A stretch of 64,000 nt of DNA from Rothia santali (GTDB lineage Bacteria; Actinomycetota; Actinomycetes; Actinomycetales; Micrococcaceae), in the NCBI RefSeq assembly GCF_024199905.1, contig NZ_JANAFB010000001.1:1-64000 (forward strand), read 5' to 3'. Below the pieces are notes generated by a model. It made no database searches, had not been told where the DNA came from, and was given only the letters and a program-made list of their open reading frames with translations. Positions 1 to 64,000 of the stretch are shown here, piece after piece. The position numbers and the translations under genes were made by a program. Positions within the stretch are counted from its first letter, which is position 1. Each line of letters opens with the position of its first letter.

Positions 1-713
1 CGGAGTTGTGTATAAGAGACGGGGTTGTAGCCGCCCATGCCCGCCCGCGGCCCGCCGTGCTCCAGCGCGATCTCGAAGGCCAGCAGGTCCGACTCCCGCA
101 GCTCGGCCTCGGCGAGGTCCGAGCTGACCATCACCCGCCCCGTCTCCTGGGGGTTCAGCGCGAAGTGCTTGACGGTCGAGACGACGCCCTCCTCCTGGAT
201 GCCGCGCACCGCGGACCCGGCGAGCACCCCGCTGAGCAGCGCGTCCTCCCCGACGTACTCGAAGTTCCGCCCGCCGCGCGGCTCGCGGACCAGGTTCATG
301 CCGCCGGCCAGCTGGACCGTGAGGCCGGTCGCGCGGGCCTCCGCCCCGATGGCGCGGCCCTGCGCCTCGGCCAGCTCCCGGTCGAAGGTGGCGCCCAGGG
401 CGAGGCCGCTGGGGAACGCGGTGGCCGGGGCGTCCCCGCGGACCGCGCCGGGGTTGGTGACGCCCAGGCTCGCGTCGCCCTCGTCCCACGCCGGGATGCC
501 GAGCCGGGGCACGCCGGGGGAGTGCGCCGCCGAGCCGAGGGCCTCCTCCGGCGCCCCGGGGCCGTAGCCCATGGGTGCGCTGACCAGGGAGAGCTTCTCC
601 TCCCGCGTCATCTGCGCGACCAGGTCCGCCGCGGCGGCGAGGTCCTCCTCGCGCGTGGGCCACGGGTCCCGCTGGGCTCGGAACCTGGACTCGACGCCGT
701 CGTGGGTGCTCAT
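1..713 (-). CDS. Glycoside hydrolase family 3 (beta-glucosidase type), N-terminal fragment
   Basis: This is the 5' part of a beta-glucosidase-like GH3 enzyme, which hydrolyses terminal beta-linked sugars. About 230 codons are visible; full GH3 enzymes have 600-850 residues. The start ATG at 713 follows GAGAGGA by six bases. GH3 landmarks in order are MTREEKLSLV near residue 40, a GRNFEYVGEDALLSG block, and VSTVKHFALNPQETGR, which contains the family's KHF substrate-binding motif. After a final YN, where the family usually continues with a K/R-VNG sequence, the translation runs into the adapter-like bases, so the last eight or so codons are probably not genomic. It is divergent from the VTT gene, with 157 bp between the starts. 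Confidence 0.85.
   Translation of the reverse strand, partial: MSTHDGVESRFRAQRDPWPTREEDLAAAADLVAQMTREEKLSLVSAPMGYGPGAPEEALGSAAHSPGVPRLGIPAWDEGDASLGVTNPGAVRGDAPATAFPSGLALGATFDRELAEAQGRAIGAEARATGLTVQLAGGMNLVREPRGGRNFEYVGEDALLSGVLAGSAVRGIQEEGVVSTVKHFALNPQETGRVMVSSDLAEAELRESDLLAFEIALEHGGPRAGMGGYNPVSYTQL
4..22. other. Probable Tn5 mosaic-end (library adapter) remnant at the contig edge
   Basis: The 19 bases here match 17 of 19 positions of the Tn5/Nextera mosaic end (AGATGTGTATAAGAGACAG), and they lie within a few bases of the window start. They also interrupt the reading frame of the adjoining glycosidase gene exactly where its conserved Tyr-Asn motif should continue. A library adapter left on a contig end is the simplest explanation. 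A genuine IS50-like end is possible but less likely. Confidence 0.75.
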
Positions 714-858
714 GCTGTGTCCTCTCGGTGGGGTCTCACGGTCGGCTCGACGCTGCGGGCGGCCTCGTCCCCGGTCTACTCCACCGCGGCGCACCGTGTC
801 GACGCCGCCGGCCCCCGTCCGCGCAGGGCGAGAACGCCCGTCCGCTCCGCCGTCCTTC

Positions 859-871
859 TATACTGAAGGGA
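859..871 (+). promoter_or_regulatory. -10 element TATACT placed for a leaderless transcript
   Basis: TATACT at 859-864 is followed by only six bases before the ATG at 871, so transcription should begin at or next to the A of the start codon. The intervening GAAGGG abuts the ATG and is too close to act as a Shine-Dalgarno sequence. No convincing -35 element lies 17 bp upstream. Confidence 0.5.
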
Positions 872-1599
872 TGACTGACGACCGGAATCGCCCCGCCGAA
901 GCCTCCCGGGGCGACTCCTCCGACGGGCCCCGGTGGGGCACGGTGCTGCGCAACGCGCTGCTGGTCTTGGTCCTGCTGGGCATGGTGTGGCTGGCCCTGA
1001 ACGTGCGGCTGCCCTCGGCGGAGGAGCTGCGGGCGGACCTCGACCGGTGGGGCTGGGCCGCGTGGCTGATCTTCATCGGGCTCTACGCCGTCGTCGCCCT
1101 GACCCCCATCCCGGTCACCGTCATGGCCGTGGCCGCCGGGGTGCTGTTCGGCGTCGTGGAGGGCAGCCTGCTGTCGGTGGTCGGAGTGCTGATCGGCTGC
1201 TGGGGGGCCTACTGGATGGCCCGCGGGCTGGGGAAGCAGACCGTCAAGCGGCTGCTCGGCCGGCACGCCTCGGTGGTCGAGGACCGCCTCGACGACGCCG
1301 GCTTCCAGGCGGTCTACGTGCTGCGCCTGATGCCCGGCCTGCCCTACTGGCCCGTCAACTACGGCAGCGGCGCCTTCGGGGTCTCGCAGCGGGACTTCCT
1401 CGTCGCGAGCGTCCTGGCCACGATCCCCGGCCAGATCTCCCTGGTGGCGGTGGGGACGATGGTCGCCCAGCCCTCGGTGCTGCATGGCATCGTCCTGGGC
1501 GCCTCGTGGGTCGTGGTCATCGTCATGACGATCTGGGCCTACCGCTCCTACAAGGGGACCGCGAAGCACCAGCTGCCGGGGGCCGGGCTCCTGGACTGA
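871..1599 (+). CDS. VTT/DedA-superfamily (TVP38/TMEM64-like) membrane protein
   Basis: A 242-residue integral membrane protein of the SNARE-associated/VTT superfamily. Related proteins act in lipid scrambling or envelope homeostasis, but the substrate here is unknown. A charged N-terminal tail of about 25 residues precedes a first hydrophobic segment. The family core follows: a re-entrant loop with the TPIPVTVMAVAAGVLFG segment near residue 75, and the conserved arginine/proline motif VLRLMPGLPYWPVNYGSG near residue 155. Three more hydrophobic stretches lead to the C-terminus. ATG 871 was chosen because it lies directly behind the -10 element. It converges on the copper block with only 20 bp between the stop codons. 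Confidence 0.85.
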   Translation: MTDDRNRPAEASRGDSSDGPRWGTVLRNALLVLVLLGMVWLALNVRLPSAEELRADLDRWGWAAWLIFIGLYAVVALTPIPVTVMAVAAGVLFGVVEGSLLSVVGVLIGCWGAYWMARGLGKQTVKRLLGRHASVVEDRLDDAGFQAVYVLRLMPGLPYWPVNYGSGAFGVSQRDFLVASVLATIPGQISLVAVGTMVAQPSVLHGIVLGASWVVVIVMTIWAYRSYKGTAKHQLPGAGLLD

Positions 1600-1619
1600 G
1601 GGGCGGGCGGCGTCCGGCC

Positions 1620-3869
1620 TCAGTCCTCGGCGGCGATCCGTTCCGGCGCCAGGTCCAGCCGCCGCAGCAGCTGCGCGTTGAGCGCCACAACCACCGTGGA
1701 GGCCGACATCAGCAGCGCGCCCACGCTCATCGGCAGCACGAACCCCACCGGCGCCAGCACCCCCGCGGCCAGGGGCACGGAGAGCAGGTTGTACCCCGCC
1801 GCCCACCACAGGTTCTGCTTCATCTTCCGGTACGCGGCCCGCGAGAGCGCGTAGACGGACAGCACCGCCCGCGGATCCGAGGAGGCGAGCACGACGCCGG
1901 CCGAGCCGATCGCGACGTCCGTCCCGGCGCCGATCGCGATCCCGACGTCGGCCTGGGCCAGCGCCGGGGCGTCGTTGACGCCGTCGCCGACCATGGCAAC
2001 CCGCTTCCCCTCCGCCTGCAGCTCCGCGACCTTCGCGGCCTTGTCCTCGGGGCGCACCCCGGCGAAGACCCGGTCGATGCCCAGCTCGCCCGCGACGCTC
2101 TGCGCCACGGCCGGCGCGTCGCCGGTGATCATGACGACCTCGGCGCCGCGCGCGTGCAGCGCCTCGACGGCCTCGCGGGACTCGGGGCGGACCTCGTCGG
2201 CCAGGCGCAGGGCCCCGGCCACCTCGCCGTCGTCGACGACGTGCAGGATGATCGCGCCCTCCTCCCGCCACGGCCCGACGGCGTTGAGCTCGGCCAGCCC
2301 CCGGTCGCGGAGCAGCGCGGGCCCGCCGACCTCGACCGTCCTCCCGTCCACCGTGGCGCGCACGCCCACCGCGGGCGAGGAGGCGAAGTCCGACGCCGCG
2401 GGGACGCTCAGCCCGCGCTCGGACGCCGCGGCGCGGATGGCCGCAGCCAGCGGGTGCTCGCTGTCGGCCTCGGCGGCGGCGGCGAGGGCCAGGACGCGGT
2501 CCCGCGCCTGGCCCACGGACGGGTCGGCGTCCGTCACGTCACGGCTGTCGGCCGTGTCCGCAGCGGCCCCCGCCTGGAGACCCCCGGTCGCGTCCATATC
2601 CGTGCCCGACCCGAGGCTGCCGGCCGGCTCCACCGCGGTCACGGCCGGCTCGCCGCGGGTCAGGGTGCCGGTCTTGTCGAAGAGCACGGCGTCGACGGTG
2701 CGCATCGACTCCAGCGCGAGCCGGTCCTTGACCAGGACGCCGGCGCGGGCGGCCCGCTCGGTCGCGATGGAGACCACCAGCGGGATCGCCAGGCCCAGGG
2801 CGTGCGGGCACGCGATGACCAGCACCGTGATGCTGCGGACGACGGCGTCGTCGGGCAGGCCGACCAGCGTCCAGGCCGCGGCGGTGAGGACCGCCGAGCC
2901 CAGGGCGAACCAGAACAGCCAGGCGGCCGCGGTGTCCGCGATCCGCTGGGCGCGCGAGGAGGAGGACTGCGCCTCGGTCACCAGCCGCTGGATGCCGGCC
3001 AGCGCGGTCTCCTCCCCGACGGCGGTGACCTCGACCCGCAGGCCCGAGTCCGTGGCGACCGTCCCGGCGACGACGTGCTCGCCGGCCTCCCGGCGCACGG
3101 TCCGCGACTCGCCGGTGACCATCGACTCGTCCATGCTGGCCGAGCCCTCGGCGATCCGCCCGTCCGCCGGCACCGAGGCGCCGGGCCGGACGAGCACGAC
3201 GTCGCCCACCCGCAGCTCCGCGGGGGAGACGGCGACGACGTCGTCGCCCTCCACGCGCTCGGCCTCGTCGGGCAGCAGGGCCGCCAGGGAGTCCAGGGCG
3301 GAGGTGGTCTGGGCGAGCGAGCGCATCTCGATCCAGTGTCCCAGCAGCATGATGACCACCAGGAGCGCGAGCTCCCACCAGAAGTTCAGCTCGTGGTCGA
3401 GCAGGTGCAGGCTGGCGCCCCAGGAGGAGAGGAAGGCGACCGTGATCGCGAGCGCGATCAGCAGCATCATTCCCGGCCGGCGCGAGCGGATCTCACCGAG
3501 GCCGCCGGTGAGGAAGGGCCGGCCGCCCCAGAGGTACATGACCGTGCCGAGCACGGGGGAGACCCACCGGGTCCACTCGGCACCGGGCAGGGGATAGCCG
3601 ATGAGCTCGGCGAACATGTCGTTGAACGCGACGACCGGCACCGCGAGGACAAGCATGATCCAGAAGAGGCGGCGGAACTGCCCGGCATGATCGCCGTGGC
3701 CTGCGTGGCCTGCGTGGCCTGCGTGGCCTGCGTGGCCTGCGTAGCCCGCGTGGCCCGCGTGCCCGTCGTGGCCCGCCTGCCCGTCGTGACCCGCATGCCC
3801 TCCATGGCCCGGGGCCTCGGCGAGGTCCGCGGTTCGGCCCTCGCCGATATCGGTGTGCTGCTCGTCCAT
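1620..3869 (-). CDS. copB: CopB-type copper/silver P1B-ATPase with His-rich N-terminus
   Basis: A 749-residue heavy-metal-exporting ATPase in the cytoplasmic membrane. It lacks a CxxC heavy-metal domain and has instead about 60 residues rich in His, Gly and Ala, encoded by a 9-bp tandem repeat. The transmembrane metal motif is CPH (in VIACPHALGL), typical of the CopB subgroup, rather than the CPC of CopA. Also visible are the phosphatase loop TGES, the phosphorylation site DKTGTLT and the hinge [11 protein letters not shown] Gly/Asp-rich insert follows the phosphorylation site. A GAGAGGAAG ribosome site precedes ATG 3869. It is the last gene of the minus-strand copper block, 111 bp behind the lipoprotein gene. 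CopB proteins are known to export Cu or Ag; the exact ion here is inferred. Confidence 0.92.
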   Translation of the reverse strand: MDEQHTDIGEGRTADLAEAPGHGGHAGHDGQAGHDGHAGHAGYAGHAGHAGHAGHAGHGDHAGQFRRLFWIMLVLAVPVVAFNDMFAELIGYPLPGAEWTRWVSPVLGTVMYLWGGRPFLTGGLGEIRSRRPGMMLLIALAITVAFLSSWGASLHLLDHELNFWWELALLVVIMLLGHWIEMRSLAQTTSALDSLAALLPDEAERVEGDDVVAVSPAELRVGDVVLVRPGASVPADGRIAEGSASMDESMVTGESRTVRREAGEHVVAGTVATDSGLRVEVTAVGEETALAGIQRLVTEAQSSSSRAQRIADTAAAWLFWFALGSAVLTAAAWTLVGLPDDAVVRSITVLVIACPHALGLAIPLVVSIATERAARAGVLVKDRLALESMRTVDAVLFDKTGTLTRGEPAVTAVEPAGSLGSGTDMDATGGLQAGAAADTADSRDVTDADPSVGQARDRVLALAAAAEADSEHPLAAAIRAAASERGLSVPAASDFASSPAVGVRATVDGRTVEVGGPALLRDRGLAELNAVGPWREEGAIILHVVDDGEVAGALRLADEVRPESREAVEALHARGAEVVMITGDAPAVAQSVAGELGIDRVFAGVRPEDKAAKVAELQAEGKRVAMVGDGVNDAPALAQADVGIAIGAGTDVAIGSAGVVLASSDPRAVLSVYALSRAAYRKMKQNLWWAAGYNLLSVPLAAGVLAPVGFVLPMSVGALLMSASTVVVALNAQLLRRLDLAPERIAAED
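3696..3758. repeat. 9-bp tandem repeat inside copB
   Basis: Five perfect copies of GTGGCCTGC (3696-3740) are followed by two degenerate copies. On the minus strand each unit encodes His-Ala-Gly or a close variant, building the metal-binding N-terminal tail of the ATPase. Repeats of this kind readily change copy number by slippage without breaking frame. Confidence 0.9.
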
Positions 3870-3980
3870 GGTCGCTTCCTCTCAGCTCGCTCGTCTCCAC
3901 CGGACTGCCGTGGTCCGGCGCCCCGCGGGGCCTCTCCGCCACCCGGGCCCTTCCGTCACCCGGGGGACCGGCCGGCGCCC

Positions 3981-4603
3981 CTAGGAGGCCGGCCGGATCT
4001 CGCTCTCGACGACCCACCGGTGGTTCGTCATGGTCATCCCGTCCGCCTTGTAGTCGACGACGTAGACGGTCTCGTCGGTCGAGGAGGCGATGGTCGCCGC
4101 CGCGCCCTCCATGCCCTCCATGTGACCGGCCTCGAGGGTGACCTCGGCGCCGTCGGCCAGCCGGTCCGGGCCCGCCCCGGTGAGCTCCTCCTGCACGACC
4201 CAGCGGTGGTCCTCGACGCGGTCCCCGCCGGTGGTGGGCGCGTAGTCGACCGAGTAGGCATAGGTGTCGTAGGCGCCGACGATCGTGGCCGGGGCGCCGT
4301 CCATGCCCTCCATGTGGTCCGCGGCCAGGGTCACTTCGGAGCCCACCGGGTACTCGGGATCGGCGGCGGGGGTCATGCCCTCGGGCACCGGGCCGCCGTC
4401 CATCGAGTGCCGCATGCCGCCGCCGTGCTCCCCGTCGCCCCCGTGGGCCATGCCCCCGTGCCCGCCGTGGCCCTCCTCGCCGCCCTGGGAGGCCGAGGCC
4501 GACGCCGAGGGGGCGGCGTCGTCGTCCCCGCCCGCGGCGCAGCCGGTCAGGAGGGCCGTGCCGCCGAGGATCCCCGCGGCGAGCAGCGTCGTGATGTTCC
4601 GGG

Positions 4604-4607
<4 letters not shown>
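3981..4607 (-). CDS. YdhK-family (DUF1541) copper-cluster lipoprotein
   Basis: A 208-residue secreted lipoprotein. A hydrophobic signal peptide ends in the lipobox LLTGC, followed by an Asp/Ala/Ser-rich linker and a Gly/His/Met-rich stretch (about residues 45-75). Two tandem DUF1541-type repeats follow, each with an EVTL-x-A-x-HMEGM start and an HRWVV end. The Met and His clusters suit extracellular copper binding, but the function of YdhK proteins is not established. ATG 4607 overlaps the copA stop as ATGA, so the two genes are translationally coupled. Confidence 0.85.
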
Positions 4608-7064
<2,457 letters not shown>

Positions 7065-7081
<17 letters not shown>

Positions 7082-7244
7082 GCTCCGCCCCCTCCTGGTG
7101 CGATTCCTGATGCGTCTGCGTGCTCTGCTGCGTCCAGTCCCGGACGAGCTCCTCCGGCACGAGCGCGCCCGCCGCGGCGAAGGCCACGGCGAACACGGCC
7201 GCGAGGAGCAGCCCGTACAGGCCGAGTCGTGCCGGTGCCCTCAT
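7065..7244 (-). CDS. 59-residue membrane protein with His-rich tail, between copZ and copA
   Basis: A short single-span membrane protein: a basic N-terminus, one hydrophobic helix (about residues 7-29), then an acidic/Gln segment and a tail with repeated His and Glu ending in EHGHGE. The tail, probably extracytoplasmic, could bind copper. It starts one base after the copZ stop and overlaps the copA start by 17 bp, so it is certainly part of the copper operon. The ribosome site is weak, suggesting translational coupling to copZ. I do not recognise a named family. Longer actinobacterial proteins near copZ-copA begin with a similar anchor, so this could be a shortened form. Confidence 0.7.
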
Positions 7245-7245
7245 C

Positions 7246-7458
7246 TCAGCCCCTGGCCGCCTCATAGCCGGCCTCGTCGACAGCGGCGAGCACCGCGGCG
7301 TCGTCGAGCGGCGCGTCGGAGGTGACGCTCAGCAGGCCCGTCGCGGCGCTGACCTCGACGCCGGTCACCCCGGCGATCTCCGAGACCTCGGCGCGGACGG
7401 CGCTCTCGCAGTGCCCGCAGCTCATCCCGGTCACGCGGTACTCGGTCGTGGTGGTCAT
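7246..7458 (-). CDS. copZ: CopZ-type copper chaperone (heavy-metal-associated domain)
   Basis: A 70-residue cytosolic copper chaperone consisting of a single ferredoxin-like heavy-metal domain, with the Cu(I) motif GMSCGHC (Cys14, Cys17) and the usual ending DEAGYEA. It would hand Cu(I) to CopA. ATG 7458 is preceded by GAGGAGA. It is the first gene of the copper operon, directly behind the CsoR-type operator, so its expression is probably copper-induced. Confidence 0.93.
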   Translation of the reverse strand: MTTTTEYRVTGMSCGHCESAVRAEVSEIAGVTGVEVSAATGLLSVTSDAPLDDAAVLAAVDEAGYEAARG

Positions 7459-7495
7459 GGTTCGTCTCCTCGTCTCGGGGTCGTTCGCCTTCAAC

Positions 7496-7522
7496 GGTAT
7501 ACCCCTAGGGGGTATAGGGCAA
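7496..7522 (-). promoter_or_regulatory. CsoR-type copper operator overlapping the copZ promoter
   Basis: TATACCCC-TAG-GGGGTATA at 7498-7516 is a perfect inverted repeat with 8-bp arms. It matches the G/C-tract palindrome with AT-rich ends recognised by the copper-sensing repressor CsoR. On the minus strand the half-site TATACC (7501-7496) doubles as a plausible -10 element with TTGCCC at 7522-7517, so bound repressor would block the promoter and Cu(I) would relieve it. No csoR gene is present in this window. Confidence 0.8.
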
Positions 7523-7777
7523 GGCCGTCTCCGTGACGGCGGCCGGGCCGGTGGAGGAGCGCCCCGCATTAGTCGACGGGAGGCCGGTTGTCCACGGGAT
7601 AAGAAGAATCCGCGTGGCCCACGTCATCTGGGGTAACGTTCCGTGCAGCCCACGCCGGCCGCGGATCGACCCGCCGGGGCGGGGATCGCCGCCGATCGTC
7701 GTCGAGGAGCGGCTCCCGCCCGCGCCGGCGCCCTCCTCCCATCGGCGCCCGCTCCCGCGGCGCGAAAGGACGTCCGC

Positions 7778-9193
7778 ATGATCGAACTGATCATCGTGGC
7801 CGTGGCGATCCTCGCCACCGGCTACCTCATCGTGAAGAAGGTCGACGCCGCCGTCGCCCTCCTCGTGGTGGGCCTCGCCCTGTTCATGGTGGCCCCGTTC
7901 CTGGGGCACACCGACACCGGCACCTTCGAGGTCGAGCCGAGCGGCAACGCCTGGTACGACCAGCTCCAGCTCGCCACGGCCATCTTCTCCGACCGCTTCG
8001 CCAACACCGGCCTGGTCATCATGATGCTCTTCGGCTTCGCCGCCTACATGTCCCACATCGGGGCCAACGACAAGGCGGTGGACCTGCTGACCCGGCCGCT
8101 GCTGAAGCTGCGGGTCAAGTACCTTCTGGTGCCCATCGTGTTCTGGGTGGGCAACCTGATGTCCCTCGTGGTGCCCTCGGCGTCGAGCCTCGCGGTGCTG
8201 CTCATGGCGACGCTGTACCCCATGATGGTCGGCGCGGGCCTCTCGCGGCTGACCTCGGGCGCCGTCATCGCCACGACCGCGACCATCGTCCCGACGCCGC
8301 TCGGCGCGGACAACGTCATCGCCGCCGACCGCCTCGCCCTCGACCTCGGCGAGTACGTCTTCAGCCTGCACGCCCGCGTCTCGATCCCGACCCTCGTCGT
8401 GATGGGCGTGGCCCACTACTTCTGGCAGCGCTGGATGGACTCCCGCGACGCCCGCAGGGGCCGCACCCTCGTGGACGAGGCGGCGGGCGGGGTCGGCTCC
8501 GTCGCGGCCGAGGACGCGCCGCGCGGCAGCGTCCCCGGGTTCTACGCGATTCTCCCGGTCCTGCCGCTGCTTTTGGTCCTGGTGCCCTACGTGCTCACGA
8601 CCGTCGGCGTCATCGACTTCCAGGTCTCGCTGCTGCCCATCGTGCTGGTGAGCCTCATGGCCGGCCTCGTGGTCGAGGCGATCCGCAAGCGCCAGCTCCT
8701 GCCCTCGCTCAACGACCTCAAGGTCTTCTTCCGCGGGATCGGCGACGGCGCCGCGAGCGTCGTCGCGCTGCTCATCGCCGCTGGCATCTTCGTCGAGGCG
8801 ATCACCCAGCTGGGCATCATCGACTCGCTCGTCGCCGCGACGGAGAACATCGAGGGGGCCGCCCTGGTCCTCATGCTGGTCTTCGTCGGCGCGACCATCC
8901 TTCTGGTCCTGCTGACCGGCAGCGGACTCGCGCCGTTCTACTCGTTCATCGAGGTGATCCCGCGGATCGCCGGGCAGACGGGCATCAACGGCGTGCTGCT
9001 CGCGCTGCCGATCCAGTTCGCCGGGAACCTCGCCCGGGCCGTCTCGCCGGTCTCGGCGGTCGTGCTGATCGTCTCGCGGGCCATGAACGCCAACGTCATC
9101 GACCTGGTCAAGCGGACCGTGGTCCCCATGGCCGTGGGCATCGTGGTGTCCATCGCGCTGACCTGGATCCTCATCCCCGGCGCGGTCGGCTGA
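7778..9193 (+). CDS. DcuC-like C4-dicarboxylate/anion carrier
   Basis: A 471-residue polytopic membrane protein with about 12 hydrophobic segments. It resembles the C4-dicarboxylate anaerobic carrier (DcuC) family, including polar intramembrane stretches such as SLVVPSASSLAVLLM, TPLGADNVIAADRLAL, and near the C-terminus LTGSGLAPFYSFIE. The hydrophilic loop around residues 230-250 splits the protein into two halves. ATG 7778 follows GAAAGGA. It is 42 bp ahead of a nucleoside hydrolase gene and probably co-transcribed with it, so its substrate may be a nucleoside-related anion rather than a dicarboxylate. The roughly 260 bp between the CsoR operator and this gene show no other gene. Confidence 0.75.
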   Translation: MIELIIVAVAILATGYLIVKKVDAAVALLVVGLALFMVAPFLGHTDTGTFEVEPSGNAWYDQLQLATAIFSDRFANTGLVIMMLFGFAAYMSHIGANDKAVDLLTRPLLKLRVKYLLVPIVFWVGNLMSLVVPSASSLAVLLMATLYPMMVGAGLSRLTSGAVIATTATIVPTPLGADNVIAADRLALDLGEYVFSLHARVSIPTLVVMGVAHYFWQRWMDSRDARRGRTLVDEAAGGVGSVAAEDAPRGSVPGFYAILPVLPLLLVLVPYVLTTVGVIDFQVSLLPIVLVSLMAGLVVEAIRKRQLLPSLNDLKVFFRGIGDGAASVVALLIAAGIFVEAITQLGIIDSLVAATENIEGAALVLMLVFVGATILLVLLTGSGLAPFYSFIEVIPRIAGQTGINGVLLALPIQFAGNLARAVSPVSAVVLIVSRAMNANVIDLVKRTVVPMAVGIVVSIALTWILIPGAVG

Positions 9194-9235
9194 CCCGCCC
9201 GAGCCCGTAAACCCCCTACCCAGAAGGAGAACATC

Positions 9236-10186
9236 GTGCAGAACATCTGGATGGACTGCGACACCGGCATGGACGACCTGTTCGCCCTGCTCGTCCTCGC
9301 CGACGACCCCGAGATCGACGTCGTCGGGGTGTCCACCGTGGTGGGCAACACGAGCCTCGACCACGCGACGGCCAACACCCTGGCGGCGGTCGAGCTGGCG
9401 GGACTCGAGGTCCCCGTCCACCGCGGCGCCGCCAAGCCGCTCGCCCAGGAGCCCCAGACGATCGAGGACCTGCTCGGCGAGGGGGCCATGGGCACCCTCG
9501 GCCGCCGGCTCGCGGTCGCGACGTCGGAGGCCGCCCCCGAGAACGCCGTGCAGGCGCTGATCGGCGCGCTCGAGGCCTCCCAGCCCGGGGCGCTCACGAT
9601 CCTCGGCACGGGGCCGCTGACCAACGTCGCGATGGCGCTGATCCTGCGGCCCGACCTCGCCGACCGCGTGGGCCGGCTCGTGATGATGGGCGGCTCCGCG
9701 ACGTCGGGCAACCACACCAGCGCCGCGGAGTTCAACGTCTACGCTGACCCCGAGGCGCTGGACACCGTGCTGCGGGCGGGCCTGGACGTCCGCGTGTTCG
9801 GGCTGAACCTCACCCGGCAGGTGCTGGTCGGCCCCGAGCACGAGCAGGAGCTGCGCGACCTCGGCGGGGATGCGGGCCAGACGCTGGCCGACCTGCTCGG
9901 CGCCTACCTGCGGATGATCGACAAGACGACCGCGCGGGCCATGCCGCTGCACGACCCGAGCGCCGCGGCCTACCTGCGGTGGCCCGAGCTGTTCACGCTG
10001 CAGCCGGCCAAGGTCGACGTGGAGCTGAACCGCGGTGTCGGGCGCGGGGCCACCTTCTGCGAGTTCAGGCTGCCCCGTAAGGGCGAGCCCAACGCGCTGG
10101 TCGCGACCGAGGCGCGCGGCGAGGAGGTCATGCGGCGGGTAATGGACGCGATCCGCGGCGCGGTGGGGCACGGGCCGCTGGGGTGA
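9236..10186 (+). CDS. Inosine/uridine-preferring nucleoside hydrolase family protein
   Basis: A 316-residue soluble hydrolase that would split ribonucleosides into base and ribose. The N-terminal Ca-binding signature DCDTGMDD (residues 7-14) is the hallmark of the family (usually DxDxxxDD). Further typical blocks are GVSTVVGNTSLDHATANTLA, LGTGPLTNVA, VMMGGSATSGNHTSAAEFNVYADPEA and a C-terminal LHDPSAAAYL. GTG 9236 is preceded by AGAAGGAGA. It follows the carrier gene by 42 bp, so the pair looks like an uptake-and-cleavage unit for a nucleoside. Confidence 0.9.
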   Translation: MQNIWMDCDTGMDDLFALLVLADDPEIDVVGVSTVVGNTSLDHATANTLAAVELAGLEVPVHRGAAKPLAQEPQTIEDLLGEGAMGTLGRRLAVATSEAAPENAVQALIGALEASQPGALTILGTGPLTNVAMALILRPDLADRVGRLVMMGGSATSGNHTSAAEFNVYADPEALDTVLRAGLDVRVFGLNLTRQVLVGPEHEQELRDLGGDAGQTLADLLGAYLRMIDKTTARAMPLHDPSAAAYLRWPELFTLQPAKVDVELNRGVGRGATFCEFRLPRKGEPNALVATEARGEEVMRRVMDAIRGAVGHGPLG

Positions 10187-10200
10187 GCCGTGCCGCGGCG

Positions 10201-10239
10201 GGCGGCGTCGTCGGGTGCATCCGGCCCGACGACGCCGCC
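10201..10239. terminator. Hairpin between convergent nucleoside hydrolase and sugar porter genes
   Basis: A perfect 15-bp inverted repeat (10201-10215 with 10225-10239) with a 9-base loop, placed just after the hydrolase stop. There is no T-tract on either strand. The rest of the spacer to 10324 is GC-only low complexity with a repeated GCCGCCCGCCGCGCG unit. Confidence 0.6.
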
Positions 10240-10324
10240 GCCGTGCATCCAGTCCGACGCCGCCCGCCGCGCGCCCCGCCCGACGACGCCGCGCGTCCAG
10301 CACGCCGCCCGCCGCGCGTCCCGC

Positions 10325-11737
10325 TCAGCCGTCCCGCTCGGACAGCGCCTCCAGGGTCTCGCCCTTGGTCTCCTGGATGAACTTGATGACGAAGAAGATC
10401 GAGACGAAGGCGAAGAACGTGTACACCCCGTAGGCCAGGCCCAGGCCCGCCTCGGACAGCGCCGGGAACGTCGTGGAGACCACGAAGTTGGCCGCCCACT
10501 GGGCCGCGCCGGCCACCGCGAGCGCCATCGCGCGGATCTTGTTGGGGAACATCTCCCCGAGCATGACCCACATGATCGGCCCCCAGGTGCAGCCGAAAAA
10601 GACGACGAAGAGGTTCGCCGCGATCAGCGCGACCGGGCTCGCGGCCCCCTGCAGCAGCGGCTCCCCGTTGACGACCGGGGCCGTGGCGAAGGTGATCGCC
10701 AGGACCGCCAGCGAGGCGAACTGGCCGATCGAGCCGACCAGCAGCAGCGGCTTGCGGCCCACCTTGTCGATCAGCACGATCGCCACCACGGTGGTCAGGA
10801 TGTTGGTCACCGAGGTGATCACGGTGATGATCAGCGAGTCCTGCTCCGTGAATCCCACCGCCTGCCACAGCACCGAGGAGTAGTAGAAGATGACGTTGAT
10901 GCCGGTGAACTGCTGCAGGATGGCCAGGCCGAGACCCGCCCAGACGATCGGGTAGATCCGCCGCGAGGGACCGCGCAGCACCGACAGCTTGGGGCGCTCG
11001 GTGCGGCCCTGGAAGGACCGCTCGATCTCGTCCGCGGTCCGCTCGACGTCCCCGCCCACGTACTTGTGCAGCACCTTCAGCGCCCGCTGGCGCTGCCCGC
11101 GGTAGATCAGGAAGCGCGGGGACTCGGGGATGGTGAAGGCCAGCACGCCGTAGACCACGGCCGGGATCAGCTCGGCGAGGAACATCAGCCGCCAGGCCTC
11201 GATGCCGAAGAGCGTGGCCGTGGCGCTCCCGGCGGCCGCGACCAGCGCGTAGGCGGTGAGCAGCGCGACGAAGATGCCGGAGACGATGGCCAGCTGCTGC
11301 AGCGAGCCCAGCCGCCCGCGGATCCCGGCGGGGGAGACCTCGGCGATGTAGGCCGGGGCGATGATCGACGCCGCACCCACCCCCAGGCCGCCGACCGCCC
11401 GCCACAGGGAGAGGTCCCAGACCGAGAACGCGGCCGCGCAGCCGATCGAGCTGACGACGAAGAGCACCGCGGCGATGATCATGACCTTGATGCGCCCCAG
11501 CCGGTCCGCGACCGGGCCCGCGTACCAGGCGCCGATGGCGCAGCCGATGAGCGCCGAGGCCACGGCGAAGCCGAGCAGGAAGCCCGAGACGCCGAAGCGC
11601 TCGCCGATGGCCCCGACGGCGCCGTTGATCACGGCGGTGTCGAAGCCGAAGAGGAAGCCGCCGAGCGCGGCGGTAGCGGCGACGAGGACGATCCTGCCGA
11701 GGGGGACGTCCAGTGATGAGTTCTGCTGTTCGGACAC
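10325..11737 (-). CDS. MFS sugar porter (SP family)
   Basis: A 470-residue, 12-helix proton-coupled sugar transporter. Sugar-porter signatures are visible: FGFDTAVINGA in helix 1, GPVADRLGRIK in loop 2-3, the IAEVSPAGIRGRLGSLQQL block after helix 4, a PESPRFL motif before the central loop, GLAILQQFTGINVIFYYSS in helix 7, and a C-terminal PETKGE-like ETKGETLE. GTG 11737 is preferred to an ATG nine codons upstream because GGGAGG lies five bases before it. It converges with the nucleoside hydrolase gene. Uptake of a pentose or hexose is likely; the sugar cannot be told from sequence. Confidence 0.9.
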   Translation of the reverse strand: MSEQQNSSLDVPLGRIVLVAATAALGGFLFGFDTAVINGAVGAIGERFGVSGFLLGFAVASALIGCAIGAWYAGPVADRLGRIKVMIIAAVLFVVSSIGCAAAFSVWDLSLWRAVGGLGVGAASIIAPAYIAEVSPAGIRGRLGSLQQLAIVSGIFVALLTAYALVAAAGSATATLFGIEAWRLMFLAELIPAVVYGVLAFTIPESPRFLIYRGQRQRALKVLHKYVGGDVERTADEIERSFQGRTERPKLSVLRGPSRRIYPIVWAGLGLAILQQFTGINVIFYYSSVLWQAVGFTEQDSLIITVITSVTNILTTVVAIVLIDKVGRKPLLLVGSIGQFASLAVLAITFATAPVVNGEPLLQGAASPVALIAANLFVVFFGCTWGPIMWVMLGEMFPNKIRAMALAVAGAAQWAANFVVSTTFPALSEAGLGLAYGVYTFFAFVSIFFVIKFIQETKGETLEALSERDG

Positions 11738-11839
11738 GAGTGCCTCCCAGGTCGAGTGATACACCTCACCTCAGCACCGACCCCGAGCCACGTCAACAGC
11801 CCCGGGGCACTGTGACGGAGCACGGCGGGGCGGGCCGGC

Positions 11840-12841
11840 TCACGCGCCGTCGGGATGCACGTATCCCCTGGTCGCGCGGCCCTCGGGGTCGAGGACCCGC
11901 CCCATGTGCTTGCCCATCGAGAAGACCACGCTGCGGTCCATGATCCGCGCCCCCGGCAGGGCGCTCTCCAGCGCGGCCTCGAAGCGCACGACGTCGTCCA
12001 GCTCCCGCAGCCACGCCGCGGTCACCAGGTTGTACTGGCTCGCCACCACGAAGGCGGTGCGCAGCTCCGGGATCTGCGGCAGGACGGCCCGGGCCTGCCC
12101 GACCAGCCGCGCCGGCACCCGCATGAAGTACCAGGCGTAGATGGGCCAGCCGGTGACCGTGCGGGCGACGTCGGTGCGCAGCCGCAGCCGCCCCTGGGCG
12201 ATCATCAGCGCGATGCCGTCCGCGAGGCGCTGCTCGCTGATCCCCGACTCCCGGGCGATGCGGCTGACCGGCGCCCGCCCGTCTTCGAGCAGGGCGTGCT
12301 GCAGGGCGCCCTCGACCTCGGGCCGCAGGGTTCGCGGGGCCCGGGCGCGGGGAGGGTGCGGGCGGGGGATCCGAGCGGCCTCGGCCGCGGTCAGAGCCCG
12401 GATGCGCCAGCTCGAGGCCTCCGAGATCGAGGACGTGATGAGGTGGCTCTGGGTGCCGCGCACGCCCTCCAGGGAGCCGATCCGCTGCGTCACGAGCTCC
12501 CAGACGTCGCGCGGGGTGTCGGTCAGGACGGTCGCGAGGATGTCCCGCGCGCCGGAGGTGCGGTCGATGGTGTGGACCGCCGGGATGGCGATGAGCCGCT
12601 CCTCGACCTCCCGCACCCGCTGCGGAATGCAGGAGATGTCCACCAGGGCGCCCGCGTAGCGCTGCGGGAAGAAGCCGCTGACCCAGGCGACGCCGCCCTC
12701 GCGCAGCGCCTCCCAGCGGCGGGACAGCGTCGCGGGGTCCACGCCGAGGACCGGGGCCAGCTCGGTCCAGCGCACGCGCCCGTTGATCTGCAGGGCATGG
12801 ATCAGGCGCTCGTCGAGGGGGTCGAGCCGATAATCCTGCAT
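11840..12841 (-). CDS. Double-domain Lrp/AsnC-type transcriptional regulator
   Basis: A 333-residue regulator made of two Lrp/AsnC units: an N-terminal winged HTH (LDERLIHALQINGRVRWTELAPVLGVDPATLSRR) with a RAM-like effector domain, then a second HTH (about residues 190-225) with another RAM-like domain. Canonical Lrp proteins are half this size. It is divergent from an MFS gene and an M20 amidohydrolase gene with 101 bp between starts, so it probably controls them in response to an amino-acid-like ligand. ATG 12841 has no ribosome site, but TATCAT lies seven bases upstream, which suggests a leaderless mRNA. Confidence 0.85.
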   Translation of the reverse strand: MQDYRLDPLDERLIHALQINGRVRWTELAPVLGVDPATLSRRWEALREGGVAWVSGFFPQRYAGALVDISCIPQRVREVEERLIAIPAVHTIDRTSGARDILATVLTDTPRDVWELVTQRIGSLEGVRGTQSHLITSSISEASSWRIRALTAAEAARIPRPHPPRARAPRTLRPEVEGALQHALLEDGRAPVSRIARESGISEQRLADGIALMIAQGRLRLRTDVARTVTGWPIYAWYFMRVPARLVGQARAVLPQIPELRTAFVVASQYNLVTAAWLRELDDVVRFEAALESALPGARIMDRSVVFSMGKHMGRVLDPEGRATRGYVHPDGA

Positions 12842-12854
12842 GACAGAGATGATA
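12841..12854 (-). promoter_or_regulatory. -10 element TATCAT for leaderless expression of the Lrp-type regulator
   Basis: On the minus strand TATCAT (12854-12849) is followed by seven bases and then the ATG at 12841-12839. No Shine-Dalgarno sequence lies between them. Confidence 0.4.
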
Positions 12855-12942
12855 TGGGAGAAAAGCTGCAATGTGATCCGGTGGAAACCTCGCTGGGGAA
12901 GCATGGCGGGTGTTCCCCACCACACCCCCCCCTGGAGCAGTG

Positions 12943-14495
12943 ATGAGCATTCGAGACCCACGACCGGGCGGCGCCGGCGCCGCCGTTGGATTCCTGATCG
13001 TCATGGAGCTGGGCAGCGGCATCCTGCAGGGCTGGTTCGCCCCGCTGTTCACGGCCATCGGGCAGCAGTACGGCGTCAGCGCCGCCTCCCTCAACTGGGT
13101 CAACGCGGCCTACTTCCTGGCCACCGTGCTGGTCGTGCCGCTGCTGTCCAAGCTGGGGGACATCTTCGGGCACAAGCGCCTGCTGCTGATCGCGACCGTG
13201 GTGGTCGCGGCGGCGTCGTTCCTCGTGGCCTTCGCCCCCACCTACGGGGTCTTCCTCGCGGCCCGGGCGATCCAGGCGCCGCTCGCGGTCTTCCTGCCGC
13301 TGGAGTTCGCGATCGTCCACCAGCGCGACCCGCGCAACGCCGGCCGCAGCATCGGACGGCTGGTCGGGGCGCTGACCCTCGGGGCCGCCGTCGGCGGGCT
13401 GCTGGCCGGATCCGTCCTGGACCTGCTGGGCAGCCTCACCGCGACGCTGCTGCTGCCCGCCCTGTTCATGACCGCCTGCGTGGCCGGCGTCGCCCTCTTC
13501 GTCCGGGAGACCGCCGTGCGGCGCCGGGACCGGGTGGACCTGCTCGGGGCGGCGCTGCTCGGCGCGGGGCTCGTGGCCTTCCTGGGCGGGGTCTCCAACC
13601 TGTCCGCGTGGCCCGCGCCGGTCGCGACCGGGGCGATCGCCGCCGGCGTCGTGCTGCTGGCGCTGTGGGTCCTCTCGGCGCGGCGCAGCGACCACCCCCT
13701 GATCGACCTGCGGATGCTCGCCAGCGGGGGCATCGGGCTGCCCGTGGTCATCGCGTTCCTCTACGGCGCGCAGGTCTTCGGCGCGCAGGCGCCCACCTCG
13801 CTGTTCGTGCAGGGCGACCCGGCGGCGTCGGGCTACGGCTTCGCCGCGACCGCGACGACGACCGGGCTGGTCATGTCCCTGTGGGCCGTGGCCGCGTTCC
13901 TCGGCGCCACGCTCAGCGACCGGGTGGCCCGGGCCGTGGGCGGACCCCGGGCCGTGGCCGCGGGCGGGCTGGTCTCGGTGGTCGGGTTCGTGCTGATGAT
14001 CAACGCCCCGTTCGGGCTGGCCCTGTTCACCGGGTGGCTGCTGTTCTCGGGGTTCGGCAACGGGCTGGTCATCGGGGCCCTGCCCTCGATCGTGGTGGCG
14101 CGGGCCGAGCCCGACTCGGTCGGCATCGCCTCCGGCCTGTACAACACTGCCCGAACCGGGGCCGGGGCCGTCGCGGGGGCGCTCTTCGCCCTGCTGATGT
14201 CCGCGCTGGCGACACCGGGCCGGGACGGGGCCCCGGTCTCCACGCTGGCCTCGTTCCACGCCGTATGGTGGATCTGTGCCCTGCTGTGCGCGGCCTTCGC
14301 GGTCCTGGCGCTGTTCATCCGGCCCGCCCCCGCGCGGGAGCCCGCAGCGGCGGGCGACGCCGCGGCGGCCGGCGCACCCGCGGGGCCCCGAGCGGGGCGG
14401 CGACGGCCGGCGCACCCGCCGGAGCCCTGGGCGAGGCCGTCCCGGCGGACGACGCCGCGGGGACCGACGACGCCCCGGCGCCGCGGCCCGCCTGA
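12943..14495 (+). CDS. MFS drug/metabolite exporter with an apparent frameshift at its 3' end
   Basis: A 14-helix-type (DHA2-like) MFS exporter of about 515 residues. ATG 12943 follows GGAGCAG. Helix 1, the LSKLGDIFGHKRLL loop motif, and the helix-5 region PLEFAIVHQRDPRNAGRSIG with its following GAAVGGLLAG are clear. The opening frame stays open past the last helix (ending RPAPAREPA) into Pro/Arg-rich nonsense and continues into the downstream amidohydrolase. A shift within 14381-14405 instead gives an Ala/Asp-rich tail ending in PAPRPA and TGA at 14493. Here a 15-base segment is repeated 38 bp apart, and 38 is not a multiple of three. The end given assumes that shift. It could be an assembly error or a real mutation; the transport core is intact either way. 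Confidence 0.75.
14367..14419. repeat. 15-bp direct repeat, 38 bp apart, at the MFS frameshift
   Basis: GGCCGGCGCACCCGC occurs at 14367-14381 and again at 14405-14419. The copies encode the same residues (Ala-Gly-Ala-Pro-Ala) but in different frames, because the 38-bp offset is not divisible by three. Removing one repeat unit would restore a continuous frame to the TGA at 14493. Confidence 0.7.
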
Positions 14496-14616
14496 CCCCG
14501 TGGGGCCTAACCCTCCGCGGAGCGCCCGCCGGCCCCGTTCCATCCCGACCCGATCCGCCCACCCCCATCCACCCCGCAGCTTCCCCACCCACCCCACGCC
14601 TCCGAGAGGACCACCG

Positions 14617-15873
14617 ATGAATTCAACGGACACCGCCCCCGCCGCCGGCACCGAGGCCGGCCAGGCCGATCGCGAGCCGCTCGCCCGGGCCGTCACCGAC
14701 GCCGTCCGCGCCTCCCGCGAGGACCTGCTGCGGCTCAGCCGCACGATCCACGAGCTGGCGGAGGTCTCCTGGGAGGAGCGGCGCTCGGCGGAGGCCGTGG
14801 CCGGAGTCCTCGAGGCCGGCGGCTTCGAGGTCACCCGCGGCGCCTACGGCGTCGAGACCGCGCTCGAGGCGGTCTACGGGACCGGCGAGATGACGGTCGT
14901 GATCTGCTCGGAGTACGACGCCCTGCCGCAGATCGGCCACGGCTGCGGGCACAACATCATCGCCTCCGCCGGCGTCGGCGCCGCCCTGGCACTGCGGTCC
15001 GTGGCCGACGCCGCCGGGCTGCGCGTCAAGCTGCTCGGCACCCCCGCGGAGGAGCACGGCGGCGGGAAGGTCGACCTCCTCAACGCCGGCGCCTGGGAGG
15101 ACGCGACGTTCTCGCTCATGATGCACGGCAAGCCCGACGGCGACGTCGGCGCCCTGTCCACGAGCATGACCGCGGTGGAGCGCTTCGAGGTCGTCTACAC
15201 CGGCCGGGAGGCCCACGCGGCCGGGGCGCCCTCCGAGGCGATCAACGCCGGCGCCGCGGCGAGCCTGTCCCTGATGAACCTGGCCGTGCTGCGCCAGCAC
15301 CTGCCCGCGGACTCCAACACCAACGCGTTCATCTCCGACGGCGGCGCGGCCACCAACGTCATCGCCGGCCGCGCGGTGGTCCAGGCCGAGGTGCGCGCCG
15401 TCGAGCTGGAGACCTGGCGCTCGCTCAAGCAGCGCGTGCTGGCCTGCTTCGAGGGCGCGGCGATCGCGACGGGCTGCTCCTGGGAGCACCGCCAGACCGA
15501 GCACCCCTACGCTCCGGTCGACACGCACGAGGGCCTGGGCCGGGCCTGGGACGCGAACATGGAGCGGGTGGGTCGCCCCGTGGACACCACGCCGGTCTCC
15601 GGCGGCGGCTCCACCGACATGGGCAACGTCTCGCTCGTGGTGCCCACCGTGCACGGCATGGTCGCGGTCCGCGGCTCGGAGGCGGTCATGCACCACCCCA
15701 GCTTCACCGCCGACGCCCTGACCCCCGAGGCGGACGAGACCATCGTGGACGGCGCGGCGGTGATCGCCCTGACCGCGCTCGACGCCGCCCTGGACCCCGC
15801 GCTGCGCGCCGAGCTGCTCGAGGCGCAGGCCGCGCGGGAGCCGGGGTCGACGCGGGTGCAGCTCCAGGCGTAG
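14617..15873 (+). CDS. M20-family amidohydrolase (AbgB/M20D type)
   Basis: A 418-residue metal-dependent amidohydrolase. Family features are SEYDALPQIGHGCGHNIIAS (metal ligands around residues 98-112), GTPAEEHGGGK with the catalytic and ligand glutamates, a dimerisation lid domain in the middle (about 185-300), and a C-terminal GGGSTDMGNVS and HHPSF with the last metal histidine. It most resembles p-aminobenzoyl-glutamate or N-acyl-amino-acid hydrolases. ATG 14617 has GAGAGGA seven bases upstream, arguing for independent initiation even though the MFS frame runs into it. The exporter, amidohydrolase and divergent Lrp-type regulator form a small amide-metabolism locus. Confidence 0.88.
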   Translation: MNSTDTAPAAGTEAGQADREPLARAVTDAVRASREDLLRLSRTIHELAEVSWEERRSAEAVAGVLEAGGFEVTRGAYGVETALEAVYGTGEMTVVICSEYDALPQIGHGCGHNIIASAGVGAALALRSVADAAGLRVKLLGTPAEEHGGGKVDLLNAGAWEDATFSLMMHGKPDGDVGALSTSMTAVERFEVVYTGREAHAAGAPSEAINAGAAASLSLMNLAVLRQHLPADSNTNAFISDGGAATNVIAGRAVVQAEVRAVELETWRSLKQRVLACFEGAAIATGCSWEHRQTEHPYAPVDTHEGLGRAWDANMERVGRPVDTTPVSGGGSTDMGNVSLVVPTVHGMVAVRGSEAVMHHPSFTADALTPEADETIVDGAAVIALTALDAALDPALRAELLEAQAAREPGSTRVQLQA

Positions 15874-15896
15874 CCGCCGCGCCGCGACCGCTCGAG

Positions 15897-15923
15897 GCCC
15901 CCGGGGACCGGATCCCCGGGGGC
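15897..15923 (+). terminator. Terminator hairpin after the M20 gene
   Basis: A perfect 11-bp GC stem (15897-15907 with 15913-15923) with the loop CCGGA lies 24 bp past the stop codon. No U-tract follows. Confidence 0.65.
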
Positions 15924-16022
15924 GCGTCCACAGGGCGGGCACGGGAGGGCCGTCCGGCCGTGGATCCGGATAGGGTGGGGTGAGAGCCCGAGAACTGCAT
16001 CGCCGAGCGTGAGGACCCACCC

Positions 16023-16721
16023 ATGAGCAAGAGCGCCTACGTCATCCGCCACGTCCCCTTCGAGGACCTGGGCGTGCTGGAGGCGGAGCTGAGGCACCAC
16101 GACTACGAGGTCGAGTACTGCGACGTCCCCGTCACCCCGCTGGACCCCAACCGGGCCCAGGAGGCGGACCTCCTGGTGGTCCTCGGCGGGCCGCTGAGCG
16201 TCAACGACGAGGAGCGGTACCCGTTCCTGCGGGACGAGCGCGAGGTCGTGGCCACCCGCGTGCAGTCCAACCGGCCCACGTTCGGCGTCTGCCTCGGCGC
16301 GCAGATGATGGCACTGGCACTGGGGGCCGAGGTCACGCCCATGGAGCGCCCGGAGATCGCCTTCGATACGATCCGGCTGACCGAGGAGGGGCGCGAGTCC
16401 GCGCTGGCGCCCCTGGACGGGCAGCTGGTCCTGCACTGGCACTCGGAGACCTTCGGCGTCCCCGACTCCGCCCAGCGCCTCGCGGAGACCGACGCCTGCT
16501 CCACCCAGGCCTTCCAGCTGGGCGAGCGGCTGCTCGGCCTGCAGTTCCACATCGAGGTCGAGCCGGAGGACGTCGAGGCGTGGCTCGTGGGCCACGCGCA
16601 CGAGCTCGCCGCCCACGGGGTCGACCTCGAGGGCCTGCGCCGCGGAGCCCAGGACTACGCCTCGGACCTCCGGTCCCAGGCCCACGACGTCTTCTCCGTC
16701 TGGCTGGACCGGCTCGACTAG
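16023..16721 (+). CDS. Type 1 glutamine amidotransferase domain protein (GMP synthase-like)
   Basis: A 232-residue stand-alone class I glutamine amidotransferase. The nucleophile Cys90 sits in the elbow GVCLGAQ, and the partner His/Glu pair is in LQFHIEVEPE near residue 180. The oxyanion segment VVLGGPLSVND lies near residue 55. Proteins of this type resemble the glutaminase half of GMP synthase but lack the ATP-pyrophosphatase half. Some are gamma-glutamyl peptidases, so glutamine may not be the true substrate. It is a single gene bounded by terminators on both sides. Confidence 0.85.
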   Translation: MSKSAYVIRHVPFEDLGVLEAELRHHDYEVEYCDVPVTPLDPNRAQEADLLVVLGGPLSVNDEERYPFLRDEREVVATRVQSNRPTFGVCLGAQMMALALGAEVTPMERPEIAFDTIRLTEEGRESALAPLDGQLVLHWHSETFGVPDSAQRLAETDACSTQAFQLGERLLGLQFHIEVEPEDVEAWLVGHAHELAAHGVDLEGLRRGAQDYASDLRSQAHDVFSVWLDRLD

Positions 16722-16744
16722 ACGCGCGCGGGCCGCTGCCCGCA

Positions 16745-16800
16745 GGACGCAGGAGGCCGCGGGCCCGTTCCACCGAACGGGCCCGCGGCCTCCTGCGTCC
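16745..16800. terminator. Long bidirectional terminator hairpin
   Basis: A perfect 26-bp inverted repeat (16745-16770 with 16775-16800) with the four-base loop CACC, between the convergent amidotransferase and anion-transporter genes. The stem is unusually long for a terminator and nearly all GC. Confidence 0.8.
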
Positions 16801-16845
16801 CCGGCGCCGGGCGGGGAGCGCCTCCCCGCCCGGCGGCGGGGCCCG

Positions 16846-18312
16846 TCAGTCCCAGATGCCGATGAGGTACATCCACCCGCCGCCGACCAGGCTCCAGATC
16901 AGGATGTTGACCACGGAGGCGAAGAAGGAGACCTTGAACCACTCCGAGGTCTTGACGTAGCCGGACCCGAAGATCACGCCCGCCGGCCCCGAGGCGTAGT
17001 GGGTCAGCCCGCCGATGAGGTTGCCGATGAAGCCGAGGGCCAGGGCCGCGAAGAGCGGCGGGGCGCCCGTGGCGATGGCCGCGCCGAGGAACACCGCGTA
17101 CATCGCCACGACCTGCGCGGTGTTGGACGCGAAGAGGTAGTGGACATAGAAGTAGACGAGCGTGAGGACGGCGAAGGCCGCGATCCACGGCATCCCGCCC
17201 ACCAGGCCGGCCACCTCGTCGCCGATCCAGTCGATGACGCCGAGGTCGTTCAGGTGGCTCGCCATCCCCACGAGCACCGAGAAGAAGATCAGCGTGGACC
17301 AGGCCCCCGAGTTCGCGGCCATGTCCTTCCAAGTGAGCACCTTGGTCACGAGCAGGATGGCGACGCCGACGAAGGCCGCCGCGGTCGCGTTGACCCCGAT
17401 GGTCCCGCCCAGCACCCACAGGACGAGCAGGAGCACGAAGGTCACCAGCATGGTCCACTCCCCGCGGCTCATCGGGCCGAGCTCCTTGAGCTCCCCGCGC
17501 GCGTGGGCGGGCGCCTCCGGCGTCCTGGTGATCGTGGGGCGGTACGCCTTGGCCATGAACCAGGGCATGACGACGAGCGACACGATGCCCGGGACGAGCG
17601 CCGCGAGCGCCCACGTGCCCCAGGTGATCTCGACGCCGGCGTCGGCGGCGAAGCCCACGGCCAGCGGGTTCCCGGCCATGGCGGTCACGAACATTGCCGA
17701 GGTGATGGTGTTGACCTGCACCGAGGTCAGGGAGAGGTAGGCACCGAGCCTCTTGCGGGACTCGTCGGAGGTCGGGTGCGAGTCGTTGACCGCGGCCAGG
17801 GACTTCACAATCGGGTACACGACGCCGCCGGCGCGCGCGGTGTTGGACGGCGTCGCCGGCGAGAGCACGAGGTCGGTCAGCGCCATGCCGTAGGACAGGC
17901 CCAGGGAGGACTTGCCGAGCAGCGCCACGAACAGCAGCGCGATGCGCCGACCGAGCCCGGTCAGCAGGAACCCGTCGGCGATGAAGAAGGCGGCCACGAT
18001 CAGCCAGATCGTGGCGTTGCCGAAGCCCTGCAGGGCCTCGGTCCCGGTGTCCATGGTCCCGGTGATCATCGCGGCGGCCAGGCCGATGACGGCTACCGAA
18101 GCCGTCGGCAGCGGCTGGAGGATCAGCCCGAGGATGGTCCCGGCGAAGATGCCGGCCATGTGCATGCCCCGCGGGTCGACGCCGTCGGGGACGGGGAGAA
18201 AGTAGAGGACGAGGGTGACGAGCAGGATGGCGGCGATCTTCAGCGCCATGGCACGCCGGGCGCGCGACGTCGTTCCCCCCTCCCGCGTGCTGGTGCTCGT
18301 CGTGGTGGGCAT
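16846..18312 (-). CDS. DASS/SLC13-family anion transporter
   Basis: A 488-residue membrane protein with about 12 hydrophobic segments, of the divalent anion:sodium symporter family (CitT/SLC13), importing di- or tricarboxylates. The two SNT-like motifs of the family are represented by SPATPSNTARAGGVVYPI near residue 155 and ASNTAQVVAMYAVFLG near residue 390. The GGLTHYASGPAGVIFGSGYVKTSEWFK segment near the C-terminus is also typical. ATG 18312 follows GAGGGAA. The 206 bp to the next minus-strand gene hold no clear promoter motif that I can defend. Confidence 0.9.
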   Translation of the reverse strand: MPTTTSTSTREGGTTSRARRAMALKIAAILLVTLVLYFLPVPDGVDPRGMHMAGIFAGTILGLILQPLPTASVAVIGLAAAMITGTMDTGTEALQGFGNATIWLIVAAFFIADGFLLTGLGRRIALLFVALLGKSSLGLSYGMALTDLVLSPATPSNTARAGGVVYPIVKSLAAVNDSHPTSDESRKRLGAYLSLTSVQVNTITSAMFVTAMAGNPLAVGFAADAGVEITWGTWALAALVPGIVSLVVMPWFMAKAYRPTITRTPEAPAHARGELKELGPMSRGEWTMLVTFVLLLVLWVLGGTIGVNATAAAFVGVAILLVTKVLTWKDMAANSGAWSTLIFFSVLVGMASHLNDLGVIDWIGDEVAGLVGGMPWIAAFAVLTLVYFYVHYLFASNTAQVVAMYAVFLGAAIATGAPPLFAALALGFIGNLIGGLTHYASGPAGVIFGSGYVKTSEWFKVSFFASVVNILIWSLVGGGWMYLIGIWD

Positions 18313-18518
18313 GGGGGTTCCCTCGATTCTCCGTGGACGGGTGCTGGGGTCCGCGGGGGCGGCGATCCGCCCGCGGGACGACTCAACACTAGACCCGGCG
18401 CACCCCGGCGGCGCGGGCCGGAGGGGCGATTATGGGGGAGATCTCACGTGCCGTGCGGCACGGGGAGGTGTGATCCACGACCGACGCCGCGTGCCGGGCG
18501 GCCACGGTCCGCGGCGAC

Positions 18519-19061
18519 TCAGCCCGCCGTGGCCGCGGAGGCCCGTCCCGGGAGCGCGAGCGGGGCCGTGCCCAGCTCGCGGCCGGTCCGGCCGTCCGGG
18601 GTGCGCCAGGAGAGGTCCCAGGCGATCAGGGGTGCGGCGGCCGGCGTCGCCTCCTGGACGGAGGCAGGGACGGGAACGGGGCCGGCGGTGCGGGACGCCG
18701 GTTCCTCCTGCGGCTGGAGGGGGAATCCGTGCAGGCGCTGGCTGATCTGCTCGCCCGCCCACAGGTCGGGGACGCGCACGGGCTGGGTCTGGTGCCCCAC
18801 CGTCAGGGTTCCCGTGACCCGCAGGGTGCGCTCCTGGCCGCCGTTGCGGATGACCAGGGCGAGGGCCCCGCTCGGCGCCCCGCTCCGATCCAGGTGGACC
18901 TCCAGGCGCGGGTTCTCCGGGACCCAGAAGGCGGGGTGCGGCGTCGTGGGGGCCGAGGGGGCCAGGTGGCGCCGCGCGACGGGGACGAGCAGGACCAGGA
19001 GGGTCGAGGCGGCGACCAGCGGGGCCAGGTATCCCGCGATGATCTCGTACATGGTCCCCAC
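18519..19061 (-). CDS. Unrecognised membrane-anchored protein
   Basis: A protein of about 180 residues with one N-terminal hydrophobic segment (YLAPLVAASTLLVLLVPVA, about residues 11-29). A polar domain follows that looks beta-rich up to residue 110 (FWVPENPRLEVHLDR, ALALVIRNGGQERTLRVTGTL), then a Pro/Ala-rich end. I recognise no family. Start choice is ambiguous: GTG 19061 has GGAAGG almost touching it, while ATG 19052 has the same site 11 bases upstream. Codon pattern and position support a real gene. It is divergent from the phosphatase gene. Confidence 0.6.
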   Translation of the reverse strand: MGTMYEIIAGYLAPLVAASTLLVLLVPVARRHLAPSAPTTPHPAFWVPENPRLEVHLDRSGAPSGALALVIRNGGQERTLRVTGTLTVGHQTQPVRVPDLWAGEQISQRLHGFPLQPQEEPASRTAGPVPVPASVQEATPAAAPLIAWDLSWRTPDGRTGRELGTAPLALPGRASAATAG

Positions 19062-19122
19062 GCCCTTCCGTCGCGCACCGCGATGGTCATCTGTTAATAC
19101 GAAAGTAGTACACCAAAAGGCC

Positions 19123-19151
19123 TTGTCACGCTAGGGTCGCCCGAGTATGAC
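19123..19151 (+). promoter_or_regulatory. Sigma-70-type promoter for the APP1-like gene
   Basis: TTGTCA at 19123-19128 and TATGAC at 19146-19151 are separated by 17 bp, a good housekeeping promoter, about 80 bp before the ATG of the phosphatase gene. Confidence 0.6.
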
Positions 19152-19232
19152 GCGCGAGCGCCCTCGAGGGGAGGCCCCGCGCCCCGGCACGTCCGGCCGG
19201 GAGTCGGCGCGGCGCTGTGAGAAACTGGGCGC

Positions 19233-20318
19233 ATGGCGAAGTCCCGATCACCCCGCTGCAGGAAAGATGCGCACTCGATGGGGAAGGAGGCCGCCAACCT
19301 GGCCTTCAAGGTCGCGGACCGCATCCACGACTACCGGGAGAGCACCGCCATCCGCGCCGGCAACCAGCCGGTGATCGTCCCCTTCGTGGGCTACGGGACC
19401 ACGCGCTGGGTGCGGGTGCTCGGGCGGGCGCTCTACAAGACCATGCTGTTCTCGCACCTCACCGAGTCCCTGGTGGGGGACCAGCGGGCCACCAGCCCGG
19501 CCCGCGGCTGGCGCTCCTTCACCTCGGTACCGATCTCCCACGCGCTCGTGGAGGTGCGCATCGGGGGCCGCGTCTTCACGGTGCGGGCCGACCGCGGCGG
19601 GGTCCTGGACGCCCAGCTGGAGATCGAGCTCGAGCCCGGCGACCACGAGGTCCGCATGCGCACCGGCGCCTCCGAGGAGGTGGTCTCGAGCGTCTACGTG
19701 GCCCCCGAGGACCAGCGGATCGGCATCGTGTGCGACGTCGACGACACGGTCATGGTCACGGCCCTCCCGCGCCCCATGCTGGCGGCGTGGAACTCCTTCG
19801 TGATCAGCGAGCACGCGCGGATGCCGACGCCGGGCATGGCGGTGCTCATGGAGCGGCTGCTCCGGGCCCACCCGCACGCGCCGGTCATGTACCTGTCCAC
19901 CGGCGCGTGGAACGTGGCCCCGGCCCTGCGCCGCTTCCTCTCCCGCAACGCCTATCCGGACGGGACGCTGCTGCTGACCGACTGGGGGCCCACCCGCACG
20001 CGTTGGTTCCGCTCGGGCGCGGCCCACAAGGTCAACTCGCTGCGCCGCCTGGTCCGCGAGTTCCCCGACGTCCGCTGGATCCTCATCGGCGACGACGGCC
20101 AGCGTGACCCGGACATCTACAACGGCTTCGCGCTGCGCTACCCGGACCGGGTCGCGGCCATCATCATCCGCAACCTGAGCGTGGGGGAGTCGGTGCTGGC
20201 CTCGGGCCGGGTGTGGGGCGACGACCGCGCCAAGCAGGTCGCCGCGGGGAGCCTCTGGATGGAGGCCAACGACGGCGCCACGCTCTCGGACAAGCTGCGC
20301 GAGACGGACCTGCTGTAG
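19233..20318 (+). CDS. APP1/DUF2183 phosphatase domain protein
   Basis: A 361-residue protein with the catalytic domain of APP1-type phosphatidate phosphatases (DUF2183), HAD-like enzymes that dephosphorylate lipids in yeast. The nucleophile motif DVDDT is at residues 168-172, followed by YLSTGAWNVAPALRRFL (with the Ser/Thr of motif II) and LIGDDGQRDPDIY (motif IV acids) near residue 290. Residues 85-150 form a beta-rich N-terminal domain. The bacterial substrate is unknown. ATG 19233 is taken as the start; ATG 19278 is an alternative. Confidence 0.85.
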   Translation: MAKSRSPRCRKDAHSMGKEAANLAFKVADRIHDYRESTAIRAGNQPVIVPFVGYGTTRWVRVLGRALYKTMLFSHLTESLVGDQRATSPARGWRSFTSVPISHALVEVRIGGRVFTVRADRGGVLDAQLEIELEPGDHEVRMRTGASEEVVSSVYVAPEDQRIGIVCDVDDTVMVTALPRPMLAAWNSFVISEHARMPTPGMAVLMERLLRAHPHAPVMYLSTGAWNVAPALRRFLSRNAYPDGTLLLTDWGPTRTRWFRSGAAHKVNSLRRLVREFPDVRWILIGDDGQRDPDIYNGFALRYPDRVAAIIIRNLSVGESVLASGRVWGDDRAKQVAAGSLWMEANDGATLSDKLRETDLL

Positions 20319-20486
20319 GCTCCTTCGAGGCGCCTCGCGACACGGCCGCGGGCGCCCGAAAAAAATCTTTCCTGTGGATCCAGCGGGGGATAAGTGCCGC
20401 GCGGAAACCGTCCGCCGCGTGATCCCGCGGCACAATGACACGGATGTGATTTGCACAGGCTGGGGATAACCGTTTCGGGGTGCTCC

Positions 20487-20532
20487 ACACCATCTTGGGT
20501 AGCCTTGCAGGCCCCAACACAAGATGTAGTAT
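20487..20532 (+). promoter_or_regulatory. nrdHIEF promoter with two candidate NrdR boxes
   Basis: Two related 14-mers, ACACCATCTTGGGT (20487-20500) and ACACAAGATGTAGT (20517-20530), have centres 30 bp apart, about three helical turns, as expected for paired NrdR boxes. A promoter is visible as TTGCAG (20505-20510), 16 bp, TAGTAT (20527-20532), so the second box covers the -10 element. NrdR would repress ribonucleotide reductase when dATP is high. Matches are partial and judged by eye. Confidence 0.55.
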
Positions 20533-20596
20533 TAAAACCAACTTCCCCAGACAGCGCTCCATTACGGGAGCAGAGCATTCATCGCAAGGAGCCACC

Positions 20597-20833
20597 ATGT
20601 CTGTGACTGTGTACACCAAGCCTGCCTGCGTCCAGTGCAACGCGACCTACCGCGCCCTCGACAAGCGCGGCGTCGCCTACGACGTCGTCGACGTCACCGA
20701 GGACGCCCAGGCCCTCGAGCACATCAAGGGCCTCGGATACATGCAGGCTCCGGTGGTCGTCACCGAGAGCGATCACTGGTCCGGCTTCCGCCCGGACAAG
20801 ATCGCCGAGCTGGACGTGGCCCTGGTCTCCTAG
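20597..20833 (+). CDS. nrdH: NrdH glutaredoxin-like redoxin
   Basis: A 78-residue thioredoxin-fold protein that supplies electrons to class Ib ribonucleotide reductase. The redox motif is CVQC (Cys11, Cys14). The NrdH-specific WSGFRPDK motif near the C-terminus and VDVTED after the second strand are present. ATG 20597 follows AAGGAG. It is the first gene of nrdHIEF, behind the candidate NrdR boxes. Confidence 0.95.
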   Translation: MSVTVYTKPACVQCNATYRALDKRGVAYDVVDVTEDAQALEHIKGLGYMQAPVVVTESDHWSGFRPDKIAELDVALVS

Positions 20834-20903
20834 CCCAGAACCCCGCGGGCCCGCTCCGGGCAGGGCCGGGCCCGCGGCACCATCCTCGTTGAGGAGGAAG
20901 ATC

Positions 20904-21368
20904 GTGGATACCGCACTCGAGGGGAGGCGGGACACGGATACCGGGACGGAACGCCCCCTCGTGGTGTACTTCTCCTCCGTCTCCGGCAACACCCACAAAT
21001 TCGTGCAGAAGCTCGAGGCCGACTCGGTCCGGCTCCCCCTGCGAACGGGCGAGGACGCTCCCGTGATGGAGCGCCCCTTCGTCCTCTGCGCCCCCACCTA
21101 CGGCAGGCCCCGCTCCGGCGGCGCCGTGCCGCCCCAGGTCATGAAGTTCCTGCGCGTGCCGCGCAACCGCGAGCTCATGCTGGGGGTCATGGGCGCGGGA
21201 AACACCAACTTCGGCGACCTCTACTGCATTGCGGCCGACAAGATCGCGGTCAAGTGCGAGGTCCCCGTCCTGTACAAATTCGAGCTGATGGGCACGTCCG
21301 AGGACGTCGCCCGCGTCAACGAAGGACTGAAAGCGCTGTGGACACGAAACTCGCGACACCCGGCCTGA
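20904..21368 (+). CDS. nrdI: NrdI flavodoxin-like protein
   Basis: A 154-residue flavoprotein that helps assemble the dimanganese-tyrosyl radical cofactor of NrdF. The FMN-phosphate loop is [10 protein letters not shown] near residue 30, with CAPTYG and [13 protein letters not shown] further on, all typical of NrdI. GTG 20904 is chosen because GAGGAGGAAG lies immediately upstream; a TTG five codons earlier lies inside that ribosome site. The 3' end overlaps nrdE by 31 bp. Confidence 0.93.
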
Positions 21369-23518
21369 CCGCCGAGAGCGGCCCCGCCGAGAAGAAGATC
21401 CCCGAGAAGTACAAGGGCCTCGGCTACCACGAGCTCAACGCGATGCTGAACCTGTACGACGCGAACGGGATGATCCAGTTCGACGCCGACCGTCAGGCCG
21501 CGCGCCAGTATTTCCTGCAGCACGTGAACAACAACACCGTCTTCTTCCACGACCTGGAGGAGAAGCTCGAGTACCTGGTGGAGAACCAGTACTACGAGGC
21601 CGAGGTGCTCGAGCAGTACAGCATGGATTTCATCAAGTCGCTGTCCAAGCTCGCCTACTCGAAGAAGTTCCGCTTCCCGACCTTCCTCGGCGCGTTCAAG
21701 TTCTACACCTCCTACACGCTGAAGACCTTCGACGGCGAGCGCTACCTCGAGCGCTTCGAGGACCGCGTCTTGATGGTCGCGCTGAACCTCGCCCGCGGCG
21801 ACGAGCAGCTCGCGACCGAGCTGGTCGAGGAGATCATCTCCGGCCGCTTCCAGCCGGCCACCCCCACCTTCCTCAACGCCGGCAAGAAGCAGCGCGGCGA
21901 GCTCGTCTCCTGCTTCCTGCTGCGCATCGAGGACAACATGGAGTCCATCGGGCGCTCCATCAACTCGGCCCTGCAGCTGTCCAAGCGCGGCGGCGGCGTC
22001 GCCTTCGCGCTGACCAACCTGCGCGAGTCCGGCGCCCCGATCAAGAAGATCAGGAACCAGTCCTCCGGCGTCATCCCCGTGATGAAGCTCCTCGAGGACT
22101 CGTTCTCCTACGCCAACCAGCTCGGCGCGCGCCAGGGCGCCGGCGCGGTGTACCTGCACGCGCACCACCCGGACATCTACCGCTTCCTCGACACCAAGCG
22201 CGAGAACGCGGACGAGAAGATCCGCATCAAGACCCTCTCGCTCGGCGTCGTCATCCCGGACATCACCTTCGAGCTGGCCAAGCGCAACGAGGACATGTAC
22301 CTCTTCAGCCCGTACGACGTCGAGAACGTCTACGGCATGCCCTTCTCCGACGTCAACGTCACCGAGAAGTACTACGAGATGGTCGACGACGCGCGGATCA
22401 CCAAGACCAAGATCAACGCGCGCGAGTTCTTCCAGACCCTCGCGGAGATCCAGTTCGAGTCCGGCTACCCGTACGTGATGTTCGAGGACACCGTGAACCG
22501 GGCCAACCCGATCGACGGCAAGATCATCATGTCCAACCTGTGCTCCGAGATCCTCCAGGTCTCCGAGCCCTCGGAGTACGAGCTCGGGCTCGAGTACCGG
22601 ACCGTGGGCAAGGACATCTCCTGCAACCTCGGCTCGCTGAACATCGCGACGACGATGGACTCGCCGGACTTCGGCAAGACCATCGAGACCGCGATCCGCG
22701 GGCTGACCGCGGTCTCGGACATGTCCGACATCGAGTCGGTGCCCTCGATCGAGCGCGGCAACAACATGTCCCACGCGATCGGCCTGGGCCAGATGAACCT
22801 CCACGGCTACCTGGCCCGCGAGCGGGTGTACTACGGCTCCAAGGAAGGGCTGGACTTCACTAACATCTACTTCTACACCGTGACCTACCACGCGATCCGC
22901 GCCTCCAACGCGATCGCGCGGGAGCGGGGGGAGAGCTTCGTCGGCTTCGAGCGCTCCGCCTACGCCAGCGGCGAGTACTTCGACAAGTACACCCGCCGGG
23001 CCTGGGAGCCGAAGACCGAGCGGGTGCGCGAGCTGTTCGCCGGCGTCCACATCCCCACCCAGCAGGACTGGGAGGAGCTGAAGGCCGCCGTGCGGGAGCA
23101 CGGGATGTACAACCAGAACCTGCAGGCCGTCCCGCCGACCGGCTCGATCTCCTACATCAACGGCTCGACGTCGTCGATCCACCCGATCGCCTCGAAGATC
23201 GAGATCCGCAAGGAGGGGAAGCTGGGCCGCGTCTACTACCCGGCCCCGTTCCTCAGCAACGACAACCTGGAGTACTACCAGGACGCGTACGAGATCGGCT
23301 ACGAGAAGGTCATCGATACCTACGCCGAGGCGACCCAGCACGTGGACCAGGGCCTCTCGCTGACCCTGTTCTTCCGCGACACGGCCACCACCCGCGACAT
23401 CAACAAGGCCCAGATCTACGCCTGGCGCAAGGGCATCAAGACGATCTACTACGTCCGCCTGCGCCAGCTCGCGCTCGAGGGCACCGAGGTCGAGGGCTGC
23501 GTGTCCTGCATGCTCTAG
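21338..23518 (+). CDS. nrdE: Class Ib ribonucleotide reductase, alpha subunit
   Basis: A 726-residue catalytic subunit that reduces ribonucleoside diphosphates to deoxy forms. Recognisable elements are the N-terminal [12 protein letters not shown] segment, [16 protein letters not shown] with one active-site Cys, [15 protein letters not shown] (substrate loop), NLCSEILQ with the second active-site Cys, and [18 protein letters not shown]. The C-terminal shuttle pair is Cys721 and Cys724 in GCVSCML. It lacks the long ATP-cone of class Ia enzymes. GTG 21338 lies inside the end of nrdI, with GAAGGA about 11 bases before it, so coupling to nrdI is likely. Confidence 0.95.
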
Positions 23519-24607
<1,089 letters not shown>

Positions 24608-24650
24608 GTCTCCTCCAGACGTCCCTTACCTCAGGACGGCTGAACTGTGA

Positions 24651-24686
24651 TGGCCCGGACCCGCAGCGTGCTGCGGGTCCGGGCCA
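24651..24686 (+). terminator. Terminator of the nrd operon
   Basis: A perfect 16-bp stem (24651-24666 with 24671-24686), loop CGTG, followed by TTTG, 43 bp after the nrdF stop. Confidence 0.85.
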
Positions 24687-25113
24687 TTTGCATGCGACCA
24701 GCGCATAACAGGAGGGTTAGACACTACTGGTGAATCGCCCCGGGGATTGATTGCGGGGCCCTTCGAGCGCCACCGGTAAGAGCAAAACCCGGGTGCCTGC
24801 AACGGCAGTTCCCCGGTGCGGGCCATCCTAAGATCTCACCCTCCCCTGGGTCGATCAGCGATGAGGCGTCACCCACAAATGCCCAGTCAGTGCCAGAGAC
24901 GATAGGGGCTGAATGCGACCAAAAGCCGGATCTCACATGCATGAACGCCCATTGTGGCATGCAGTGTTGACCGATCAGCAGGCACCAGGCCCCTAGGACT
25001 CCTCAAGCGGAACGCTTCCTCTGCGAGCGCGTGATCCACCCGCTCATCCTTGCGTAACGGCGATATGGCAGGATGTGCGTTACAGCATAAGCTCGCTGGG
25101 AAAGGATGATCCG
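24687..25113. other. Intergenic island boundary with dyads and an IS-end-like stretch
   Basis: This 427-bp spacer shows no convincing gene. TGGTGAATCGCCCCGG at 24728-24743 recalls the terminal repeats of IS3-type elements in related bacteria (from memory, unverified), and base composition becomes AT-richer from here on. Two dyads precede the next gene: AAGCG-GAA-CGCTT at 25005-25017, and GTAACG (25054-25059) with CGTTAC (25078-25083) 18 bp apart. They are candidate operators. A start-to-stop frame at 24724-24960 on the minus strand resembles nothing I know. Confidence 0.4.
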
Positions 25114-26379
25114 ATGCTCGACTTCCCGAGGGGCCACCGGCCCCGCTACCGTGACTTCTCCCTCCAAGCCATCTCCGACGAGACGATTCGCGAAGGCGGT
25201 GAACGTGCCATCTACGGCGCTGCGGATACCGACAAGATCCGCCTCGTCGAGAAGCTGTCCCAAGCTGGTATTAAGGACATCGACGTGGGATCCGGTCTTC
25301 ACGAGGCTCAATTCCTGCGTAAGCTTCTTCTCCTGCAGGAATCAGCTGACTCCATCACCGACGACACGACCTTTTCCTTCAACCTGACGCTCAAGACCTG
25401 GGAACCACTGGTCGAGAAGCTCGAGCAGGAGGTTCCGCGCGAGCTCCTGAAGCGCATATACGTCAGCATCGGCATGATCGAGATCGACTCCGAGCGGCGT
25501 CTATTCGAGCGGGTCGCCCAGCGTCTCAGAGACATCGGAGTCGGCAAGATTCGCGCGAGTCTTCTCAACGCGTTCTCTACCGAGATCGACGAGGACGACT
25601 ACGGTCACCTGATGGCTCAGATCGAACGCGCCCGCGCAATAGGCGTCAGTCTCATCAGGATCAACGACTCGGTCGGCACGCTCTATCCGGATTCCACAGC
25701 GGTCCTGGCGGCGAATCTCGTGCACGACAATCCAGACACGACCTTCTATCTGCACGGTCACAATGATCGCGGGCTCGGAACGGCAAACTCCCTGGTGAGC
25801 GTGTTGCATGGCTTTCAGGTCATCGAAGGCGGTGTTGCCGGCACCGGCAATCGGGCGGGGCTCGCGGAGCTGGAGTCCATTGCACGCTGTCTCGAGGAGA
25901 ACAACATCAGCGTGAGCACTGGCCCGGTGGACGTCGATGGAGTCATCGCTGCCGCCCGGTTCTCCGAACGTGTTTACCTCACCGTGCCGACGCCGTATAG
26001 GGCTGTTAGCGGCTTCCTGGTCAAGAATGAAAACGCCGGAATCGTCAATGTTCCCGATTATCTCGGGGTCTCCCGGCCCGTCGACTACTTCCTCAATCGA
26101 ATCGGGCTCTTCCCCGAGTATCTGCGGCAGATCCTCGTGGAGGGCGGCATCAGCGAGAACTCATTGAGCGACGCTGTGCTAGCGCAGGTGTACAACAGGT
26201 TGCAGGCTCGCTTCGACACCCAGCACACCTCCAAGCTCGCCGAGTACGAACGGCTCGTCGCGCAGATCTGGGACTTCCACGACGACATCGTGAGGCTTCC
26301 CGATGTCGTCGACATCGCCAAGATCGTGCTCCAGGAACAGCCGTTGGAGACGTCCACGATGTCCGAGGCGCGAGCATGA
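25114..26379 (+). CDS. DRE-TIM metallolyase (isopropylmalate/homocitrate synthase-like)
   Basis: A 421-residue enzyme with the TIM-barrel Claisen-condensation fold that joins an acyl-CoA to a 2-oxo acid. Residues 22-30 (DETIREGGE) align with the DTTLRDGEQ motif but carry Glu where the metal-binding Asp normally sits. HGHNDRG (214-220) supplies the HxH metal ligands, INDSVGTLYP (183-192) the usual DTxG strand, and GTGNRAGLAELE the usual GERAGN motif. The C-terminal 120 residues do not look like the leucine-sensing LeuA domain. ATG 25114 follows AAAGGA by seven bases. It overlaps the next gene as ATGA. Composition is visibly lower in GC than flanking core genes. The product is unknown; a dedicated 2-alkylmalate-like intermediate is one possibility. 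Confidence 0.75.
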   Translation: MLDFPRGHRPRYRDFSLQAISDETIREGGERAIYGAADTDKIRLVEKLSQAGIKDIDVGSGLHEAQFLRKLLLLQESADSITDDTTFSFNLTLKTWEPLVEKLEQEVPRELLKRIYVSIGMIEIDSERRLFERVAQRLRDIGVGKIRASLLNAFSTEIDEDDYGHLMAQIERARAIGVSLIRINDSVGTLYPDSTAVLAANLVHDNPDTTFYLHGHNDRGLGTANSLVSVLHGFQVIEGGVAGTGNRAGLAELESIARCLEENNISVSTGPVDVDGVIAAARFSERVYLTVPTPYRAVSGFLVKNENAGIVNVPDYLGVSRPVDYFLNRIGLFPEYLRQILVEGGISENSLSDAVLAQVYNRLQARFDTQHTSKLAEYERLVAQIWDFHDDIVRLPDVVDIAKIVLQEQPLETSTMSEARA

Positions 26380-27305
26380 GTATCGTGGTCTACGGGGCGG
26401 GAAGCCTCGGTTTGTATCTGGCGGCACGTCTCGCCCAGGCTGGTGAAGAGGTCGTCCTCAAAGTGCGTGAGATGTCGGGCGACCACGGTCGCGGCGAAAC
26501 CCTCAGGATTCTCACTCACGAGGGGATTGAGGATGTGACCGGGGTGCGGAACGTGGAATCCCTCGCAGGAGTGAAGGCTGACGCTGCGATCGTCACCACC
26601 AAGGCCTGGCAGGTCGGTGAGGCCGCCCGGGACCTGGCCGCGGCGCTTCCCCCGGAGGCACCCGTCCTCACAACCCAGAACGGCATCGACGCACCGACGT
26701 CCGCGCGGGGTCACCTCCGGGACGAGCAGGTCCTCGCCAGCACCGTGGTCGTCATCGCGACCCGAGTAGCACCCCTGGCCGTTCGCCTGATCGGCCCCGA
26801 CGCGTCGCTGACGGTGGGCAGCCCGTCCGGCCGGAGGGCGTCGTCTGCACGGGGACTCACGGACGCGCTCTCCGCGGCGGGTCTCACCATGAGCTGGACC
26901 GATGACATCACCGCGGCTCTGTGGAAGAAGCTCGCGTTGATCTGCTCGTACGGTGGCGTGGGAGCCATCGTCGACGCGACGGTCGGCGAGACCCGCGCGG
27001 ATGCGCGCACTAGGAGGCTGGTCTCTCAGGCCATGCGCGAGGTCTTCGCTGTCGCAGCGGCCGAGGGGGTGCGGCTGACCCAGGAGGATCTCGACGACGT
27101 CTCCGAGGTGTACCTGACGGGCTTCGCCCCGGGGACGACCTCGTCGATGCATCGAGACCTGCTGGCGGGCCGTCCCTCCGAGCTCGAAGACCAGGTCGGT
27201 GCGGTCGTGCACCGAGCCGAGCGACTCTGCGTGCCCACTCCCGTCCTGGACACGATCTACGCGGCCATGGCCCCGCGTGAGGCACGAGCTCGAGCCCGCC
27301 GATGA
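26376..27305 (+). CDS. Ketopantoate reductase-like (PanE/ApbA) NADP-dependent enzyme
   Basis: A 309-residue two-domain reductase. The N-terminal Rossmann motif GAGSLGLYLAARL (residues 8-20) binds NADP. TTKAWQVGEAA, LTTQNGIDAP, and the helical-domain motifs ALWKKLALICSYGGVGA (with the catalytic Lys) and SSMHRDLLAGRPSELED are characteristic of PanE/ApbA. It would reduce a 2-oxo acid with an alpha substituent. Overlap with the preceding synthase-like gene by four bases (ATGA) argues that the two act on one pathway, so the true substrate may be an analogue of ketopantoate. Confidence 0.85.
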   Translation: MSIVVYGAGSLGLYLAARLAQAGEEVVLKVREMSGDHGRGETLRILTHEGIEDVTGVRNVESLAGVKADAAIVTTKAWQVGEAARDLAAALPPEAPVLTTQNGIDAPTSARGHLRDEQVLASTVVVIATRVAPLAVRLIGPDASLTVGSPSGRRASSARGLTDALSAAGLTMSWTDDITAALWKKLALICSYGGVGAIVDATVGETRADARTRRLVSQAMREVFAVAAAEGVRLTQEDLDDVSEVYLTGFAPGTTSSMHRDLLAGRPSELEDQVGAVVHRAERLCVPTPVLDTIYAAMAPREARARARR

Positions 27306-27328
27306 GACGCCCCGGCCCTCGGGGTGTC

Positions 27329-27342
27329 TATCCTGGGGGGCA
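27329..27342 (+). promoter_or_regulatory. -10-like TATCCT for leaderless expression of the CGNR gene
   Basis: TATCCT at 27329-27334 is followed by seven bases before ATG 27342. The G-run between them abuts the start codon and is badly placed for a ribosome site. Confidence 0.35.
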
Positions 27343-27884
27343 TGCCGCTGCATGTGCCCCAGATTCCAGTCCAGACCGTTGTCGAGTTCGTCAACGAATG
27401 GGCAGCCGTGCCCCAGGAGGTCTCGACACGAGCGTGGGAGGGATACCCGGCGTGGGAGTCCGAGCCCCGTCGGGTCCTGCGGTCGGTATGGCCCCCGGGG
27501 ATCGCAGAGCCGAACGACGCACTGGTCGCCACGGCGTGCGATCGCGTGTACCCCGTATTCACGGGCGCATGGCCCGGATCCATCGTGGAGCGACTCAACA
27601 CGGCGTTCGACGAGGCGGGGTTGAGGCCGCGCTTGGATGTCAACGACGAGGTGGTCCATCTGACGTGGGTTACCGATCGGCCGGAACGACTGATGTTCGC
27701 CGTCCTGGTGGCGTCGCTGGTCGCCCATGTCGGTCGGGTGCCTCGGGATCGGCTGGGCATCTGCGAATCCTCCGCGTGCGCCGACGTCTTGATCGACCGG
27801 TCGCCGACGCGGACCAAGCACTACTGCTCGGCTCGCTGCCAGACCCGCGAACGAGTCAAGGCGTACCGGGCTCGCACGTCCTAA
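27342..27884 (+). CDS. CGNR zinc-finger protein (ABATE/DUF1470 type)
   Basis: A 180-residue protein. The C-terminal CGNR zinc finger is clear: CESSACADVLIDRSPTRTK then HYCSARCQTRERVKAYR, giving four cysteines around a basic segment that probably binds DNA or RNA. The N-terminal 120 residues correspond to the putative stress-sensing half of this family, which often acts as a transcription regulator. It follows the reductase gene closely and precedes a transporter gene, so it may regulate the island. GTG 27324 is an alternative start. Confidence 0.8.
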   Translation: MPLHVPQIPVQTVVEFVNEWAAVPQEVSTRAWEGYPAWESEPRRVLRSVWPPGIAEPNDALVATACDRVYPVFTGAWPGSIVERLNTAFDEAGLRPRLDVNDEVVHLTWVTDRPERLMFAVLVASLVAHVGRVPRDRLGICESSACADVLIDRSPTRTKHYCSARCQTRERVKAYRARTS

Positions 27885-27902
27885 CGCCAGCGCCGCGGTG
27901 GC

Positions 27903-28889
27903 ATGGCCGGGCGAGCGCCAGGATCCACCGTGCTTAGCGCTCTCACCGCGATCGGCCCCCTGTTCGCGGTGCTCGCCATCGGCGGCATGGCGAGCGTCTC
28001 TTCCAGGATGCGTGCCATCGGGCCCTCGTTGACGGTCTTCGTCCTCACCTTCGCCCTTCCGGCATTCCTATTCAACGCGGTGACCTCGGCCCCTGTGCGG
28101 GAGGGGATTCCCTGGACCTTCACAGCGATCGCCTTCGGGGTCACCGCGCTCATGTCGACGCTGACCTGGGTCTCCGGACGACTCCTCGGAGCCGGATCGG
28201 GTGGGGTCGCCGCTCCGCTGGCACTGGCCGTCGGGTATGGAAACGTCGGGTACATGGGCGTGCCCATCACGCTCAGCGTCCTGGGTCCCGAGGCGGGGCT
28301 GGCCGCTGCGATGGGTCAGCTCATCCACAACGTGATGTTCATGCTCGGCTATCCCTTGGCGAGAATGCTGTCTCCGGACCGGGGTGGGGACGTCTCGGTG
28401 CGGAAGATGCTGTGGACGGCCGCTCGCAAGGCGATCCTGACGAATCCGGTGACCTTGAGCGTCGCCGCGGGCGTCGGAGTCTCTCTGCTGGGGGTGAGAC
28501 TTCCCGCAATGGCCGTCGACACCCTCGAACTCGTGGGCCAGGTCGCGGTGCCCCTAGCGATGTTCGTCGTCGGCCTCTCCCTCCCCACCGTAGGCGCGGG
28601 GCTCAGGGATGGCTCCGTTCCACGGATTCCTCTCGCCATCGGCACAGCGATCAAGCTGCTCCTGCTGCCGGTGGCGACGGTGGCAGCCCTGGCCGTCCTC
28701 GACCCTCGAATGGGCCAGCCGTGGGCGTCCACGCTCATCCTCATGGCGGCCATGCCCACCTCCACCACCGCCTTCATCCTCTCCCAGCAGGAGGACCGCG
28801 ACCCTCGCCTCGTATCGGGGATGATCGCGACGACCTCGTTGCTCGGGGTGGTGACGATACCGACCGTCTTGGCGTTGTTCGTTTCATGA
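27903..28889 (+). CDS. AEC-family (auxin efflux carrier-like) transporter
   Basis: A 328-residue membrane protein with about ten hydrophobic segments in two inverted halves, as in auxin efflux carrier-like permeases, which move organic acids. GYGNVGYMGVPITLSVLG near residue 120 is the signature discontinuous helix of the family, and AAMPTSTTAFILSQQ near residue 282 is its counterpart in the second half. ATG 27903 lies 18 bp after the CGNR stop; GTG 27930 is an alternative. It probably exports or imports the carboxylic acid made by the two upstream enzymes. Confidence 0.85.
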   Translation: MAGRAPGSTVLSALTAIGPLFAVLAIGGMASVSSRMRAIGPSLTVFVLTFALPAFLFNAVTSAPVREGIPWTFTAIAFGVTALMSTLTWVSGRLLGAGSGGVAAPLALAVGYGNVGYMGVPITLSVLGPEAGLAAAMGQLIHNVMFMLGYPLARMLSPDRGGDVSVRKMLWTAARKAILTNPVTLSVAAGVGVSLLGVRLPAMAVDTLELVGQVAVPLAMFVVGLSLPTVGAGLRDGSVPRIPLAIGTAIKLLLLPVATVAALAVLDPRMGQPWASTLILMAAMPTSTTAFILSQQEDRDPRLVSGMIATTSLLGVVTIPTVLALFVS

Positions 28890-28897
28890 CTATCGGG

Positions 28898-28909
28898 GAA
28901 ACGCGTTTC
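28898..28909. other. Short palindrome between convergent genes
   Basis: GAAACGCGTTTC is a perfect 12-bp palindrome nine bases after the transporter stop. It may be part of a weak terminator or a protein site. The remaining 99 bp to the next stop codon show nothing else. Confidence 0.35.
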
Positions 28910-29008
28910 TGAGCAGTGCGGGGGTCGGACGGCTGCGAGCGCTCGGCGATCCGGCCAAAGTCAGGTTCCCAGGCAGCCTCGCCTTCTCGGTCGTCCGGAA
29001 CGCCCCCA

Positions 29009-30598
29009 CTATCTCTCAGGTCGTTCCTTCCCGGGCAGAAGAAACATGCCGACCAGGAGGCTGAGAGCAAGGACCCCGCAGGCCACCCAGATTCCGAGGT
29101 GGAACGCATCGAGGAAGGCTGTCTCAGCCTCGCCGAGAACGGCCGCCGCGGTATCGGCGTCCATCTCGGCCGCGTCCCTGACCGCGGTGAGGGTCTGGGA
29201 GAGAGATTGATCCGCGCTCGCGGGCAGATCGGCGTGGAGGTTCCCGAGGGAAGGTCCGATGCGCGCCCGGTACTCCAGCGAGTACACGGCGCCGAGGACT
29301 GCGATCCCCACGATGGACATGACGCCGCGGATGGTGTTGATCAACCCGGCACCGGACCCGGCGCGAGCATCGTCGATCTCACCCATGGTCAGCGTGGTCG
29401 TCGCGCCCATGGTGATGCCCATGCCCAGACCCGCGGCGCCGAAGGCGATCTCGATCCAGGCCTGGTGGGTGCCGGCCTCGGCGACGCCGAACAGGCCCAA
29501 TCCGAAGGCGAGGAGCAGCGTCGCCCCACTCACGGTCGCTTGGGCGCCGAGGGCCTGCATGAGCCAGCCGGCGACAAGCGCTCCCAGGATGGCGCCGACG
29601 GCGACGGGAAGCATGGACAGGCCGAGTTCCCCGGGTGACTGACCACGGACGAGTTGAATGTAGAACACGAGCAGGAACGTCCCGCCGGTCAGCGCGAAGT
29701 ACGCCAGCGACACGGACAGGGTGCCGGCGGCGAAGGAACGGTGACACAATAGGCCGACGTCGAGCATGGGCGCGAGCCGACGACGCTCGACGACGACGAG
29801 GAGGATGAGGAGGACGAGCCCGAGGGCGACCGTCCCGGCCGTCTCCCATGCCGCCCACCGTCCGGTCTCGCCACCCCGGATAAGACCGAAGACCAACGCG
29901 CCGACGCCCGCGGTGGACAGGAGGATGCCGGCGACGTCGAGCCGAGCCCCGGTGGGCCGCTTCGACTCCGGCGTGGCCTTGGCGATGACGGCGAGGCATG
30001 CGGCGACGATCGGCACGTTGATGAGGAAGACGCTCCACCAGGGGAACCCCTGAACAAGGACCCCACCGAGGACGGGCCCGACGGCGACGGACGCGCCCCC
30101 GACGGCCGACCACACTCCCATCGCGCGAGCCTGGCGGCCCTCGGGGAAGACGTGCTTGATGATCGCGAGCGTCGTGGCCGGCACCACCGAGCCGCCGATG
30201 CCCATGACGACACGCCACGTGACGATCTGGCCCGCCGTAGCGGAGGTCGCCATGAGCGCCGAGCCGAGGAGGAAAACGACGAGGCCCAGGATCAGGACGC
30301 GATTGCGTCCGTACCGGTCCGCGAGGAACCCGGCCGGGAGCAGCAGCGCGGCGTAGAAGATCTCGTAGCCGCTGACCATCCACTGCAGCTGCGCGTTCGA
30401 GGCGTCGAAGTCCTCCTGGATGGTCTGGAGGGCGACGTTGATGATCGAGTAGTCCATCATCACGACGAGATACGCGGTGGCCACGGCGGCCAAGATCCAT
30501 CCGGTGGGGACGGGGGTGCCGATGGGTGCTGGGCCTCCATCGGGCGCTGGGCCACCACTGGTGACATGGGGAGAGCTCGGGTCGGCTTGATCGGACAT
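29009..30598 (-). CDS. DHA2-family (EmrB/QacA-type) multidrug exporter
   Basis: A 529-residue, 14-helix MFS drug:proton antiporter. A Pro/Gly-rich cytoplasmic tail of about 30 residues precedes helix 1, with MDYSIINVAL (motif D1-like, including the conserved Asp). LADRYGRNRVL is loop 2-3 motif A, and GVWSAVGGASVAVGPVLGGVL is motif C of exporters. ATG 30598 was chosen as the first start after the regulatory region. It is divergent from a TetR regulator, with a perfect 16-bp palindrome between them, so it is probably repressed by that protein and induced by its ligand. Confidence 0.9.
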   Translation of the reverse strand: MSDQADPSSPHVTSGGPAPDGGPAPIGTPVPTGWILAAVATAYLVVMMDYSIINVALQTIQEDFDASNAQLQWMVSGYEIFYAALLLPAGFLADRYGRNRVLILGLVVFLLGSALMATSATAGQIVTWRVVMGIGGSVVPATTLAIIKHVFPEGRQARAMGVWSAVGGASVAVGPVLGGVLVQGFPWWSVFLINVPIVAACLAVIAKATPESKRPTGARLDVAGILLSTAGVGALVFGLIRGGETGRWAAWETAGTVALGLVLLILLVVVERRRLAPMLDVGLLCHRSFAAGTLSVSLAYFALTGGTFLLVFYIQLVRGQSPGELGLSMLPVAVGAILGALVAGWLMQALGAQATVSGATLLLAFGLGLFGVAEAGTHQAWIEIAFGAAGLGMGITMGATTTLTMGEIDDARAGSGAGLINTIRGVMSIVGIAVLGAVYSLEYRARIGPSLGNLHADLPASADQSLSQTLTAVRDAAEMDADTAAAVLGEAETAFLDAFHLGIWVACGVLALSLLVGMFLLPGKERPER

Positions 30599-30732
30599 CG
30601 TGATGCGACGCTCCTTCGGCGCTGGTCCTCCGCGAGGGACTAGTAGGACGTGGGTGCAGAACCTTCTCGGACGGGCGAGGGGCGCAGCGGAATGCGCCGG
30701 CTCGCTCGCGTTGAGGGGAGGCTATCATTAAA

Positions 30733-30748
30733 TTAGATGGCCATCTAA
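30733..30748. promoter_or_regulatory. Palindromic operator between exporter and TetR genes
   Basis: TTAGATGGCCATCTAA is a perfect 16-bp palindrome in an AT-rich patch between the two divergent genes. Position and symmetry fit a TetR-family dimer site controlling both promoters. Confidence 0.75.
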
Positions 30749-30876
30749 AAATCTGAGGACGTCGACCGCGAGTCCCGACGGCGCCCCATGTCGGTTGACG
30801 TCCTGCCACCTCCTCGATGGGTAAGCTGAGGGCCGACGAAACGGCCGATGCAGAGTCGAGAGGGGGTGAGGCGCGG

Positions 30877-31584
30877 ATGCCGACTCGCCAACCACGCTCC
30901 GCCGCGACGCGCGACCTCATCCTCGACGCCGCCGCCGGCGAGTTCGCAAGTGCCGGCTACGGCGGCACCTCTCACGCGCGCATCCTCAAGGCGCTGGGCA
31001 AGAGCACGCCGAACTTCATCACCTACCACTTCCCGGCGAAGGCGGACCTCGCCCACGCGGTGCTCTCCCGTCAAGAGGAGCTGCTGCGCGCTGGCGTCGA
31101 CGGCCTGGAGCGGCGGGGGATCCCGGGTCTGGAGGCCCTCGTGGCCATCGTGTTCGTCGTCGTGACCGACGAGGAGAACATGCGAGTCTTCCGAGCCGCC
31201 ATGGCGCTGGAGAGCGACCGCACGGCACCCGCCGGGGGAGGCTCCCAGCCCTGCGCGACGTGGGTGGCGCTGGCGGAGCGTCAGCTGGGCCGGGCGCGGG
31301 AGGCCGGACAGCTGCCCCGGGCTGTGGACCTCGGCGACGAGGCCTGGACGATGGTCTCCGCTCTCTACGGCACCTATCAGCTCGCGGATCGCCTCGGCGC
31401 CTTGGACCGGCTCGCCCACCGTGTGGAGCAGGCGTGGCTCCCGCTGCTCGAGTCCCTCGGCGTCACCGATCCCGCCGCGCTCCTCGCGGCCGGCCGGCGG
31501 CACGCGCGCGAGTACCTCGCGGCCAGGGGCGCGGAGCCCATCCCGGCGACTCCGGAGGATCCCCGCCCAGACCGCGAGGCATGA
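30877..31584 (+). CDS. TetR-family regulator resembling gamma-butyrolactone receptors
   Basis: A 235-residue repressor. The N-terminal HTH covers residues 8-55: RDLILDAAAGEFASAGYGGTS, then ILKALGKSTPNFITYHFPAKADLAHAVLSRQEE. This spacing and the later WVALAERQLGRAREAGQLPRAVD and YGTYQLADRLGALDRLAHRVEQAWLPLL segments parallel ScbR/ArpA-type butyrolactone receptors more than generic TetR proteins. No AfsA-type synthase is nearby. ATG 30877 follows GGGGGTGAGG; an ATG 20 codons earlier lacks a good site. It probably represses the divergent exporter through the palindrome at 30733. Confidence 0.8.
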   Translation: MPTRQPRSAATRDLILDAAAGEFASAGYGGTSHARILKALGKSTPNFITYHFPAKADLAHAVLSRQEELLRAGVDGLERRGIPGLEALVAIVFVVVTDEENMRVFRAAMALESDRTAPAGGGSQPCATWVALAERQLGRAREAGQLPRAVDLGDEAWTMVSALYGTYQLADRLGALDRLAHRVEQAWLPLLESLGVTDPAALLAAGRRHAREYLAARGAEPIPATPEDPRPDREA

Positions 31585-31645
31585 GCCGGCCGGGTCTCAC
31601 CGCCCCGGCGCCCCGCGCCCCCAGACCACCTCAGAAAGCGACCGA

Positions 31646-32890
31646 GTGGACCCCAGCGACCCCAGCATCCAGCGCATCATCACCTCCTACTGGGACCACC
31701 GCGCCGCCGCCTACACCGCCGCCCAGCACCGCACCGAGCGCGAGGAGCTGGACCGCGGCCTCTGGGTGGCGGTGTGGCGCTCGGCCCTGCCCGCCCCGCC
31801 GGCCGACGTCCTGGACCTCGGCACCGGCGGCGGCCACGCGGCGATCCTGCTCGCCGAGCTGGGCTATTCGGTCACCGCCACCGACCTCTCCCACGGCATG
31901 CTGGACCAGGCCCGCGCCCGCGCGGCCGGCCTGGCGGACCCGCCCCGCTTCGCCCTCGACGACGCCGTCCGCCCCACCCAGCCGCACCGCTCCTTCGACG
32001 CCGTCACCAGCCGGTACCTCGCCTGGACCCTCCGGGAGCCCGAGGCCGCCCTGCGCCGCTGGCACCGCCTCCTGCGGCCCGGCGGGACCCTGGCCCTGGT
32101 CGACGCCTCGTGGTTCCCCCGCGGGATCGACGCGAACCCCACCGAGGGCTTCGCCGAGCACTACCGCCCGGAGGTCAGGGAGCACCTGCCGCTGGCCGAG
32201 GCGCAGGGCATCGAGGAGACCGCCGCCGTCCTGGAGCGCGCGGGATTCCGCGACGTCGAACTGACGCCCCTGCGCGAGGTGCTCGAGGCCGACCGGCGCT
32301 GGGGCACGGTCCCCGGCCACGAGCCGCGCCTGCAGCACCTGATCACCGGGCGGGCCCGGCGCTATGGCGTGCGCCGGGCCGGGGCGGGCGACGTCGAGGC
32401 GATGCGCGCTGTCGAGCGGGCCGCGGGGGAGTCCTTCCGCGCCCTGGGCATGGAGCCCGTGGCCGACGACGCGCCGCCGGCCGCGGAGGAGCTGGCGCGT
32501 CACATCGCGGCCGGGCTCGCCTGGGTGGTCGAGGAGGACACGGCTCGGGGACGGGCGGGTGCCGCCGGGTACCTCGTCGCGGAATGGCTCGAGGGGTCAC
32601 TGCACGTCGAGCAGGTCAGCGTGGACCCCGCCCACGGCGGGCTGGGGCTCGGCGAGCTGCTCCTCGAGCGCGCGGACCGGGAGGCCCGGGCTCTGGGGTG
32701 CGGAGAGCTGACCCTGACGACCTTCGCCGAGGTCCCGTGGAACGCGCCGTACTACGAGCGCCTCGGCTTCGAGCGGCTCGACGACGCGCGGGCGGATCCG
32801 GAGCTCCTCCGGATCCGCCGGGCCGAGGCGTCCCACGGACTCGACCGCTGGCCCCGGACGATCATGCGGCGCGCCGCCGACGGGCGATGA
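31646..32890 (+). CDS. Fusion of SAM-dependent methyltransferase and GNAT acetyltransferase
   Basis: A 414-residue two-domain protein. Residues 1-235 are a class I methyltransferase with motif I VLDLGTGGGHAAIL (55-68), the TDLSHGMLDQARARA acidic loop and the RWHRLLRPGGTLALVD block. Residues 240-414 are a GNAT N-acetyltransferase with VEQVSVDPAHGGLGLGELLLERA as the acetyl-CoA motif A and NAPYYERLGFERL as motif B. GTG 31646 is the likely start; its ribosome site is poor. It follows the TetR gene by 61 bp and could be co-transcribed. Both activities on one molecule suggest modification of a small compound, possibly the exporter's substrate. The substrate is unknown. Confidence 0.8.
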   Translation: MDPSDPSIQRIITSYWDHRAAAYTAAQHRTEREELDRGLWVAVWRSALPAPPADVLDLGTGGGHAAILLAELGYSVTATDLSHGMLDQARARAAGLADPPRFALDDAVRPTQPHRSFDAVTSRYLAWTLREPEAALRRWHRLLRPGGTLALVDASWFPRGIDANPTEGFAEHYRPEVREHLPLAEAQGIEETAAVLERAGFRDVELTPLREVLEADRRWGTVPGHEPRLQHLITGRARRYGVRRAGAGDVEAMRAVERAAGESFRALGMEPVADDAPPAAEELARHIAAGLAWVVEEDTARGRAGAAGYLVAEWLEGSLHVEQVSVDPAHGGLGLGELLLERADREARALGCGELTLTTFAEVPWNAPYYERLGFERLDDARADPELLRIRRAEASHGLDRWPRTIMRRAADGR

Positions 32891-32956
32891 GGGCGTGCCG
32901 GGTCTGCTCCGGCCGCCGGGCGGGCCCTTGGGTTGGCCCCACCGCCCTCCAGATGC

Positions 32957-32992
32957 TTGCACCCGTCCCCGCCCTCCGGTAGACACGAGTCA
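32957..32992 (+). promoter_or_regulatory. Leaderless promoter of the AHA1-like gene
   Basis: TTGCAC (32957-32962), a 17-bp spacer and TAGACA (32980-32985) are followed by six bases and ATG 32992. This is the clearest of the five leaderless-type promoters in the window. Confidence 0.65.
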
Positions 32993-33627
32993 TGAGTGAG
33001 ATCCGGATCACCGAGCTGCTGTCAGACTCCGAGCGCCACGTCGCCGAGAAGGAGGAGGCGCACGTCGTCGTCCTCGAGAAGACCTTCGGGGAACCCGCCG
33101 ATGACCTCTGGCGGGCGCTCACCGACCCCGGGCACCTGGCCCGCTGGTTCGGCAGGGTCGAGGGCGACCTGCGCAGCGGCGGCCGCTACCGCCTGGCCGA
33201 CAGCGGCATGGAGGGTGAGGTCCGCACGTGCGAGTCCCCGCGCCACCTCTCGCTGACCTGGGACGACCGGGGCGAGGCCGCGAGCGAGCTGACCCTGGTC
33301 CTGACCGAGGGCCAGGACGGCACCACCCTGACCCTGCGCCACACCGTCGCCGAGAACGAGCACTGGCGGACCTTCGGCCCCGCCGCCGTCGGCGTGGGGT
33401 GGGACGGCGCGCTCACCGCCCTCGCCCTGAGCCTGCGCGGCGACGAGCGCGCCGACCCGTCCCGGATGGCGCGGATCCACGAGACCGAGGACGGCCGCGC
33501 GTTCATCGACGAGTCGGCGCAGGCGTGGGGGCGCGCCCACGTCGCGGCCGGCGCGGACGAGGGCGAGGCGCGGACCGCGGCCCGGCGCACGGCGTCGTTC
33601 TACCGGGGCGAGGAGCAGCCCGGCTGA
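32992..33627 (+). CDS. AHA1/SRPBCC-domain protein
   Basis: A 211-residue protein with the START-like AHA1 (Hsp90 activator homologue) fold. VVVLEKTFGEPADDLWRALTD followed by PGHLARWFG is the standard first strand-helix of the family, and GWDGALTALALSL the C-terminal helix. Bacterial members bind hydrophobic ligands or act as toxin- or stress-related proteins; the function here is unassigned. The C-terminal 45 residues extend beyond the fold. It has no Shine-Dalgarno sequence and is expressed from the promoter abutting its ATG. Confidence 0.82.
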   Translation: MSEIRITELLSDSERHVAEKEEAHVVVLEKTFGEPADDLWRALTDPGHLARWFGRVEGDLRSGGRYRLADSGMEGEVRTCESPRHLSLTWDDRGEAASELTLVLTEGQDGTTLTLRHTVAENEHWRTFGPAAVGVGWDGALTALALSLRGDERADPSRMARIHETEDGRAFIDESAQAWGRAHVAAGADEGEARTAARRTASFYRGEEQPG

Positions 33628-33667
33628 TCCGCCGGCGCGCCCGCAGGTTGACCCGCCGGCTCCGCCC

Positions 33668-35173
33668 CTACAGCGTCCCGGTCATCCGCCGGTACATCGT
33701 CGCCGAGGCGTCGTTGAGGCCGGTGACCTCGACGTCGTGCCCGCCGCGGCCGTACTTCGCCAGCACGGAGTCCAGCGCCGCGACCGTGGAGGCGTCCCAC
33801 ACGTGCGCCTCGCTGAAGTCGATCACCACGCGCGGCGGGTCGCCCGCGTAGTCGAAGCGGTAGTAGAGGTCGTTGGAGGAGGCGAAGAACAGCTCGCCGC
33901 GCACCCGGTAGCGGGCCGTCGACGGCGCGCCCGCGGCGTCGTGCTCCAGCGTCCGCTCCACGCGGGTGAAGCCCGCGACGCGGCGGGCGAACGCGATCAT
34001 CGCCCCCACCGTGCCGACCACCACGCCCAGCGCGAGGTTGTGGGTCAGCACCGTGACCAGCACCGTGGCGACCATGATGAGGTTCTCCGAGCGCGGGATG
34101 CGGCGCAGCGCGCCGAGGCCGATGGAGCGCCAGTCGAACGTGGTGAAGGAGATGTAGACCATCACGGCCACCAGCGCCGCCATGGGGATCGCCGCGACGA
34201 CGTCGTTGAGGGTCACCGCGAGCAGCAGCACGAACGCCCCGGCCGCGAACGCCGAGATCCGGGTGCGGCCCCCGCCGGACTTCACGTTGATCATGGTCTG
34301 CCCGATCATCGCGCAGCCGCCCATGCAGCCGAACAGCCCGGCCACGGTGTTGGCGACGCCGAGCGCCCAGGACTCCCGGGTCTTGTCCGAGTGGGTGTCC
34401 GTGAGGTCGTCCACGAGCTTGGCCGTCAGCAGCGACTCGACCAGCCCCACCAGCGCCATGGCCAGCGCGTAGGGCGCGACGATCGCGAGCGTGTCCAGGC
34501 TGAGCGCGACGTCGGGCAGCCCCGGCACCGGCAGCGCCTCGGGCAGCTCGCCCCGGTCGCCCACGGTGGGGATCCGCGCCCCGGCCAGCACCGCCACCAG
34601 GGTCACGACGACGATCGCCACCAGCGGCGCGGGCACGGCCGTGGTCAGCCGGGGCACCAGGAACACGATCGCCAGCCCCAGCGCCACCAGCGGGTACACG
34701 AGCCACGGGACGCCCAGCAGCTCCGGCAGCTGCGAGGTGAAGATCAGGATCGCCAGCGCGTTGACGAACCCCTTCATGACCGAGCGCGGGATGAAGCGCA
34801 TGAGCCGGGCCGCGCCGACGACCGCGAGCAGGACCTGCACGATCCCGGACAGGATCACCGCCGCGAGGTAGTACTGCACCCCGTGGGTCAGCACCAGCGG
34901 CGCCGCGACTAGCGCGACCGACCCCGCGGCCGCCGAGACCATGGCCGGCCGCCCGCCCAGCACCGCCGTGATCAGCGCGACGATGACGGCACCGAACAGC
35001 CCCATCCGCGGGTCCAGCCCGGTGACGATCGCGAACGCCGTCGCCTCCGGGATGAGGGCCAGCGAGGTCACCAGGCCGGCGAGCAGCTCCACGGAGGTGC
35101 GGCGCGGGCTGCGCAGGGTCGTGAGCACCGACTGCCGCTGCAGCGGCGAGAGCGTCTGGGGGCGGCTGGGCAC
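33668..35173 (-). CDS. SulP-family anion transporter with STAS domain
   Basis: A 501-residue SulP permease with about 12 hydrophobic segments followed by a cytoplasmic STAS domain (about residues 400-490). Family features are LIPEATAFAIVTGLDPRMGLFG in the first helices, FGCMGGCAMIGQTMINVKSGGGRTR near residue 280, and the STAS strand PPRVVIDFSEAHVWDASTVAALD. It transports sulfate, bicarbonate or dicarboxylate; the GGCAMIGQ subgroup is often linked to bicarbonate or unknown anions. GTG 35173 is preceded by GAGGTGA. Confidence 0.92.
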   Translation of the reverse strand: MPSRPQTLSPLQRQSVLTTLRSPRRTSVELLAGLVTSLALIPEATAFAIVTGLDPRMGLFGAVIVALITAVLGGRPAMVSAAAGSVALVAAPLVLTHGVQYYLAAVILSGIVQVLLAVVGAARLMRFIPRSVMKGFVNALAILIFTSQLPELLGVPWLVYPLVALGLAIVFLVPRLTTAVPAPLVAIVVVTLVAVLAGARIPTVGDRGELPEALPVPGLPDVALSLDTLAIVAPYALAMALVGLVESLLTAKLVDDLTDTHSDKTRESWALGVANTVAGLFGCMGGCAMIGQTMINVKSGGGRTRISAFAAGAFVLLLAVTLNDVVAAIPMAALVAVMVYISFTTFDWRSIGLGALRRIPRSENLIMVATVLVTVLTHNLALGVVVGTVGAMIAFARRVAGFTRVERTLEHDAAGAPSTARYRVRGELFFASSNDLYYRFDYAGDPPRVVIDFSEAHVWDASTVAALDSVLAKYGRGGHDVEVTGLNDASATMYRRMTGTL

Positions 35174-35294
35174 GGGTCACCTCGGATGGGATGGGGCGGG
35201 GGAGAACCCCTCCATTAGATACCCGACGCCGCCGCCGGCCAAACGCGGGATACGCTGAACCAGGAGACGACCACCGGATGCGGGAGGGGACACC

Positions 35295-35987
35295 GTGCAG
35301 ATCGAGCGCGCCGGCGCGCAGGCCGGCCGGGACGGCGAGGAGCTGCTGGCCCGGCTGCGCCGCATCGCCGCCGGGCAGGAAGGGGCGCTGCTGCGGATCA
35401 GCCGCCCGGAGCCCACGGTCGCCTTCGGCCGCCGCGACGAGCTCAACCCGGGCTACGCCGCCGCCGCCGCGGCCGTCCGCGCCGCCGGGTTCGCGCCGAT
35501 CGTGCGCAAGGTGGGCGGCCGGGCCGCCGCGTACCACCGGACCTGCCTCATCGTGGACCACCTGCAGCCCGCCCGGGACGCGACGTCGGGCAACCTCGAG
35601 CGCTACCGGGAGTTCGGCGCGCTCTGGGTCCGCGCCCTGGCCGACCTCGGCGTCGAGGCCGGCGTGGGGGAGCTGCCCCGCGAGTACTGCCCCGGGGAGT
35701 TCAGCGTCCACGCCCGCCTGCCGGACGGGAGCAGGACTAAGCTGGTGGGGACGGCGCAGCGCGTCGTCGCCGGCGGGTGGTGGTTCTCGGCCGCCGTCGT
35801 GGTCGGCGGGCGCGAGCCGCTCGCGGAGGTCCTGACCGAGGCGTACGCGCGCCTCGGCCTGGACCTGGACCCGGCGACCGTGGGCTCGGTCGAGCAGGCA
35901 GTGCCCGAGGCCCGCTGGGAGGACGTCGAGGACGCGGTCCTCGCCGAGTACGAGAGGTGGGACGGCCCATGTGCGGACGGTACGTGA
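35295..35987 (+). CDS. Lipoate-protein ligase A-like protein
   Basis: A 230-residue protein with the biotin/lipoate ligase catalytic fold. VAFGRRDELNPGYAAAAAAV and IVRKVGGRAAAYHRTCL correspond to the lipoate-binding strand and the RR(x)GGR(x)xxH motif of LplA/LipB relatives. TKLVGTAQRVVAGGWWFSAAVVV supplies the usual lysine. It could attach lipoate or octanoate, or be one of the diverged homologues with another acyl substrate. GTG 35295 follows GGGAGGGGAC. It overlaps the SRAP gene by 19 bp. Confidence 0.8.
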   Translation: MQIERAGAQAGRDGEELLARLRRIAAGQEGALLRISRPEPTVAFGRRDELNPGYAAAAAAVRAAGFAPIVRKVGGRAAAYHRTCLIVDHLQPARDATSGNLERYREFGALWVRALADLGVEAGVGELPREYCPGEFSVHARLPDGSRTKLVGTAQRVVAGGWWFSAAVVVGGREPLAEVLTEAYARLGLDLDPATVGSVEQAVPEARWEDVEDAVLAEYERWDGPCADGT

Positions 35988-36745
35988 TCGCCAGAGCGGC
36001 GGGGGACCTGCTGGGCGGCGTCGAGCTCGAGGAGGACCTGGACAACTACAACGTGGCCCCGACCCAGACGGTCCCCGTCCTGGTGGACCACGAGGACGAC
36101 GGCGCGTGGCACCGCGAGCTGCACGCCGCCCGCTGGGGCCTGCTGCCGCGCTGGGCCAAGGACGAGTCGTTCTCCTCCCGAGCCTTCAACGCCCGCAGCG
36201 AGACCGTCCTGGAGAAGCCGACCTTCCGCCACGCCGTCAAGGCCCAGCACTGCGCGGTCCCCGCGACCGGCTACTACGAGTGGCTCAAGCACCCCTCCCC
36301 GGAGAAGGGCCGGCCGGCCAAGACCCCGTTCTACGTCCACCCGGAGGACGAGGCGCAGAACATCTACTTCGCCGGACTCTACGAGTGGTGGAAGGTCCCG
36401 GACGGGCCGGAGGCCGGCGGCTGGCTGCTCTCGACCACGATCCTCACCATGGACTCGCCCGGCGAGCGCGAGGCCGAGCTCGCCGAGGAGGGCGCCGCGA
36501 CCCTCTCGGAGCTCTCCCGGCTCCACGACCGCCTGCCCATCCCGCTGGCCTTCACCGGCGCGGACGACGACGCCCTGACCCGCTGGCTGCGCGCCACCGA
36601 CCGCCCCGACGCCGCGGTCGAACGGGTCCGGGAGGGGGCGTACGACGTCGCCGCGACCTGGCGGCTGCGCGAGGTCGGCTCGGAGGTCGGCAACGTCTCG
36701 AACAACGGGCCGGGCCTCATCGAGCCGGCCGGCACGCTCCTCTAG
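35969..36745 (+). CDS. SRAP (HMCES/YedK-type) abasic-site shield protein
   Basis: A 258-residue SOS-response-associated peptidase domain protein that crosslinks to abasic sites in single-stranded DNA. The obligate Met-Cys-Gly-Arg start (MCGRYVIAR) exposes catalytic Cys2 after Met removal. NYNVAPTQTVPVL, FNARSETV (the Asn ligand), GYYEW (Glu) and HDRLPIPL (His) are the conserved residues. Length is slightly above the usual 220-240. It begins 19 bp inside the lipoate-ligase-like gene. Start choice is unambiguous because Cys2 must be second. Confidence 0.93.
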   Translation: MCGRYVIARAAGDLLGGVELEEDLDNYNVAPTQTVPVLVDHEDDGAWHRELHAARWGLLPRWAKDESFSSRAFNARSETVLEKPTFRHAVKAQHCAVPATGYYEWLKHPSPEKGRPAKTPFYVHPEDEAQNIYFAGLYEWWKVPDGPEAGGWLLSTTILTMDSPGEREAELAEEGAATLSELSRLHDRLPIPLAFTGADDDALTRWLRATDRPDAAVERVREGAYDVAATWRLREVGSEVGNVSNNGPGLIEPAGTLL

Positions 36746-36823
36746 CCGCTCGGCGCACGGTCGCGGCGGGTGGGCCGGCTCAGGAGACCTCGCCGCCTCA
36801 GCGGCTCAGCGGACCCCTCCGCC

Positions 36824-37330
36824 TCAGTAGACCTCGTCCGAGTCCGGGAACCACCGGTTGAAGTCGAGCGTCAGGTACAGGGCGAGCGCCGCGGCGTTGT
36901 TCTCGTCGATCCGGAGCGCGACGTCGTCGTACCCGCCGTGGTGCAGCCGGTCGATGGCCACGCGCAGCAGCTGCTCGGCCATGCCCTCCCGGCGCCGCGA
37001 GGAGGCCGTGAAGAGCTCGAAGATGTAGGGCGACTGCGGCAGGCCGTCCCCGCGGCGGGACTCGAGCACCAGGATCGCGGCCACGATGCGCTCGTTCTCG
37101 TCCACGATGACCTGCGAGGCGTCCGCGATCAGCGTCCCGAACTCTCCCGCGAAGAGCTGCTGGATGATCTCCCGGGCCTCCGCCTGGCTGTTGACGGAGC
37201 CGTCGTCGTAGGACATGAAGAACAGTTTGGCCAGGCCCTCCGCGTCGCCGTGGGAGACGGCGCGGGACACGATGGTCAAAGGATGCGTGTTCGCCCAGGT
37301 CTTTCCGATCAGGGTGATCTTTCCGCTCAT
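36824..37330 (-). CDS. GNAT-family N-acetyltransferase
   Basis: A 168-residue GNAT protein. The acetyl-CoA motif is in ELFTASSRRREGMAEQLLRVAIDRL (R/Q-x-x-G-x-A variant), followed by VALRIDENNAAALALYLTLDFNRW, the typical NxxAxxLYxxxGF-like end. Substrate is unknown. ATG 37330 has AGGAGG seven bases upstream. It is a single gene. Confidence 0.85.
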   Translation of the reverse strand: MSGKITLIGKTWANTHPLTIVSRAVSHGDAEGLAKLFFMSYDDGSVNSQAEAREIIQQLFAGEFGTLIADASQVIVDENERIVAAILVLESRRGDGLPQSPYIFELFTASSRRREGMAEQLLRVAIDRLHHGGYDDVALRIDENNAAALALYLTLDFNRWFPDSDEVY

Positions 37331-37393
37331 GGGGACCTCCTACGATGACGACGTGACAGCCCGTGAGGGCAGGGGTGTGCTGCTCGTACCAGT

Positions 37394-38872
37394 CTACCGA
37401 CGCCCCGGTCCAAACGGACGAGGAACTTTCTGAGAGGGCTCCTCACGAGGGGCGATGGGCGACTCCGCGAGGGCCCCGAGCGAGACCAGCCGCTCGCCCA
37501 GCGCGCCCAGCACCGCGTCGGGGTCCTGCCCCAGCGCGTCGTGGTGGTGGGTCTCCGAGGTCCAGGCGGACAGGCCCGCCACGCTCGCGGCGGTCGCCAG
37601 CGCGAGGTCGTGGTCGACGTAGACGTCGTGCCGGTAGGCCGACGCCGCGACCGGCACCGTGTTCAGCGCGAGCCGCCCCCGGTCGTAGAGGCGGCCCCAG
37701 TCGTCCTTCTCGGCCAGCAGCCGGGCGGTCTCCGCGAGGGGGATCAGCGCGGGGTCCTCCTCGAAGTACCAGGGGTGGATCATCTCGCCCGTGAACATCA
37801 GCGGCCGCGCCGCCTCGTAGTCGGGCCGCTCGGCGCGGACGGCGTCCGCCGCCCAGCCGCTCGCGACGCCGGGGCCGTCGCAGTAGATCGCCTCGTGCAT
37901 GAGCGCGTAGAGGGGCCGCCCGGCGAAGCTCACGATCTCCGAGACGTCCCGCAGGAACCCCTCCGAGAGCCGCCCGGGGCCCTCGGCGAACGCCGACTCC
38001 AGCAGGTAGTGCAGCCCGTGGACGCGGCCGGTGCCGCCCAGCAGCTGCCCGGCCATCTGGAACCGGTGCGGGGTCAGCCGCTCGCCGGTCGGCAGGCGCA
38101 CGTCCTCCCGCTCGAGGTGCGCCGCGACCCGGGCCGCGGCGTCCACGTCCTCCGGGTACCACCCGTAGAACTCGGCGTTGCGCTCGGCCATGCGCTGGAA
38201 GGTGGCCCGGTACACCTCCCGCGGCGGGACGGTCAGGGGTGCCAGGCCCGCGGTGATCCAGCTGTGCAGCAGCGACTCGGGGGCGAAGGAGAGGTAGCTC
38301 AGCGTGCAGAAGCCGCCGAAGCTCTGGCCGAGCGTGGCCCAGCGCCGCTCGGGCTCGCCCGCGGTCAGCGCGAGCCGGATGGACTCGGCGTCGGCCACGA
38401 TCGAGTCCGCGCGGAAGTGCTCGAGGTACGCCGCCTGGGCCTCCGGCCCGCCGCGGCGGCGCAGCGCCTCGGCGGAGAGCGGCGTCGACAGCCCCGTGCC
38501 GCGCTGGTCCATCAGCACGATCCGGTAGTGCGGCGCCAGGGCCGCGATCCAGCCGGAGGAGCTCAGCGGGCGCGGCGCCCCCATGCCGGGGCCGCCCTGC
38601 AGGTACAGCAGGTACGGCCGCTCGCCCGGGGGCAGAGGGGCCCGGGGCCCGACGTCGGTCACGACGCAGGCGAACAGCTCTACCTCCTCCCGCGCCAGCC
38701 CGGGGGCCGCGGCGGCGTCGAACGGCTCGCCGTGCCCGTAGGCCCAGCCGTGGGTCAGGGGGACCCGGAACCGGTGGTCGACGAGCTCCAGGTCCTCGAC
38801 CCGGCGGCGGGGACCCGCGCGATGCCCCAGGGGCGCGCGGGGGCCCGGCCGCGCGGCGCCCGACGCCGTCAC
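37394..38872 (-). CDS. Proline iminopeptidase-like alpha/beta hydrolase (S33)
   Basis: A 492-residue alpha/beta hydrolase of the prolyl aminopeptidase family, releasing N-terminal proline or similar residues. Oxyanion motif GGPG is at 93-96, DQRGTGLST at 122-130, and nucleophile Ser184 lies in GQSFGG. YVDHDLALATA and ETHHHDALG near the end supply the Asp and His. At about 490 residues it is longer than the classic 315-residue Pip and matches the larger actinobacterial form. GTG 38872 overlaps the helicase stop (GTGA), so the two genes are coupled. Confidence 0.88.
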   Translation of the reverse strand: MTASGAARPGPRAPLGHRAGPRRRVEDLELVDHRFRVPLTHGWAYGHGEPFDAAAAPGLAREEVELFACVVTDVGPRAPLPPGERPYLLYLQGGPGMGAPRPLSSSGWIAALAPHYRIVLMDQRGTGLSTPLSAEALRRRGGPEAQAAYLEHFRADSIVADAESIRLALTAGEPERRWATLGQSFGGFCTLSYLSFAPESLLHSWITAGLAPLTVPPREVYRATFQRMAERNAEFYGWYPEDVDAAARVAAHLEREDVRLPTGERLTPHRFQMAGQLLGGTGRVHGLHYLLESAFAEGPGRLSEGFLRDVSEIVSFAGRPLYALMHEAIYCDGPGVASGWAADAVRAERPDYEAARPLMFTGEMIHPWYFEEDPALIPLAETARLLAEKDDWGRLYDRGRLALNTVPVAASAYRHDVYVDHDLALATAASVAGLSAWTSETHHHDALGQDPDAVLGALGERLVSLGALAESPIAPREEPSQKVPRPFGPGRR

Positions 38873-41487
38873 GCCCGGCCCCCGGCGCCGCCGGCCGCGG
38901 GGAACCCGACCTCGTCCATGCGGATGACCGGCGCGCCCTCCTCGTCCGAGGACAGCAGGTCCACGGTCGCCCGCATCGAGAAGTCGTAGTTCTCCTCCGG
39001 GTCGGCCAGCGCCTGGCGGATGCGCCAGACGCCGTCCTCGGCGTCGTCGATCGCGAGGTGGTGCGGGGCGCGGGCCGCGGCGTCGGTGTGGATGTCCTCG
39101 TACTCCCCGAAGTACTCGTCCATCGCCCCGGCCCACCGGTCGGCGTCCCAGCCGGCGCCGTGGTCCAGCTCGCCGAGCTCCCGCTCGCGCTCGTCCGCGA
39201 ACAGCTCGACGCGGCGGAACATCGCGTTGCGCACCATGACGGTGAACGCCCGGCGGTTGTCCGTGACCTTGGGCGCCGACTCGGCCACCAGGTCCTCGAG
39301 GGTCTCCTGGGACAGCGGCTCGTCGTCGCCGGAGGTCATCTTCTCCCACTCGTCGATCAGCGAGTTGTCCGTCTGGCGGATCAGCTCGCCGAGCCACGCG
39401 ATCAGGTCCTCGAGCTCCGGGGTGAGCGCGGAGAGCGGCACCGTCTGGCGCAGCGCGCGGTAGGCGTCGGAGAGGTAGCGCAGCAGGATGCCCTCGGAGC
39501 GGGCCAGCTGGTAGTGCTGCACGTAGTCGCCGAAGCCCATCGCGCGCTCGTACATGTCCCGCACGATCGACTTGGGGGCGAGCTCGAACTCCGCGATCCA
39601 GGGGGCGTCGCCGCGGTAGGTCTCGAAGGCCTGCTCGAGCAGCTCGGCCAGCGGCTGCGGGTAGGTCATCTCGTCGACGATGTTCATCCGCTCGGCGTAG
39701 TCGACCCCCTCCGCCTTGAGCCGGCCGATCTCCTCGCCGCGCACCTTCCGCTCCTGGGCCGTGAGCACCTGCCGCGGCTTCTCCAGCGTGGCCTCGATGA
39801 CCGAGACGGCGTCGAGCGCGTACCCCGGGTCCTCCGGGTCCAGCAGCGTCAGCGCGGCCAGGGCGAAGGGAGAGAGGGGCTGGTTCAGCGCGAAGTTCTC
39901 CTGCAGCTGCACCGTCATCCGCAGCGTGCGGCCGTCCTCCTCCGGCTCCGCGAGGCGCTCCACGATCCCGGCGGCCAGCAGCTCGCGCAGGATCCCGAGG
40001 GCCTTGAGGACCAGGCGGCGCTGGCGCACGGCCGGCTCGTGGTTCTCGGTCAGCAGGCGGCGCGCGGCGGCCAGCGGGTCGCCCGGGCGCTCCAGGAGGT
40101 TCAGCAGCATCGAGTGGGTGACGGTGAAGGAGGAGGTCAGCGGCTCGGGGGAGGCCTGCACCAGCTGCTCGAAGGTCTTGCGGGACCATGCGACGAAGCC
40201 CTGCGGCGGCTTCTTCTTCTTGCCGCGCGTGGACTGGGTGATCTTCTTCTCGTCGTCGCCGAACTTCGTCCGCGCGCGCTCCATGATCTTGGCGTTCTCG
40301 ATGTCGTGCTCGGGCGCCTGGACCACCACGGTGCCCGCGGTGTCGAACCCGGCCCGGCCCGCTCGCCCGGCGATCTGGTGGAACTCCCGCGCCTTGAGCC
40401 GGCGGGTGCGCTCGCCGTCGAACTTGGACAGGGCCGTGATGAGCACGGTCCGGATGGGCACGTTGATCCCGACGCCGAGCGTGTCCGTCCCGCAGATCAC
40501 CTTCAGCAGCCCGGTCTGGGCCAGCTGCTCGACGAGCCGCCGGTACTTCGGCAGCATCCCCGCGTGGTGCACGCCGATCCCGTGGCGCACGAGCCGGCTC
40601 AGGACCTTGCCGAACCCGGTCGCGAAGCGGAAGCCGGCGATCACCTCGTTGACCCGGTCCTTCTCCTCCCGGGTCAGCACGTTGATGCTCATGAGCGCCT
40701 GGGCCTGGTCCATGGCCTGCAGCTGCGAGAAGTGGACCACGTACACCGGCGCCTGGCCGGTCTTGACCAGGTCCTCCAGCGCCTCGTGGACCGGCTCCTC
40801 CGAGTAGTAGTAGTGCAGCGGGATGGGCCGCTCGGTGCTCGTGACGTAGGCGGTGGGCCGCCCGGTGAGCTCGGTCAGCTCCTCCTCGAAGCGGCTCACG
40901 TCCCCGAGGGTCGCGGACATCAGGAGGAACTGCGCCTGCGGCAACTCCAGCAGGGGGACCTGCCAGGCCCAGCCGCGCTGCGGGTCAGCGTAGAAGTGAA
41001 ACTCGTCCATGACCACCTGGCACACGTCCGCACCCTCGCCCTCGCGCAGCACCAGGTTGGCGAGGATCTCCGCGGTGCAGCACACGATGGGCGCGTGGGC
41101 GTTGACCGAGGAGTCGCCGGTGATCATGCCGACGTTCTCCGGGCCGAAGATCGCGCACAGGTCGAAGAACTTCTCCGAGACCAGCGCCTTGATCGGCGCG
41201 GTGTAGTAGGAGCGCTGCCCCGTGGCGAGGCCGGCGAAGTGCGCGGCCACGGCCACGGTGGACTTCCCCGAGCCGGTGGGGGTGGCGAGGATGACGTTGG
41301 CGCCCGAGGACAGCTCCAGCACGGCCTCGTCCTGGGCGGGGTAGAGCTCCATGTCCCGGGAGGCGATCCAGCGGGTGAAGCCCTCGTAGATCTCCTCGTC
41401 GGAGAGGGGGTTGGAGGCGAAGTCGCCGCGGTCGTAGGGGTGCGCCGAGTCGGCGAGGGAGGGTTCAAGGGCTTCGAGGAGTCTCAT
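38869..41487 (-). CDS. DEAD/DEAH-box helicase with DUF3516 (Ski2-like)
   Basis: An 872-residue superfamily 2 helicase. Motif I ATPTGSGKST is at 68-77, motif II is the variant DEFH near residue 140, motif III is MSAT, motif V GTDTLGVGINVP, and motif VI HQIAGRAGRAG. These belong to the Ski2/MTR4-like group. The C-terminal 400 residues match DUF3516, a domain of actinobacterial helicases, with a basic KKKKPP insert near residue 440. The likely role is RNA or DNA unwinding in turnover or repair. It is the first gene of a two-gene unit with the iminopeptidase. Confidence 0.9.
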   Translation of the reverse strand: MRLLEALEPSLADSAHPYDRGDFASNPLSDEEIYEGFTRWIASRDMELYPAQDEAVLELSSGANVILATPTGSGKSTVAVAAHFAGLATGQRSYYTAPIKALVSEKFFDLCAIFGPENVGMITGDSSVNAHAPIVCCTAEILANLVLREGEGADVCQVVMDEFHFYADPQRGWAWQVPLLELPQAQFLLMSATLGDVSRFEEELTELTGRPTAYVTSTERPIPLHYYYSEEPVHEALEDLVKTGQAPVYVVHFSQLQAMDQAQALMSINVLTREEKDRVNEVIAGFRFATGFGKVLSRLVRHGIGVHHAGMLPKYRRLVEQLAQTGLLKVICGTDTLGVGINVPIRTVLITALSKFDGERTRRLKAREFHQIAGRAGRAGFDTAGTVVVQAPEHDIENAKIMERARTKFGDDEKKITQSTRGKKKKPPQGFVAWSRKTFEQLVQASPEPLTSSFTVTHSMLLNLLERPGDPLAAARRLLTENHEPAVRQRRLVLKALGILRELLAAGIVERLAEPEEDGRTLRMTVQLQENFALNQPLSPFALAALTLLDPEDPGYALDAVSVIEATLEKPRQVLTAQERKVRGEEIGRLKAEGVDYAERMNIVDEMTYPQPLAELLEQAFETYRGDAPWIAEFELAPKSIVRDMYERAMGFGDYVQHYQLARSEGILLRYLSDAYRALRQTVPLSALTPELEDLIAWLGELIRQTDNSLIDEWEKMTSGDDEPLSQETLEDLVAESAPKVTDNRRAFTVMVRNAMFRRVELFADERERELGELDHGAGWDADRWAGAMDEYFGEYEDIHTDAAARAPHHLAIDDAEDGVWRIRQALADPEENYDFSMRATVDLLSSDEEGAPVIRMDEVGFPAAGGAGGRA

Positions 41488-41539
41488 CGCCTCCGAGTCT
41501 ACCCAGCGCCGCCGCCCACCGCGCCCGACGCCGCCCGCA

Positions 41540-42208
41540 TCACCAGCCGCGCTCGCGCCACTCCTCGAGGTGGGGCCGCTCGGCGCCCAGCGTCGTGCTC
41601 GCGCCGTGCCCGGGGAGGATCACGGTGTCGTCCGGGTAGACGTCGAAGATCCGGGTGGTGACGTCGGAGAGCAGCTGCCGGAAGGCGGCGTCCGAGGCGG
41701 TCTTGCCCACCCCGCCCGGGAAGAGCGAGTCGCCCGTGAAGATGTGGACGGGGCCCTCCTCCGGCGTGTAGGCCAGGGCGATCGAGCCGGGGGTGTGGCC
41801 GCGCAGGCCGATGACGTCCAGGGAGAAGCCGTCGAGGTCCGCGGTGTCCCCGTCCTCGAAGGTGAAGTCCATGGGGACGTTGACGTCCGCCTCGTCGGCC
41901 GCGCCGCAGGCGGCCAGCGCCTCGGAGCGGGACTTGATCTCCGCCAGGGCGCGCACGTGGTCCCAGTGGGAGTGCGTGGTGACGATCAGCTGGACGTTGC
42001 CGCAGCACGTGCAGCTGCTCTTGACGTCCTGATGGCCGGCGGCGACCATGCCCGAGATCGCGTCCGGGTCGTCCGCCGCGTCGATCAGCAGCTGAGTCCC
42101 CGTGCTCTTGCACGTCAGGAGGTAGACGTTGTTGTCCATGGAGGAGACGCTGATGTGGCGGATCGTCAGGTCCCCCAGATCCAGCGAATTGGTTGCCGTT
42201 GCCATCAT
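41540..42208 (-). CDS. MBL-fold metallohydrolase (glyoxalase II-like)
   Basis: A 222-residue metallo-beta-lactamase-fold hydrolase. The metal motif THSHWDH (His79, His81, Asp83, His84) is followed by LRGHTPGSIAL, FTGDSLFPGG and ILPGHGASTTLG, typical of glyoxalase II-type hydrolases. A cysteine cluster SSCTCCGN (residues 64-71) directly before the metal motif is unusual. There is no ribosome site. TAAACT lies seven bases before the first of two tandem ATG codons (42208, 42205), suggesting a leaderless transcript. Confidence 0.85.
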   Translation of the reverse strand: MMATATNSLDLGDLTIRHISVSSMDNNVYLLTCKSTGTQLLIDAADDPDAISGMVAAGHQDVKSSCTCCGNVQLIVTTHSHWDHVRALAEIKSRSEALAACGAADEADVNVPMDFTFEDGDTADLDGFSLDVIGLRGHTPGSIALAYTPEEGPVHIFTGDSLFPGGVGKTASDAAFRQLLSDVTTRIFDVYPDDTVILPGHGASTTLGAERPHLEEWRERGW

Positions 42209-42246
42209 GGGCACGAGTTTACGACTCTGGCGGCGAAGTTGCGCAA
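42208..42246 (-). promoter_or_regulatory. Leaderless promoter of the MBL-fold hydrolase gene
   Basis: On the minus strand TTGCGC (42246-42241), a 19-bp spacer and TAAACT (42221-42216) are followed by seven bases and ATG 42208. Confidence 0.45.
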
Positions 42247-42439
42247 CCCCTGGACATGAAGCGTTCATCACCCCTCGTCCAACCGTGTTCGCCCGGGGTA
42301 AAAAGAGGGGGAGGGGCCCGCGCCGGGGCTTGACGGCGAGGCTAGAATAAATCTTCGAATCCTCCCGCTGCGCGCGCCCCGCCCTCAAGGCGCGGCGCCG
42401 CAGCGCGGCACGCACACGTCCAGCAGATCAGGTGTTCAG

Positions 42440-45336
<2,897 letters not shown>

Positions 45337-45340
<4 letters not shown>

Positions 45341-46077
45341 GCACCGAGCCGATCGTCCTCTTCGACCTCGACGGGACCCTGCTGGACCCGGGCGGGGCCA
45401 TCACCGGCGGCATCGCGGCGGCCATCGAGGCCCACGGCTTCGCCCGGCCCGACGACGCGACCCTGCGCAAGTTCGTCGGACCCTCCTCCCTGGAGGGCCT
45501 GGAACGCCACACGGATATCCCGTTCGAGCAACACCGGGCCATCGTGGAGACCTACCGCGAGCAGTACCCGCAGCGGGCCCGGGAGCTCTCCAGCGTCTAC
45601 GAGGGCGTCCACGAGCTGCTGGAGGACCTGAGCGCGCTCCCGGTGCGGCTTGCGATCGCGACGCAGAAGCCGCAGCCCTCGGCCGAGCGCATCGTCGGGG
45701 AGTTCGGCCTGACCCGGTACTTCCACGCGATCAGCGGCGCCCGCGACGACCGCTGGGAGGAGTCGGCCGCCCTGCCCACCGACAAGCCGGGCATCGTCGC
45801 CCGCGCCCTGGAGCTGCTCGGCGCGGCCGGGCGGGACCTCGCGGGCGCGGCCGTGATGATCGGCGACCGGGAGTACGACGCCGCGGGGGCGGCCGCCAAC
45901 GGCATCCCCTGCATCGGCGTGACCTGGGGCTTCGGCTCGGCCGAAGAGCTCGCGGGCGCCGGGGCGCGGCCGGTGGTGGACGACGTCGAGGGCCTGCGGT
46001 CGGCGATCGCAGAGCTGACCGGACTGCGCGGCCTCGCCCCGGCCCGGCAGAGCGGCCGGCCCCCCGGCACGGGGTAA
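45337..46077 (+). CDS. HAD-superfamily phosphatase (phosphoglycolate phosphatase-like)
   Basis: A 246-residue haloacid dehalogenase-type hydrolase. Motif [12 protein letters not shown] is at residues 9-19, the helical cap spans about 25-90, motif II is IATQK, the motif III lysine is in TDKPGIV, and motif IV is [16 protein letters not shown]. It resembles Gph/PpaX phosphatases; the natural substrate is unknown. ATG overlaps the uvrA stop as ATGA, so it is translated from the uvrA message. Confidence 0.9.
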
Positions 46078-46116
46078 AGTATGACCTGAGCACGCGAGCA
46101 GAGAGGAACGCGAGAG

Positions 46117-46806
46117 GTGAAGGCGTACGAGCTGGCCCAGGCCGGCATCACCGGGCTGTGCAAGACGGTCTTCCGGGCCCGGGTCACGGGTCTGGAGAAC
46201 TTCCCGATGGAGGGTCCGGTCATCGTGGCCTCCAATCACCTGGCGTTCCTGGACAGCGTGATCATCTCGGCGCTCATGCCGCGCCGCGTGGCGTTCCTGG
46301 CCAAGGCCGAGTACGTCAACTCGCCCGGGCTCCGGGGCCGGTTCATGAAGCGGTTCTTCGAGCTGATCGACATCATCCCGGTGAACCGCTCGGACCAGGC
46401 GGAGCGGCTCAAGGCCCTGGACATCGGGCTGGAGCGGCTCGAGCAGGGCGGGGTCTTCGGGATCTATCCCGAGGGCACGCGCTCCCGGGACGGGTTCCTC
46501 TACCGGGGCAAGGTCGGGGTCGCCTGGCTCGCGCACAAGACCGGCGCCCCCGTGGTGCCGGTGGGGATCATCGGCACCGAGCGCATCCAGCCTCCCGGCG
46601 CCCGGCTGATCCGGCCGGTGCGCTTCACCGTCCGCGTGGGGGAGCCGCTGACCTTCGAGACGCTGGGGGACCAGCAGACGGGTCCGCGCCGCCGGCAGAC
46701 CACGGACGTCATCATGGACCGCATCGCGGCCCTCTCGGGCCAGGCCCGCAAGAACGACTACAACACCTCGCCGTCGTTGGACAAGGACGCAGGCACCCTC
46801 GCCTAG
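46117..46806 (+). CDS. plsC: 1-acyl-sn-glycerol-3-phosphate acyltransferase
   Basis: A 229-residue membrane-associated acyltransferase that makes phosphatidic acid. The catalytic HX4D motif is NHLAFLD near residue 41. FFELIDIIPVNRSD is block II, FGIYPEGTRSRDG block III, and VPVGIIGTERI block IV. GTG 46117 is preceded by GAGAGG. TATGAC at 46080-46085, overlapping the end of the HAD gene, may be a separate -10 element. Confidence 0.93.
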   Translation: MKAYELAQAGITGLCKTVFRARVTGLENFPMEGPVIVASNHLAFLDSVIISALMPRRVAFLAKAEYVNSPGLRGRFMKRFFELIDIIPVNRSDQAERLKALDIGLERLEQGGVFGIYPEGTRSRDGFLYRGKVGVAWLAHKTGAPVVPVGIIGTERIQPPGARLIRPVRFTVRVGEPLTFETLGDQQTGPRRRQTTDVIMDRIAALSGQARKNDYNTSPSLDKDAGTLA

Positions 46807-46855
46807 CAGCTGATCCGGCGCGACGACGTCGAGGAGATCAGGAGCTCGAGCCACC

Positions 46856-48841
46856 ATGGCCAACCCCGCCAGCTACCGCCCCGCCACGGGGCAGATCCCC
46901 ACGGATCCCGGGGTGTACCGGTTCCGCGACGAGTTCGGCCGCGTCATCTACGTCGGCAAGGCCAAGAACCTGCGCAACCGGCTGAACTCCTACTTCGCCG
47001 ACCCGCAGCGGCTCGCGCCCAAGACCTATGCGATGGTGCACTCCGGGGCGAGCGTGGAGTGGACGGTGGTCGGCTCCGAGCTGGAGTCGCTGCAGCTCGA
47101 GTACACCTGGATCAAGCAGTACGCGCCCAAGTTCAACATCAAGTACCGGGACGACAAGTCCTATCCCTACCTGGCCGTCTCGGTGGCGGACCGCTTCCCC
47201 CGCGCCCGGGTCATGCGGGGGGAGAAGAAGAAGGGCACCCGGTACTTCGGGCCGTTCTCCCACGCGTGGGCCATCCGCGAGACCCTCGACGCGCTGCTGC
47301 GCGTCTTCCCGGTCCGCACCTGCACCCGCACCGTGTTCAAGCGCGCCGAGCAGACCCAGCGGCCGTGCCTGCTGGGCTACATCGACAAGTGCTCCGCGCC
47401 GTGCGTGGGGCGCATCAGCGAGGAGGACCACCGGGCGCTGGCCGACAGCCTGTGCCGCTTCATGGCGGGCGGCTCGGAGAGGTACATCCGCGAGCTGACC
47501 TCCCAGATGGAGCGCGCGGCGGAGAACATGGAGTTCGAGCACGCCGCGAAGCTGCGCGACGACATCGGGGCCCTGCGCAAGGCCTTCGAGCGCAACGCCG
47601 TGGTCCTGAACGACTCGGTCGACGCCGACCTCTTCGCCTACCACGAGGACGAGCTGGAGGCGGCCGCGCAGGTCTTCCACGTGCGGGAGGGCCGCATCCG
47701 GGGCCAGCGCGGCTGGATCGTGGAGAAGGTCGAGGACCGCACGCCCGCCGAGATGATCGCCCAGCTGCTCCAGCAGGTCTACGGCGAGTCGGCCGTGACT
47801 CTGGCCAGCACCCCCGACGAGCGGGACCTGACCCGCCACGAGATCCCCCGCACCGTCCTGGTGCCGACCATGCCCGAGGACGCGCTGCAGCTGGAGGAGT
47901 GGCTGAGCGGGCTGCGCGGCAGCCGCGTGAGCATCGCGGTGCCCCAGCGCGGGGAGCGCGCGCAGCTGCTGGAGACCGTGGCGGAGAACGCCCGGCAGTC
48001 GCTCATGCTGCACAAGTCCCGGCGGGCCGGGGACCTCACGACCCGCTCGGCCTCGCTGCAGGAGCTGCAGGAGGCCCTGGACCTGCCCGACGCGCTGATG
48101 CGCATCGAGTGCTACGACATCTCCCACTCGCAGGGCACCAACGTGGTCGCCTCGATGGTGGTCTTCGAGGACGGCCTGCCCAAGAAGTCCGACTACCGGA
48201 AGTTCTCGATCCGCGGGGAGGCGGCCCGGGACGACACGGCGTCGATGTACGACGTCATCCACCGCCGCTTCAAGCGCCACCTCGCCGAGCAGGAGGAGCG
48301 CCGTGCCGCGCCGCGCGCCTCGGGGGAGATCGCCGACGCCTCCGCGCAGGAGCCCACGCGCTTCGCCTACCCGCCCAACCTGGTCGTCGTCGACGGCGGG
48401 CCGCCCCAGGTCGAGGCCGCCCGCCGCGCGCTCGAGGACCTGGGCGTGACGGGCGTGCACGTCGTCGGGCTCGCGAAGCGCCTCGAGGAGATCTGGGTGC
48501 CCGACGACGACTTCCCCGTGATCCTGCCCCGCTCCTCCAACGGCCTGTTCCTGCTCCAGCGCCTACGCGACGAGGCCCACCGCTTCGCCATCACCTTCCA
48601 CCGCTCCAAGCGGGGCAAGGCCATGCTGGTCTCCGCGCTGGACGGGGTCCCGGGCCTGGGCGCGAGCCGGCGCGACGCCCTCATCAAGCACTTCGGCTCG
48701 CTCAAGGCCATCCAGGAGGCGACGCCGGACCGGCTCGCCGAGGTCCGCGGCATCGGCCCGACCCTCGCCGAGAAGGTCCTGGAGCACCTGATCGCCCAGG
48801 ACGAGGAGTCGGAGCCGGGGGAGGCCGCGACTGCCGGGTAA
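46856..48841 (+). CDS. uvrC: Excinuclease ABC subunit C
   Basis: A 661-residue dual-incision nuclease of nucleotide excision repair. The GIY-YIG domain is at the N-terminus (PGVYRFRDEFGRVIYVGKAK, about residues 17-36). It is followed by an UvrB-interacting UVR segment (about 205-240), the RNase H-like endonuclease half (IECYDISHSQGTNVVASMVV, LVVVDGGPPQ) and two C-terminal helix-hairpin-helix motifs (VPGLGASRRDALIKHFGS, VRGIGPTLAEKVLEHL). ATG 46856 follows AGGAG. It heads the conserved uvrC-rapZ-yvcK-whiA run. Confidence 0.97.
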   Translation: MANPASYRPATGQIPTDPGVYRFRDEFGRVIYVGKAKNLRNRLNSYFADPQRLAPKTYAMVHSGASVEWTVVGSELESLQLEYTWIKQYAPKFNIKYRDDKSYPYLAVSVADRFPRARVMRGEKKKGTRYFGPFSHAWAIRETLDALLRVFPVRTCTRTVFKRAEQTQRPCLLGYIDKCSAPCVGRISEEDHRALADSLCRFMAGGSERYIRELTSQMERAAENMEFEHAAKLRDDIGALRKAFERNAVVLNDSVDADLFAYHEDELEAAAQVFHVREGRIRGQRGWIVEKVEDRTPAEMIAQLLQQVYGESAVTLASTPDERDLTRHEIPRTVLVPTMPEDALQLEEWLSGLRGSRVSIAVPQRGERAQLLETVAENARQSLMLHKSRRAGDLTTRSASLQELQEALDLPDALMRIECYDISHSQGTNVVASMVVFEDGLPKKSDYRKFSIRGEAARDDTASMYDVIHRRFKRHLAEQEERRAAPRASGEIADASAQEPTRFAYPPNLVVVDGGPPQVEAARRALEDLGVTGVHVVGLAKRLEEIWVPDDDFPVILPRSSNGLFLLQRLRDEAHRFAITFHRSKRGKAMLVSALDGVPGLGASRRDALIKHFGSLKAIQEATPDRLAEVRGIGPTLAEKVLEHLIAQDEESEPGEAATAG

Positions 48842-48902
48842 CCTGGGAGCTGGGCCGGCTCGCCCGGCCGGCCCGTCACGGTGACACGGAAGCGAGATCA
48901 GC

Positions 48903-49823
48903 ATGGTGAGCGACGAGACCACGACCCCGCCCGCCGAGCCCCTGCGGCACGAGAAGCCGGAGCGCACGGAGATGCTGGTGATCACCGGCATGTCCGGGGC
49001 CGGCCGCTCCACCGCCGCCCACGCCCTGGAGGACAACGGCTGGTACGTGGTGGACAACCTGCCCCCGCAGATGCTCAGCCCCCTCGTGGACCTCGTGGCG
49101 CGCGCCCCGCAGTCGATGCCCAAGCTGGCCGTCATCATCGACATCCGCGGCAAGGCGCTCTTCGCCGACTTCCGGGAGGCGCTGAACCTCGTGGCCACGG
49201 CGCCGGTGGACTTCACGGTGCTGTTCCTGGACGCCTCCGACGCCGCGATCATCGCCCGCTACGAGGCCCAGCGGCGCCCGCACCCGCTCCAGGGGGAGGG
49301 CCGGATCCTCGACGGCATCGAGACCGAGCGGGAGCTCCTGCGGGACCTGCGCCAGCGGGCCGACGTCGTGCTGGACACCACCGGCTACAACGTCCACGAG
49401 CTCGCGAAGGTCATCGCGGACACCTACTCGATGACGGGGCCCTCGGTCATCAACCTCACGGTCATGAGCTTCGGCTTCAAGTACGGCGTGCCGGCGGACG
49501 CCAACTTCCTGGCCGACATGCGCTTCATCCCCAACCCGCACTGGGTGCCCGAGCTGCGTCCCCAGACCGGGCGCGACGCCGCGGTCCGCGACTACGTCCT
49601 GGGCAACGGCGGCGCCGCCCGGTTCGTGGACCTCTACGTCGAGGCGATCGGCCCGGTGCTCACCGGCTACCGCGCCGAGAGCAAGCACTACGCGACCATC
49701 GCGCTCGGGTGCACCGGCGGCAAGCACCGCTCGGTGGCCGTGGCCGAGGAGGTCGCCCGGCGGCTGAAGTCCTACCCCAACGTGACCGTCAGTGTGCAAC
49801 ACCGGGACCTGGGGCGGGAATAG
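48903..49823 (+). CDS. rapZ: RapZ/YvcJ-family nucleotide-binding protein
   Basis: A 306-residue P-loop protein of the RapZ family, RNA-binding in enteric bacteria. The Walker A is [19 protein letters not shown] (near residues 30-48) and the Walker B region [11 protein letters not shown]. The C-terminal sensing domain has [26 protein letters not shown] and [15 protein letters not shown]. The hairpin at about 48851-48873, just after uvrC, may attenuate transcription. It is immediately followed by yvcK with no spacer. Confidence 0.95.
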
Positions 49824-50852
49824 GTGCCCGCGATGCCGATCCCCGAGACCGGACCCGAGGAGGCGCGGACCCCGCCCCCGCCCCGCGTCACCGCGCTGGG
49901 CGGGGGCCACGGGCTCTACGCCTCCCTCTCCGCCCTGCGGCGGCTGACCCCCCACCTCGACGCCGTGGTGACCGTGGCCGACGACGGCGGCTCCTCGGGC
50001 CGCCTGCGCGAGCAGTTCGGCGTCCTCCCGCCCGGCGACCTGCGGATGGCGCTCTCGGCGCTGTGCGACGACTCGGAGTGGGGCCATCTGTGGCAGCGGG
50101 CCATGCAGCACCGGTTCGAGGGCCTGCCCGACGGGCCGCACGAGCTGCACGGCCATGCGATGGGCAACCTCATCATCCTCGCGCTGTGGCAGATGCTCGA
50201 CGATCCGGTGGCGGGCCTCGAGTGGGCGGGCCGGCTCCTGCGGATCCACGGCCGGGTGCTGCCGATGGCGCTGGATCCGCTGGTCATCACGGGCTGCGCG
50301 GTGGGCCGCGACGGCGTGCGCCGCACGGTGACCGGCCAGGCGCGGCTCGCGAAGGAGCCGCGGGTCGAGGACGTGGCCCTCACGCCCGCCGACCCCCGGC
50401 CGTGCCCCGAGTCCGTCGCCTCGATGCGCGAGGCCGAGTGGGTCGTCCTGGGCCCCGGCTCGTGGTTCACCTCCGTGATCCCGCACCTGCTCGTTCCGGC
50501 CAACCGCGCCGCGCTGCAGCAGTCGGACGCCAAGATCTGCGTGACCATGAACCTGGGGCTGGAGGAGCACGAGACGGCCGGGCTCGGGGCGGCGGGGCAC
50601 CTCGAGGCGCTGGCCCGCTTCGCCCCCGAGCTGAGGGTCGACGCCGTCATCGCCGACCCCTCGGCCATCGACCGCGTCGAGGAGTTCGAGGCCGCGGCCG
50701 CGCGGCGCGGCGCCCGGGTCCTGTGGCGCCGCGTGCGGGCCCAGGGGTCCGCGGACGTCCACGACCCCCTGCTGCTGGCGGCGGCCTACCACGAGGTCAT
50801 GAGTGGGGCGACCGACCGCACTCACGTGGAACCTCCGGAACCGAGCGTGTAA
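49824..50852 (+). CDS. yvcK: YvcK/CofD-like gluconeogenesis and morphogenesis factor
   Basis: A 342-residue UDP-sugar-binding protein of the YvcK family, related to CofD. Signature segments are [17 protein letters not shown] (nucleotide site), [27 protein letters not shown], and [19 protein letters not shown] 49824 begins right at the end of rapZ; ATG 49833 is an alternative. It links peptidoglycan precursor status to growth on gluconeogenic carbon in other Gram-positives. Confidence 0.94.
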
Positions 50853-50938
50853 CCTCGCCTGAAGGTCCACATCACTGCACGGCCGCACCGCGCGCCGTCG
50901 CGCGGTGCCCCTCAGCCCAATTCGGAGGTAATCCCAGC

Positions 50939-51913
50939 ATGGCCCTCACGGCACTCGTGAAAGACGAACTCGCCGCCCTCGACGTGCCGAAGTCCGTGAC
51001 GAAGCAGGCGGAGGTCGCCACGATCCTGCGCTTCGCGGGAGGCCTGCACCTGGTGGGGGACCAGATCGTCATCGAGGCCGAGCTCGACCACCTGCCGACC
51101 GCGCAGCGCGTCAGGACCGTGATCGAGGACGTCTACGGCCACCGCAGCGAGCTGCTCGGCGTCTCCGGGGGCGCGCTCAAGCGCGGCGAGCACTACCTGG
51201 TGCGTGTGCGCCGCGGCGGGGAGGCGCTGGCCCGCCAGACCGGACTGCTGGACACGCGCGGCCGCCCGGTGCGGGGCCTGCCCCCGGCCGTGGTCAACGG
51301 CTCGCTCGCCGAATCCGAGGCCGTGATGCGCGGCGCGTTCCTCGCCCACGGCTCGCTGACCGAGCCGGGGCGCTCCTCCGCCATGGAGTTCACCTGCCCC
51401 GGGCCGGAGGCGGCGCTGGCGCTGGTGGGCGCGGCCCGCCGGCTCGACGTCTTCGCCAAGGCGCGCGAGGTCAGGGGCGCGGACCGCGTCGTCGTGCGCG
51501 ACGGCGAGACCATCGCCCAGCTGCTCCGCCGCATGGGCGCCTTCGGGATGCTGGAGCAGTGGCAGGACCGCCGGACCCACCGGGACGTGCGGGCCACCGC
51601 CAACCGGCTGGCCAACTTCGACGACGCCAACCTCCGCCGCTCGGCGCAGGCTGCGGTGGCCGCGGGGGCCCGGGTCGAGCGCGCGCTGGAGATCCTCGGC
51701 GAGGACGTCCCGGACCACCTGCTCTACGCCGGCCGCCTGCGGCTGGCCCACCGCCACGCGAGCCTCGACGAGCTGGGCCGGCTGGCCGACCCGCCGCTGA
51801 CCAAGGACGCGATCGCGGGCCGGATCCGCCGCCTGCTGGCCATGGCGGACAAGCACGCCATCGCGGAGGGGATTCCCGGCACCGACGCCGTGGACCGGGC
51901 CGAGGAGGCCTGA
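50939..51913 (+). CDS. whiA: WhiA sporulation/cell-division regulator
   Basis: A 324-residue DNA-binding protein with a degenerate LAGLIDADG homing-endonuclease fold (about residues 20-220, including [21 protein letters not shown]) and a C-terminal WhiA helix-turn-helix (RRLAHRHA-type region, [25 protein letters not shown]). In actinobacteria it controls cell division genes. ATG 50939 has GGAGGT nine bases upstream. It is the last gene of the uvrC-rapZ-yvcK-whiA run. Confidence 0.95.
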
Positions 51914-53276
<1,363 letters not shown>

Positions 53277-53326
53277 GCTACCGGTAGCAGTCACCACCTC
53301 ACGACGACGTTTGGAGAGCTAACACG

Positions 53327-54550
53327 ATGGCACACGCACTGGCCGAGCTGATGTCCCAGGGAGTGGAGGGGCGCACCGTCCTCGTCCGCTCGGACCTCAA
53401 CGTCCCGCTGGACGGGACCAGGGTCACCGACGACGGGCGCATCCGCGCCTCGCTGCCGGTCCTGGAGAAGCTGGCCCGCGCCGGCGCGCGTGTCATCGTG
53501 ATGGCCCACCTGGGCCGCCCCAAGGGCCAGGTGGACCCCCGGTACTCGCTGGCCCCGGCCGCCGAGCGACTGGGGGAGCTCGCCGGCGTCGAGGTGCTGG
53601 CGGCGAGCGACGTCGTGGGGGAGGACGCCCGCGCCCGGGCCGAGGCCCTCCGGGACGGCCAGATCCTGGTCCTGGAGAACGTCCGCTTCGACCCGCGCGA
53701 GACCTCCAAGGACGACGCCGAGCGCGCGGAGTTCGCCGGCGAGCTGGCCTCCCTGACCGGGGAGGACGGCGCGTACGTGGACGACGCGTTCGGCGCGGTG
53801 CACCGCCGCCACGCCTCCGTCTACGACATCGCCCAGCGCCTGCCCTCCTACCTGGGCGACCTGGTCAAGACCGAGCTGGACGTCCTCACCAAGGTCATCC
53901 AGGAGCCGGACCGGCCCTTCGTGGTCATCATGGGCGGGTCCAAGGTCTCGGACAAGCTCGCCGTGATCGACAACCTGATCGGCAAGGCCGACGCCCTGCT
54001 GATCGGCGGCGGCATGGGCTACACCTTCGCGGCCGCCCAGGGCTACGCCGTCGGCTCCTCCCTGCTCGAGAAGGACCAGGTCGAGAACGTCCGGGCCTAC
54101 CTGAAGCGCGCCGAGGAGGCCGGCACCGAGTTCGTCCTGCCGGTGGACATCGTCTGGGCCGAGAAGTTCGACGCCGACGCCCGCACCGAGGTGCGCCCCG
54201 TGGAGTCCCTCGAGGAGGGCGAGATCGGCGCCTCCGGCACGGGCCTGGACATCGGGCCGAAGACCCGCGAGCTCTTCGCCGGGTACATCGCCCGGGCCGG
54301 CACGATCTTCTGGAACGGCCCCGTGGGCGTCTTCGAGATGGAGGCCTTCGCCGAGGGCACCCGCGCGGTGGCCCGCGCGATCGTCGACTCCCCGGCGATG
54401 AGCGTGATCGGCGGCGGCGACTCCGCCTCGGCGGTGCGCAACCTCGGCTTCACCGACGACCAGTTCGGCCACATCTCCACCGGCGGCGGCGCCTCCCTCG
54501 AGTTCATCGAGGGCAAGACCCTTCCCGGGCTCGAGGCGCTGGGGGCCTAG
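53327..54550 (+). CDS. pgk: Phosphoglycerate kinase
   Basis: A 407-residue cytosolic kinase of lower glycolysis. [16 protein letters not shown] and [10 protein letters not shown] are the substrate-binding segments, GGSKVSDKL and [13 protein letters not shown] the hinge, and [11 protein letters not shown] the nucleotide-binding end. ATG 53327 is preceded by GGAGAG. It lies 50 bp after gap and is closed by a strong hairpin. Confidence 0.97.
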
Positions 54551-54557
54551 CGGCCAC

Positions 54558-54591
54558 GAGGAGGGCGGATCGTCGACGATCCGCCCTCCTC
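54558..54591 (+). terminator. Palindromic hairpin between pgk and tpiA
   Basis: A perfect 34-bp self-complementary sequence (15-bp stem, TCGA loop) begins seven bases after the pgk stop. It may reduce read-through into tpiA. Confidence 0.8.
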
Positions 54592-54668
54592 GCCCGTCCG
54601 GCCCGCCGCCCCGCCCGGATCGCCGCGCCGCATCCTCGCGGCCCGGCTCCCGACGAAAGGAACCCCCC

Positions 54669-55484
54669 ATGACCACGCAGACCGACGGCGTCTACGACCG
54701 CCAGCCGCTGATCGCCGGCAACTGGAAGATGAACCTCGACCACGCCGAGGGCGTGGCCCTGGTCCAGAAGCTCGCCTGGACGCTCGACGACGCCAAGAAC
54801 TTCGACCACGCCCGCGTCCAGGTCGCCGTCTTCCCGCCCGCGACCGACCTGCGCTCCGTGCAGACCCTGGTCGCCGGGGACAAGCTGAAGCTGGCCTACG
54901 GCGGCCAGGACCTCTCGGACCAGGACTCCGGGGCCTTTACCGGGGACATCTCCGGCGCCTTCCTCAAGAAGCTCGACTGCGCCTTCGTGCTGGTCGGCCA
55001 CTCCGAGCGCCGGACCATCCACGGCGAGTCCGACGAGCTGTGCGCCCGCAAGGTCGCCGCGGCCTACCGCCACGGCCTGACCCCCATCCTGTGCGTCGGC
55101 GAGGGCCTCGAGGTCCGCCAGGCCGGCACGCACGTGGACTACACGCTCGAGCAGCTGCGCGGCTCGCTCGCCGGCGTCTCCGCCGAGGACGCCGCGAGCC
55201 TCGTCGTCGCCTACGAGCCCGTGTGGGCCATCGGCACCGGCGAGGTCGCCGGCCCGGAGGACGCCCAGGAGATGTCGGCCGCGATCCGCGCCGAGCTCGA
55301 GCGCCTCTACGGCGAGGAGACCGCCCGCAAGGTCCGCATCCTCTACGGCGGCTCCGTCAAGGCGGCCAACGCCGCGGCGATCCTGGCCGAGCGCGACGTC
55401 GACGGCGTCCTGGTCGGCGGCGCCTCGCTGAAGGCCGAGGAGTTCGCCAACATCGCCCGCTTCGAGGACCACGTCGCGTCCTAG
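54669..55484 (+). CDS. tpiA: Triosephosphate isomerase
   Basis: A 271-residue TIM-barrel enzyme interconverting dihydroxyacetone phosphate and glyceraldehyde 3-phosphate. [12 protein letters not shown] contains the catalytic Lys, VLVGHSERR the catalytic His, and [14 protein letters not shown] the catalytic Glu and flexible loop. [12 protein letters not shown] and [10 protein letters not shown] form the phosphate site. ATG 54669 follows AAAGGA. Confidence 0.97.
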
Positions 55485-55539
55485 GGCACGACGCCGGCGG
55501 GGCGGGGTGGCAGGGCTGACCGCCGCCCCGCCCATGCCG

Positions 55540-55545
55540 TATAGT
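55540..55545 (+). promoter_or_regulatory. -10 element TATAGT for secG
   Basis: TATAGT lies 71 bp before the secG GTG. CTGACC at 55516-55521 is a possible -35 element 18 bp upstream. Confidence 0.4.
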
Positions 55546-55616
55546 CGGATCCGGTCAACAACACGAGAGCGCCCGGCCGGCCGCACGGCGGCCCCGGACG
55601 CGAGGGAAAGGTCGAC

Positions 55617-55865
55617 GTGGAAATCATTCGCTGGCTCCTGATCGGGATCATCGCCCTGACGAGCGTGCTCACGGTCTTCTTCGTGCTGCTCAACAAGGGC
55701 AAGGGCGGGGGACTGTCCGACATGTTCGGCGGCGGCATGACCAGCTCGCTGAACTCCTCCGGCGTCGCCTCGCGCAACCTGGTGCGGCTGACCGTGACCA
55801 CGATCCTCGTGTGGGTCGTGGCGATCATCGCCTACGCCCTCATGCTGCGGCTCACGGTCATCTAG
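55617..55865 (+). CDS. secG: Preprotein translocase subunit SecG
   Basis: An 82-residue membrane protein with two hydrophobic helices (about residues 3-25 and 55-80). They are separated by the conserved loop KGKGGGLSDMFGGGMTSSLN, the hallmark of SecG. It assists SecYE in export. GTG 55617 follows a GAGGGAAAG site. It is the final gene of the rightward run and ends at a very strong terminator. Confidence 0.95.
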   Translation: MEIIRWLLIGIIALTSVLTVFFVLLNKGKGGGLSDMFGGGMTSSLNSSGVASRNLVRLTVTTILVWVVAIIAYALMLRLTVI

Positions 55866-55905
55866 GCCCCGGCCTCGCGGCGCGCGGGTCGGCGCATCCC
55901 GGATA

Positions 55906-55950
55906 CGCGAAGAGCGCCGGTTCCCTCGAAGGGAACCGGCGCTCTTCGCG
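55906..55950. terminator. Strong terminator between secG and pgl
   Basis: A perfect inverted repeat of 20-21 bp (55906-55926 with 55930-55950) surrounds a tiny loop, between the converging secG and pgl transcripts. Confidence 0.85.
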
Positions 55951-56041
55951 TGCGGGGCGAAAGGATCGGGGGGGGGGCGCACCTCACGGAACCCCGGAGC
56001 AGACGCCCGCGCCGCCCGCGGCGGGCGGGATCGGCCTCCGT

Positions 56042-56112
56042 CCGGCTCGCGGAAGCGCCGAGTCAGCCGCCCGCCGCCCCGGCTCGCGGAGGCGCCGACT
56101 CAGCCGCCCGCC
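56042..56112. repeat. Tandem 34-bp direct repeat duplicating the 3' end of pgl
   Basis: Bases 56042-56075 repeat at 56079-56112 with two mismatches. The second copy contains the pgl stop codon and last codons, so the first is a duplicated, untranslated copy downstream of the gene. A run of ten G (55968-55977) lies nearby. Confidence 0.75.
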
Positions 56113-56873
56113 TCGCCCACCGCGTCGCGCGTCACCAGGTACAGCGTCTCCCGGATGCCGTGGGCGCCGGCCGCCGGCGTCTCGCGCAGCTCCTCGACGG
56201 TGGCGGCCCGGCCGGCCACGTCCAGCACGCGTCCCAGCGCCGGCGCCTTGTCCTGCCCGGCGACCAGGAACCACACCCGCTCGGAGCCGTTGATCAGCGG
56301 CAGAGTGAGCGTCACCCGGCCGGGAGGCGGCTTGGGGGAGTCCTCGATGCCGAGCGCGGCGGCGTCGTCCTCGAGGATCTCCTCGCGCCCCGGGAACAGG
56401 GAGGCCATGTGCCCGTCCGGGCCCATGCCCAGCAGCGTGAGGTCGAAGCGGGGGGCCGCCGCGCCGTCCTCGGCCCACTCGGCCAGCTCGGCCGCGTAGA
56501 CCTCGGCCGCACGGTGCTGGTCCGGGAACTCGTCGCTGGAACCCATGACGTGGATGTTGCCCGCCGGAACCGCCGAACCGCCGAGGAACGCGTCGAACGC
56601 CTGCTGGGCGTTGCGATCACCGTCGCCGGTGGGGAGGAAGCGCTCGTCGGACCACCAGAAGTGCACGCGGTCCCACGCGACGAGCTCGGCCAGCGGGCTC
56701 GAGGCCACCGCCTCCCAGACGGCGATGCCCATGCTGCCGCCGGTGAGGCTGACGTGCACGGTCTCCCGCTCGGCCAGGGCGTCGGCCAGCGCCAGGACGA
56801 TCCGGGCGCCGGTCGCCTCGCGCAGCCGGTCCTTGTCCGGGTGGACGACGGTCAGGGGGTGTCGCTCAGGCAT
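56100..56873 (-). CDS. pgl: 6-phosphogluconolactonase
   Basis: A 257-residue cytosolic lactonase, the second step of the oxidative pentose-phosphate pathway. Family blocks are HVSLTGGSMGIAVWEA, WWSDERFLPTGDGDRNAQQAF, FDLTLLGMGPDGHMASLFPG and the C-terminal FLVAGQDKAPALG. ATG 56873 has GGAGG six bases upstream and overlaps the opcA stop by eight bases, so it is coupled to opcA. Confidence 0.95.
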   Translation of the reverse strand: MPERHPLTVVHPDKDRLREATGARIVLALADALAERETVHVSLTGGSMGIAVWEAVASSPLAELVAWDRVHFWWSDERFLPTGDGDRNAQQAFDAFLGGSAVPAGNIHVMGSSDEFPDQHRAAEVYAAELAEWAEDGAAAPRFDLTLLGMGPDGHMASLFPGREEILEDDAAALGIEDSPKPPPGRVTLTLPLINGSERVWFLVAGQDKAPALGRVLDVAGRAATVEELRETPAAGAHGIRETLYLVTRDAVGEAGG

Positions 56874-57852
56874 CGTAGGCCTCCGTTCTGGTGTCCTCAT
56901 CGACGGGCTCCCCGTCGATGTCTCCCTCGAGCCAGGTGACCCGCGCGCTCTCGAGGCCGCGGGTCAGGACGTCGCCGAAGGCCTCGTCCGGGTCCAGGCG
57001 GCGCAGCTCCTCGGCGAGGCACTGGTCCAGCGTGCGGACCGGCAGGGCGATCTGCTGGTCCGGGCTGCCGGGCTGGGAGAGGGTCGCCACGCTCCGGCCG
57101 GGGCGGTGGATCGTGACGTCGCCGCCCTCGCGGCACAGCGTGACCCGGAAGAGGCCGCGCTGGTGGGGGTCGCCGAGCACCTCGACGTCGGCGTCCAGCT
57201 TGTAGCCCAGCCAGGCGCCCAGCAGGATCACGGACGGGGAGCGCTCCGAGCCCTCGACGACGACCTTGCGGGTCGCCTCGGGCGGCAGGTCGTCCAGGAC
57301 CGCGGCGAGCTGGATGCGCCACTGGGTCAGGCGCGTCCAGGCCAGGTCCGTGTCGCCCGGCAGGTAGGTCTTGCGCAGCGCGTTCAGGGCCTTCCACGGG
57401 TGCTCGGCGCGGGCGGAGTCGGTGATCCGGCGGGTCGAGATCTGCCGCAGCGACTCGTCGGCGTCGTCGTCGGGCAGGGCGTGGGGCCACCAGACCACGA
57501 TCGGGGCGTCCGGCAGCAGCAGGGCCGCGAGCAGGGGCTCCGAGGCCCGGGCGGAGTCGCCCCAGCCGCGCAGGATGACGACCTCGCTGGCGCCGGCCTC
57601 GCCGCCCAGGTTGATCTCGGCGTCCAGGCGGTTCTCGGCCTCGGCGTCGTGGGCGATGTGGACGATGATCCGGCACGGGTGCTCCCGGCTGGCCGAGATC
57701 GCCGCCTCGACGGCCTTCTTGGAGTGCCCCTTCTCCGCGATGATGACCAGGGTCAGCACCCGGCCGAGGGTGCGCACCCCGGTCTCCGCGCGGAGCCGGG
57801 AGAGGGTCTTGTCCACGTTGGACGTGGTGGTGTCTTCCAGAACGGTGCCCAT
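56866..57852 (-). CDS. opcA: Glucose-6-phosphate dehydrogenase assembly protein OpcA
   Basis: A 328-residue OpcA-family protein needed for full activity of glucose-6-phosphate dehydrogenase in cyanobacteria and actinobacteria. Recognisable stretches are TLVIIAEKGHSKKAVEAAIS, ILRGWGDSARASEPLLAALLLPDAPIVVWWP, and LGAWLGYKLDADVEV. The ATG shares one base with the zwf stop (TAATG), so it is translationally coupled to zwf, with which it acts. Confidence 0.95.
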   Translation of the reverse strand: MGTVLEDTTTSNVDKTLSRLRAETGVRTLGRVLTLVIIAEKGHSKKAVEAAISASREHPCRIIVHIAHDAEAENRLDAEINLGGEAGASEVVILRGWGDSARASEPLLAALLLPDAPIVVWWPHALPDDDADESLRQISTRRITDSARAEHPWKALNALRKTYLPGDTDLAWTRLTQWRIQLAAVLDDLPPEATRKVVVEGSERSPSVILLGAWLGYKLDADVEVLGDPHQRGLFRVTLCREGGDVTIHRPGRSVATLSQPGSPDQQIALPVRTLDQCLAEELRRLDPDEAFGDVLTRGLESARVTWLEGDIDGEPVDEDTRTEAYDA

Positions 57853-59396
57853 TACGGCCTCCTCCAGGCGCGCCCGTCGCGGGCGAGTAGACGGTGTGCC
57901 GACTCGGGTCCCCAGGACCCCGGCACGTAGGTCTCGGGCCGGACCCCGTGGTCCCGCCAGTGCTCCTCGAACGGGTCGAGGATCTTCCAGGACAGCTCGA
58001 CCTCCTCGTGGCGCGGGAACAGCGGCGGCTCCCCGAGCAGGACGTCGAGGATCAGCCGCTCGTAGGCCTCCGGGCTCGACTCCGTGAAGGAGGATCCGTA
58101 GCCGAAGTCCATGTTCACCGCGCGCAGCTCCCGCTGGGTCCCGGGGACCTTGGAGGCGAGCCGGATGGTCACGCCCTCGTCGGGCTGGATGCGGATCACG
58201 ATGGCGTTCTGGTCCGAGTCCTCGTGGGAGCGGTGCCGGAACAGCAGGTTGGGTGAGGACTTGAAGACCACGGCGATCTCGGTGACCCGCCGGCCCAGGC
58301 GCTTGCCGGCCCGGAGGTAGAAGGGGACCCCGGACCAGCGGCGCGTGTTGATGTCCAGCTTGATGGCCGCGTAGGTCTCGGTCAGGGAGTCCTGCGGGAT
58401 GTCCTGCTCCTCCAGGAACGACTTGACCTCCTCGCCGCCCTGCAGCCCGCCGGCGTACTGGCCCAGCGCCGAGGCCTCCTCGAGGTCCTCGGGGAGCCGG
58501 ACGGCGGCGAGCACCTTCTCCTTCTCGGAGCGCAGGTGGTCGGCCCCGAAGCTGATGGGCTCCTCCATCGCGGTGAGCGCGAGCAGCTGGAGCAGGTGGT
58601 TCTGGATGACGTCCCGGGCGGCCCCGACGCCGTCGTAGTACCCCGCGCGCGAGCCGATGCCGATGTCCTCGGCCATGGTGATCTGCACGTGGTCCACGTA
58701 GTTGGCGTTCCACAGCGGCTCGAACATCTGGTTGGCGAAGCGCAGGGCCAGGATGTTCTGGACCGTCTCCTTGCCGAGGTAGTGGTCGATCCGGAAGACG
58801 GAGTCGGCGGGGAAGACCCGCTCGACGATCGCGTTCAGCTCCCGCGCGGAGTCGAGGTCGTGCCCGAAGGGCTTCTCGATGACGACCCGGCGCCACCCCG
58901 AGGTCTGCTCGTGGGTCGCGAGGTCGTTGTCGGCGAGCTGCTGGCAGACCTGCTCGAAGGCATTGGGAGGGATGGAGAGGTAGAAGGCGTGGTTGCCCTT
59001 GGTGCCGCGGTCCTCGTCCAGCTGGTCGAGGACCGCGCGCAGGCGGCCGAACGCCTCGGGGTCGTCGAAGGCGCCCTGGACGAAGCGGATGCCCGAGGTC
59101 AGCTGGTTCCACACGTCCTCGCGGAACGGCGTGCGCGAGTGGTTCTCGACGGCGTCGCGCACCTGGGCCACGAAGTCCTCGTCGGACCACTCGCGGCGGC
59201 CGAAGCCGACGAGCGCGAAGCTCGGGGGCAGCAGGCCGCGGTTCATGAGGTCGTAGATCGCGGGCAGCAGCTTCTTGCGTGCGAGGTCGCCCGTGACGCC
59301 GAAGAGCACCAGCGCCGAGGGCCCCGCGATGCGGGTCAGGCGCCTGTCGTGGGGATCCCTGAGTGGATTCGATTCGTGAGTCGGGGACACGCTCAT
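57852..59396 (-). CDS. zwf: Glucose-6-phosphate dehydrogenase
   Basis: A 514-residue NADP-dependent enzyme, the entry step of the oxidative pentose-phosphate pathway. The coenzyme motif is GVTGDLARKKLLPAIYDL (near residue 34), EKPFGHDLDSA lies near residue 180, and the active-site signature RIDHYLGKE carries the catalytic His. ATG 59396 is used here. GTG 59390 is a fair alternative because GAAGGA is placed better for it. It stands between tal and opcA; pgi, often found here in relatives, is absent. Confidence 0.96.
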   Translation of the reverse strand: MSVSPTHESNPLRDPHDRRLTRIAGPSALVLFGVTGDLARKKLLPAIYDLMNRGLLPPSFALVGFGRREWSDEDFVAQVRDAVENHSRTPFREDVWNQLTSGIRFVQGAFDDPEAFGRLRAVLDQLDEDRGTKGNHAFYLSIPPNAFEQVCQQLADNDLATHEQTSGWRRVVIEKPFGHDLDSARELNAIVERVFPADSVFRIDHYLGKETVQNILALRFANQMFEPLWNANYVDHVQITMAEDIGIGSRAGYYDGVGAARDVIQNHLLQLLALTAMEEPISFGADHLRSEKEKVLAAVRLPEDLEEASALGQYAGGLQGGEEVKSFLEEQDIPQDSLTETYAAIKLDINTRRWSGVPFYLRAGKRLGRRVTEIAVVFKSSPNLLFRHRSHEDSDQNAIVIRIQPDEGVTIRLASKVPGTQRELRAVNMDFGYGSSFTESSPEAYERLILDVLLGEPPLFPRHEEVELSWKILDPFEEHWRDHGVRPETYVPGSWGPESAHRLLARDGRAWRRP

Positions 59397-59491
59397 CCTT
59401 CGGTCGGTGGAGGAACGCGCGGTCCGCGGGACCGGACCGCGCCGCCGCGGGCGCCCGGGAGGGGACGCCCGCGGCGCGGGGGGTGGGTCGG

Positions 59492-60592
59492 CTACTTGCC
59501 GAGGGCCGTGGAGACGGTCTGCAGGAGCTCCTCCCAGGAGTCCTCGAACTTCTGCACGCCCTCGGTCTCGAGCTGCGCGACGACCTCGTTGTAGGAGATG
59601 CCCAGCGACTCGAGGCGGTTGAGCACGGCCTCCGACTCGTCGTAGGTGCCGCGGACGGTGTCCCCGGTGACCTCGGCGTGGTCCGCCGTGGCCTCGAGGG
59701 TCTTCTCCGGCATGGTGTTGACGGTGCCCTCGGCCACGAGGCCGGTCACGTACATGGTGTCCGGGAAGCTCGGGTCCTTGGTGCCGGTCGAGGCCCACAG
59801 GGGGCGCTGCGGCTTGGCGCCGGCCTGCGCGAGGCGGTTCCAGCGCTCGGAGCCGATGGCCTCCTCGTAGACCTGGTAGGCCAGGCGCGCGTTGGCCAGC
59901 CCGGCGCGGCCCTTGAGGTCGCGGGCCTCGTCGGTCCCGATCGCCTCGAGGCGCTTGTCCACCTCGGAGTCGACGCGGGAGACGAAGAAGGAGGCCACCG
60001 AGTGGATCGAGCCGAGGTCCTTGCCGTTCTCGAGCGCGCGCTCGAGACCGGTCAGGTAGGCGTTGATGACCGCGCGGTAGCGCTCGAGCGAGAAGATCAG
60101 GGTCACGTTGACGCTGATGCCCTCGGCCAGCGTCGCGGCGATCGGCTCCAGCCCGGCCTCGGTCGCGGGGATCTTGATCATGACGTTCTCGCGCCCGATG
60201 GCCTTTGAGAGGCGCGCGGCCATCTCGGTGGTCTTCTCGGCGTCGTGGGCCAGGCGCGGGTCGACCTCGATCGAGACCTTGCCGTCCACGCCCTGGGTCG
60301 CCTCGTGGAGGGGGGCGAGCACGTCGCAGGCGTCGCGGACGTCGTCGGTGGTCACGGAGAAGACCGCGTCCTCGACGTCGGCGCCCTGCTCGGCGAGCTG
60401 CTTCATCTGCTCGTCGTAGGACTCGCCCTGGGACAGGGCCTGGGCGAAGATCGTGGGGTTGGTGGTGACGCCGACGACGTCGCGGGTGTCGATGAGCTCC
60501 TGCAGGTTGCCGGTGGTCAGCCGTTCGCGGGAGAGGTCGTCGAGCCAGATGGAGACTCCGGCCTGGGAGAGCTTCTGGGTGGGGGTGGACAT
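59492..60592 (-). CDS. tal: Transaldolase
   Basis: A 366-residue transaldolase of the long (TalB2-like) actinobacterial type in the non-oxidative pentose-phosphate pathway. [13 protein letters not shown] near residue 40 is the first barrel motif, and [15 protein letters not shown] carries the Schiff-base Lys. [22 protein letters not shown] and [16 protein letters not shown] follow. ATG 60592 has AGGAGG eight bases upstream. It lies 135 bp behind tkt. Confidence 0.96.
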
Positions 60593-60727
60593 CGTGGATC
60601 CTCCTGGGGTGGCGCGGCGGCCCGGGCGGCCGCCGCTGTCGGCGAGGGGCGGGCGCGCGGGCGCCGCGGGGTGTCTGGCGAGGGCGGGGCCCGGGCCGGC
60701 CGGCGTCACCGGCCGGCCCGGGGCGCC

Positions 60728-62845
60728 TCAGCCGCGGGCGGAGGCGATCGAGTCGCGCGCCGCCTGGGCCACGGCGTCGGCGGTGATGCCGAACTCCGAG
60801 TACAGGGTCTTGTAGTCCGCCGAGGCGCCGAAGTGCTCGAGCGAGACCGCGCGGCCGTGGTCGCCCAGCAGGTCGTTCCAGGACATCGCGACGCCGGCCT
60901 CGACCGTGACGCGGGCCTTCCGGGCGGCCGGGATGACCGACTCGCGGTACTCCTCGGACTGCTGCGCGAACCACTCGCGGCACGGCATCGACACGACGCG
61001 CGCCGCGACGCCCTCGCCGCGCAGCGCCTCGCGGGCCTCGAGCGCGAGGTCCACCTCGGAGCCGGTGGCGATCAGGACGACGTCGGGCTCGCCCTCGGTC
61101 CCGGCGAGCACGTAGCCGCCGCGCGCGGCGCCCTCCGCCGAGGCGAGCTTCTCGCCCTCGGCCTCCGGGTGCAGGTCCTCGCGGGCCAGGGTGGCCACGG
61201 CCTGACGGGTCAGCGCGATCCCGGCGGGGTTGTCCCGGTTCTCCAGGATGGTGCGCCAGACGACGGCCGTCTCGTTCGCGTCGCCGGGGCGCACGACGTC
61301 GAGGTTCGGGATGGCGCGTAGCGAGGAGAGCTGCTCGACCGGCTGGTGGGTCGGGCCGTCCTCGCCGAGGCCGATCGAGTCGTGCGTCCACACGTAGATC
61401 GAGGGGACGCCCATCAGCGCCGAGAGGCGGACCGCCGGGCGTTGGTAGTCGCTGAAGATCAGGAACGTGCCGCTGTAGGCCCGGGTGGGGGAGGAGAGCA
61501 CGATGCCGTTGACGATCGCGGCCGCCGCGTGCTCGCGGATGCCGAAGTGCAGGACGCGGCCGTAGGGGTTCGCGTGGAACTTCCCGGTGCTGCGGTCGGT
61601 CGGGTTGAACGAGTCCGCGGCGTCGATCGTGGTGTTGTTCGAGCCGGCGAGGTCGGCGGAGCCGCCCCACAGCTCGGGGAAGGTCTCGGCGATGGCGTTG
61701 ATGACCTCGCCGCTGGCCGCGCGGGTCGCGAGCGGCTTGCCGGCCTCGAAGACCGGGAAGACGTCCCGGTAGTCCTCGGGCAGGCGGCCGGAGGAGAGGC
61801 GGTCGAACAGCGCGGCGGCGTCGGGGTTCTCCTGCTGCCACGCGCTGAAGGAGCGCTCCCACTCCTCGCGCTCGGCCCGGCTGCGCTCCACGACCGCGCG
61901 GGAGTGCTCGACGACCTCGTCCGCGACGTCGAAGGACTTCTCCGGGTCGAAGCCCAGGTGCTCCTTGACGGCCTTGACCTCGTCCTCGCCGAGCTTGGAG
62001 CCGTGCACGCCGCCGGTGTTCTGCTTGTTCGGCGCGGGCCAGCCGATGATGGTCCGCAGGGCGATCAGGGTCGGCTTGCCGGTCTCCTTCTTGCCCGCGA
62101 CGATCTGCTCGTAGAGCGCCTCGACGTCCTCGGTGTACTCGCCGTGGTGCTCGGTCCAGTCCACGCGGCGGACGTCCCAGCCGTAGGCCTCGTAGCGCTT
62201 CAGGACGTCCTCGGTGAACGCGACGTCGGTGTCGTCCTCGATGGAGATGTGGTTCTGGTCGTAGACCACCACGAGGTTGCCGAGCTCCTGGTGGCCGGCC
62301 AGCGAGGAGGCCTCGCTGGTGACGCCCTCCTGGAGGTCCCCGTCCGAGGCGATCGTGTAGATCGTGTGGTCGAAGGGGCTCTCGCCCTCGGGGGCCTCGG
62401 GGTCGAAGAGGCCGCGCATGCGGCGCTGGGCGTAGGCGAAGCCGACGGCCGAGGCCAGGCCCTGGCCCAGCGGGCCCGTGGTGATCTCGACGCCCTTGGT
62501 GTGCTTGTACTCGGGGTGCCCCGGGGTCAGCGAGCCCCACGTGCGCAGCGACTCGATGTCCTCGAGCTCCAGGCCGTAGCCCGAGAGGTACAGCTGGAGG
62601 TAGAGCGTGAGCGAGGTGTGACCGGGGGAGAGGACGAAGCGGTCACGGCCGGACCAGCGGTCGTCCGTGGGGTCGTGGCGCATCACCTTCTGGAACAGTA
62701 GGTAGGCCAGCGGAGCGAGGCTCATGGCGGTCCCGGGGTGCCCGTTGCCCACCTTCTCCACGGCGTCGGCGGCGAGGACCCGGATGGTGTCCACCGCCCG
62801 CTTGTCCTGTTCGGTCCATTCGAGCTTCTGATTCAGGTCCGGCAC
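60728..62845 (-). CDS. tkt: Transketolase
   Basis: A 705-residue thiamine-diphosphate enzyme of the non-oxidative pentose-phosphate pathway. GNGHPGTAMSLAPLAYLLF starts the TPP domain, SDGDLQEGVTSEASSLAGH is the TPP-binding motif (GDG-N type), FGIREHAAAAIVNG carries the catalytic Glu, and DSIGLGEDGPTHQPVEQ follows. GTG 62845 is preferred, with AAGGGGAA upstream. It is the first gene of the minus-strand tkt-tal-zwf-opcA-pgl cluster. Confidence 0.95.
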   Translation of the reverse strand: MPDLNQKLEWTEQDKRAVDTIRVLAADAVEKVGNGHPGTAMSLAPLAYLLFQKVMRHDPTDDRWSGRDRFVLSPGHTSLTLYLQLYLSGYGLELEDIESLRTWGSLTPGHPEYKHTKGVEITTGPLGQGLASAVGFAYAQRRMRGLFDPEAPEGESPFDHTIYTIASDGDLQEGVTSEASSLAGHQELGNLVVVYDQNHISIEDDTDVAFTEDVLKRYEAYGWDVRRVDWTEHHGEYTEDVEALYEQIVAGKKETGKPTLIALRTIIGWPAPNKQNTGGVHGSKLGEDEVKAVKEHLGFDPEKSFDVADEVVEHSRAVVERSRAEREEWERSFSAWQQENPDAAALFDRLSSGRLPEDYRDVFPVFEAGKPLATRAASGEVINAIAETFPELWGGSADLAGSNNTTIDAADSFNPTDRSTGKFHANPYGRVLHFGIREHAAAAIVNGIVLSSPTRAYSGTFLIFSDYQRPAVRLSALMGVPSIYVWTHDSIGLGEDGPTHQPVEQLSSLRAIPNLDVVRPGDANETAVVWRTILENRDNPAGIALTRQAVATLAREDLHPEAEGEKLASAEGAARGGYVLAGTEGEPDVVLIATGSEVDLALEAREALRGEGVAARVVSMPCREWFAQQSEEYRESVIPAARKARVTVEAGVAMSWNDLLGDHGRAVSLEHFGASADYKTLYSEFGITADAVAQAARDSIASARG

Positions 62846-63168
62846 GAAATTCGTTCCCCTTCCATGGGACGGCGCTAGGTGTGGATCCCGGCGGCTCGCG
62901 CCGGGCGAGGCGGGGAGGCGCGCGCACTGCTGCTCCGTCGCCCCGCATGTCCTATGTCTCACCATAAGGCACGGCCGCGCGCGGAGACAGGCGACTGAGC
63001 TGTCAGCTAAAGCGCGTCGCGGGCGCCGCCGGGCGGAATCCATGGCACATCTCACCGCGAGAGGAGGGACACGCCGGGCCAACCCATATATGCTGGTAGT
63101 TGGTCCATCAACGCGGCGCGAGACCGCGTTCCGGTGGGCGCACCATCAATCGTCGGAGGAACCCCTCA
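62846..63168. other. Divergent tkt/ctaB regulatory region
   Basis: This 323-bp gap separates two divergent genes and must hold both promoters. AT-richer patches lie at 62950-62968 and 63084-63093 (CCCATATATG); the second could supply a -10 element for ctaB. I could not assign -35 elements with acceptable spacing, and I see no gene. Confidence 0.4.
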
Positions 63169-64000
63169 GTGAAGCATCACGGCACCGAGAACGGATCGCT
63201 GGTCGAGTCGCACGCTGGCGACTCTGATCCCGGGGTCGCGCCGGTGCCGTCCCGGGCGCGGCGGGCCGACGCCGGCCGCGTGGGGCTGCGCCGCAAGGCG
63301 CGCGCCTACTTCCTGCTGACCAAGCCGCAGGTCATCGAGCTGCTGCTGGTGACCACGGCGCCCACTATGATCTTCGCGGCCAAGGGCTGGCCCAGCCCGC
63401 TGCTGATCCTGGCCACCATGCTCGGCGGCGCCCTGGCGGCCGGCGGGGCCGGGGCCTTCAACTGCTACATCGACCGCGAGGCCGACCGCCTGATGCGCCG
63501 CACCGAGCGGCGCCCCCTGGTCACCGGCGAGGTCACGGACCGGCAGGCGCTGGTCTTCGCGTGGCTGCTCTCGATCGTCTCGGTGGTCTTCCTCACGCTG
63601 GCGGTCAACCCCCTGGCCGGCGGGCTCGCCCTGCTGGCGATCCTGCTCTACGTGGTCTTCTACTCGATCATCCTCAAGCGCCGCACCGCGCAGAACATCG
63701 TGTGGGGCGGCATCGCCGGCTGCATGCCGGTGTTCATCGGCTGGGCCGCGGTGGAGAACACCCTGAGCTGGTCCGCCGTCGTGCTGTTCCTGGTGGTCTT
63801 CCTGTGGACGCCGCCGCACTACTGGCCGCTGTCCATGAAGTACGCGGAGGACTACCAGCGGGCCGGGATCCCCATGCTCGGCGCGATCGCCTCGGCCAAG
63901 GCCGTGTCCGTCCAGGTGGTCCTCTACGCCTGGGCCACCGTGATCTGCTCGCTGCTGCTCATCCCCGTGGGCGGCGCCGGCTGGGTCTACGGCCTCACCG
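63169..64000 (+). CDS. ctaB: Heme O synthase (protoheme IX farnesyltransferase), truncated by the window end
   Basis: The first 277 codons of a polytopic UbiA-family prenyltransferase that adds a farnesyl group to heme B for cytochrome oxidase. A polar leader of about 45 residues precedes the first helix ([20 protein letters not shown]). The first prenyl-diphosphate motif is [15 protein letters not shown] (N-x3-D-x3-D), and [17 protein letters not shown] is the second conserved loop. GTG 63169 follows GGAGGA by eight bases. The 3' end lies beyond the window. Position beside tkt is usual in actinobacteria. Confidence 0.95.

Follow-up and report, generated by a model that had tools for sequence, protein, structure and literature searches.

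A receptor-like TetR regulator and a DHA2 exporter of Rothia santali, flanking an ACP and alpha-oxoamine synthase pair in two related species

The window, the whole stretch of 64,000 nucleotides of R. santali DNA that was analysed, carries a DHA2-type MFS exporter of 529 aa (positions 29009 to 30598, minus strand; PF07690, MFS_1, E 5.6e-52), divergent from a TetR-type, autoregulator-receptor-like regulator of 235 aa (30877 to 31584, plus strand; TetR_N, E 3.6e-7). Among NCBIfam models, the exporter scores best on DHA2/EmrB TIGR00711, with 208.3 bits against a cut-off of 230.2. The regulator start is better set at 30877 than at 30817, since the N terminus from 30877 aligns with both related regulators described below. 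The intergenic stretch of 278 bp (30599 to 30876) contains a putative operator, the perfect 16-bp palindrome TTAGATGGCCATCTAA (30733 to 30748), 134 bp from the exporter start codon. A gene for a methyltransferase-GNAT fusion lies at 31646 to 32890 on the plus strand, with Methyltransf_11 at residues 56 to 150 and Acetyltransf_1 at residues 282 to 375. An earlier note on this DNA had described the exporter, the regulator, the palindrome and the bifunctional gene, and all of them are present at the places it gave. A second, unrelated set of alpha-oxoamine synthase (AOS), exporter and TetR genes is found elsewhere in the R. santali genome.

The fusion gene does have both domains, as that note proposed, but it is probably a neighbour rather than a member of the unit. 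It is absent from the corresponding loci of R. halotolerans and B. luteolum, and no other methyltransferase-GNAT fusion was found among 297 genomes at E 1e-40, where the 19 other matching genomes match essentially one half of it only; its absence at both related loci together with this distribution speaks against it as a unit member. The suggested link to the product of the adjacent island was not borne out either: none was found, and in the 10 to 14 kb of B. luteolum sequence that was read, the receptor/exporter unit occurs without the island genes.

By itself, the palindrome is weak evidence, and its conservation in relatives is stronger. Six perfect 16-bp palindromes occur in the window, where 60 Markov-resampled windows had 4.0 on average, and one appeared in the 278-bp intergenic stretch in 0.86% of 5000 Markov resamplings. 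At the equivalent place, 15 of 16 positions are identical in R. halotolerans and 13 of 16 in B. luteolum, and the operator and its flank are conserved in front of the operon's first gene. The three regulators have the same recognition-helix stretch, although they are 67 to 74% identical elsewhere. The pattern TTAGAYGNNCRTCTAA, which covers the three sites, has a single zero-mismatch copy in each of the three genomes, so control looks local. No second site was found in the R. santali genome at up to one or up to two mismatches, which argues against a wider regulon there, while up to two mismatches gave two further sites in R. halotolerans and three in B. luteolum (reversed-pattern controls, 1 in R. 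halotolerans, 6 in B. luteolum and 7 in R. santali). One extra site in R. halotolerans is a perfect palindrome (C3:50635, 2 mismatches), and no related gene was recognised among the open reading frames listed. A scan for a sigma-70-like promoter found none.

The receptor and exporter are also present in R. halotolerans and B. luteolum, where they lie on either side of genes for an acyl carrier protein (ACP) and an AOS, behind the same operator; this links the four genes in two species of different families. R. halotolerans has an intact unit, an operon of ACP, AOS and DHA2 exporter divergent from the TetR regulator, in which the AOS stop codon directly abuts the exporter start; its exporter is 77.5% identical to that of R. 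santali. The gene order is the same in B. luteolum, where an in-frame stop interrupts the AOS and the exporter carries a frameshift and is truncated; the receptor and ACP frames are open, a pattern that does not mark out export in particular as the function being conserved. Pfam places the ACP in PP-binding and the AOS in Aminotran_1_2, both over their cut-offs.

The R. halotolerans AOS belongs to the alpha-oxoamine synthase superfamily of PLP enzymes, as do serine palmitoyltransferase (SPT), KBL, BioF and CqsA, and is below the curated cut-offs of the best 25 of 34 matched families. It reached 356.9 bits on BioF (TIGR00858; cut-off, 426.45), 337.5 on KBL (NF005394; cut-off, 460) and 324.2 on SPT (NF047600; cut-off, 640), higher in each case than the 195.8 bits on the CqsA-type hydroxyketone autoinducer synthase model (NF005526; cut-off, 428). 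Its pairing with a TetR of receptor type and a DHA2 exporter sets it apart from the known alpha-oxoamine synthases. The accessible text of PMC12134224 reports SPT activity for an AOS, SgaB of Pseudomonas fluorescens.

By sequence and by the fold of a predicted model, hormone receptors are the nearest matches to the R. santali regulator. In PDB sequence searches it matches 6srn, CprB, 5xaz (TylP) and AvaR1 best, and the first 34 of the best 50 Foldseek rows are 7ky1/6srn (which we take to be MmfR), CprB, TylP and AvaR1; the query was a model of moderate confidence (best pLDDT, 70.3; the other four models, 46 to 58) built with three sequences as input. Residue W129 aligns with the ligand-pocket Trp column (W127 in CprB, W119 in ArpA), and P125/W129 correspond to CprB pocket residues, with the Pro four residues before the Trp. 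With rows labelled as receptor-type or generic by ourselves, the pocket Trp is found in all 11 receptor-type rows, including R. santali and its two relatives, versus 2 of 12 generic rows, and the Pro at -4 plus Trp in 9 of 11 versus 0 of 12. A role for this Trp in receptors is described in the accessible part of PMC3461410.

The likeness to butyrolactone receptors claimed in the earlier note thus holds for sequence, fold and pocket Trp but does not extend to membership of the curated ScbR family: on the equivalog model NF041196, the regulator scores 112.5 bits and its R. halotolerans copy 118.1, below the cut-off of 150, which two other R. santali genes pass at 167.5 and 153.2 bits. The C-terminal domain scores 23.8 bits on PF21935, below the 27-bit cut-off. 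In the tree, built from a set without any TetR of proven drug response, the nearest rows by path are receptor-type and 15 of the 20 inner branches are open; deep nodes were weakly supported in both the full-length and the C-domain-only phylogenies. These trees neither place the regulator in a generic drug-responsive clade, the result that the earlier note would have taken as a refutation, nor set it clearly apart from one.

According to the accessible text of PMC7670052, such hormone receptors are as a rule known from streptomycetes, together with an AfsA or Aco synthase. The earlier note had seen no AfsA in the window, and the genome-wide search it called for agrees: PF03756 has no match in the R. 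santali genome (3.3 Mb, 97.7% complete) or in those of R. halotolerans and B. luteolum. The search covered synthases of the AfsA type; as controls, PF03756 gave 8 matches in a Streptomyces genome and 3 in an Actinomadura genome, and AfsA can be set aside as the missing partner.

We infer that the unit makes a product, that its regulator binds the operator and a ligand, and that its function is export and protection. The ACP would carry an acyl group, which the PLP enzyme would condense with an amino acid into an alpha-aminoketone; either this product or a precursor would then bind the receptor pocket, the receptor would leave the TTAGAT-ATCTAA operator, and the exporter would be made. With ACP and AOS probably lost in the R. 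santali lineage, the operator would stand before the exporter alone, and the only inputs left to the switch would be a compound coming from neighbours or some other ligand. We put at about even the chances that the locus is such a local export and self-protection switch for the AOS-ACP product, now without its synthase, in which case R. santali may now do no more than sense and expel a compound that others produce.

An ordinary drug-responsive TetR-DHA2 efflux pair, sensing diverse toxic compounds and resembling receptors only in fold, seems unlikely to us. Divergent TetR-DHA2 efflux pairs of the QacR/QacA and LfrR/LfrA types have the same layout with a putative operator in between, and the regulator's score below the ScbR cut-off and its weakly supported deep branches are in line with such a pair. 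The DNA-binding side also departs from the receptor family. The recognition-helix region contains a one-residue insert, GKSTPNFITYHF, missing from all 20 other rows; in the alignment, CprB K43, Y47 and F48, mutated as base-interacting residues in the accessible text of PMC4150764, are not kept. The putative operator is a 16-bp palindrome, compared to the 22- to 24-bp receptor-type operators given in the same source. Against an ordinary pair, entries of the receptor class come out on top in the sequence search as well as the fold search, with SmeT and NalD behind them, and, unlike in the QacR/QacA and LfrR/LfrA types, the exporter operon of the relatives holds two biosynthetic genes, a linkage present in two families.

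We doubt that the AOS-ACP product is instead a diffusible hormone with the receptor as its cognate sensor, so that R. santali would listen without producing. The receptor fold and pocket Trp fit such a role, as does a receptor frame that is open in each of the three species, including those whose synthase is absent or disrupted. With a single copy of the operator pattern per genome, no wider regulon is seen, which weakens a role in signalling; in addition, the AOS scores 195.8 against 428 bits on the model for hydroxyketone autoinducer synthases, less than it does on the BioF, KBL and SPT models. The earlier note's suggestion that the signal is made elsewhere gains a foothold from the AOS/ACP pair of the related loci, which is missing here. 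It is likewise improbable, in our estimate, that an AOS with its own ACP represents a class of autoregulator synthase not described before, whose partner is a diverged branch of the butyrolactone-receptor superfamily with an operator of its own, and that R. santali is a natural receptor-and-exporter mutant hearing or detoxifying the signal without making it.

As to history, which is compatible with any of these functional readings, we infer loss of ACP-AOS in R. santali rather than gain in the other two. Both genes are missing between operator and exporter in R. santali, and flanking genes on both sides are common to R. santali and R. halotolerans. Synonymous distances of the TetR gene (NG86) are 0.50 between these two and 1.28 and 1.33 to B. 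luteolum, an apparent outgroup by this measure, and hence ACP-AOS is present in the apparent outgroup too. Synteny, the outgroup copy and these distances favour loss; the protein tree, in which R. halotolerans and B. luteolum group together (94/78, not starred), does not. Short-word blastn revealed no remnant of ACP or AOS in the 278-bp stretch, the operator block alone standing out from matches of 10 to 18 bases at E 0.07 or worse. As for relocation of the AOS, the best match to the R. halotolerans AOS within the R. santali genome is 32% (at C8). dN/dS (NG86) is 0.25 for the exporter and 0.34 for the regulator, both below 1, values that also span the time before the proposed loss, with a YN00 estimate for 3 of 11 pairs. 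An ancestral receptor-exporter pair that gained ACP-AOS in R. halotolerans and B. luteolum would suit the protein tree and the lack of a remnant but seems unlikely to us, given the synonymous distances and shared flanks that group R. santali with R. halotolerans and the need for a two-gene insertion exactly between operator and exporter.

Compared to the gamma-butyrolactone receptors of Streptomyces (ArpA, ScbR, CprB, AvaR1 and TylP), the R. santali regulator has in common the TetR fold, the pocket Trp and the Pro at -4 and differs in its score under the curated cut-off, its helix-turn-helix insert and its short palindromic putative operator; there is no AfsA, and the linked synthase in relatives is AOS-ACP. 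Coelimycin/CpkF, in the accessible text of PMC11632069, likewise combines biosynthesis with an efflux pump of its own and is controlled by a product or precursor inside the cell, although coelimycin is a polyketide cluster, unlike the AOS-ACP unit. Literature searches on AOS with TetR or ACP, Rothia receptors, AOS and quorum sensing, AOS clusters and orphan receptors returned nothing matching, and one on alaremycin brought up unrelated papers; the collection searched holds few subscription journals, and the result is weak evidence of novelty.

A receptor relative in Rothia that goes with a two-gene AOS-ACP pair would extend the range of chemistry that such receptors may recognise. With four genes and one operator, the unit is small, and a close species pair with and without the synthase makes product, receptor and exporter directly testable.

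The DHA2-type exporter gene (29009-30598, minus strand), the TetR regulator gene (30877-31584, plus strand), the palindrome between them (30733-30748) and the methyltransferase-GNAT fusion gene 3' of the regulator (31646-32890, plus strand) all occupy the positions assigned to them by the earlier note. The genome (G000) is 3.3 Mb in 84 contigs and 97.7% complete, and the window covers contig C11 from its start to 64 kb. A second genome of the genus, G009, contains DNA identical to the Rothia halotolerans locus, and on this basis the genus is taken to be Rothia-like. For the regulator, the start codon at 30877 is preferred: read from this position, its N-terminus aligns with those of the R. halotolerans and Brevibacterium luteolum copies. 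The stretch at 25075-28889 encodes an HMGL-like enzyme overlapping a PanE-like reductase, together with a CGNR zinc-finger protein and a Mem_trans carrier; of these, PanE and CGNR are present at the R. halotolerans site. Between 25075 and 31584, the six ORFs have a third-position GC of 0.77 to 0.87, below the 0.96 to 1.00 of the surrounding NrdE, NrdF, SRPBCC and SulP genes, and the region therefore looks acquired; values of 0.69 to 0.90 also occur among ORFs that the simple caller retained in other parts of the window, and some of these are probably spurious.

Close relatives are rare. A contig scan yielded nine loci, just two of them close, in R. halotolerans (76%) and B. luteolum (67%). Genome searches matched 2 of 35 genomes of the genus at E 1e-20 and 2 of 396 of the order at E 1e-25, own genome included in both counts. 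In both relatives an acyl carrier protein (ACP) gene and an alpha-oxoamine synthase (AOS) gene lie between exporter and regulator, with Pfam support from the R. halotolerans copies. The window locus has neither, its exporter is the first gene past the putative operator, and the best match to the R. halotolerans AOS elsewhere in the genome reaches 32%. The B. luteolum AOS has an in-frame stop and its exporter is frameshifted and truncated, possibly through sequencing error. The fusion enzyme, which the earlier note had counted in the module, was rejected as a member and treated as a neighbour: both related loci lack it, and although 20 of 297 order genomes match at E 1e-40 (own included), each of the 19 others aligns with essentially a single half (the methyltransferase in 13, the GNAT in 6).

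The window and R. halotolerans share NrdE/NrdF, PanE and CGNR on one side and SRPBCC and SulP on the other. NG86 dS between their TetR genes is 0.50, inside the 0.40 to 0.66 range of the exporter and neighbours, whereas the corresponding distances to B. luteolum are 1.28 and 1.33. This makes B. luteolum an outgroup, and its ACP-AOS pair favours a loss in the window lineage. The protein tree argues the other way, grouping R. halotolerans with B. luteolum, both of which carry the synthase gene (94/78, not starred). YN00, which returned values for 3 of 11 pairs and none to B. luteolum, gives a dS of 1.26 for the window and R. halotolerans TetR genes. The retained exporter and regulator genes look constrained, with NG86 dN/dS of 0.25 and 0.34 (neighbours, 0.17 to 0.38).

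Among the best 25 of 34 NCBIfam families matched, the R. halotolerans AOS is under every cut-off; the models it comes nearest to are BioF, KBL and SPT, and it falls far short of the hydroxyketone autoinducer model. A close AOS is rare: at E 1e-110, a single genome of 394 in the class has one (B. luteolum). Otherwise, the nearest found is on Streptomyces clavuligerus plasmids (54.9% identical; 3 records; L027, NZ_CP027859.1), where the neighbours, named by eye as acyl-CoA dehydrogenase, carrier protein and adenylation enzyme, suggest a carrier-protein pathway; in NZ_CP027859.1, a record that carries no feature annotation, the AOS sits in an apparent small biosynthetic cluster. One of 246 Streptomyces genomes matches at E 1e-100 (47% identical; L041, G900:C55), and nearby lie an acyl-AMP ligase-like ORF, named by eye, and one of ACP type that matches acyl carrier models under their cut-offs. 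Further ORFs resemble epimerase and GNAT genes, most of these names again being given by eye, and the set resembles bacterial sphingolipid gene sets. A carrier-bound acyl substrate would fit both neighbourhoods.

Contig C8 of the same genome carries an adjoining AOS, DHA2-type exporter and TetR (L042, 5328-8871), sequence-unrelated to the window unit, and one other of 297 order genomes has exporter, TetR, SDR and AOS together at E 1e-60 (L067, G049:C73, 4423-9151). L067, a relative of the C8 set, has a perfect 24-bp palindrome between exporter and TetR. The C8 AOS is 30% identical to that of R. halotolerans. Compared with the C8 and G049 AOSs, those of R. halotolerans, B. luteolum and S. clavuligerus show 27 to 30% identity, and the exporters 30 to 32%; thus, the combination may have been assembled more than once, two cases being suggestive only because exporters and TetRs are common genes. 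In Eleftheria terrae (L066, NZ_CP106952.1), an AOS 43.5% identical to that of C8 lies beside methyltransferase, GNAT and SMR efflux genes.

The regulator has a clear Pfam TetR_N match and also matches two autoregulator models, NF041196 (112.5 bits; cut-off, 150) and PF21935 (23.8 bits; cut-off, 27), in each case short of the cut-off. Its best PDB sequence matches are 6srn (which we take to be MmfR), CprB, 5xaz (TylP) and AvaR1, and in Foldseek with an AlphaFold model (three sequences; pLDDT 70.3 for the best model and 46 to 58 for the remaining four) the same receptor class fills the first 34 of the best 50 rows, ahead of SmeT and NalD. P125 and W129 align with CprB P123 and W127; according to PMC3461410, this Trp takes a direct part in ligand binding and mutation of ArpA W119 abolishes binding. 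By our own labels, in a small set that counts the window copy and those of both relatives as receptor-type, the pocket Trp occurs in 11 of 11 receptor-type versus 2 of 12 generic rows, and Trp plus Pro at -4 in 9 of 11 versus 0 of 12. The regulator tree leaves 15 of 20 inner branches open, deep nodes included. The ScbR/ArpA likeness proposed earlier thus stands in sequence and fold matches and pocket Trp but not at the curated cut-offs, so the regulator is receptor-like and outside the curated ScbR family. Two further regulators above the ScbR cut-off are encoded at G000:C33:53948-54505, adjoining ABC-transporter-like ORFs (named by eye), and G000:C3:70120-70689; no AfsA was detected in the genome.

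The helix-turn-helix of the regulator and its two relatives has one extra residue (GKSTPNFITYHF), absent in 20 of 20 other rows; this stretch is identical in all three, the whole proteins being 67 to 74% identical. R. halotolerans (15/16 identical) and B. luteolum (13/16) have the palindrome too, upstream of their ACP genes. The putative operator at the three loci is a 16-bp palindrome, unlike the 22- to 24-bp sequences given for ArpA and CprB in PMC4150764. Each of the three genomes contains a single zero-mismatch match to a pattern spanning these sites; two mismatches add 2 sites in R. halotolerans, 3 in B. luteolum and none in the window's genome, with reversed-pattern controls giving 1, 6 and 7, respectively. 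A perfect palindrome in R. halotolerans, TTAGACCGCGGTCTAA (G009:C3:50635-50650), is two mismatches off the pattern, and no related gene was recognised near it.

Of the roles we infer for the window unit, we rate local export or self-protection as likelier than hormone signalling, because there is one operator and the exporter is the only retained neighbouring target.
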